Shown: positions 1 through 35,329 of the stretch, piece after piece
How the letters are laid out: each line of letters begins with the position of its first letter
Numbering within the stretch: the first letter of the stretch is position 1
Assembly (NCBI GenBank): GCA_018333535.1
Contig: JAGXTA010000014.1
Coordinates: 1-35,329, forward strand
Length of the DNA: 35,329 nucleotides
Reading direction: 5' to 3'
DNA from: Deltaproteobacteria bacterium
GTDB taxonomy: Bacteria > Desulfobacterota > BSN033 > UBA1163
Notes under the pieces: model-generated
What the model saw: the letters and a program-made list of their open reading frames with translations, nothing else
Database searches by the model: none
What the model was told of the DNA's origin: nothing
Position numbers and translations under genes: made by a program

Positions 1-314
1 GGGATCTCTGGCATTATACCCGGAAAGGATGGGCTTCTGCTCATTTCAAGCGGTGGTATTTTTGGGCAACCCATTCGAGACTGGAGCCCGTCATCAAGGC
101 AGCTCGAACGTTCCATCGTCACCTTCAAAATGTGCTTACGTACTTTAGGCATCGAGTAACCAATGCTGTCTGTGAGGGGGTTAATTCCAAGATCCAGACC
201 ATCATCAAGATGGCCTATGGATTTAGGAATCGGGATCATCTTAAGACAGCCATTTACTTCCATTGTGGAGGCTTAGACCTTTACCCGGGTACCCATTAAA
301 AACCCGGAAGAATC
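1..314 (+). mobile_element. 3' end of an ISL3-family insertion sequence (left copy, truncated by window edge)
   Basis: The segment carries the last part of a transposase gene and then a short end sequence. Bases 20-314 are the reverse complement of 35035-35329; I read the two as identical. The identity stops abruptly after GGAAGAATC at base 314, so that is taken as the element end (terminal repeat beginning GATTCTTCCGGG read inwards). Only one end is visible, so target-site duplication cannot be tested. Family assignment rests on the transposase C-terminus. Confidence 0.85.
3..299 (+). CDS. ISL3-family transposase, C-terminal 98 residues (5' end outside window)
   Basis: The reading frame is open from the window edge to TAA at 297-299. 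The peptide shows the typical ISL3 C-terminus: a run of YFRHRVTNA, then EGVNSKIQ holding the presumed last acidic residue of the DDE triad, then KMAYGFRN and the terminal FHCGGLDLYPGTH. The protein would act as a cut-and-paste transposase on the ends of its own element. The start and the first two catalytic Asp residues are off the window, so whether the full gene is intact is unknown. The same C-terminus recurs on the minus strand at 35050-35329. The next gene, mod, begins about 100 bases downstream, outside the IS. Confidence 0.85.
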   Translation, partial: DLWHYTRKGWASAHFKRWYFWATHSRLEPVIKAARTFHRHLQNVLTYFRHRVTNAVCEGVNSKIQTIIKMAYGFRNRDHLKTAIYFHCGGLDLYPGTH

Positions 315-397
315 AGAAAATTACAAAAAGTTGACCTTGGCCATAAAACACTTAACTTTTAGAAGACACCTTTAGAACAACCATTATGGAGTAATAT

Positions 398-3300
398 ATG
401 GATGCAATTCTTAAATTTCAGGGGCTGCTTGAAAAGCTTTTTCAATTCGATGCGTCTGACCTGGATTTCGGTATTTATAGGATTCTGAATTTCAAGAGGG
501 ATCAGATCAGAAAATTCATTCGTGAGGATCTGAAAGATACCGTCGAGAAGGTCTTTGCAGTACACAAAGATGAGAGGCTGGACAACATTGGGCTTCAATT
601 GGAGGATGCAAAACAGAAGGTAATACAGACCCTTGGGACGGCCGCCATTCTTGCCACAGGGGAATTGAAGGACGATTTTAAGGGAACACCCGTCGGGAGG
701 GACTACCTCGCCATTAAAGCCCAAAAGGAAGAAGCGGAAACCATTGACGAGATCAAGCTTCAGGTCTTCAACGATCTTTATAATTTCTTTGCCCGTTATT
801 ATGAGGAAGGGGATTTCGTTCCCCAATACCGCTATTCCATCAAGAATCACAAGTATGCCATTCCCTATAATGGCGAGGAAGTGAAGCTCTACTGGGCAAA
901 CTGCGACCAATATTATACGAAGACAGGCATCCTCTTTCGCGACTATGCCTTTTTCACGGACGCCGGCAAGACCTTCAAGATTATCTTCCGCACGGTTGCG
1001 GCAAAAGAGGAACTTGGCTCAAACAAGGCAACGAAGGCCCGGTTTTTTGTTCTGGATGACAATAGCCCGTGGGAAATAAAAGCTGGAAAAAGTCTCATTA
1101 TCCGCCTTCAATACCGTGAACTTAATAGCGGCGAAGTCAAAAAATACGGGGTTGAGGGTGGCAGCAATACATCCAGGCAGGAAAAGATAAACAGCAAAAT
1201 CCATGAATCCGTTATCGATGAAATGAAAGACCCCACCCTCAAAGCTTTTCTGGGCGGACCATACAAGAATGATAAACCGCTTCTCCTTTATCAACTTGGA
1301 CGCTTTACCGCAAAGAATACCAAAGACTATTTCATCCATAAAAACCTGAAGAGATTCCTTTCGGAACAATTGGATTACTTCATCAAGGCTGAGGTCATTT
1401 CTCTTGAAACCCTGGAGAAGGAGCGGTTCTTCGACAAGCACATCACAAGGGCAAAAGTCGTTAGAGAGATTGGAGAAAAGATCATCGATTTCCTTTCCCA
1501 GATCGAGGATTTTCAGAAAAGTCTCTGGGAGAAGAAAAAGTTTGTTCTAAAGACGGAATATGTCATTACCACGGATCTCGTCCCCGAGGACTCCCACGCA
1601 GAGATTTTGAAGAACAAATCACAGATACAGGAGTGGAAGGACCTGGGATTTATTGAAAGTGTCATTCCTGCGAAAGCAGGAATCCAGAATAAGAAATTCC
1701 CCATTGATACAAAACATTTCCCTGGGGAATTCAAAGAAAGGCTGCTGGAACGGCTCACGGAAAGCGCAGACCTGGACGATCTTCTCGACGGGGTGCTGAT
1801 CAAAAGCGAGAACTGGCAGGCGCTAAATCTGTTACAGGGGAAGTATAGAGAAAAGGTGAAATGCATTTATATCGACCCACCTTACAATACCAATGCCTCG
1901 GAGATTCTCTATAAAAACAACTATAAGCACTCGAGTTGGCTTTCATTAATGCATGACAGAATGTTGCTAGGCAAATATTTTCTCTGTAATTCAGGACTTC
2001 AATGTACCACAGTTGACGACATGGAGTTCCATAGGCTCCGAGAGAACATCAATGCAGTCTTTGGAGATGAAAACATTGTCGGTGTTGTTGCCATAAAAAG
2101 CAATCCGTCTGGGCGTTCTACTGTAAAAGGCTTCTCAATCGCTCATGAGTATGCCATCTTTTCCTCTTCAACAGGCGTTGCTGGTATTGGTATGATTCCT
2201 AGAACAGAACACCAGATAGCTCAATACAAGGAGAAAGATACCTTTGGCTATTTCCAGTGGCGCAATTTTATGAGGTCTGGTGGCGCCAACGATTTTAGAA
2301 CTGCACGCCCCAAGCTGCATTACCCAATGGTCGCACGTTGTGGGAAAATTGTCATACCCAAGATGCAGTGGAGTAAGCAGACTATACGCTGGGAGCTATT
2401 GGAAAAGATAGAGTTAGATGACGAGATTATCTTACCGGTGTCTAATGGCGTTGATTACACATGGCGGCTAGGTGTCGAGTCACTCACAAAACGCATGGAT
2501 GAAGTGCGCCTCAGGACCTTGAGCGGCGGAAAGAAAATCGTTGAAATAAAGTTCCGAATAGATGAAGAGGGTGTATTGCCTAAGACGGTTTGGGACGATA
2601 AACAAGTCAATGCCACAGCATATGGCACCACAGTGCTCCGCAATCTAATGGGCGTATCTCAGGCATTTTCTTTTCCAAAGTCTGTGTATGCAGTGCAACG
2701 GTGTATACAGGTCTGTGGAACCGAGGAGAACGATTGGGTTTTAGACTATTTTGGTGGCTCAGGCACTACTGGCCATGCCATAATAAATCTCAATAGACAA
2801 GATAGTGGCAAACGGAAATATATTCTTGTAGAGATGGGGGATTGGTTTGAGGCAGTACTCTTGCCCCGCATTAAAAAGATTGTTTTCTCTGATGATTGGA
2901 AAGACGGAAAACCTCAAAACATTAACGGCATTAGCCATTTCATCAAATACCAATATCTTGAACAATACGAAGATGCCCTTGACAACCTTGAACTCATGCC
3001 CGACAAAATCGCCCGGGGTCTCTTCGGTGATGATTATCTGCTCAAATACTTTCTGGATTTCGAGACCAAAGACAACCCCAGTTTACTCAACATAGAGCAT
3101 CTCAAGAAACCTTTCTCTTATAAGCTCAAGGTGAATCTGGAGGAGGTGGGTGAACACCAGGAGGTGATCGTGGATATACCCGAAACCTTTCATTATCTCC
3201 TTGGGTTCAAGATGAATAAGGTGAAGGTTCGGAAGAACAAGGGCAAGAAATATCTTTTTACCCTTGGCGAGAAAGAAAACCGGACCATTGCCGTTGTCTG

Positions 3301-3499
3301 GCGGGAGTATGATGATGATTGGACGCAGGTAGATTTCAAAAGAGACAAGGATTTTATTATTGAAGAGCTCGGCCCCTGGTCACCCCAGATCGTCTATGTG
3401 AACGGACAGAGCGTCCTCACCCCAACATTCGGTGATCATGTTGTCGAGATTCGTTCCATCGAGCCCGAATTCAAGGCGTTGATGGTGAATTCTTTATGA
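398..3499 (+). CDS. mod: Type III restriction-modification system, DNA methyltransferase (Mod) subunit
   Basis: Beta-class adenine methyltransferase of 1033 residues, longer than classical Mod proteins (about 650). The catalytic motif IV DPPYNT is at residues 493-498. The S-adenosylmethionine-binding motif, DYFGGSGTT, follows at 783-791, which is the beta-class order. The roughly 290 residues between them should hold the target-recognition domain. Mod recognises a short asymmetric site and methylates adenine, and pairs with Res (3913-6969) for cleavage. GGAG lies 7 bases before the ATG. A palindromic REP-like repeat is embedded in frame at residues 422-430 (VIPAKAGIQ), at the junction of the N-terminal region and methylase core. 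The reading frame is otherwise intact, so it is probably functional. Substrate sequence cannot be inferred. Confidence 0.93.
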   Translation: MDAILKFQGLLEKLFQFDASDLDFGIYRILNFKRDQIRKFIREDLKDTVEKVFAVHKDERLDNIGLQLEDAKQKVIQTLGTAAILATGELKDDFKGTPVGRDYLAIKAQKEEAETIDEIKLQVFNDLYNFFARYYEEGDFVPQYRYSIKNHKYAIPYNGEEVKLYWANCDQYYTKTGILFRDYAFFTDAGKTFKIIFRTVAAKEELGSNKATKARFFVLDDNSPWEIKAGKSLIIRLQYRELNSGEVKKYGVEGGSNTSRQEKINSKIHESVIDEMKDPTLKAFLGGPYKNDKPLLLYQLGRFTAKNTKDYFIHKNLKRFLSEQLDYFIKAEVISLETLEKERFFDKHITRAKVVREIGEKIIDFLSQIEDFQKSLWEKKKFVLKTEYVITTDLVPEDSHAEILKNKSQIQEWKDLGFIESVIPAKAGIQNKKFPIDTKHFPGEFKERLLERLTESADLDDLLDGVLIKSENWQALNLLQGKYREKVKCIYIDPPYNTNASEILYKNNYKHSSWLSLMHDRMLLGKYFLCNSGLQCTTVDDMEFHRLRENINAVFGDENIVGVVAIKSNPSGRSTVKGFSIAHEYAIFSSSTGVAGIGMIPRTEHQIAQYKEKDTFGYFQWRNFMRSGGANDFRTARPKLHYPMVARCGKIVIPKMQWSKQTIRWELLEKIELDDEIILPVSNGVDYTWRLGVESLTKRMDEVRLRTLSGGKKIVEIKFRIDEEGVLPKTVWDDKQVNATAYGTTVLRNLMGVSQAFSFPKSVYAVQRCIQVCGTEENDWVLDYFGGSGTTGHAIINLNRQDSGKRKYILVEMGDWFEAVLLPRIKKIVFSDDWKDGKPQNINGISHFIKYQYLEQYEDALDNLELMPDKIARGLFGDDYLLKYFLDFETKDNPSLLNIEHLKKPFSYKLKVNLEEVGEHQEVIVDIPETFHYLLGFKMNKVKVRKNKGKKYLFTLGEKENRTIAVVWREYDDDWTQVDFKRDKDFIIEELGPWSPQIVYVNGQSVLTPTFGDHVVEIRSIEPEFKALMVNSL
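1661..1687. repeat. REP-like palindromic repeat inserted in frame within mod
   Basis: The unit reads GTCATTCCTGCGAAAGCAGG followed by AATCCAG. Its core is an inverted repeat (ATTCCTGC / GCAGGAAT around GAAA). Read in the mod frame it gives VIPAKAGIQ; read on the other strand it gives WIPAFAGMT. Both peptides are familiar hallmarks of a repeat that is widespread in bacterial intergenic DNA. It is exactly 27 bases, so it keeps the frame. Confidence 0.8.
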
Positions 3500-3549
3500 G
3501 TATCAATTTATTAACAGTCTCATAATTGAATTGATATGAGCATTGGAAA

Positions 3550-3736
3550 ATCTCCCCTCCCCCTCTTTGCCCTCCGGGCCAGAGGCCCTATGGGCCGGCG
3601 GCCAAAGAGGGGTAATTCCTCCCTTCTGAAAAGGGAGGAGAAACATTCCCCCCTTTTGACTCGCCGCGCGTGCGCTGGCGCAGCGGGCAAAGGGGGATAA
3701 TAATAAGTTCTCCCCTTTGGCAAAGGGGAGTTAGAG
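3550..3736. repeat. Cluster of CCCCTTTG-type palindromic repeats between mod and res
   Basis: This part of the 413-base mod-res spacer has no gene. It holds several nested hairpins: CCTCCCTTCTGAAAAGGGAGG near 3618, a CCGCTGCGCC-rich arm pair near 3660-3690, and CTCCCCTTTGGCAAAGGGGAG near 3711. In translation the minus strand gives PLTPLCQRGE-like peptides, a familiar sign of this repeat family. The remaining spacer (3737-3839) shows nothing recognisable. Confidence 0.7.
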
Positions 3737-3839
3737 GGGATTTTGTCAAAATATTTTCACTCGATTGGAGTGTTATTAAGAATCTCAAAATAGTCTATAC
3801 ATGGCGGCCAGCAATACAAAGACTCATAACCCCACCTAA

Positions 3840-3901
3840 CCTCCCCTTAATTTAAGGGGAGGGACATCCCCCCTCTTAAATTAAGAGGGGGAAAGGGGGA
3901 G
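3840..3901. repeat. Two adjacent hairpins directly upstream of res
   Basis: Bases 3840-3862 form a hairpin of CCTCCCCTT with AAGGGGAGG, and 3869-3891 form CCCCCTCTT with AAGAGGGGG. The purine tail of the second unit, AAAGGGGGAG at 3892-3901, lies 11 bases before the res ATG and is the only plausible ribosome binding site for res. The hairpins could also act as mRNA stabilisers or partial terminators between mod and res. Confidence 0.7.
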
Positions 3902-3912
3902 TTAATACTTCT

Positions 3913-6900
3913 ATGAAGATTGAAAAATATCTCGTTCTCAATAAATACCTTCTTTCGCTGTTTGGCGTTGCCGAGGTCAGGGATTTACAGAAAGAGCTGG
4001 CGGAGAAGCCCGTGGGTTATGACTCTGACGGGAGAAGTTATTTTGTCAATGTGCTTCGTTCCCTGGATGGCCTGCAAAGGGTTAAATTATCCGAGGAGAT
4101 ACTTCTCCACTACGATGGGAACATCCGTGGTTACGTGGCGAGAATCAATGCCAGACGGGAACCCAAGATTATCCTGAAATACTTCCAGTACCTGGCCGTC
4201 CTTTTCGCTGAGATTTATCTCGACGAACTAAAGAACAGAAAAATCGGGTTATTGAGTGATCTGAATACATTTCTCGACAGTTATTGTCGTGAAAACGATC
4301 TTGGCGACCGAATCGGCAATTTCACCGAAGATGACCTGAGAAAGCTTGCCTTCTGGATGGCAACGGGGTCCGGTAAGACTCTGCTGCTTCATATCAATTA
4401 TCACCAGTTCCTTCGCTATAAACTATTTTCTCCCGATAATATCATCCTGATCACACCTAACGAAGGCCTTTCCAGGCAGCATTTAGAAGAGCTTCAAAAA
4501 AGCGGCATCCCGTGCAGACTCTACGGCGGTAATTTGAGCAATGTGGGCCTCCTGCCGGGTGAGAAAGGGATGTTGATCCTGGAGATGACGAAGCTGGTAG
4601 AAGAGAAAAAAGGAGGAGGAGTGACCCTTCCCGTAGAAGTTTTTGAGGGGCAGAACCTTCTTTTTGTGGATGAGGGGCATAAGGGGAAGAAATCAGAGGA
4701 GCAGAAGTGGGCCAAGCTAAGAAACAGGGTCGCAGAGAACGGCTTTGTTTTCGAATACAGCGCCACCTTCGGACAGATCCTGACTGAAAGTAATCGAGAG
4801 ACACTCGTGGAATATGCGAAGGCCATCGTCTTTGATTATTCATACAGATACTTTTACCTCGACGGCTATGGGAAGGATTTTTCCGTGCTCAATGTCAAAC
4901 CAGGTAATCTAAATCAGCAGCAGTTTCAGGAAACGATGTTCGTCGCTAATCTCCTGGCCTTTTACCAGCAATACCTTGCCTATGAAGACAATCGATTGCT
5001 TGCCCAGGAGCACAATCTTGAAAAACCCCTCTGGATTTTTGTTGGGACCACTGTCAACGAAGAGGAATCGGACGTCCTTCAGATCATCGAATTATTCCGG
5101 AGGGTCCTGCATGATGAAGGCTGGGTGCGTAAACAAGCGAAGATCATCCTTGATGGCCGCTCAGGGTTGAAAAATGAAGATGATGAAGATGCCCTGGCGG
5201 GCGAATTTGAATACATCCGGCAAGTGGGCTTCGATCTCGATGACTTATATCGAAGGGTATTCGGCGGCAAAGGGCGCTTTGGTGTACACGAAATCAGAAA
5301 TGCGGACGGCGAGCTGGCTTTGAAAGTTGGTGAAAACCAATATTTCGGTGTGGTTAACATCGGCATCGTCTCGAATGTGAAAAAGGAGCTTGAAAAGAAG
5401 GGCATTGGCATCGAGGTAAATGCTGTTAGTGGATCACTTTTCGATTCGATCAAGCGGGAGACTTCTCCGATCAATGTGCTCATTGGTTCAAAGAAGTTCA
5501 TCGAGGGATGGGATACGTGGCGAGTCTCCAGTATGGGACTCTTGAATATCGGGACAGGTCAGGGACCGCAGATTATCCAGTTGTTTGGCCGGGGAATCCG
5601 TATAAAGGGACGAGGCTATTCCCTCAAAAGAAGTGGAGGTAAAGGCCCGGTTCATTTCCTTGAGACGCTGAATATCTATGGCATCAAGGCGGATTATCTC
5701 AGCCGGTTTCTGGAAGCCATCAAGAAAGAAGAGGTTGAATTCGAGAGCATCGATATCCCTGTTAAGGTGCAACATGAGAAAAAATGGGGGCAGCTTTACT
5801 ATCTCTCGAAGGATCAGACGAAGAAGTTTGAGGAAGAGGTGGTCCTCCCCCTGGAGATTGACAAGAGGCTTTTTGTGTCCCTCGACCTTACGCCAAAAGT
5901 CATGATGTTTACCGGAAAGGACAGGGAAAAAGACGGGGGTGTGAAGATTCAGCAGGTTCAAGCGGAGAAGACGAAGGAGTTTTTGCCGGAAAATATTTTA
6001 GAGCTCCTCAACTGGCCGCGGATTTTAGCTGAATTGCAGGAATTCAAGGCATCGAGGGAGTATTGGAATCTTGTCATTAGTAAGGATAGACTTAAACACA
6101 TCCTGCTGTCGGACCGATATACAATTCTTGTGCTTGGTGAGTCGCTAAATATAAAAACAAAAGAAGATCTGAACCGCATGGAGGATATTGCGATTCAGGT
6201 TTTGAAAAAGTATATGGAGCAGTTCTACAAGCATCATGCCAAACGGTATGAATCAAGGAATATTCGGTACGATATGGTCACGCGGCAAACAGTGTTGCCC
6301 CTTTTTGTAAAGGAGGGGAATCAGTATGCCTATACGGTTCAGATAGACAAGAGGGAAAAGAAGCTCATTGAAGAGGTTAAAAGGCTTGTTAAGGATCTGG
6401 ACAAGCTATTCAAGCAGGCGGAAAAACCTCTTCCACGGGTCTATTTTGACCGTCATTTGTATCTGCCTATCCTGCTTAGCAGCAAAAAGATCGATAAAAT
6501 ATCTCCGGCAGGGCTGGAAGAGAGTGAAAAAGAGTTCATCGCACATTTCAAACAATACCTGGAAAACAATAAAGATAAACTTGGGGCTTATGAAATCTAT
6601 CTGCTGCGGAATTTCCCAAAGGTGGGCGTGGGGTTTTTCAATCTCAGCGGCTTCTACCCTGATTTCATCATGTGGGTGAAGAATGGAAAACGTCAGCAGA
6701 TTGTCTTCTTAGATCCCAAAGGTATGGAACATATCAATAGACTGGATCATGAAAAGGTTCAACTGTTCAAGGGCATCAAGAGTTTGGAAAGCGATCTCGG
6801 AAAAGTGAATATCAGCCTGCATTCCTTTATTTTATCAAAAACCCCCTATGAAAACCTTATTAAAGGGATAGAAGAACCAGAATCAAGAGAGGAGTATGAA

Positions 6901-6969
6901 GCAAATCACGTTTTGTTTCTTGACGATCAGGAATGGCCGAATAAACTTTTTCGAGATATTTTGAAATAA
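3913..6969 (+). CDS. res: Type III restriction-modification system, restriction endonuclease (Res) subunit
   Basis: Superfamily 2 helicase-nuclease of 1018 residues, normal for Res. Walker A is ATGSGKT at 150-156, with Lys155. The Walker B box is DEGH at 253-256. Motif VI is LFGRGIR at 557-563. A C-terminal PD-(D/E)XK nuclease shows Pro916-Asp917, then Asp934-Pro-Lys936. Res translocates with ATP hydrolysis after Mod binds two unmethylated sites and cuts nearby. It needs Mod for recognition, so its partner is the upstream gene. The 413-base gap between mod and res is unusual, since these genes are usually adjacent or overlapping; the gap is filled with palindromic repeats. The start is set by ATG and a repeat-derived AGGGGGAG. 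All key residues are present. Confidence 0.93.
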   Translation: MKIEKYLVLNKYLLSLFGVAEVRDLQKELAEKPVGYDSDGRSYFVNVLRSLDGLQRVKLSEEILLHYDGNIRGYVARINARREPKIILKYFQYLAVLFAEIYLDELKNRKIGLLSDLNTFLDSYCRENDLGDRIGNFTEDDLRKLAFWMATGSGKTLLLHINYHQFLRYKLFSPDNIILITPNEGLSRQHLEELQKSGIPCRLYGGNLSNVGLLPGEKGMLILEMTKLVEEKKGGGVTLPVEVFEGQNLLFVDEGHKGKKSEEQKWAKLRNRVAENGFVFEYSATFGQILTESNRETLVEYAKAIVFDYSYRYFYLDGYGKDFSVLNVKPGNLNQQQFQETMFVANLLAFYQQYLAYEDNRLLAQEHNLEKPLWIFVGTTVNEEESDVLQIIELFRRVLHDEGWVRKQAKIILDGRSGLKNEDDEDALAGEFEYIRQVGFDLDDLYRRVFGGKGRFGVHEIRNADGELALKVGENQYFGVVNIGIVSNVKKELEKKGIGIEVNAVSGSLFDSIKRETSPINVLIGSKKFIEGWDTWRVSSMGLLNIGTGQGPQIIQLFGRGIRIKGRGYSLKRSGGKGPVHFLETLNIYGIKADYLSRFLEAIKKEEVEFESIDIPVKVQHEKKWGQLYYLSKDQTKKFEEEVVLPLEIDKRLFVSLDLTPKVMMFTGKDREKDGGVKIQQVQAEKTKEFLPENILELLNWPRILAELQEFKASREYWNLVISKDRLKHILLSDRYTILVLGESLNIKTKEDLNRMEDIAIQVLKKYMEQFYKHHAKRYESRNIRYDMVTRQTVLPLFVKEGNQYAYTVQIDKREKKLIEEVKRLVKDLDKLFKQAEKPLPRVYFDRHLYLPILLSSKKIDKISPAGLEESEKEFIAHFKQYLENNKDKLGAYEIYLLRNFPKVGVGFFNLSGFYPDFIMWVKNGKRQQIVFLDPKGMEHINRLDHEKVQLFKGIKSLESDLGKVNISLHSFILSKTPYENLIKGIEEPESREEYEANHVLFLDDQEWPNKLFRDILK

Positions 6970-7086
6970 CTTCTGAGATTTTAGCAGAGCCCTGCAAATG
7001 CAATTCATGCCCGTACCCAATTAAAAAAGGATTCCCCCGACAATCCACACTCTACTATTTGAAAAGCAAATTGTTTCGTCAGGCAT

Positions 7087-7728
7087 TTACCAGGCTTTCG
7101 GTTTATGGATCTTCGTGCCTGGAATCGGGTCGGGAAGCTGGGAGGCTTTTAGGGTTTCGGTTCGAATCGGTCTCACAAAATTTGCATAACGTTTCAATTC
7201 CCGGGATATACTCCTATCTTTGGGAAACCCCGGAACAAACAATCCTATCATTTTTTTGTGTTGTTCTTTAACAAGGCGCATGGATTCCGCGAGGTCGCTA
7301 TCATTCGAAATAACAATTGCACAGTCATATTTTTTCATCCAGGCGTCGTTGAGTAAATGAATAGCCAAATTTACATCAGACCCCTTTTCCTCTGTTTTAA
7401 TTACATCCGCATATTGCTGGGTTGGCGTAGGATTCACCAAAGGGGCCCTGATCGGGTTGCTCAAAAAATGACCATAATAGATTTCTATCTCAGGAATATA
7501 GGCCTTTAGAGCTCTTAAATAAACTTGCTGTCTTGTACTTTTCTGTGGATCGTGGGGAGGCGAAGAGACGAGAGCAGTAAAATATTTTATAGACAGAATC
7601 GAATGCTTAGGATGCAGAACAGATTGCAAGAATTTCCTGATGTCTAACCATTTAAAGGGAGTACCCTTTACTGAACCATAGTAAAGGTTGAAACCATCTA
7701 TATAGACAAAGGTACAAACCTTTTCCAT
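7087..7728 (-). CDS. NYN-domain (LabA/DUF88-type, PIN-like) putative RNase
   Basis: A 213-residue NYN-domain protein. The fold's acidic pocket is visible: Asp11 in YIDGFNLYYG, Asp118 in EKGSDVNLA, and Asp143/Asp145 in SNDSDL. NYN proteins are PIN-like, metal-dependent ribonucleases; the substrate here is unknown. The start is supported by the domain beginning right after residue 5. The coding strand upstream holds two hairpins and a U-run that ends only two bases before ATG. There is no free Shine-Dalgarno: the only purine stretch (AAAGAGG) lies in the second hairpin. Two consensus-like promoters precede it. It converges with res. It could be a defence, toxin or RNA-processing nuclease; cis-regulation by its own leader RNA is my inference. 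Confidence 0.85.
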   Translation of the reverse strand: MEKVCTFVYIDGFNLYYGSVKGTPFKWLDIRKFLQSVLHPKHSILSIKYFTALVSSPPHDPQKSTRQQVYLRALKAYIPEIEIYYGHFLSNPIRAPLVNPTPTQQYADVIKTEEKGSDVNLAIHLLNDAWMKKYDCAIVISNDSDLAESMRLVKEQHKKMIGLFVPGFPKDRSISRELKRYANFVRPIRTETLKASQLPDPIPGTKIHKPKAW

Positions 7729-7730
7729 CC

Positions 7731-7804
7731 AAAAAGCAAGGGCCTCTTTTCAGAGGCCCCGCGCCGTAAGGTCGAAACCTTACGGGTGGCTACAAATCTT
7801 TTCT
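7731..7804 (-). ncRNA. Structured leader RNA of the NYN gene (two hairpins plus U-run)
   Basis: Read on the minus strand, a perfect 9-bp stem CCGTAAGGT / ACCTTACGG with a TTCG loop (7764-7785) is followed by a perfect 8-bp stem GGGCCTCT / AGAGGCCC with a GAAA loop (7740-7759). Then comes TTGCTTTTT, whose T-run ends two bases before the NYN ATG. The second hairpin plus T-run is a textbook intrinsic terminator placed on the start codon. The 5' end is estimated from the -10 box at 7811-7816. It could be an attenuator, an autoregulatory target of the nuclease, or a separate small RNA. I do not recognise a named family. Confidence 0.6.
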
Positions 7805-7810
7805 ATTAAT

Positions 7811-7839
7811 ATTATAATTGCTTCGACTTAAACTTGCAA
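7811..7839 (-). promoter_or_regulatory. Sigma70-like promoter for the NYN leader/gene (proximal)
   Basis: On the minus strand, TTGCAA (7834-7839) and TATAAT (7811-7816) are separated by exactly 17 bases. Transcription would start near 7804, giving a leader of about 75 bases. Confidence 0.65.
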
Positions 7840-7866
7840 AGCATGATTTATGTGATTTTCAAATGA

Positions 7867-7895
7867 ATTGTATTTCTATCTATTTTGTTTGTCAA
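7867..7895 (-). promoter_or_regulatory. Sigma70-like promoter (distal, upstream of NYN)
   Basis: On the minus strand, TTGACA (7890-7895) and TACAAT (7867-7872) are separated by exactly 17 bases. This is a second consensus-like promoter in tandem with the proximal one. It lies between the DUF3800 fragment and the NYN leader. Confidence 0.55.
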
Positions 7896-7930
7896 GAAAT
7901 TTTTTCCCTTGGGGATAGAAAATATCTCCA

Positions 7931-8032
7931 TCAAGTAATCATAATGTTATATGATAGACCTGTAAGAATATAGTGGGAGGTGTTCCCGGGGATATCAGGT
8001 GTTCCTGATTCATCAACATAGCAAAGGATCAT
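7931..8032 (-). pseudogene. Truncated DUF3800-domain gene (N-terminal fragment)
   Basis: A 33-codon minus-strand frame starts with ATG at 8032 and ends with TGA at 7931-7933. It begins MILCYVDESGTPDIPGN and continues into HYILTGLS. This is the characteristic DUF3800 N-terminus: a first beta-strand, then the acidic Asp-Glu-Ser-Gly motif (residues 7-10), then a strand near 'ILTGLS'. Full DUF3800 proteins are about 200-300 residues (RNase H-like fold, probably nucleases). Here the match stops after about 27 residues and no continuation is seen in any frame, so the 3' part was lost. AGGG lies seven bases before the ATG. Its own leader RNA and promoter remain intact upstream. Too short to be an active enzyme. 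Confidence 0.7.
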
Positions 8033-8043
8033 TCGATTACCCT

Positions 8044-8111
8044 AAAAAAAGCGACTGGTGATGAGGTTTAAAACCCCTCTTCGAGACGCTTTGCGACTCT
8101 TTCCAGACGCT
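8044..8111 (-). ncRNA. Structured leader RNA of the DUF3800 fragment (three-way-junction-like, with U7 tail)
   Basis: On the minus strand, AGCGTCTGG (8103-8111) pairs with CCAGTCGCT (8050-8058) as a closing helix with a single U-U mismatch. Inside it, GAGTCGC / GCGTCTC (8083-8099, AAA loop) forms a second helix, again with one U-U mismatch. A third arm, GAGG / CCTC, lies at 8063-8079. The closing helix runs straight into seven U residues (8044-8050), as in an intrinsic terminator. The ATG of the fragment follows 11 bases later. Structured RNA motifs named after DUF3800 have been described upstream of such genes; whether this matches one needs a covariance search. Confidence 0.6.
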
Positions 8112-8116
8112 AATTA

Positions 8117-8145
8117 TTAATAAATCATCGTTTATAGAATGTCAA
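8117..8145 (-). promoter_or_regulatory. Sigma70-like promoter for the DUF3800 leader RNA
   Basis: On the minus strand, TTGACA (8140-8145) and TATTAA (8117-8122) are separated by exactly 17 bases. The predicted start, near 8110, coincides with the first base of the closing helix of the leader RNA. Confidence 0.55.
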
Positions 8146-8175
8146 GCAAATTCTTATTGCCTGTTGTTGCTCCCC

Positions 8176-8202
8176 TTTCTGACTTAATTTTTAAGTCAGA
8201 AA
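8176..8202. repeat. Perfect 12-bp inverted repeat downstream of the glycosylase gene
   Basis: TTTCTGACTTAA and TTAAGTCAGAAA flank a three-base loop. There is no T-run on either side, so it is not a standard terminator; it looks like a dispersed palindromic repeat. The rest of 8203-8295 shows nothing recognisable. Confidence 0.6.
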
Positions 8203-8295
8203 CTCCCGTTCTCGCTGGCGATGGGGGAACTCGAATGTATAGTATGAAATGATAGGCGCCGGCCAAAGTGGACATCTGCAATCCGCCACCTGCAA

Positions 8296-9111
8296 TCAAA
8301 TTCGGTGGTTTCGCCAGAAATGGTAGAGGTAGAGCTGGGCGTAGCCGGCGTAGGGGCCGAAGTGGTTTTTAACAAATTCCTCCATCTTCTTCTCCCCAAC
8401 CTTCTCTCCGTTAAAATAAGTCTTCTGCAATCCCTTTTTAATCCAGGTGTCGATGGGAAAGGCTTCGAGAAAATCGAGTGAATAGAGAAGGACGCAATCA
8501 GCGATCTTCTTCCCAACTCCGGGAAGACCCATCAACCTCTTTTTAGCTTCTTCGTATGTCAGCTCTCTTAATGCGAGGAGCTGGTCTCGATCAATACACC
8601 GGCTCGTCTTGACCAGATAGTCCGTCCTGAAACCCGCCCTCACCTCTTCCAACTGCTGAGATCCCTGGATGCAGTTGGGGTCCGGAAATCCATAGCCGAT
8701 ATGGGAGTCCCAGGTCACTTTTCTCCCGGATGATTTGCATAAGGCTTCAATCAGGCAACGGATATGGGGAATGGCCTTGGCAGAAGAGAAAAGAAATGAG
8801 ACCAGGCACTCCCAGGGGTCCTGACGGATCATTCTCATTCCCCTGTATTTCTGAATCGCCTGATGAATAAAGGGGTCACAATCAATCTCCTTTAAAATGC
8901 CGTCCATATCCTCATCCAGTCTGAAGAACCGGATAAGGAAGGATTCCTCCACCCCTTCATAGAAGAGGACATCCCCTTTTTGCTGGACCGAGAAAATACG
9001 ATTAGAGGTCTGAATAAGATAGGTATTCAGGGCCTTTGTGAAACGAAAGAACTGTCCGCACTCAAGGGTGTCTTTGAGCGAAAAAGGGTTAAGCCTTAGC
9101 CTTCCTGTCAT
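8296..9111 (-). CDS. ogg: 8-oxoguanine DNA glycosylase, OGG1 type
   Basis: A 271-residue glycosylase that removes oxidised guanine (8-oxoG) from DNA and nicks the abasic site. The N-terminal part (residues 18-24, ECGQFFR) resembles the OGG N-domain Gly-Gln-x-Phe-Arg. The helix-hairpin-helix is at LPGVGKKIADC (196-206), where Lys202 aligns with the catalytic lysine of human OGG1. Asp221 in FPIDTW aligns with its catalytic aspartate. Its ATG overlaps the M16 protease stop codon by four bases (ATGA at 9108-9111), so it is translationally coupled to a periplasmic protease. The link is probably transcriptional convenience only. It is distinct from the MutM and AGOG families by its OGG1-like N-domain. 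Confidence 0.88.
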   Translation of the reverse strand: MTGRLRLNPFSLKDTLECGQFFRFTKALNTYLIQTSNRIFSVQQKGDVLFYEGVEESFLIRFFRLDEDMDGILKEIDCDPFIHQAIQKYRGMRMIRQDPWECLVSFLFSSAKAIPHIRCLIEALCKSSGRKVTWDSHIGYGFPDPNCIQGSQQLEEVRAGFRTDYLVKTSRCIDRDQLLALRELTYEEAKKRLMGLPGVGKKIADCVLLYSLDFLEAFPIDTWIKKGLQKTYFNGEKVGEKKMEEFVKNHFGPYAGYAQLYLYHFWRNHRI

Positions 9112-11753
9112 TGTTTCTTTGCTTCCGGAGGCCGGATGATGGCGAGGGCATAGGCTTCCAGATTGAAATACTCCTTCGCAACCCGGTGGACATCTTCTCT
9201 TGTCACCTTCTGAATCTGATCAGGGTATCTCTGCAAATGGTCATATCCCAGCCCCATCAACTCGTCCGTGGACATCTGCCTTGCATGGGCGCCGTTGGTC
9301 TGAAGGCCAATCTCAAAGTTGCCGATCAGGTATCGCTTTGCCCTCTCCACCTCATCCTCTGTCAGCCCCTCGTCTTTGACCTTCTTCAGCTCCCTGAGGA
9401 CACCGGCGATAGCGGTCTCTACCTTGTCCGGATGGGTCCCCATATAGACGCAGATATATCCGGGATCCAGATTCACATTGCTGATAAATGCCAGAGCATA
9501 GGCCAGGCTTTCCTTATCCCTTAATTGGTAAAAGAGCCTTCCTCCCATGCCGGACAGGGCTGCATCGAGAACGTCGAGAACATACCGGTCTCTGCTCTGG
9601 AGAGTGGCGCCCGGGAATCCAAGGACAAAATGGGCCTGCTCCTTCTCCTTATAAACCTCGGACTTCCTCGTCTTCTGGAGAGGCGGCTCTTTGGGCACTT
9701 CGGGGGGGACAAAATTGGACTTCTGTATCTTTCCAAACTCCTTTTGAACGGCAGAGGCCGCCTGGTTTACATCCACATCTCCCACAACGGTTAAAACCAT
9801 GTTCTCAGGAACGGCGATGCGCCCGTAATATTCCTTTAACTCCTTCTGCGTGATCCTCTGGATGGTATCGAGTGTCCCAATCGTATCCATCCGGTAGGGA
9901 TGCTTCTCATAAAGAACCTTCCTGAACAGTTTGAAAACCATCCGGTCCAGGTCATCCTCCTGCTGCCGGATCGAAGCAAGGATGGACCGCCTTCTCTTCT
10001 CCATTTCATCCGTATCAAATGAGGGGTGTTTGAGAACCTCGCCGAGCAGGGTCATGGCCTCGTCAAAGTGCTGGCTCAGGAAGGTAAAGCTGAGGCCAAA
10101 GCTGTTATAGCCTGAAAAGCCGCTGAGGGAGCCTGCCATCCTCTCCACCTTTTTGGCGATTTCGAGGCTGGTCTGCTTCTCTGTGCCCTTTGTGATCATC
10201 ACAGCCATAAACTGGTTGATTCCGTTTTGGGCCTCCTCTTCGAAACGAACGCCTGCCAGAAAGGAGACCTGGATGGATACAATGGGATTGTTCCGGTTCT
10301 CTTTTACGATGAGACGGATTCCGTTTCCCAGAAGGGTCTTCGACACCGGCAGGGGCTTTTTCTTGCCAACGGGAACGACCGATGAACCTGCTTTTTCAAT
10401 CACGGCACTCAAAGAGACCTTCTTAAGGACATCGGCCTTTTCTTCCGGCGCCAGGAGACTGAGGCTCCATTGGGAGGGTTTAAAATATTTTTCTCCTATT
10501 CTCTTTATGTCCTCACTCTGAAGGAGGCTGATTCTCTTTATGTATTCCTTTTCGAATTGGACATCCCCTGTGGCGGCTTCATAATAACCCAGCTTCCTTG
10601 CCTGTCCCTGAACAGTCTGCCGGTCATAGATGAGACCGCTTTCAACATTGACCCTGACACGGTAAAGCTCTTCAGCCGTCACGCCTTCCTGGATCAACCG
10701 GTTTATCTCCTTTAGAATCTCCTCCACCGCCTTCTCCAGATTCTCTGCCTGGAGAGTCGCTCCGATGATAAAGAGGCCCGGGTCTTTCGGCGTATAAGCT
10801 GAGGCGGAGATCGAATGAACCAACCCCTTCTCCAACTTCACCTTCTGCACCAGTCGGGAGGTCTCTCCTCCTCCTAAAATCTGCTCTAAAACATCAAGGC
10901 CCGGAGTATCCTCATGCGTGACGGAAGTGATGGGAACTGCCATCTGAAAGTAGGTCTCCTTGAAATTCCCAAAGGTGAGTTTAGACCGGATTTCTTTCTG
11001 CTCAACCTCCTTCAACCTTTCAGGAAACCGTTCGGGGGGCCGTTTAAATTCCTTAAATAAGGCCCTTGCCTTTCTTTCCATCTCGAAAAGGTCAAAGTCG
11101 CCGGCTGCGACGAAAAAGATGCGATCCGGCGTATACCATCGTTTGAAAAAAGCGAGCATCTGATCTCTTGTGATTGCTCTGATTGTCTTTTCATACCCGA
11201 TAATCGGCCTTCCATAGGGATGGAGCTGAAAAGCAGTGGCCATGGTCTGCCGGAAGAGTTTTCTCGAAGGGTCATCCTCTCCCATTCGAATCTCTTCGAG
11301 AATGACCTCCCTCTCCTTTTCGAGCTCCGACGGATCGAAAACAGAGCGTTGGATGGCATCGGACAGGATATCGAGGGCAATGTCTGCATAACGGCTGGCG
11401 ATCGTAATGTGATAAACAGTTTGATCATAGGAGGTATAGGCATTGATCGAGCCACCAAGGGATTCGATCTCCTTTGCCATTTCTCCAACCTTTCTCTTCT
11501 CTGTTCCTTTGAAAATCATATGCTCGATGAAATGGCACATCCCTGCCTCATCATCCCTTTCATCTGCGCTTCCCGTCTTTACCCAGACCTGGAGGGCGAC
11601 TACAGGAGAAGTGCGGTTCTCCTCGAGGATCACCTTCATGCCATTCTCCATCGTGAATTGATGGACCCGCTCTTTTGATTGGGCATGATGGACTACGAGG
11701 AGAAGAATCGATAGGGTGATAGCAATCAAAAAAATGAATCGGAACCGTCTCAT
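9108..11753 (-). CDS. Secreted two-domain M16 (pitrilysin-family) zinc metalloprotease
   Basis: An 881-residue protein with an N-terminal hydrophobic signal (residues 4-22, FRFIFLIAITLSILLLVV) after two arginines, so it is exported, probably to the periplasm. The first M16 half holds the inverted zinc motif HFIEH at 74-78; Glu154 is the expected third ligand by spacing. The second half (from about residue 470) repeats the fold but has NQFMA where HxxEH should be, so it is non-catalytic and should form the other half of the chamber. This fused active/inactive arrangement is known for M16 proteases, which degrade peptides. CGGAGG lies nine bases before the ATG. The gene is first in an operon with ogg. 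Substrate unknown. Confidence 0.93.
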   Translation of the reverse strand: MRRFRFIFLIAITLSILLLVVHHAQSKERVHQFTMENGMKVILEENRTSPVVALQVWVKTGSADERDDEAGMCHFIEHMIFKGTEKRKVGEMAKEIESLGGSINAYTSYDQTVYHITIASRYADIALDILSDAIQRSVFDPSELEKEREVILEEIRMGEDDPSRKLFRQTMATAFQLHPYGRPIIGYEKTIRAITRDQMLAFFKRWYTPDRIFFVAAGDFDLFEMERKARALFKEFKRPPERFPERLKEVEQKEIRSKLTFGNFKETYFQMAVPITSVTHEDTPGLDVLEQILGGGETSRLVQKVKLEKGLVHSISASAYTPKDPGLFIIGATLQAENLEKAVEEILKEINRLIQEGVTAEELYRVRVNVESGLIYDRQTVQGQARKLGYYEAATGDVQFEKEYIKRISLLQSEDIKRIGEKYFKPSQWSLSLLAPEEKADVLKKVSLSAVIEKAGSSVVPVGKKKPLPVSKTLLGNGIRLIVKENRNNPIVSIQVSFLAGVRFEEEAQNGINQFMAVMITKGTEKQTSLEIAKKVERMAGSLSGFSGYNSFGLSFTFLSQHFDEAMTLLGEVLKHPSFDTDEMEKRRRSILASIRQQEDDLDRMVFKLFRKVLYEKHPYRMDTIGTLDTIQRITQKELKEYYGRIAVPENMVLTVVGDVDVNQAASAVQKEFGKIQKSNFVPPEVPKEPPLQKTRKSEVYKEKEQAHFVLGFPGATLQSRDRYVLDVLDAALSGMGGRLFYQLRDKESLAYALAFISNVNLDPGYICVYMGTHPDKVETAIAGVLRELKKVKDEGLTEDEVERAKRYLIGNFEIGLQTNGAHARQMSTDELMGLGYDHLQRYPDQIQKVTREDVHRVAKEYFNLEAYALAIIRPPEAKKQ

Positions 11754-11774
11754 GGTGCGTTACCTCCGATTATG

Positions 11775-11942
11775 TAGAAAATAAAAGTCTAACGGTAAAG
11801 GTAACCCTGCCTACCGCAGGCAGGGAGGCCCGTATCGTTAATAAAAGGCTACGTTTATCGTCTCTTAATTCTTTCCACGTAACCGTCACCGATTTACGAA
11901 ACGCCTGCCTGCCGGTAGGCAGGGGCTTCGTAACCGTAACCC
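11775..11942. repeat. Mosaic intergenic repeat, copy A
   Basis: This gene-free stretch upstream of the M16 gene is a patchwork of repeats. It contains two CCTGCC...GGCAGG palindromes (near 11808-11824 and 11903-11924). Bases 11825-11901 are a direct copy, with changes, of 32542-32619. Its left end (TCTAACGGTAA) is the inverse of the right end of copy B just before cca. Its right end GCTTCGTAACCGTAACCC is the inverse of the left end of copy B. Confidence 0.75.
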
Positions 11943-12030
11943 AAACACCCAGGGTATTTTCATGGTTTGCGTGTGTCCATGCCGTCTTGGCCGATTACTT
12001 AAAATTATAAATGAACGGACCCAAAAAACA

Positions 12031-12061
12031 AAGGGGCGAAGAGAATAACTCTTCGCCCCTT
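12031..12061 (-). terminator. Intrinsic terminator after iorB
   Basis: A perfect 13-bp stem AAGGGGCGAAGAG / CTCTTCGCCCCTT has a five-base loop. On the minus strand it is followed by TGTTTTTTGGG. It lies 23 bases beyond the iorB stop. Confidence 0.9.
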
Positions 12062-12083
12062 AAATGACAAAGTTCCTATCTTG

Positions 12084-12668
12084 TTAAACGGCCATTTTCC
12101 CTTCCCTGAAGGCATCGAGGTTAAGCTGATGGACTTTCTCGGGGAGGTGTTGCAGAAGGTTTCTCTCCCAGATTTCATCTTTAATATCAAAAAATTTTGA
12201 AAAGGCCCCAAGGGTCACAATATTGATAGCCCTCGCATCCCCGCATTTTACGGCGATATCCAGGGCTTTAATGACAAAGGCATTTCCTTTAAACAATTTT
12301 TTAAAGGTCCTGGCCACATCTTCGGGGTATTTCATCTTGCCGAGGTTGACCGCTGGAGGGTACACCTCCTGATGGTTGAGGAGCACTTTTCCTCCCTTTT
12401 TCACCCAGTTGATGTATCGCAGCCCCTCAAGGAGTTCAAAGGAGATCAGAAAATCGGCATCACCGTATTTGATCAGGGGTGAATAGACCTTTTTGCCAAA
12501 CCGGAAATGGGTGGTCACATCTCCACCCCTCTGCGCCATCCCGTGAACCTCGCTCTTCTTCACATCATAGCCGATTTCATGAAAGACCGAACAGAGTATA
12601 TCGCTGGCCAGAATCGTTCCCTGACCTCCTACCCCCGATAACAGAACATTGGTCACTTTTTCTTCCAT
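12084..12668 (-). CDS. iorB: Indolepyruvate ferredoxin oxidoreductase, beta subunit
   Basis: A 194-residue member of the 2-oxoacid:acceptor oxidoreductase gamma-domain family. The N-terminal glycine-rich SGVGGQGT (residues 11-18) is the family hallmark. With IorA it forms an oxygen-sensitive enzyme that oxidises aryl pyruvates, such as indolepyruvate and phenylpyruvate, to aryl-acyl-CoA with reduction of ferredoxin. This is part of aromatic amino-acid fermentation or its reverse. An AGGAGG lies about five bases before the ATG. It lies downstream of iorA in the same direction, with a 238-base gap holding a MITE-like element, and it is closed by the strong terminator at 12031-12061. Length is normal. 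Confidence 0.9.
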   Translation of the reverse strand: MEEKVTNVLLSGVGGQGTILASDILCSVFHEIGYDVKKSEVHGMAQRGGDVTTHFRFGKKVYSPLIKYGDADFLISFELLEGLRYINWVKKGGKVLLNHQEVYPPAVNLGKMKYPEDVARTFKKLFKGNAFVIKALDIAVKCGDARAINIVTLGAFSKFFDIKDEIWERNLLQHLPEKVHQLNLDAFREGKMAV

Positions 12669-12713
12669 TTTTTCCTCCTGGTATAATCCTTAGGGAAAAA
12701 TTACGAATTATAC

Positions 12714-12876
12714 CTGATTACTAAGATTATTTTAGATTACGGAGATTAAACCATTAATCTCTTTACTTGATAGCTTTGATTCCCAAAAGTTTATTAACAA
12801 CCCTATCTATATCCTGAGGCTTTTAGGGACCCTCATTTTTAATCGCTTTAATCTGCTTTTTAATCTTTGTAATCAG
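12714..12876. repeat. MITE-like element between iorA and iorB
   Basis: The ends are inverted copies: CTGATTACTAAGATTATTTT at the left, read in the plus direction, and CTGATTACAAAGATTAAAAA on the opposite strand at the right. The inside has no complete gene. One minus-strand frame, interrupted by a stop, reads like a decayed short ORF (IKKQIKAIKNEGP, stop, KPQDIDRVVNKLLG). Confidence 0.5.
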
Positions 12877-12906
12877 ACATCGTATTCTTTGCTCTTTATA
12901 GGATGT

Positions 12907-14721
12907 CTATGCCTTTCCCGGAACGATCGACTCAAACTTGCAGATCTGCTGGCAAACGCCGCACCCCGGACATTGTAAGCGATTGATAGAGACGACACCC
13001 TTGCGCTTGTGCCCGTCAGTGGTCAGAGCCTCCTCACCCATGACCTCTCTCCAACTGATGGCCGGGCACCCGATATCCAGACACATCCCGCAGCCCCTGC
13101 AATTCCCTATCTCAATCTCATAATAGGGATGCTCAAATTTTCTCTTTTCTCTCCGGTGGAGCATGCAGGGTCCGTTAACAGTAATAATCACGGAGGGTTC
13201 ATCCCTTTCGATCTCCTCCTTGATGACCTCCATCGTCTCTTTAATATGATAGGGATCTACTTTTCTTACATGTTTGACACCTAGCGCCCGCACTAAAACC
13301 TCCAGGTCAATCTGGTTGGTCTCTTCTCCGGTTATCGTAAAACCCGTTCCAGGATGTTCCTGAAGGCCTGTCATTCCGGTCGTCCGGTTGTCAAGGATGA
13401 TGGTCGTGGCATTCCCCTTATTATAAACAATGTCCATCAGAGGCGTGATTCCTCCATGGAGAAAGGTGGAGTCTCCGATGACCGAGCAGACCTTTCCCAG
13501 CCCTTCTTTTCCAAGCGCCTTCGATGCACCGAACGCACCCCCGACTCCGGCTCCCATGCAGACGGTGGAATGGACGGCGTTGAGCGGCGGCGCTGCGGCA
13601 AGAGTGTAACATCCGATATCCCCAAAAACAAAAACCCCCAACTTTTTTAAAGCATAGAAGAAGGGCCGGTGCGAACAGGCCGAGCAGAGGTTCGGAGGCC
13701 TCTTGGGCAGTTCATCCACATTGATTCTCTCTTTAGGAGGTTTGTAGCGCTTTCCTTTGATCGCTTTCTCAATGATCTCCGGATTGAATTCATAGAGGCT
13801 GGGCAGAACATCCTTTCCGTGAAAGATCTTGTAACCCATTGCCCTGATCTCTGTTTCGAGGAAAGGATCTAGTTGTTCCACGATGATTACTTTTTTAACC
13901 TTGGCAAAAAACTCTCTGATGATTTTCTTTGGAAGAGGCCAGACCATCCCTAATTTCAGGTAGGAATGATTCGGAAAGACTTCTTTTGCATAATTGTAAC
14001 AGACGCCGCTTGTAATCACTCCGATTTTCGGGTCATTGATCTCCATCACATTATACTTGAACTCATCAGCAAAGGCCTCTAACTTCTTCATCCTTTCCTC
14101 AACAACGACCCGCCTCATACGAACATAGATAGGGACCATTGTATATTTGGGCGCATCTTTCAGATCGAGGCCGATGGGGATGAGCGATTCTCTCCGATCT
14201 TCCAGTAAAACAGGGGAAAAGGAATGAGAGATCCGGGTCTCCGTTCTCATAAGTACGGGGGTGTCAAACTGTTCGCTCAGGTCAAATGCCAGTTTGGTAA
14301 AGTCCTTGCATTCCTGGGAATCTGAGGGCTCAATCATGGGAACTTTCCCGAACCTTGCCCAGTGGCGGCTGTCTTGTTCATTCTGGGAGCTATGGGCGTA
14401 AGGATCATCAGCCACGACAATGACAAGTCCGCCCTTAACACCGGTATAGGAAAGTGTCATGAAGGGGTCTGAAGCAACATTTAGCCCCACATGCTTCATG
14501 CAGGCCAGAGCCCTTGCACCGGCAAATGAAGCGCCGATTGCCACCTCTAAGGCAACCTTTTCATTTGGAGACCATTCGGCCTGTATATCTTTCTTATATT
14601 GACTGGAAATGGCAAAAATAATTTCACTGCTCGGCGTGCCGGGATAGGCACAGGCGACCTTAACCCCTGCTTCCCATGCCCCCCTTGCAATTGCATAATT
14701 CCCCTGTAATATCTTTTCCAT
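12907..14721 (-). CDS. iorA: Indolepyruvate ferredoxin oxidoreductase, alpha subunit
   Basis: A 604-residue thiamine-diphosphate enzyme subunit. The N-terminal pyrimidine-binding domain begins at once (GNYAIARGAWEAG, then AYPGTPSSE). The pyrophosphate-binding domain has CSACSHRPFF, GDIGCYT, GDSTF and DNRTTGMTG. The C-terminus has two 4Fe-4S clusters, CRGCGMC and CPGCGVC. It converts aryl pyruvates to aryl-acyl-CoA with IorB. I chose the internal ATG at 14721 because AGGAGG lies five bases before it. An in-frame ATG at 14754 would add 11 residues but has no ribosome site. The operon continues into iorB across the MITE-like element. The cytoplasmic enzyme implies anaerobic amino-acid metabolism. 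Confidence 0.94.
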   Translation of the reverse strand: MEKILQGNYAIARGAWEAGVKVACAYPGTPSSEIIFAISSQYKKDIQAEWSPNEKVALEVAIGASFAGARALACMKHVGLNVASDPFMTLSYTGVKGGLVIVVADDPYAHSSQNEQDSRHWARFGKVPMIEPSDSQECKDFTKLAFDLSEQFDTPVLMRTETRISHSFSPVLLEDRRESLIPIGLDLKDAPKYTMVPIYVRMRRVVVEERMKKLEAFADEFKYNVMEINDPKIGVITSGVCYNYAKEVFPNHSYLKLGMVWPLPKKIIREFFAKVKKVIIVEQLDPFLETEIRAMGYKIFHGKDVLPSLYEFNPEIIEKAIKGKRYKPPKERINVDELPKRPPNLCSACSHRPFFYALKKLGVFVFGDIGCYTLAAAPPLNAVHSTVCMGAGVGGAFGASKALGKEGLGKVCSVIGDSTFLHGGITPLMDIVYNKGNATTIILDNRTTGMTGLQEHPGTGFTITGEETNQIDLEVLVRALGVKHVRKVDPYHIKETMEVIKEEIERDEPSVIITVNGPCMLHRREKRKFEHPYYEIEIGNCRGCGMCLDIGCPAISWREVMGEEALTTDGHKRKGVVSINRLQCPGCGVCQQICKFESIVPGKA

Positions 14722-14827
14722 AATAGCCTCCTGCGGTTGGCTCTCTTTCTCCATCTGACTATGTAATTTTTATCACAACCTTAATGATATTTCCATATTT
14801 GTCAAGTGAAAAAATTAACTTGTTACG

Positions 14828-15529
14828 TTACTTCTCAAAAAAGGATACTTTCCTGAGAACGGAATTGGTTGAGAGCGATTTTGGTGAGACTTTTAAAAAA
14901 GTCCTGTAATTTTCAAGGGCTTCATCATTTTTACCCAATTTCTCATAACACCTCGCCATATTCAAATGAGCCCCCGCCCAATGGTATTTCTCCCCCAATT
15001 TGATGATCTCCTGATACGCCTTCACGGCCTTTTCATAATCCTTCTTCCCTTCGTGAGCATACCCTAACCCCTCAAGGGCAAAAAGCTGATACAACTTTTC
15101 TTTCCCGGCTTTCCTTAGGAAGGTATCATAAGCATTGATCGCTTCATCGAATTCACCCAGACGGAGATGAATTCCCCCTTTATAGATGAGAGAGGACTTT
15201 GCGGAAGATGTCCTTGAATAGGTCTTAATCACCTCCTCAAATCCTTCCAGAGTCTTTTTATAATCGGCCGGCGACCCTTCACGATATGGAGAGCTGACCA
15301 TCTGATAGGCTTCAAGAGCTAACATAAATTTTTGATTTGCCTCATCTTCCTTTCTCTGATCCCACATCCGAAACAGGAAGAAAGATAAGATGAGAACCAG
15401 AACGAGAATCGCGCCGACGCTTATCTTTTTGATATGTTCGCCGATAAAGAGATAGGACCTTTCGGTAAAACTGATAAATTCATCCGGCTGCTTTAATTTT
15501 TTCTTCGTAATCTTCTTCTTTACCTTCAT
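14828..15529 (-). CDS. Membrane-anchored tetratricopeptide repeat protein
   Basis: A 233-residue protein. A lysine-rich N-terminus (residues 2-12) is followed by one transmembrane helix at about 36-54, placing the remainder outside the cytoplasm. The rest is TPR helices: FDEAINAYDTFLRKAG, KDYEKAVKAYQEIIKLG and KNDEALENYRTFLK are consecutive repeats. The topology resembles YfgM/BamD-type TPR proteins, which act in envelope protein assembly or translocon quality control. No specific partner is evident. It stands alone, between iorA and selB, and a 224-base repeat-bearing gap separates it from selB. AAAGGGG lies six bases before the ATG. Confidence 0.8.
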   Translation of the reverse strand: MKVKKKITKKKLKQPDEFISFTERSYLFIGEHIKKISVGAILVLVLILSFFLFRMWDQRKEDEANQKFMLALEAYQMVSSPYREGSPADYKKTLEGFEEVIKTYSRTSSAKSSLIYKGGIHLRLGEFDEAINAYDTFLRKAGKEKLYQLFALEGLGYAHEGKKDYEKAVKAYQEIIKLGEKYHWAGAHLNMARCYEKLGKNDEALENYRTFLKVSPKSLSTNSVLRKVSFFEK

Positions 15530-15555
15530 AGGAAGCCCCTTTCTAAAAACTTAAT

Positions 15556-15739
15556 TGAAATCGATGTTTGTCGTTGTCGAAGCTCGTATCGATGCTCGAT
15601 TTTCAAAACTGGAGGCTCGAGTTCTTTTTTGTCGAAATTCGGACATCGTGTTTCCTGCTTCGATACAAGCGTCGTCACCGTTAAACGACATTCTCTTTAA
15701 TCCTATGCCAAACAGACTTCGTAACCGTAGCTCTAACCC
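15556..15739. repeat. Mosaic intergenic repeat, copy C
   Basis: This gene-free stretch lies between the TPR gene and selB. Bases 15566-15600 are the exact reverse complement of 32650-32684 (35 bases). The motif CTTCGTAACCGTAG...TAACCC at the right end matches the right end of copy A. Runs of TCGAAGCTCG and ATCGATGCTCGA make it locally palindromic. Confidence 0.75.
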
Positions 15740-15753
15740 ACCATTTTTCAACT

Positions 15754-17667
<1,914 letters not shown>

Positions 17668-17692
17668 CTATCCCCGAAAATGCTTCCATCAG

Positions 17693-17721
17693 ACGATAAC
17701 AAAAACCCCTCTCTCTTTCAA
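17693..17721 (-). promoter_or_regulatory. Possible selB promoter
   Basis: On the minus strand, TTGAAA and TATCGT are separated by 17 bases, with the predicted start about 20 bases before selB. The -10 box matches consensus at four of six positions. Confidence 0.35.
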
Positions 17722-18218
17722 CCCTCTACATGAAATCTTTATTGCCTCTCAACTTTTAACTTTTCCATGGCCTTGTTCCGTCCCTATTCCTGGTCTCTTC
17801 CAAAAGCGGACAATAGGGATGACTTGATACTCCTGTATTTCCGATATACGAAGCCATCTCTTATCGATCCAGACTGCATTAACAAAAGATAGAAGACGCA
17901 ATCAATTGAAGGTCAACGCTACGAAGAGGATATCCCTCGTAGAGTCAATAAAATCAAGGTTTCTACGGCGATACTCCGCGCATGTGCAAATCCTGTGGAA
18001 AAAAATTAGCTTTATCTTTCCAACCCGTTCATTTCATTGCGAAAAAAAACAGGGGGCGAAAAATGAACTAAATACGCTTGTTATTTCAATAAGTTAATTT
18101 GTTGTGTTCCTATAAGATATAAACACAATATATTGGGGTGGTTTGCGTCTCCGCCAATGGGCCATTGTTCATAACCTGTTTAAATATCTCTTTGAATATC
18201 CCCGTTTTTTGGCTTTTT
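17722..18218. other. Gene-free stretch between selB and HU
   Basis: I see no convincing coding region or RNA gene here. The only local structure is TTGTGTT (18102-18108) facing AACACAA (18122-18128), a 27-base inverted repeat that could be an operator. Composition is AT-rich towards 18100. Confidence 0.4.
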
Positions 18219-18260
18219 CTTAATAAAAAAGGGGAGTTTTTTCTCCCCTTTTTTATTAAG
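18219..18260 (-). terminator. Strong bidirectional intrinsic terminator after HU
   Basis: A perfect 18-bp stem (18219-18236 with 18243-18260) has a six-base T loop. The GGGGAG / CTCCCC core is flanked by A and T runs on both sides, so it should work in both directions. It lies about 20 bases past the HU stop. Confidence 0.9.
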
Positions 18261-18282
18261 AACAGGTCAGGATTTTTTAGGA

Positions 18283-18555
18283 TTACTTTACCGCGCTTTT
18301 CAGAACACTTCCCGCTTTAAACTTGGCCACCTTTGCGGCAGGAATTTTAATCTCTTTTCCTGTCTGAGGATTTCTCCCTATTCTCGCTTTCCTCTTCGTC
18401 ACAGAAAAAGTCCCGAATCCGGGAAGGCTCAACCGATCCCCTTTTTTAAGAGCCTTTGTCACCGTCGCTGTAAAAGCATTGAGGGCTTTTTCAGCCGACG
18501 CTTTTGAAACCTTGGCTTCCTTCCCAATGGCAGCCACCAATTCCGCCTTCGTCAT
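18283..18555 (-). CDS. hup: HU-family DNA-binding protein
   Basis: A 90-residue histone-like protein that bends DNA as a dimer. The family signature is clear: an N-terminal helical part (MTKAELVAAIGKEA), GFGTFSV at about 46-52, and the beta-arm signature RKARIGRNPQTGKEI near 56-70. It is a nucleoid architectural protein rather than IHF, judging by the lack of IHF-specific extensions, though that distinction is uncertain. A very strong Shine-Dalgarno (GGGAGGTGA) lies close to the ATG. A promoter (TTGACT-18-TATGAT) lies upstream and a strong terminator downstream, so it is probably a monocistronic, highly expressed gene. Confidence 0.96.
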   Translation of the reverse strand: MTKAELVAAIGKEAKVSKASAEKALNAFTATVTKALKKGDRLSLPGFGTFSVTKRKARIGRNPQTGKEIKIPAAKVAKFKAGSVLKSAVK

Positions 18556-18608
18556 TTAAATCACCTCCCCTTTTTTGATCTTATTTTTTGCCTTTCAAAA
18601 TGATGCCC

Positions 18609-18638
18609 ATCATAAACCACCGCCATTTTAAAAGTCAA
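18609..18638 (-). promoter_or_regulatory. Promoter of the HU gene
   Basis: On the minus strand, TTGACT (18633-18638) and TATGAT (18609-18614) are separated by 18 bases. Transcription would begin about 45 bases before the ATG. Confidence 0.6.
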
Positions 18639-18673
18639 GTCTTTTATTTTAAAAAATATCTCTCTTCTCCCTT

Positions 18674-19270
18674 CTAATCCTGAAGGAAGGATTTTCCTCC
18701 GTTAGCCTCATCCCTACGCCCGTTACCCGTTTCAAACAAATGGTCCTGGAGATGATTCGGATTGATCTCCAGGATAGAAAAGATTTTCCTTTCGATCTCA
18801 AACGTGGCTCTTTTCAGCCCTTCCAACAGCTCAACGGCCCTCTCGCTCTTACCATACCGCCCCTTCAGGTCTTCAAACCTTTCATCGAGAGAGACGATCC
18901 GGTCATGTCGGACCCGTTTGTCCGCATAATTGACCACTTCCTCTTCCGATATCCGCGAAGGATCCATCTCTTTCGATAAATGGATATGCTCCGCCACGAC
19001 ATTCCCCATCCTCTCGTATCCCATCTCCTTCAAGAGCCTCGATCCCGTCAGAGCATGGTCTTCTTTCGTTTTGAGACACTCTGTCTTGGTCAGGTCATGA
19101 AGCATGGCCGCGGCTTCGACCAGAGGAAGATCGAGCCCCTGTCCCTTCCTGTTCAACCTGACGGAAAGAAAAACGGCCACCCTTGCCACTGCGACGCTGT
19201 GATCGATAATATGTTCAAGCATCCCGTATTGGACCATCAATCTCAAGCAATCTTCTCTGGTCGGAATCAT
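18674..19270 (-). CDS. HD-domain (HDIG-type) phosphohydrolase
   Basis: A 198-residue HD hydrolase. The metal ligands are visible: His24 in IDHSVAVAR, the His58-Asp59 pair in AAMLHDLTK, His72 in KEDHALTG, and Asp117 in NYADKRV. The family hydrolyses phosphate esters, often of nucleotides; the substrate here is not predictable. Its ATG overlaps the rmuC stop codon by four bases (19267-19270), so the two are translationally coupled. The C-terminal 25 residues (NGRRDEANGGKSFLQD) look unstructured. It is shorter than RNase Y or cyclic-di-GMP HD-GYP enzymes and lacks their extra domains. Confidence 0.85.
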   Translation of the reverse strand: MIPTREDCLRLMVQYGMLEHIIDHSVAVARVAVFLSVRLNRKGQGLDLPLVEAAAMLHDLTKTECLKTKEDHALTGSRLLKEMGYERMGNVVAEHIHLSKEMDPSRISEEEVVNYADKRVRHDRIVSLDERFEDLKGRYGKSERAVELLEGLKRATFEIERKIFSILEINPNHLQDHLFETGNGRRDEANGGKSFLQD

Positions 19271-20412
19271 TCTATCTTCTCGTGTTTAGATCCGGCCACT
19301 CTTTCAGGCAGCGGCAGGGCAGGCTGGCTTTCGATCTGTTCCAGTTTGAAGCCGAATTTATCGAGACGTCTCCTCGCCTCCTCATACTTATTCATCGCAT
19401 TGGTAATATGTTTTCCGACCAATTGGAAATCCCCCTGAAAGGCCTCCAATTCTTTATTCAAACCCGAAAGTGAATCCAATATTCGATGGGCATCCTTTTC
19501 GATTTTCAATCCCCTTAATCCGAGGACAATCACCTGGAGATAGGCAAAGAAGGAATTGGGCGAGACCGGGATCACTTTCTTTTTCAATGCATAATTCAAA
19601 ATCCCCTTCTCTTCTCCGAATGCCTCGTCCTTTGTGATGGTCTCATAATAGATATTTTCGGCAGGGATATAGAGCAGAGCAAAATCGTAAGTCCCCTCCT
19701 GGGGCAAAATATATTTGCTGGCGATATCGTCAATATGTTTCTTCACATCCCTCGAAAAGGCCTTCTGAGAAGCCTTCTTCTCTTCCTCGGTTTTACATTC
19801 GATGAGCCGTTTAAAATTATCGAGCGGAAACTTGGAATCGATGGGAACAAGTCTTTCTCCCAGCCTCACCACCGCATCCACCCTCTCCCCGCTGGAAAAC
19901 GAGTATTGAAGGGTAAAGAATTCGGGCGGAAGGATCTGTGATAACAGTTCTCCCAAAAATTGTTCCCCCAACCCACCCCTCAATTTCGGAGGCTGGAGGA
20001 TCTCCTGAAGCGTGGCGATGTCTTTCCCGACCTCAAAGATTCGCCTGCTGGCCTCCGAAAGCTCTCCGATATTCTTCTGGACATCCCCAATCACTCTGGC
20101 GGCATTGTCCAGGCGTTTATTGATCTCTCCGCTTGAGTTCTGAAGCTGCCGGTTGACCTGGTCGGTAATCCCCCTCAGCTGCGCATTGATGGCATCCTGC
20201 TGCTGGGAAAGCTGGGAGATATTTCTGGAAAGGCCATCGTTCATCTGCTCCCGCAACTTCTCAATCTGCTGTTGAATCAACGCCCAAACGGCCTGTGAGG
20301 ACTGATCCTTCCTTACCTCCTCTGCCATCTTCTTTAACCTCTGCTCCATCAGGAAGAAAAAAACGACGGCCAGAGCGATGACCACTCCTGAGAGAATATA
20401 GATTCCTTCCAT
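19267..20412 (-). CDS. rmuC: DNA recombination protein RmuC
   Basis: A 381-residue RmuC protein. A single N-terminal transmembrane helix (about residues 5-22) is followed by a coiled coil (about 25-120), then the conserved RmuC domain. The domain contains GGLGEQFLGELL and the PD-(D/E)XK-like core, with Asp in RVDAVVRL and then DSK in VPIDSKFP. RmuC limits rearrangement at inverted repeats in Escherichia coli; its precise activity is unclear, but a nuclease role is inferred from the fold. It is coupled to the downstream HD hydrolase by an ATGA overlap, and the lipoprotein gene ends 29 bases upstream. GGAG precedes the ATG by five bases. Confidence 0.93.
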   Translation of the reverse strand: MEGIYILSGVVIALAVVFFFLMEQRLKKMAEEVRKDQSSQAVWALIQQQIEKLREQMNDGLSRNISQLSQQQDAINAQLRGITDQVNRQLQNSSGEINKRLDNAARVIGDVQKNIGELSEASRRIFEVGKDIATLQEILQPPKLRGGLGEQFLGELLSQILPPEFFTLQYSFSSGERVDAVVRLGERLVPIDSKFPLDNFKRLIECKTEEEKKASQKAFSRDVKKHIDDIASKYILPQEGTYDFALLYIPAENIYYETITKDEAFGEEKGILNYALKKKVIPVSPNSFFAYLQVIVLGLRGLKIEKDAHRILDSLSGLNKELEAFQGDFQLVGKHITNAMNKYEEARRRLDKFGFKLEQIESQPALPLPERVAGSKHEKIE

Positions 20413-20440
20413 GCCTGCTCCTCAAAATATTATGATTTCA

Positions 20441-21679
20441 TCAGGGATGCTGTATGATGAGATGTCCTTCCGCTCTATTCTCAAAAGGGTTGGTCACGGA
20501 AACTCTCCAGTGGCTCTCCCGCTGTGGCTCACCGGAGAGGATAGGCCATTCGACTTTAACCGGACTTGTCCCTGAAATATCCAATAGAGACCTGCTCTCC
20601 TCCGGTCCCCCAAAAGAAAATTTTAACGGAGTGGAGGGCCCTTCCCACCTCACCTCCATCTTGATCTTTTCCGATAACTCCTCACCCCTCAACGGAGGAG
20701 AAGGGATAAAAAATGAAAATTGTTCCTTCCCCTGCCCTCCGATCTGAAAAGGAAAAATGATGAATCTCCTTTCGAGGACATTGTTCTCCATTCGGATGTC
20801 ATCCGAACGGAGCTTGGAAGCAAGGGAGACCTTCACCCTTGAGATCCCCTTGATGCCGACCCGATACGGAGGTGAAAGGATGTAATGATTCTTTGAATGG
20901 GCTTTCAATTCCTCTGAAATAAAATGCTCGAAATCAGAAATCTTCCGGTCGTTCAAATAGATTCGAATCCTGAAGGTCACACCCTTCCGGAGGTCCGCCT
21001 CTCCGATATTGGAGAGGATAATAATGAGTTCCAGATCCTCTGTCAAATCGAAATCTTTGATCACGATATCCGGACCAATGGGAAATCCTTCCAGTATCTT
21101 TTTGAGAAGGTTATTCTCCATGTCCATTTCCCGCAGTTCCGCCGGGGTATCCACCCTAACCTCCACCTCCTTCCGGCTGAAAAGTGAAAACGGAATGGGA
21201 AGGGTAAGGCTCTCCTGTGGTTTGAGGTACCCATGATCTGTAAGGCTTTTTAATGCATACCGCTTCTCCAATTGGCCATCCACAAAGAGACTCAATCCTC
21301 CGCTTTCCATTGGGAATGGGGCTGTGCCGATATTGGTAAGAGTGGCAAATAGTTTCCTTTTCTGTTTGAGAAAGATATTGGAAACAGCGATGTCAGGAAG
21401 GCTTAACGATTCTTTTGGAATCCCTGCGGGGAGAGGGAGGGGGGCGAGATGACTCACATCTTCTTTTCGGGTCTCTATCTTTTCCTCTTTTACCTCTAAC
21501 TTTACTATCTCAATTTCTTCTGTCTTTTTTTCTTCCAGGGGAATGCCGGAAAAATATTCATCAGGGTAGTAGAGAGGTTCTATCAGAGGCAGGGGAGAAG
21601 TGGGCTGGACCGTCATTCTGGTTGAACAACCTGAGATAAAAAGAATAAAGGCGAATAATAGGATCGCCCCTTTTGACAT
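20441..21679 (-). CDS. Lipoprotein with CARDB-like beta-sandwich repeats
   Basis: A 412-residue protein with a lipoprotein signal: hydrophobic residues 5-15, then lipobox ISGC with Cys18 as the lipidation site and Ser after it, which favours the outer membrane. Residues 50-75 are highly charged. Two segments then resemble CARDB/APHP beta-sandwiches: SLPDIAVSNIFLKQKRKL...TNIGTAPF and GPDIVIKDFDLTEDLEL...SNIGEADL, each followed by a valine/leucine strand and DMENN- or RMENN-type turns. Such domains are adhesion or scaffold modules. No enzymatic motif is visible. It is first in a unit with rmuC and the HD hydrolase. The function is unknown; the domain call is from motif pattern only. Confidence 0.7.
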   Translation of the reverse strand: MSKGAILLFAFILFISGCSTRMTVQPTSPLPLIEPLYYPDEYFSGIPLEEKKTEEIEIVKLEVKEEKIETRKEDVSHLAPLPLPAGIPKESLSLPDIAVSNIFLKQKRKLFATLTNIGTAPFPMESGGLSLFVDGQLEKRYALKSLTDHGYLKPQESLTLPIPFSLFSRKEVEVRVDTPAELREMDMENNLLKKILEGFPIGPDIVIKDFDLTEDLELIIILSNIGEADLRKGVTFRIRIYLNDRKISDFEHFISEELKAHSKNHYILSPPYRVGIKGISRVKVSLASKLRSDDIRMENNVLERRFIIFPFQIGGQGKEQFSFFIPSPPLRGEELSEKIKMEVRWEGPSTPLKFSFGGPEESRSLLDISGTSPVKVEWPILSGEPQRESHWRVSVTNPFENRAEGHLIIQHP

Positions 21680-21739
21680 AAATCGAATCCCAACCTCCCT
21701 GTCAGATAAAAATATCTCATCATTCGACCAAAAGCAAGA

Positions 21740-21770
21740 GATTTAAGGAAGTTCTGATTTAAGGAAGTTC
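21740..21770. repeat. Two tandem 16-base units upstream of ltaE
   Basis: GATTTAAGGAAGTTCT is immediately followed by GATTTAAGGAAGTTC. The pair lies between the divergent lipoprotein and ltaE genes and could be a binding site or a recent slip duplication. Confidence 0.6.
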
Positions 21771-21786
21771 GGAGTTTGGGGAAGCC

Positions 21787-21815
21787 TTGACACCACTGGG
21801 GTAACATTGTATTTT
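21787..21815 (+). promoter_or_regulatory. Promoter of the ltaE-cutA operon
   Basis: TTGACA (21787-21792) and TATTTT (21810-21815) are separated by 17 bases. The predicted start near 21822 leaves about 27 bases before the ATG at 21849. This also argues against an upstream TTG start at 21807. Confidence 0.55.
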
Positions 21816-21848
21816 CTTAACGAAACAGTGAATGATGGGAGACGAAAG

Positions 21849-22889
21849 ATGAAGAAATGGATTGATCTTAGAAGCGATACAGTGACACGGCCTACGCCTG
21901 CCATGAGAAAGGCGATGTCAGAAGCAGAGGTGGGAGACGATGTCTTCGGCGAAGACCCCACGGTCAATCGACTCCAGGAGAGGGTGGCTCAGATGCTTGG
22001 AAAGGAAGCCGCTCTCTTCGTCCCCTCCGGAACCATGGCCAACCAGCTTGCGATCAAATCCCATACCCAACCGGGAGATGAGGTCGTGATTGAAGCCACC
22101 TCTCATCCCTATAACTTTGAGGGGGGAGGAGGGGCGGTTTTGTCGGGAATCCAGTTTCACTGTCTCAAGGGGATTCGTGGCATTCTCGATGCTTCACAGA
22201 TTGAAGAGGCCATCCGGCCGGATGACCACCACTTTCCTGTCACCCGGCTGATCTGTCTTGAAAATACTCATAACCGGGGAGGAGGCTCCATTTATCCGGC
22301 AGATAAGATGACAGAGATCTATCGGTTGGCAACATCAAAGGGCCTCTCGGTCCACCTTGATGGAGCCAGGCTCTGGAATGCTTCGGTTGCCTCCGGAGTC
22401 AGTCCTCATGAATACGGTCAATGGGCGGACTCCGTATCGGTTTGCCTCTCAAAAGGGTTGGGAGCCCCTATTGGATCTCTGGTTGCAGGGTCCAAAAAGT
22501 TTGTTGACCGGGTCCACCGCTTTAGAAAGATGTTTGGAGGCGGAATGCGTCAGGTCGGGATCATTGCAGCGGCCGGGCTTTATGCGCTGGATCACCACCT
22601 TGAACGTCTAAAAGAAGACCATCAGAATGCGAAACGTCTCGCAGTGGGTTTGAAGGAACTGAAGGGAGTTTCTCTTGATCCGAAGCATGTGGAAACCAAT
22701 ATTGTCATATTCGATGTAACCGAGACCGGTAAAACAGGCCCTCAGATTGCAGAAGCCATGAAGCGCCACGGAATCCTCATCCATCCCTTTGGAAAAACAC
22801 AAATCCGTCTGGTCACGCATCTGGATGTAACGGAAGAAGCTGTGGAAACTGCCTTGAGGGCCTTTGAAGAAGTGCTCGGGAAAAAATAA
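21849..22889 (+). CDS. ltaE: Low-specificity L-threonine aldolase
   Basis: A 346-residue pyridoxal-phosphate enzyme that cleaves threonine or allo-threonine to glycine and acetaldehyde. It has the family opening [12 protein letters not shown], the [10 protein letters not shown] segment, and HLDGAR with Asp171, which holds the cofactor ring nitrogen. The Schiff-base lysine is Lys202 in SKGLGAP. The start is ATG at 21849, with GGGAG seven bases upstream. A TTG 14 codons further up, at 21807, lies upstream of the predicted transcript start and is rejected. The stop codon overlaps the cutA start (TAATG), so the two are coupled. Fold type I; the natural substrate stereochemistry is not predictable. 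Confidence 0.94.
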
Positions 22890-23206
22890 TGTCTGAACCG
22901 ATGGTTGTGCTTGTGACTTGTGGTTCCGAAGAAGATGCGGTTAAAATTTCAAATGCCCTTGTGGAGGAGCGGCTGGCTGCCTGCGCCAATATCGTCTCTC
23001 CTGTTCGTTCCATCTACCGGTGGGAGGGAAAGATATGGGATGAAAAAGAGTGGCTCCTGTTCATTAAGACCCAGAGGAAGAAATTTGATGAGTTAGAAAA
23101 AAAAGTGAAGTCCCTCCATTCCTACACCGTTCCAGAAATCATCGCCCTTCCTATTATTGAAGGCTCTTCTTCCTACCTTGAGTGGCTGGTGGAAATGACC
23201 GATTAA
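22889..23206 (+). CDS. cutA: Divalent-cation tolerance protein CutA
   Basis: A 105-residue CutA1 protein, the normal length. The family motifs are in place: VLVTCGSEEDA at the N-terminus, EERLAACANI in the middle, RSIYRWEGKI, and YTVPEIIALPI with the terminal YLEWL. CutA proteins form stable trimers with a ferredoxin-like fold; Escherichia coli mutants show altered copper tolerance, but the molecular role is unsettled. The start overlaps the ltaE stop by one base, so it is expressed with ltaE. It converges with gatA, and the short gap between them holds a GGAATACGGAATG-type repeat. Confidence 0.93.
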   Translation: MSEPMVVLVTCGSEEDAVKISNALVEERLAACANIVSPVRSIYRWEGKIWDEKEWLLFIKTQRKKFDELEKKVKSLHSYTVPEIIALPIIEGSSSYLEWLVEMTD

Positions 23207-23240
23207 TTCATTTCGGAATACGGAATGTGGATTTCGGGAT

Positions 23241-24704
23241 TTAGATGAGCGACGGTTTCTTTAGATGAAAATCTGTATTCTGTTCAAATGTGTAGGCCGC
23301 CCTTAAGAGCATTCCTTCATCAAAATGTTTTCCCATGATCTGGAGGCCGATCGGTAGCCCCTCCCTGCTGAATCCGCAGGGTATGGAGATGGCAGGGATT
23401 CCGGCAATATTGACCGGAATCGTTAAAATATCGGAGAGGTACATCTGAAGCGGATCTTCGGCCTTTTCTCCGATCCGGAAAGCGGGCGTGGGCGCTGTGG
23501 GAGTCACGATCACATCCACTTCTTCAAAGGCCTTTTCAAAATCGTTCTTCATCAGGGTCCTGACCTGCGAAGCCTTTCGGTAGTAAGCGTCGTAATATCC
23601 CGCTGACAGGACATAGGTCCCTAAAATAATCCTACGCTTCACCTCACTGCCAAAACCCTCTTCGCGGGTCCGACCATACATCTCCATCAGGTCTCCATAC
23701 CTGTGCGATCGAAATCCGTACTTGACCCCATCATAACGGGCCAAGTTGGAACTGGCTTCCGCCGTACAGATAATGTAATAGATGGCCACAGCATAGGAGG
23801 TATGGGGAAGCGAAATCGCCTTCACCTCTGCCCCTAACTTCTTTAAAAGATCGATGGCCTCTTTGGCTGATCTCTCCACATCCGGGTCCATACCCTCTAT
23901 GAAATACTCATCCGGAATTCCGATCCGGACTCCTTTCACATCATTGACCAGATATCGCTTATAATCGGGAACCTCGACATTGACGGAGGTGGAGTCGAAG
24001 GGGTCGTAGCCGCTGATCCCGTCAAGCAGGATGGCGCAATCCTCCACATCCTTTGTGATGGGGCCGATCTGATCGAGTGAAGAAGCAAAAGCCACCAGCC
24101 CATATCTCGACACCCTGCCATAAGTGGGTTTTAAACCAACCACACCGCAACAGGACGCGGGTTGCCTGATGGACCCTCCTGTATCCGTGCCGAGGGCTGC
24201 AATGCATTCATCCGCCGCTACGGCGGCAGCAGAACCTCCGCTCGATCCGCCCGGAATGCGCTGCAGGTCCCAGGGATTCCGTGTGGTCTGAAATCCAGAA
24301 TTTTCTGTGGAGGAACCCATGGCAAACTCATCCATGTTCAGCTTTCCAAGAAAAACAGCCTTATTCTCTTTCAGCTTGCTGATCACTGTTCCATCATAAA
24401 AAGGCACATAATTCCCAAGGATCTTAGAGCCGCACGTCGTCCGGATCCCCTTTGTACAGAGGATATCTTTAAGCCCGATTGGAATACCCGCTAACCCCCC
24501 TATCTTTTCTTCCCGGATGATCTTCCGGTCCACCTCATCCGCCTGGCGGAAGGCTTCCTCCTCGCTCAGCATGAGATAAGATTTGATTTTTCCATCCACC
24601 TCTCCGATCCTGCGATAAAGAGCTTCTGTTGCTTCCCGTGAAGTCACCTCTTTCTTCACAAGAAGGTCATGAAGTTGATGAATGGTCATTGAGTGTAGAT
24701 CCAT
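23241..24704 (-). CDS. gatA: Aspartyl/glutamyl-tRNA(Asn/Gln) amidotransferase subunit A
   Basis: A 487-residue amidase-signature subunit that releases ammonia from glutamine for GatB, converting Glu-tRNA(Gln) or Asp-tRNA(Asn) to the amide form. The catalytic triad is present: Lys79 in GIPIGLKD, the cis-Ser in [10 protein letters not shown] near residue 154, and Ser178 in GTDTGGSIR. These positions agree with known GatA enzymes. It is the third gene in the order valS-gatC-gatA. gatB is not in the window, so the complex must be completed elsewhere. GGAG lies five bases before the ATG. The upstream gap to gatC contains imperfect GGAAT repeats. Confidence 0.96.
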
Positions 24705-24737
24705 TCCCTCTCCTTAAACACTTCTCCTAGCAAATAG

Positions 24738-24830
24738 AATACTGGAATGATGGAATGGTGGAATAATGGGAGAATATTCCTCTTAAACCCAATATTCCAT
24801 TATTCCAATCTTCCAATCTTCCATTTTTCC
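24738..24830. repeat. GGAATNATGG-type imperfect repeats forming an inverted pair, between gatC and gatA
   Basis: Units such as TGGAATGATGGAATGGTGG run in one direction (24743-24770). The complementary CCATTATTCCAATCTTCC run follows (24797-24826), so the transcript could fold into a long imperfect hairpin. No gene is present. Confidence 0.65.
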
Positions 24831-24836
24831 CTTCGT

Positions 24837-25115
24837 TTACTCGATGATCCTTGGCACCTTAAAATGCCCATCTCCCTGATCTGGCGAAATTTCCAGAATC
24901 TCTTCCCTTGGAACGGAGCGCTTCACCTCATCCTCCCTGAAGACATTCACCATGGGGATGGCATGGGAGGTGGGTTCCACCCCTGTGGCATCAAGACGGT
25001 TCAGTTGTTCCATATAAGCAAGGATCTGCTCCAGCTGATTTCCAAAAGTTTTCTTCTCCTCCCCGGATAATTCAAGGCGGGCCAATCTGGCCACTTTTTC
25101 GATATCCATCTTCAT
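24837..25115 (-). CDS. gatC: Aspartyl/glutamyl-tRNA(Asn/Gln) amidotransferase subunit C
   Basis: A 92-residue small subunit that clamps GatA to GatB. Typical features are VARLARLELSGEE near the N-terminus, a helix ending in EQILAYMEQLNRLD, GVEPTSHAIPM, and the terminal HFKVPRIIE. I chose ATG at 25115, with GGAG nine bases before it; an ATG two codons in (MDIEKV) is also possible. An open frame extends 39 codons further upstream, but that part translates a dispersed repeat (RISIFGFRIS) and is not part of the protein. It lies between valS and gatA. Confidence 0.93.
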   Translation of the reverse strand: MKMDIEKVARLARLELSGEEKKTFGNQLEQILAYMEQLNRLDATGVEPTSHAIPMVNVFREDEVKRSVPREEILEISPDQGDGHFKVPRIIE

Positions 25116-25172
25116 TGCTTGAGACTCCAATAGGGTAAATTTCCCTTGTTCATAATAGCATACGCAGGAACG

Positions 25173-25332
25173 ATTAGAAATTCGAAATCCGAATATCGAA
25201 ATCCGAAACAATCTCAAATGACCCAATATCAAATGTTCAAAACGGAAAAAGTTTAAGAAATTTGAACATTCGAATTTGTTTCGGATTGATCCCTGCTGGG
25301 ATGCTTCGCACGGATTTCGTGCTTCGAATTTT
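25173..25332. repeat. Dispersed palindromic repeat between valS and gatC
   Basis: Runs of AAATCCGAA and TTCGGATT make an imperfect inverted repeat: CGAAATCCGAAACAATCTC at the left faces CGAATTTGTTTCGGATT at the right. A second small hairpin (GCTTCGCACGGATTTCGTGC) follows. In translation it gives FGFRIS-type peptides, known from many repeat-rich genomes. No gene is present. Confidence 0.65.
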
Positions 25333-25334
25333 TC

Positions 25335-28004
25335 TTACTTCAGCATCTCTCTGATTTTGATCAGACTCTCTTCCAGTTTCTGGCGCTGTGATTCAAATTC
25401 CATCGCCTTCTCTTTTACCTCCTGAACGATCTCCGGAGGCGCCTTCGAAAGGAATTGCTCGTTGGAGAGTTTCTTCATAACGAAACCGCTCTCCTTCTCA
25501 ATCTTCAGGATCTCCTTTTGAAGCCTTTTTGCCTCTTCTTCCATGCGTGTCCGGTCCATCGGGACAAATATTTCAACATCCCTCACGACCGCATACGCGC
25601 TGTAAAGGGGTTTTTCGATATTCTGCCCAATGTTCAGGTCATTCACCGATGCGAGGAACCGGATGAAGGGTTCTTGTTCTCCCAGTCTCTTCTCCGCCTC
25701 TTCACTTTTCGTCCGGATATAAACGGAAATCTGTTCCGATGGAGGAAGGTTCATCTCTCCGCGGATGTTCCGAAGGCCATTGACCACCTCGATGATCCAT
25801 GCCATCTCATCTTCCACCTTCTGATCATCGTAGCGTTGATCGGGCTTTGGAAATTCAGCAATCATAATCGATTCACTCCCTTTTCGCATGGGAAGTTGTT
25901 GCCAGATCTCCTCGGTGATAAAGGGCATGATGGGATGAAGCAACCGGAGAATGGCATCGAGCGTCTCTGAAAGCGTCTGCCGGGTGAGGTCCTGCCTCTT
26001 CTGATCCCCCTCCCTGTAAAGGTAGAGTTTGGTCATCTCCAGATACCAGTCGCAGAATTCATGCCAGATAAACTGGTAAAGGTGATGGCAGGCCTCATTG
26101 AATTTATACTCATCCAAGGCTTTTCGAACGGACCGTATCGTCTGATTCAGTCTCCTCCGGATCCATTGATCCGGAAGGCTCAACTCCTCCGGCGAATGCG
26201 CTTGGGCCATCGCATCAGGGCTTAAGGTTTCAAGGTTCATCAGGGCAAAGCGGGAGGCATTCCATATCTTGTTGGCGAAGTGGCGGTAGCCTTCGGTCCG
26301 TGACTCCGAAAGCTTCAGATCGCTGCCAGGCATGGTTAAGGCGGCCAGGGTAAAACGGAGGGCATCCGCTCCGAAGCGGTCGATCAGATCGAGAGGGTCC
26401 ACTACATTTCCCCGGGTCTTCGAATATTTCTCCCCCTTCTCATCCCTGACCAGCCCGTGGATGTAAACATCCCGGAAGGGGACATCTCCCATAAATTTTA
26501 TTCCCATCATCATCATCCTGGCCACCCAGAAGAAGAGGATGTCGAAACCCGTCACCAGGACAGAGGTAGGATAAAAGACCTTCAACTCGGCTGTCTGTTT
26601 AGGCCATCCCATGGTGGAGAAAGGCCAGAGTGCGGAACTGAACCAGGTGTCCAGGACATCGGTCTCCTGCCTTAACCGATCGGATCGACATTTGGAGCAG
26701 GATCGGGGTTCCTCTTTTACCACGATCACCTCGCCGCATGTCTCACAATACCAGGCGGGAATACGATGGCCCCACCAGATCTGACGGGAGATGCACCAAT
26801 CCTTTATATTTTCCATCCATTCGAAATAGGTCTTTTCCCAGACTTCAGGGACAATCCGTGTGCGGCCTGTCCGAACCGCCTGTATGGCCGTTTCAGCCAA
26901 TGGTTTGGTACGGACAAACCATTGAAGGGAGAGATTGGGCTCCACGATCGTCTTGCAACGGTAGCAGTGGCCGACCTTGTGGTGATAATCCTCTGTCTTA
27001 ACCAGCATCCCTTCCCTTCTAAAATCTTCGACGATCCTCTCCCGACACTCAAACCGATCCATCCCATGATAAGGCCCGGCATGCTCATTCATCCTGCCTG
27101 CCTCATCGATCACCTTGACCTGATCAAGCCCATGTTTCAGTCCGATCTCAAAATCATTAAAATCGTGGGCAGGAGTAATCTTAAGACAGCCGGTCCCGAA
27201 CTCGATATCCACATAGGGATCGCCGATAATCGGAATCTCCCTGCCGAGGACAGGGAGGATGACTCTTTTCCCAATATCCCGCTGGTAGCGTTCGTCTTCC
27301 GGATGAACGGCGACAGCTGTGTCGCCCAACACTGTCTCCGGCCGTGTGGTCGCTACGACCACGAAACGGTTCCCTTCTCTGAAGGAATACCGAAGGTGGT
27401 AGAGCTTCCCTGAAATCTCATGGTGTTCGACTTCGAGATCGGAGAGCGCGGTCTGGCATCTGGGGCACCAGTTGATAATATAATGGCTGCGGTAGATCAG
27501 CCCATCCTGATAGAGGCGGATAAAAACCTCCCTGACCGCTTCCGAGAGACCCTCGTCCATGGTAAAGCGTTCCCTGGACCAGTCGCAGGAAGCTCCCAAT
27601 TTCTTCAACTGGCTGATAATCGTTCCGCCCGATTGTTCCTTCCATTTCCAGACACGTTCGATGAATATATCCCTTCCCAGAGCATGTCGGTCGAGACCCT
27701 CCTCCATCAGTTGCCGTTCCACCACATTCTGGGTGGCAATGCCTGCATGATCCGTCCCCGGCATCCAGAGCGCATTGAAGCCTTCCATTCTTTTAAACCT
27801 GATGAGAATGTCTTGCAGGGTATTGTTCAGGGCGTGTCCGATATGAAGGACACCGGTGACATTGGGAGGTGGGATGACAATGGAATAGGCCTGATGATTT
27901 GAACGTTCATCTGCCCGGAAATAATTCCGGTCCATCCAGAAACGGTACCATTTTTCTTCCACCCGGTGGGGATCGTACGATTTATCCAAGACTTTTGAAA
28001 CCAT
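25335..28004 (-). CDS. valS: Valyl-tRNA synthetase
   Basis: An 889-residue class I aminoacyl-tRNA synthetase that charges tRNA(Val). The HIGH motif is at residues 54-57 (GVLHIGHALN). The KMSKS loop is KYSKTRGN near residue 526. The editing domain lies between, with TTRPETVLGD. A zinc-ribbon-like CETCGE...CSKC is just before the DTWFSSALWPF segment. The C-terminal coiled-coil arm, from about residue 820, is rich in Glu and Lys. The length is typical of ValRS. It is first in a unit with gatC and gatA. No T-box or leader was recognised. AAGGAGG lies about 15 bases before the ATG and a closer AGAAGG about eight. Confidence 0.96.
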   Translation of the reverse strand: MVSKVLDKSYDPHRVEEKWYRFWMDRNYFRADERSNHQAYSIVIPPPNVTGVLHIGHALNNTLQDILIRFKRMEGFNALWMPGTDHAGIATQNVVERQLMEEGLDRHALGRDIFIERVWKWKEQSGGTIISQLKKLGASCDWSRERFTMDEGLSEAVREVFIRLYQDGLIYRSHYIINWCPRCQTALSDLEVEHHEISGKLYHLRYSFREGNRFVVVATTRPETVLGDTAVAVHPEDERYQRDIGKRVILPVLGREIPIIGDPYVDIEFGTGCLKITPAHDFNDFEIGLKHGLDQVKVIDEAGRMNEHAGPYHGMDRFECRERIVEDFRREGMLVKTEDYHHKVGHCYRCKTIVEPNLSLQWFVRTKPLAETAIQAVRTGRTRIVPEVWEKTYFEWMENIKDWCISRQIWWGHRIPAWYCETCGEVIVVKEEPRSCSKCRSDRLRQETDVLDTWFSSALWPFSTMGWPKQTAELKVFYPTSVLVTGFDILFFWVARMMMMGIKFMGDVPFRDVYIHGLVRDEKGEKYSKTRGNVVDPLDLIDRFGADALRFTLAALTMPGSDLKLSESRTEGYRHFANKIWNASRFALMNLETLSPDAMAQAHSPEELSLPDQWIRRRLNQTIRSVRKALDEYKFNEACHHLYQFIWHEFCDWYLEMTKLYLYREGDQKRQDLTRQTLSETLDAILRLLHPIMPFITEEIWQQLPMRKGSESIMIAEFPKPDQRYDDQKVEDEMAWIIEVVNGLRNIRGEMNLPPSEQISVYIRTKSEEAEKRLGEQEPFIRFLASVNDLNIGQNIEKPLYSAYAVVRDVEIFVPMDRTRMEEEAKRLQKEILKIEKESGFVMKKLSNEQFLSKAPPEIVQEVKEKAMEFESQRQKLEESLIKIREMLK

Positions 28005-28030
28005 CGTTGCAACCTTCTGCCTCCTTAATG

Positions 28031-28096
28031 AGAGCTCTGAAAAATTACTTTTCGCACTCTGTAATCAGGGATTTCTATACTTTTTCAGAAATCTCT
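28031..28096. repeat. Small MITE-like inverted repeat between the acidic receiver-like gene and valS
   Basis: AGAGCTCTGAAAAA at the left faces TTTTTCAGAAATCTCT at the right, which ends at the first base of the receiver-like gene's stop codon. A similar end, AGAGATCTCTGAAAAACTA, occurs at 34974-34992 near the right IS copy. Confidence 0.45.
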
Positions 28097-29793
28097 TAAT
28101 CCTTTTCTCCCTTCTGAAGCCGCTGGATTTCTTCCTGAATCGCCTTCTCTGCCAGATCGGGGACGACTTCCTTGACCATCGTTTCGATTCGCTCCATGGT
28201 AAGGGTGATCATCTGCGTGGCCATCTCAGGCATGACTTTGGTCACAAAATCCTGCATCATCTCCTGCACCCCTTTCGCGATCACTTCTTCGATCTTTCGG
28301 TCCATGCGCAGGACAGGAGGAGGAATCTCTTCCAAAGAAATCTTCGGAATTTCTATGGCAGGCGCTCCAACCTCTGCCCCCTTAAGCTCCTCCACTGGAG
28401 CTAACTCCTCTATGGGGGCTATCTCTTCCACAGGAGGGTGTTTCTCTACACGAAACACATCTTCTAACGCCTGTTCCCGAGGTTGAATCTCTTCTCCAAA
28501 AAGTTCTGAAATCTCTTCTTCTGGGGATAGCTCTTTCACGGGAGGTAGCTCCTCCACACGAACGATCTCTTCTAACGCCTTTTCCGGAAACTGAATCTCT
28601 TCCCCAAAAAGTTCTGAAATCTCTTCCTCTTCGGTCGTTTCCGCTTCTACCTCCACGGTTGTCTCTTCGGGCATTAACTCCTCTTCTTTAAGTTTTTCAA
28701 GTTCTTCTGCAAGCTCCTCCAGAAATATCTCCGGGAATTCTTCCTCCGTAAGTTCCTGGAGCTCCAATTCCGCAGGGGCCTTTTCGGGGGTTGCCAATCC
28801 CGGAGCTTCTTGCTTCGTATCTTCGATGAAAAATGGCTGGAATGTTTCTTTCACTAGCTCGGTATTCACTTCGCCCCTGAGGGCGGCCTCGAACTCATCA
28901 AAACCCGTGTATCTATCTCCTGCCTCCTGAGGGGGAGGTGAGATCTTTTCCGGAGTCTTCTCGGGAATCTTTTCCTCCTTCTCGACAGGCCATTCCCTTT
29001 CTATGGAGGGCTGAAGTCTCTCCATTTTTCGAAGAATTTCCTCCAATTCGATCTTCTCAAAGAGCTCATCTTCGGGAGAGGCTTTTTTCTCTACAACCTC
29101 TTTCTCTATCCTCAGGGAGGTGTCTTCGATCTCCGCTTCTTTCTCCTCCGGAACAAGGATAAACTCTTTTTCTAAACCTACCCCTTCTCTTTCTGGCTTT
29201 TCCCAGGATTCAATCGGAGCGATCTCTCCAATCAACTCTTCTTTTTGCTGGAGGGCAAAATCATCGATGCTCATTCTCGATTCAGGTTCCTCCACCACAT
29301 CCACCAGTTCGATGATCTCTTCTTCTGTCTCCCCCAGTTCATCCAGAAAAAACTCCTCCTTTTTTTCTGTCCCCGCCTTCCCGAGATCAGCGAAGGATTT
29401 CCAATCCAGATCATTTTCGGAAGCAGCCATCTCCCCGCCCTCTTCCTTAACTCCTTGGTCTAAATGGCTCACCATACTGAGAATCTCATCCTTATTGAGC
29501 GGCCTCGAGATCGTCCCGTCCGCCCGGAGGAGTTTTCGCTCCCTGTCAGAAAGATCCTCAAACATATCGAGAAGAATAAAGAAAGGGATACCTTCCAGTT
29601 CCAGGTCAGATCTGACCGCCTGGCACAGATCCTTTCCTCCGATGATGAGATCGGGCTTAAAGAGCTTTCCCCTAAGAAGAGCTTCCTCCTCGTTGGTCGT
29701 GAAAAAGAGATGGTGATCGGTCGCTTCAAAGATTCGTTCAAACTCCTCTTGAAACATTTTGTCTGAATCAACGATGAGAATCTCTTTTGCCAT
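28096..29793 (-). CDS. Acidic protein with degenerate response-regulator receiver domain
   Basis: A 565-residue protein. Residues 1-110 have a CheY-like fold: acidic pocket Asp9 and Asp11 (IVDSDK), a PDLII strand, and a final ISRP. But the phosphoacceptor position holds Gly52/Gly53 (PDLIIGG) and the usual Lys before Pro is Arg, so it probably cannot be phosphorylated. Residues 130-490 are a very acidic low-complexity linker with an in-tandem 36-residue duplication (EEISELFGEEIQ repeated). The C-terminal 65 residues form amphipathic helices (MTLTMERIETMVKEVVPDLAEKAIQEEI). This layout recalls receiver plus long acidic linker proteins of motility and polarity systems in deltaproteobacteria, such as RomR. 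The role is not proven. GGAGAG precedes the ATG. Confidence 0.7.
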   Translation of the reverse strand: MAKEILIVDSDKMFQEEFERIFEATDHHLFFTTNEEEALLRGKLFKPDLIIGGKDLCQAVRSDLELEGIPFFILLDMFEDLSDRERKLLRADGTISRPLNKDEILSMVSHLDQGVKEEGGEMAASENDLDWKSFADLGKAGTEKKEEFFLDELGETEEEIIELVDVVEEPESRMSIDDFALQQKEELIGEIAPIESWEKPEREGVGLEKEFILVPEEKEAEIEDTSLRIEKEVVEKKASPEDELFEKIELEEILRKMERLQPSIEREWPVEKEEKIPEKTPEKISPPPQEAGDRYTGFDEFEAALRGEVNTELVKETFQPFFIEDTKQEAPGLATPEKAPAELELQELTEEEFPEIFLEELAEELEKLKEEELMPEETTVEVEAETTEEEEISELFGEEIQFPEKALEEIVRVEELPPVKELSPEEEISELFGEEIQPREQALEDVFRVEKHPPVEEIAPIEELAPVEELKGAEVGAPAIEIPKISLEEIPPPVLRMDRKIEEVIAKGVQEMMQDFVTKVMPEMATQMITLTMERIETMVKEVVPDLAEKAIQEEIQRLQKGEKD

Positions 29794-29925
29794 TTTTAAA
29801 CTCTCCTTTAATTGGAGTGCACCCTGTTGGAAGCAATGGGAGTTGTTTTTAAAAATTATTCAGGCGAGGGACTCAACTCCTCCTGGAACTTCTAACGGAT
29901 TAATTTTCATCATTAATATTAGGTA

Positions 29926-29952
29926 ATTATCATAAGCAAAGCCCAATGTCAA
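29926..29952 (-). promoter_or_regulatory. Possible promoter of the receiver-like gene
   Basis: On the minus strand, TTGACA (29947-29952) precedes GATAAT (29926-29931) with a 15-base spacer. The spacing is short, and TAATTA at 17 bases is an alternative. Confidence 0.4.
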
Positions 29953-29961
29953 CCTTTGGGG

Positions 29962-31314
29962 TCATTTTTTCAGAATTGTTTTGCCCCTTAAAAAGTCCTC
30001 GATGACAGGCTCAAGGGCAATGTCAAAATCGTATTTTACCCTTGCGGCGGGTTGATGAATTCGTATCTTCCTTCTCAAATCGGTAGGGGTAGCGATGACC
30101 ACCGCATCGCAGACCGACTTTCTGATGGTCTCTTCAAGGTCCCGGACCTGATCTTCAGAATATCCGATTGCTGGAAGGACCTTTCCGATATGAGGATACC
30201 TCTCAAAAACGTCCTTCAGTGAACCAACCGCATAGGGTCTGGGATCGACCAGTTCCCTCGCCAGCTTCCTTGAAATGGAGGCCCCGGCCCCATCTGGCAT
30301 GCCTCCATGCGTAATGGTGGGCCCATCCTCAATGACCAATACCCTTCTGCCCTCGATCCATTCCGGATGATCCACATCGATCAAAGAGGAGGCTTCCATT
30401 ATCTTTGCCGCAGGATTTGACCGGGAGATATTCTCCCTGATCCGACTCAAGGATTCCTCTCTCCCTTCGTTTACCTTCGTGATGATAAGAATATCCGCCC
30501 TTCTGAGATTCACCTCTCCGGGGTAATAGAGTTTCTCATGTCCGGGTCGTAGCGCATCGAGAAGGACGATCTCCAGATCGGGCCTGATAAATGGAAAGTC
30601 GTTATTTCCTCCATCCCAGATGATCACCTGAGACTCTTTCTCCGCCGCCCTTAAAACCTCTTGGTAGTCGATACCGGCATAGACGGTAATTCCCATTTCA
30701 ACAAGAGGCTCAAACTCCTCTTTCTCCTCAATCGTGCAGGCCTCCTCGTCTACATCCCCCATATCGGAAAACCTGAGGACCGGTTTAAACGTACAATAAG
30801 CCATTGGATGCCGGATCACAGAAACCCGGATTTTTCTCTTTTTCAAAAGGGAAGCGATCTTGCGGGAGATCACCGACTTTCCGCATCCGGTCCTCACTGC
30901 ACAAACGGAAATGACAGGGACCTTGCCTTTAAGCATCGTCCCTTCAGGACCAAGGAGGATAAAATTCTTCCCTCTGGAGAGAACGAAGGAAGCTTTATCC
31001 ATCAATTCCTCGTGGGAGATATCGCTGTAAGAGAAGACGACCTGCTGGACAGGTTTCTCTGAGAGGAGCCGGGGGAGGTCCTCCTCGGGATAGATCGGAA
31101 TTCCCTCCGGATAGAGGACTCCGCTCAATTCCGGAGGATAAGTTCGATTCGCAATAAAGGGAATCTGAGTGGCTGTAAATGCGATCACCCGATATCCGGG
31201 ACGGTCTTTAAAGAAGGTGTTGAAATTGTGAAAATCCCTTCCGCCTGCGCCCAGGATGATCACCTGAACAGCCCCTTCTCTCGACGGAAGACCCTTTCGT
31301 GGCTTCAATTTCAT
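29962..31314 (-). CDS. Cyclic 2,3-diphosphoglycerate synthetase-like GTPase
   Basis: A 450-residue P-loop protein related to archaeal cyclic-2,3-diphosphoglycerate synthetases. It opens with a Rossmann-like VIILGAGGRDFHNF (residues 18-31), then has SYSDISHEEL, and carries a Walker A VRTGCGKS at 140-147. Later motifs include ITKVNEGREE (G4-like) and DGPTITHGGMPDGAG. In bacteria, proteins of this family are often annotated by homology; their reaction is not settled. The start is ATG at 31314, overlapping the dgt stop (ATGA, 31311-31314); a GTG four codons upstream is the alternative. It is translationally coupled to the dNTPase, so a role linked to nucleotide metabolism is possible, but this is inference. 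Confidence 0.8.
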   Translation of the reverse strand: MKLKPRKGLPSREGAVQVIILGAGGRDFHNFNTFFKDRPGYRVIAFTATQIPFIANRTYPPELSGVLYPEGIPIYPEEDLPRLLSEKPVQQVVFSYSDISHEELMDKASFVLSRGKNFILLGPEGTMLKGKVPVISVCAVRTGCGKSVISRKIASLLKKRKIRVSVIRHPMAYCTFKPVLRFSDMGDVDEEACTIEEKEEFEPLVEMGITVYAGIDYQEVLRAAEKESQVIIWDGGNNDFPFIRPDLEIVLLDALRPGHEKLYYPGEVNLRRADILIITKVNEGREESLSRIRENISRSNPAAKIMEASSLIDVDHPEWIEGRRVLVIEDGPTITHGGMPDGAGASISRKLARELVDPRPYAVGSLKDVFERYPHIGKVLPAIGYSEDQVRDLEETIRKSVCDAVVIATPTDLRRKIRIHQPAARVKYDFDIALEPVIEDFLRGKTILKK

Positions 31315-32375
31315 AAAGCCGTCCACGGAAGGGGAAGGAAGAGTTTTTCATAGAGATTGAAGGCGTAGCGGTCGGTCATGCCGGCCAGGAAATCGGAGAT
31401 GCAGCGCTCTAATGAATCATAGAGCGTCTGCCTTTCGATCAGGGTTAATAAATGGTCCGGCTTTTCCATAAAATATTGGTAGAGTTCTCTTAAAATCTTG
31501 GCCGCCTTGTGAAAATCGGCATGGACGGTCTCGTTCTCATAAACCCTCTCCCAGAGGAACTCTCTCATATCCCACATCGCAGAAAGAATTTCCTCTGAAA
31601 TGGCGAGGCGTCCGCCTCCTGCCCGTAAGGTCTCCGACACGATATCATTGACCATCGTATTGATCCGCTTCGAATGGGTCTCCCCTAACCGTCTGATACA
31701 ATCCTCAGGAATATCCTTCAGGGAAATCACTTCGCCCCGTATGGCATCATCGATATCGTGATTAATGTAGGCGATGATGTCGGCTAAACGCACCACCTGA
31801 CCCTCGAGCGTGGAGGCCATTGAAGCGGGGTCCTGACAGAGGATTTCCCCCTTCCCCTTCGTATGCTTTAAGATGCCTTCCCTCACCTCGAAGGTGAGGT
31901 TCAACCCTCTTCCATCTTTTTCAAGAAGATCCACCACCCTCAAACTCTGATCGGAGTGGTTAAATCCGCCCGGGAGGATCTCATTAAGGGTGTCCTCTCC
32001 CGCATGTCCGAATGGGGTATGGCCCAGATCGTGGCCCAACGAGATGGCTTCGGTCAGATCTTCATTGAGCCGAAGGGCCTTTGAAATCGTCCGGGCAATT
32101 TGAGAGACCTCAAGGGTATGAGTCAATCGGGTGCGGTAATGGTCTCCGGTCGGGGCGAGGAAGACCTGGGTCTTATGCGTCAGCCTCCTGAAGGATTTAG
32201 AATGGATGATCCGGTCCCGGTCGTGCTGGAAGGCCGGCCTGAGAGGACACTTCTCCTCAACGGATGGCCGGCCTTTGCTCATCGAACTCAATGTGGCAAA
32301 GGGCGAAAGAAACTTCTTCTCCTGTGCTTCCAGTTCCTCCCTGATCGTCCTCCCGGTTTCCACTCGCAACGACAA
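31311..32375 (-). CDS. dgt: Deoxyguanosinetriphosphate triphosphohydrolase-like protein
   Basis: An HD-domain enzyme that hydrolyses dNTPs to deoxynucleoside and triphosphate. Motifs: RLTHTLEV with a metal His, and the HD pair in ISLGHDLGHTPFGHAGE. The typical start of the family is seen (TIREELEAQEKKFLSPFA). I chose TTG at 32375 because AGGGAGG lies eight bases upstream; a GTG at 32363 is another option. An in-frame ATG at 32483 would add 36 residues that match no family start, has no ribosome site, and abuts a repeat. With the TTG start the protein has 354 residues. It is followed by the coupled P-loop gene. The start site is the least certain part. Confidence 0.88.
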   Translation of the reverse strand: MSLRVETGRTIREELEAQEKKFLSPFATLSSMSKGRPSVEEKCPLRPAFQHDRDRIIHSKSFRRLTHKTQVFLAPTGDHYRTRLTHTLEVSQIARTISKALRLNEDLTEAISLGHDLGHTPFGHAGEDTLNEILPGGFNHSDQSLRVVDLLEKDGRGLNLTFEVREGILKHTKGKGEILCQDPASMASTLEGQVVRLADIIAYINHDIDDAIRGEVISLKDIPEDCIRRLGETHSKRINTMVNDIVSETLRAGGGRLAISEEILSAMWDMREFLWERVYENETVHADFHKAAKILRELYQYFMEKPDHLLTLIERQTLYDSLERCISDFLAGMTDRYAFNLYEKLFLPLPWTAL

Positions 32376-32484
32376 TTGACAAGCCTCCCTTCCATCGTCT
32401 ATTCTTTTTGCATCTGTAGCAAAATTACCATAACTAAAGGAGTTTATCAAACAGAATCTCAAACCTAAAAATATTCCGGGCATT

Positions 32485-32752
32485 GGGTTACGGTTACGAA
32501 GCCCGTTTCGTAAACTGTCAATAGGTTAAGGTGACGGTTAAGAGGCCCGTATCGTTCATAAAAGGTTACGTTGATCGTCTTTTAATTATTTTTACCCAAC
32601 CGTGACCGATAACCGAAACGGGCCTCGTTACCTTAACCGAAAGACGAAGATCGAGCATCGATACGAGCTTCGACAACGACAAACGTAGCCTTCTAATAAA
32701 GATACGGGTCCCGCGTTTCGCGGGATTACCCTTACCGTTAGACTTTTTTCTA
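32485..32752. repeat. Mosaic intergenic repeat, copy B, between dgt and cca
   Basis: This gene-free stretch starts with GGGTTACGGTTACGAAGCCC and ends with TTACCGTTAGAC, both inverted relative to copy A. Bases 32542-32619 repeat 11825-11901 in direct orientation, with changes. Bases 32650-32684 equal the inverse of 15566-15600. A short hairpin, CCCGCGTTTCGCGGG, lies near 32711-32724. It separates the divergent genes dgt and cca. Confidence 0.75.
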
Positions 32753-32764
32753 ACTAAATCTCCG

Positions 32765-34174
32765 ATGGATAAAAACGAGTTAGTCAAAAGGGTCCTCGAT
32801 GACCCCATCCTTTTTAAACTTTCCACCCTTGCAAAGGAGAAGGGAGTGGACCTCTTTCTCGTGGGGGGATACTTACGCGATTTGCTTCTCAGAGCCTACT
32901 CCCCTGCTTTCCAGCTATCAGGAATGGATTATGACTTCGCCCTGCCGAAGGAATTCTCTTCCTTTATCTCAACGATGGAAAATTCTCTTCAATTCCATTT
33001 CTTTAAAGTGGGAAATGAGAAGGCAGGCACAATCACCTACCGGATGATGAGTAGGGAGATATCGATCGATGTCACCTTCCTTCAGGGAGAGACCCTTGAG
33101 GAGGACCTCCGGAGAAGGGATTTCACCATCAATGCCATAGCTGTCTCCCTTCGCGATGAGACCTGTCATGCAGTCCAAGGAGCTTTTGATGATATTGAAA
33201 AAAAAATAATCCGTTCTGTCTCTCCACGCTCCATGGACCAGGACCCCCTGCGGATGTTGCGGGCCATACGCTATCTCTGCACCCTCGAAGGATTTACAGT
33301 GGATATAAAATTGGAGGAGGAGATTTCCTCAAAGAAAGAATTGATTCGGGATCTCCCCGGTGAAAGGGTTAAGATGGAGCTGGACCGGATCCTTCTCTCC
33401 ACGCGCCCGGGCCTCGGAATAAAATCCCTCTATGAACTTGGGCTCCTTCTCATCCTCATCCCGGAGTTAAAGGGGCTAAAAGGCCTTGGCCAGAACAAAC
33501 ACCACCATCTTCATGTCCTTTCCCATATTCTTCTTATGATCGATAAAATAGCCTGGGCTGAGGAATGGTTGGCTCAGAAGGGAAAGGCAGTCTCTCTGAC
33601 CCAGGAAGATAGGCTGGCCTTATATTATGCCTCCCTCTTCCATGACCTCGGAAAACAGGACACTTACTCTCAGGATGAGAAAGGAAGGGTCCACTTCTAC
33701 CATCATGAATCCTTCTCCTGCAAGAGCGCAGAGGCCATCATGGAGAGGCTTAGATTCTCCAATCCGATGAAGAACAGGATCCTTCGCCTCATTCAGCATC
33801 ATATGAGAATCCTCAATCTCTCCTCGGAAACCGGGGAATCCGCCCTTAAAAGGCTGGTCAATCAGATGGGAGAAGAAACCCCTTTGCTTGTCCTCCATAC
33901 CCTTGCGGATAAGGAGGCAAGCCGGGGCATCCTGTCCATTCAGATCGATGAGATCGTTGAAGGTCACTGCCTCCGGATTCTGGAATTATTCGAGGAGAAG
34001 GATATTGTCCACCCTCCACCATTGATCACCGGCCACGATGTGATGGCCATGGGTTTCCCGGGGGGGCCTGAAGTCGGCCAACTTTTAAACTTCATCCGTG
34101 AAAAACAGATTGAGGGTGAGATCAACACCAGAGAAGAAGCATTGGAGGCGCTAAAAGAAAGACTCAAAATATGA
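32765..34174 (+). CDS. cca: CCA-adding enzyme / poly(A) polymerase family nucleotidyltransferase with HD domain
   Basis: A 469-residue class II nucleotidyltransferase. The head domain has VGGYLRDLL (residues 33-41, with the GG-x2-RD motif) and the metal-binding Asp55-x-Asp57 in MDYDFAL. The motif RRRDFTINAIA is near 116-126. A tRNA-recognition neck follows (RMLRAIRYL). The C-terminal half holds an HD phosphohydrolase domain (SLFHDLGKQD). Such proteins repair or add CCA to tRNA ends; members are hard to separate from poly(A) polymerase by sequence alone. No clear ribosome site precedes the ATG at 32765; the upstream DNA is the mosaic repeat. It is divergent from dgt. Confidence 0.9.
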   Translation: MDKNELVKRVLDDPILFKLSTLAKEKGVDLFLVGGYLRDLLLRAYSPAFQLSGMDYDFALPKEFSSFISTMENSLQFHFFKVGNEKAGTITYRMMSREISIDVTFLQGETLEEDLRRRDFTINAIAVSLRDETCHAVQGAFDDIEKKIIRSVSPRSMDQDPLRMLRAIRYLCTLEGFTVDIKLEEEISSKKELIRDLPGERVKMELDRILLSTRPGLGIKSLYELGLLLILIPELKGLKGLGQNKHHHLHVLSHILLMIDKIAWAEEWLAQKGKAVSLTQEDRLALYYASLFHDLGKQDTYSQDEKGRVHFYHHESFSCKSAEAIMERLRFSNPMKNRILRLIQHHMRILNLSSETGESALKRLVNQMGEETPLLVLHTLADKEASRGILSIQIDEIVEGHCLRILELFEEKDIVHPPPLITGHDVMAMGFPGGPEVGQLLNFIREKQIEGEINTREEALEALKERLKI

Positions 34175-34205
34175 ACGATTGTTTCCAGGTATACGAGGTT
34201 AGGAA

Positions 34206-34222
34206 TTCAATTGACAATTGAA
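34206..34222. promoter_or_regulatory. 17-base perfect palindrome upstream of mazEF
   Basis: TTCAATTG, a central A, then CAATTGAA. It lies about 45 bases before the -35 box of the mazEF promoter and downstream of cca. It could be an operator for the MazE-MazF complex or a chance AT-rich palindrome; no direct evidence separates these. Confidence 0.45.
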
Positions 34223-34267
34223 GATGTCACCGCAAATCATCCCCTTAAATATAGGCCCCAAACGGAC

Positions 34268-34296
34268 TTGACAGGCCATACCCCATTGGCTATACT
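34268..34296 (+). promoter_or_regulatory. Promoter of mazEF
   Basis: TTGACA (34268-34273) and TATACT (34291-34296) are separated by exactly 17 bases. The predicted start, near 34303, gives a leader of about 20 bases containing GGAGG. Confidence 0.75.
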
Positions 34297-34321
34297 TTGG
34301 ATATCCAACGGAGGTAACAAT

Positions 34322-34570
34322 ATGGTGACAAAAATCCAGAAGTGGGGAAACAGCCAGGGACTACGCCTTGCGAAGCAGGTGCTTGAAGACGCACATCTAT
34401 CGGTGGGTGACGACGTCGACGTTACCTCACGGGATGGCCTGATCGTCATAGCACCGGTAAGACGCATTCGCGGTAAGCAAAGCCTGCATGATTTAGTATC
34501 ACGCATTCCCAAGAACTACAAAGTTGAAGAGATGGATTGGGGTAAGCCAGTGGGAAGAGAGGTCTGGTAA
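34322..34570 (+). CDS. mazE: MazE-type antitoxin (AbrB/SpoVT fold)
   Basis: An 82-residue antitoxin. Its N-terminal swapped-hairpin DNA-binding domain is visible: KIQKWGNSQGLRLAKQVLEDA, then VGDDVDVTSRDGLIVIAPV. The C-terminal tail (residues 55-82, ending in WGKPVGREVW) would wrap MazF. I chose ATG at 34322 because GGAGG lies seven bases upstream and just after the predicted transcript start. An open frame reaches 37 codons further up but crosses the promoter. MazE would block MazF and repress the operon. Its stop is directly followed by the GTG of mazF. Such modules are mobile, fitting its place beside an IS. Confidence 0.93.
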   Translation: MVTKIQKWGNSQGLRLAKQVLEDAHLSVGDDVDVTSRDGLIVIAPVRRIRGKQSLHDLVSRIPKNYKVEEMDWGKPVGREVW

Positions 34571-34906
34571 GTGAAAGCGTACGTTCCGAAAAAGGGGGAC
34601 TTTATTGCAGTTACCTTCAACCCACAGTCCGGTCATGAGCAAAAGGGACGGCGCCCTGCCCTCGTTGTAAGCAACACCCTTTTTAACGAGCAAACCGGTC
34701 TCACCATAGTCTGTCCATTGACCACCACTGATCGAAGTTATCCTTTACATGTGATGGTCACCGGGAACCCACATGTGAAGGGGTTTGTGATGGTCGAACA
34801 GGTCAAGTCTATTGATTACCGTGCACGTCAGGCCAAGCCCATCGGAAAGGCTTCGGACGAACTCCTTGATGAAGTCCTTTCAATACTTGATGCCTGTATC
34901 TATTGA
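34571..34906 (+). CDS. mazF: MazF/PemK-type endoribonuclease toxin
   Basis: A 111-residue mRNA interferase of normal length. Conserved residues: the opening YVPKKGDFI, Glu23 in GHEQKGRRPALVVS, then Arg in GRRP, the TTTDR loop, and the family signature VEQVKSIDYRAR. It should cut single-stranded mRNA at short sequence motifs, stopping growth until MazE is restored. The GTG start directly abuts the mazE stop, so the two are translationally coupled. No terminator was seen after it; the next feature, 128 bases on, is the right IS copy. The exact cut sequence cannot be predicted. It is probably active, as no key residue is missing. Confidence 0.94.
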   Translation: MKAYVPKKGDFIAVTFNPQSGHEQKGRRPALVVSNTLFNEQTGLTIVCPLTTTDRSYPLHVMVTGNPHVKGFVMVEQVKSIDYRARQAKPIGKASDELLDEVLSILDACIY

Positions 34907-35034
34907 AAGACAAACAACTCGTTGGAGCGGGCCGACGATGAACCCAGATCCTTGTAAGCCTTATCATTAGAAAAGAGATCTCTGAAAAACTATCCTTTGC
35001 TCTCTGATTTCACAGATTTTTAAAAATGAATTTC

Positions 35035-35329
35035 GATTCTTCCGGGTTTTTAATGGGTACCCGGGTAAAGGTCTAAGCCTCCACAATGGAAGTAAATGGC
35101 TGTCTTAAGATGATCCCGATTCCTAAATCCATAGGCCATCTTGATGATGGTCTGGATCTTGGAATTAACCCCCTCACAGACAGCATTGGTTACTCGATGC
35201 CTAAAGTACGTAAGCACATTTTGAAGGTGACGATGGAACGTTCGAGCTGCCTTGATGACGGGCTCCAGTCTCGAATGGGTTGCCCAAAAATACCACCGCT
35301 TGAAATGAGCAGAAGCCCATCCTTTCCGG
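35035..35329 (-). mobile_element. 3' end of an ISL3-family insertion sequence (right copy, truncated by window edge)
   Basis: The reverse complement of 20-314. The inner end starts at GATTCTTCCGGG (35035). The sequence inside it differs from the flank of the left copy, so these are two insertions or two ends of one repeat, not one continuous event in the window. Bases 34907-35034, between mazF and this end, hold nothing else recognisable except the partial repeat end at 34974-34992. Confidence 0.85.
35050..35329 (-). CDS. ISL3-family transposase, C-terminal 92 residues (5' end outside window)
   Basis: Minus-strand reading frame open from the right edge to TAA at 35050-35052. The peptide is the same as at 3-299 from residue 7 on: YFRHRVTNA, EGVNSKIQ, KMAYGFRN and FHCGGLDLYPGTH. 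It belongs to the ISL3 group of DDE transposases. The N-terminal zinc-finger and helix-turn-helix parts, and the first two catalytic Asp residues, are off the window. Confidence 0.85.
   Translation of the reverse strand, partial: RKGWASAHFKRWYFWATHSRLEPVIKAARTFHRHLQNVLTYFRHRVTNAVCEGVNSKIQTIIKMAYGFRNRDHLKTAIYFHCGGLDLYPGTH

Follow-up and report, generated by a model that had tools for sequence, protein, structure and literature searches.

Organization of the NYN locus

The stretch of DNA analysed here, hereafter the window, comprises 35,329 nucleotides of a Deltaproteobacteria contig (JAGXTA010000014.1). Its forward strand carries a type III DNA methyltransferase gene (Mod, positions 398-3499; PADLOC MTase_III, 7.5e-161; Pfam N6_N4_Mtase), which provides a defence context, and a type III restriction enzyme gene (Res, 3913-6969; PADLOC REase_III, 3.1e-150). 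The latter converges on a minus-strand gene (7087-7728) adjoining this restriction-modification pair and encoding an NYN-domain ribonuclease of 213 amino acid residues (Pfam NYN, 1.5e-11; PADLOC HEC-09). The gene belongs to a module made up of a promoter, two hairpins, a T-run and the NYN gene, all on the minus strand; upstream of it lies an ordinary 8-oxoguanine DNA glycosylase-like gene (8296-9111, minus strand).

The promoter-like site TTGCAA-17-TATAAT (7811-7839, with TTGCAA at 7839-7834 and TATAAT at 7816-7811) agrees with the consensus at 10 of 12 positions and places the predicted transcription start near 7804; a second promoter-like site farther upstream, TTGACA-17-TACAAT (7867-7895, from TTGACA at 7895 to TACAAT at 7867, minus strand), is the better match (11 of 12). 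Hairpin 1 (CCGTAAGGT-TTCG-ACCTTACGG, 7764-7785) has a stem of 9 bp and a UUCG loop, and the core of hairpin 2 (GGGCCTCT-GAAA-AGAGGCCC, 7740-7759) a stem of 8 bp and a GAAA loop, both supported by folding and covariation. The T-run at 7731-7735, recognized from the sequence and by a terminator scan, completes an intrinsic terminator and is followed by GG and, two bases past the run, by the ATG of the NYN gene (7728-7726). All these elements, as described in a sequence-only reading of this DNA, were recovered on the minus strand, and the 8-bp core of the second stem was correct; what had been overlooked is its extension, in which GCG (7762-7760) pairs with TGC (7738-7736) around a bulged T7739. 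The full hairpin 2 (7736-7762), likewise supported by folding and covariation, doubles as the terminator stem. No Shine-Dalgarno sequence was found at normal spacing before the ATG, and the sole AGAGG (7747-7743) is buried within stem 2, in agreement with the earlier statement that the ribosome site is missing or hidden there.

The segment 7815-7729 folds with -33.6 kcal/mol, compared with -19.95 ± 3.04 kcal/mol for 200 dinucleotide shuffles, none of which was as good (z = -4.49). Hairpin 2 with its T-run is the only terminator-like site between 6900 and 8300, where 1.3 are expected by chance; the terminator scan by itself is not significant, whereas the fold and its conservation are.

The NYN protein

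The match to the HEC-09 profile (PDLC04163, 1.6e-43) is full-length, extending over residues 7-213 of the protein and positions 5-202 of the 203 in the profile. Alignment of 29 homologues revealed the invariant residues D11, N14, E113, E114, D118, D143 and D145, all of which except N14 make up the conserved acidic active site of NYN nucleases. The AlphaFold model has a pLDDT of 92, and its nearest PDB structures by Foldseek are VPA0982 (2qip) and the NYN domain of MARF1. A PDB search with the protein sequence gave no match, and NCBIfam has no model matching this protein. HEC-09 (Hma-embedded candidate) is a candidate defence protein with a putative anti-phage role: the HEC candidates have been called putative defences and several are reported to be active, HEC-09 not being named among them (PMC12988326). 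The PADLOC library entry is a protein profile, in contrast to the RNA and protein described here, and no mention of an RNA partner of HEC-09 was found in the open-access literature searched. Some NYN-family genes among the plasmid matches (H67, H79 and H85) carry the annotation 6-hydroxy-3-succinoylpyridine hydroxylase (HspA), which has probably been propagated in error.

Conservation and covariation of the two-hairpin RNA

The same two hairpins, with differing stem sequences, precede the ATG of NYN orthologues in several phyla, with representatives in Legionella, Ignavibacteria, Bacteroidetes, a Leptospira plasmid and the window's own phylum. Fifteen NYN leaders were combined in alignment A1, from which the covariance model R1 was built. 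In the window, the RNA delimited by this model (class A) spans 7726-7791 on the minus strand, its 3' end overlapping the NYN start codon; it scores 74.2 bits, the window sequence itself belonging to the R1 training set, and is supported by covariation and by independent RNAs elsewhere.

Covariation across the leaders of relatives, which had been proposed as a check, proved strong. RNAalifold detected two-sided compensated changes in 13 of the 17 pairs of A1, and among 47 RNAs fitted to R1, with 95.4% of cells paired, such changes occur in 16 of 17 pairs (6 of 6 modelled pairs in hairpin 1 and 10 of 11 in hairpin 2). The number of two-sided cells in these 47 RNAs reaches 130, compared with 30 in shuffles and no more than 33 after shifting the pairing by one to three columns. 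Since the 47-RNA alignment leans to the R1 model, a separate, model-free MAFFT alignment of the window RNA with 30 RNAs outside the training set was made, and it showed compensated changes in 15 of 15 predicted pairs.

The sequence-only reading had named close NYN homologues lacking the hairpins as an outcome that would speak against it. A search for this outcome did not turn it up: close homologues carry the hairpins. Two close NYN genes have RNAs that score weakly under R1 (L038, 16.6 bits; L021, 23.4 bits), and no clear RNA was seen beside the more distant NYN genes L034, L137 and L138.

At the gathering threshold no Rfam family matches the window RNA, in line with the earlier remark that no named RNA family is known for this arrangement, and a permissive scan of 7700-7960 yielded just four weak matches attributable to chance, abiF not among them. 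A tRNA/tmRNA search gave no hit. DNA similarity searches of plasmids and phages with the RNA itself yielded only short chance matches or none, so that the RNA is traceable there by structure instead. This RNA of roughly 70 bases belongs to a family that is absent from Rfam and spread over many bacterial phyla.

This pattern of conservation bears on the proposal that the RNA serves as a guide, that is, as the variable targeting element of an RNA-guided nuclease. Although the RNA gene adjoins a nuclease gene and one branch of the family has repeat arrays (in E. coli, see below), nearly the whole RNA is conserved stem-loop and offers no variable unpaired segment, and in E. coli the repeats hardly differ from one another. 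The guide reading was rejected for want of such a segment, and we consider it extremely improbable.

Linkage of the RNA to NYN genes

Searches with R1, which use the RNA and no protein information, covered 963 genomes, drawn from the window's phylum (297), the phylum to which L019 belongs (345) and the class that includes L022 (321). At a cut-off of at least 33 bits, 36 strong RNAs were detected, 11 of which are training loci and 25 lie outside the training set; the window's genome holds one strong copy. A NYN gene or its remnant lies directly downstream of 30 of the 36 (intact in 16 cases, broken in 12 and cut by a contig end in two), whereas none was recognized by profile in six. For the 25 RNAs outside the training set the proportion is 19 of 25 (nine intact, eight broken, two at a contig end, six with none). 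One of the six RNAs without a profile-recognized NYN (L101) is still followed by a reading frame starting with MRTIVYID, which is the NYN start. Co-occurrence of RNA and NYN across genomes gave p values of 1e-11 and 3e-9, with training genomes counted in and phylogeny uncorrected. Conversely, in the 345-genome set a NYN protein of at least 46% identity was accompanied by an upstream RNA in 11 of 11 such genomes. R1 matches of about 31 bits or less lying away from NYN genes (e.g., L058 to L075) were rejected as ordinary terminators or chance.

One genome (G013) contains an orphan RNA nearly identical to that of the window (L051, 1501-1566), and another contig of this genome (L006) encodes a NYN fragment that shares 82% identity with the window protein.

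RNA copies in other orientations and without a NYN gene

The RNA had been understood as the leader of its gene. This holds for the window, where the terminator stands before the ATG, but elsewhere the RNA is found convergent behind the gene, divergent from it and orphaned, so that the idea of a cis-acting leader is too narrow. In actinobacteria, namely in a Mycobacterium prophage (L032, R1 score of 40 bits) and a Paenarthrobacter plasmid (L028, 30 bits), both outside the training set, the RNA lies on the opposite strand just behind the NYN gene, in each case preceded by a TTGACA promoter-like site. In a sister clade with about 37% identity (L041, L043 and L139-L150), a related two-hairpin RNA (class B) is divergent from the NYN gene, and in L042 it is on the same strand. 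The class-B RNAs were picked by eye and then aligned, so their alignment (A6) is a hand-picked one; a hunt for them with regular expressions was mostly fruitless.

Orphan copies also occur in phages, where they were detected by RNA pattern scans; a second pattern added one more copy, and a third gave no further phage RNAs. In the podovirus contig L082 the RNA (4415-4478) directly follows a scaffold gene, in L125 a pattern match (4081-4150) follows an endolysin gene, and in L076, L078, L079 and L081 four identical RNAs (7125-7186 in L078) lie beside a HigB-like toxin gene, in all cases with no NYN gene. The copies in L082 and in the latter four contigs score 48-55 bits under R1. A first protein scan of viral contigs found no relative. 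The RNAs of L082, L125 and L078 are candidate anti-NYN decoys.

A sigma-70-like site matching at least 9 of 12 consensus positions stands shortly before the RNA in 21 of 37 relatives (mean of 8.6, against 6.5 in shuffles), which suggests that the RNA has a promoter of its own.

Taken together, a conserved, covarying RNA is linked to NYN genes independently of orientation and has orphan copies. It is very unlikely that the hairpins act solely in cis, as an attenuator or terminator setting the level of NYN expression. The position of the terminator directly before the ATG, in the window and in most relatives, fits such a function, but at some loci this RNA is found behind the gene and on the opposite strand, the related class-B RNA is divergent, copies without the gene exist, and hairpin 1 covaries though it is unneeded for termination. 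The cis-only reading was rejected on the grounds of orientation and orphans.

The same observations weigh on a second alternative, in which the RNA acts as a cofactor or activator, contributing structure and not inhibition, and the active NYN-RNA ribonucleoprotein detects or cleaves phage RNA. Any specific protein-RNA complex would account for the tight linkage, the deep covariation and the conserved bulge, and the NYN protein matches a candidate defence gene. A cofactor is, however, expected to disappear together with its protein, and intact RNAs are found beside NYN remnants or alone (a pattern that recent decay could mimic), and the RNA is present in phages, to which a defence cofactor brings no gain. 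We regard this alternative as unlikely.

Proposed mode of action

The reading that we favour as probable is that of an RNA-neutralized NYN RNase resembling a type III toxin-antitoxin system, with toxicity, binding and neutralization all putative; the RNA would most likely be an independent small RNA restraining the RNase, as happens in type III systems. The module would thus have two parts, a PIN-like NYN ribonuclease and a dedicated small structured RNA. Judging from its sequence elements, the promoter just upstream would produce the RNA, and hairpin 2 with the T-run is predicted to end most transcripts before the ATG, releasing an RNA of about 74 nt. Occasional read-through would give a NYN mRNA without a normal ribosome site, and the RNA would consequently be in excess of the protein. 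The folded RNA may then bind NYN and keep it inactive, in the manner of type III and AbiF/RCd22 RNA antitoxins. If a phage infects the cell or the locus is lost, the RNA would fall away, and the freed RNase would cut RNA, leading to abortive infection or plasmid addiction.

The sequence-only reading had offered the RNA as substrate, inhibitor or guide of the nuclease. Of these, the role of inhibitor (possibly also that of substrate) has the best support, since RNAs persist at loci with a broken nuclease or none at all; the guide finds little support. The presence of the RNA with close intact NYN genes, together with its frequent occurrence without an intact NYN, is the asymmetry predicted for an antitoxin. 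It is partly due to target size, since the NYN gene has about ten times the length of the RNA, and broken NYN genes beside intact RNAs, partly expected from length, count to that extent against the favoured reading. Further points against it are that the window holds one RNA unit in place of a tandem array, that the toxin fold is NYN and not ToxN, that some of the more distant NYN genes show no clear RNA, and that two close ones have weakly scoring RNAs. The broader interpretation, a structured RNA functionally tied to the NYN RNase, is supported, and a biochemical link between the two we infer.

It is highly improbable that the RNA is chiefly a substrate, matured or degraded by NYN as a form of self-limitation without antitoxin action. 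NYN enzymes cut RNA (PMC11346440), and ToxN, for its part, processes its antitoxin (PMC5086642), but orphan RNAs are left unexplained, and cleavage is compatible with the antitoxin model as an extra step.

Comparison with known systems

In type III toxin-antitoxin systems (ToxIN, CptIN and TenpIN), too, a structured RNA and an intrinsic terminator stand before an RNase gene, and these systems likewise are spread on plasmids and in phages. According to a review (PMC5086642), they are recognized by repeats, a terminator and an RNase gene. The upstream RNA with intrinsic terminator is present in the window and at most class-A loci, but not in L028 and L032, where it is convergent, nor in class B, where it is divergent; a tandem array is absent from the window, and 4-5 units are found only in the E. 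coli plasmid branch. The differences concern the toxin, which has the ToxN/CptN/TenpN fold in type III systems and an NYN/PIN-like fold here (Pfam, AlphaFold/Foldseek), the antitoxin, a tandem repeat there and a single two-hairpin unit in the window, and the position of the RNA, which is upstream in type III systems and convergent or divergent at some NYN loci, with neutralization here being putative. The module would work like a type III system and is not filed as one, given its single RNA unit and different toxin fold. No NYN system with a type III or other RNA antitoxin was found in the open-access literature searched.

The nearest tested parallel is, in our assessment, AbiF with the RNA RCd22 (PMC12373285). 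The AbiF/Abi_2 system and its noncoding RNA (Rfam RF03085) likewise show an own promoter, two hairpin motifs, a terminator and an RNase-like gene; the AbiF gene is toxic, and its RNA neutralizes in cis and in trans (PMC12373285). The protein, however, is Abi_2 (Cas13-related) and not NYN, and the window RNA has no match to RF03085.

An NYN domain does not in itself imply a toxin: a CRISPR-associated NYN ribonuclease, non-specific and Mn-dependent, has been proposed to trim crRNA in type III CRISPR (PMC11346440). The domain and the RNase chemistry are common to both, whereas no dedicated hairpin RNA is described in the parts of that publication covered here, in contrast to the hairpin RNA at the window locus.

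If the favoured reading is true, the candidate defence protein HEC-09 gains its missing RNA half, a PIN-like nuclease joins the RNA-controlled toxins, and an RNA family outside Rfam is described, with phages carrying RNA mimics being suggested as well. Such phage-borne copies of the NYN-linked RNA recall pseudo-ToxI (PMC5086642).

Plasmid repeat arrays and other leaders

In small E. coli plasmids, tandem hairpin repeats, each of about 33 nt (four in one plasmid and five in another), and then a terminator come before the NYN gene (40% identity), a layout shared with ToxIN. Among plasmid and phage NYN genes, 9 of 15 have a terminator within 120 nt upstream, compared with 6 of 68 neighbouring genes (p = 5e-5). 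That NYN/HEC-09 proteins form a broad class of RNA-neutralized RNases is a tentative proposal to which we give slightly less than an even chance. In it, every clade would have a compact RNA partner of its own in any orientation, some of these RNAs would have grown into ToxI-like arrays, and stand-alone copies in phages (e.g., L082) would be decoys disarming the nuclease. One protein family here includes RNAs of a single unit as well as repeat arrays, a natural series for studying the origin of ToxI-like arrays.

Nearly perfect long inverted repeats were also seen upstream of NYN genes in unrelated plasmids (L029, 1239-1308; L033, 3332-3379; L084, L086 and L089), with arms of 24-34 nt in L029 and L033. 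A distant NYN group (L008, L009, L015, L017 and L018) is preceded by another conserved leader, TTGCTCCCCGTYCGAC...GGACGGGGTTATTTTTTT. Finally, enterobacterial, pseudomonad, Photobacterium and rhizobial NYN genes (L083, L084, L085, L087 and L090) have other structured leaders ending in strong terminators, which possibly represent further RNA classes.
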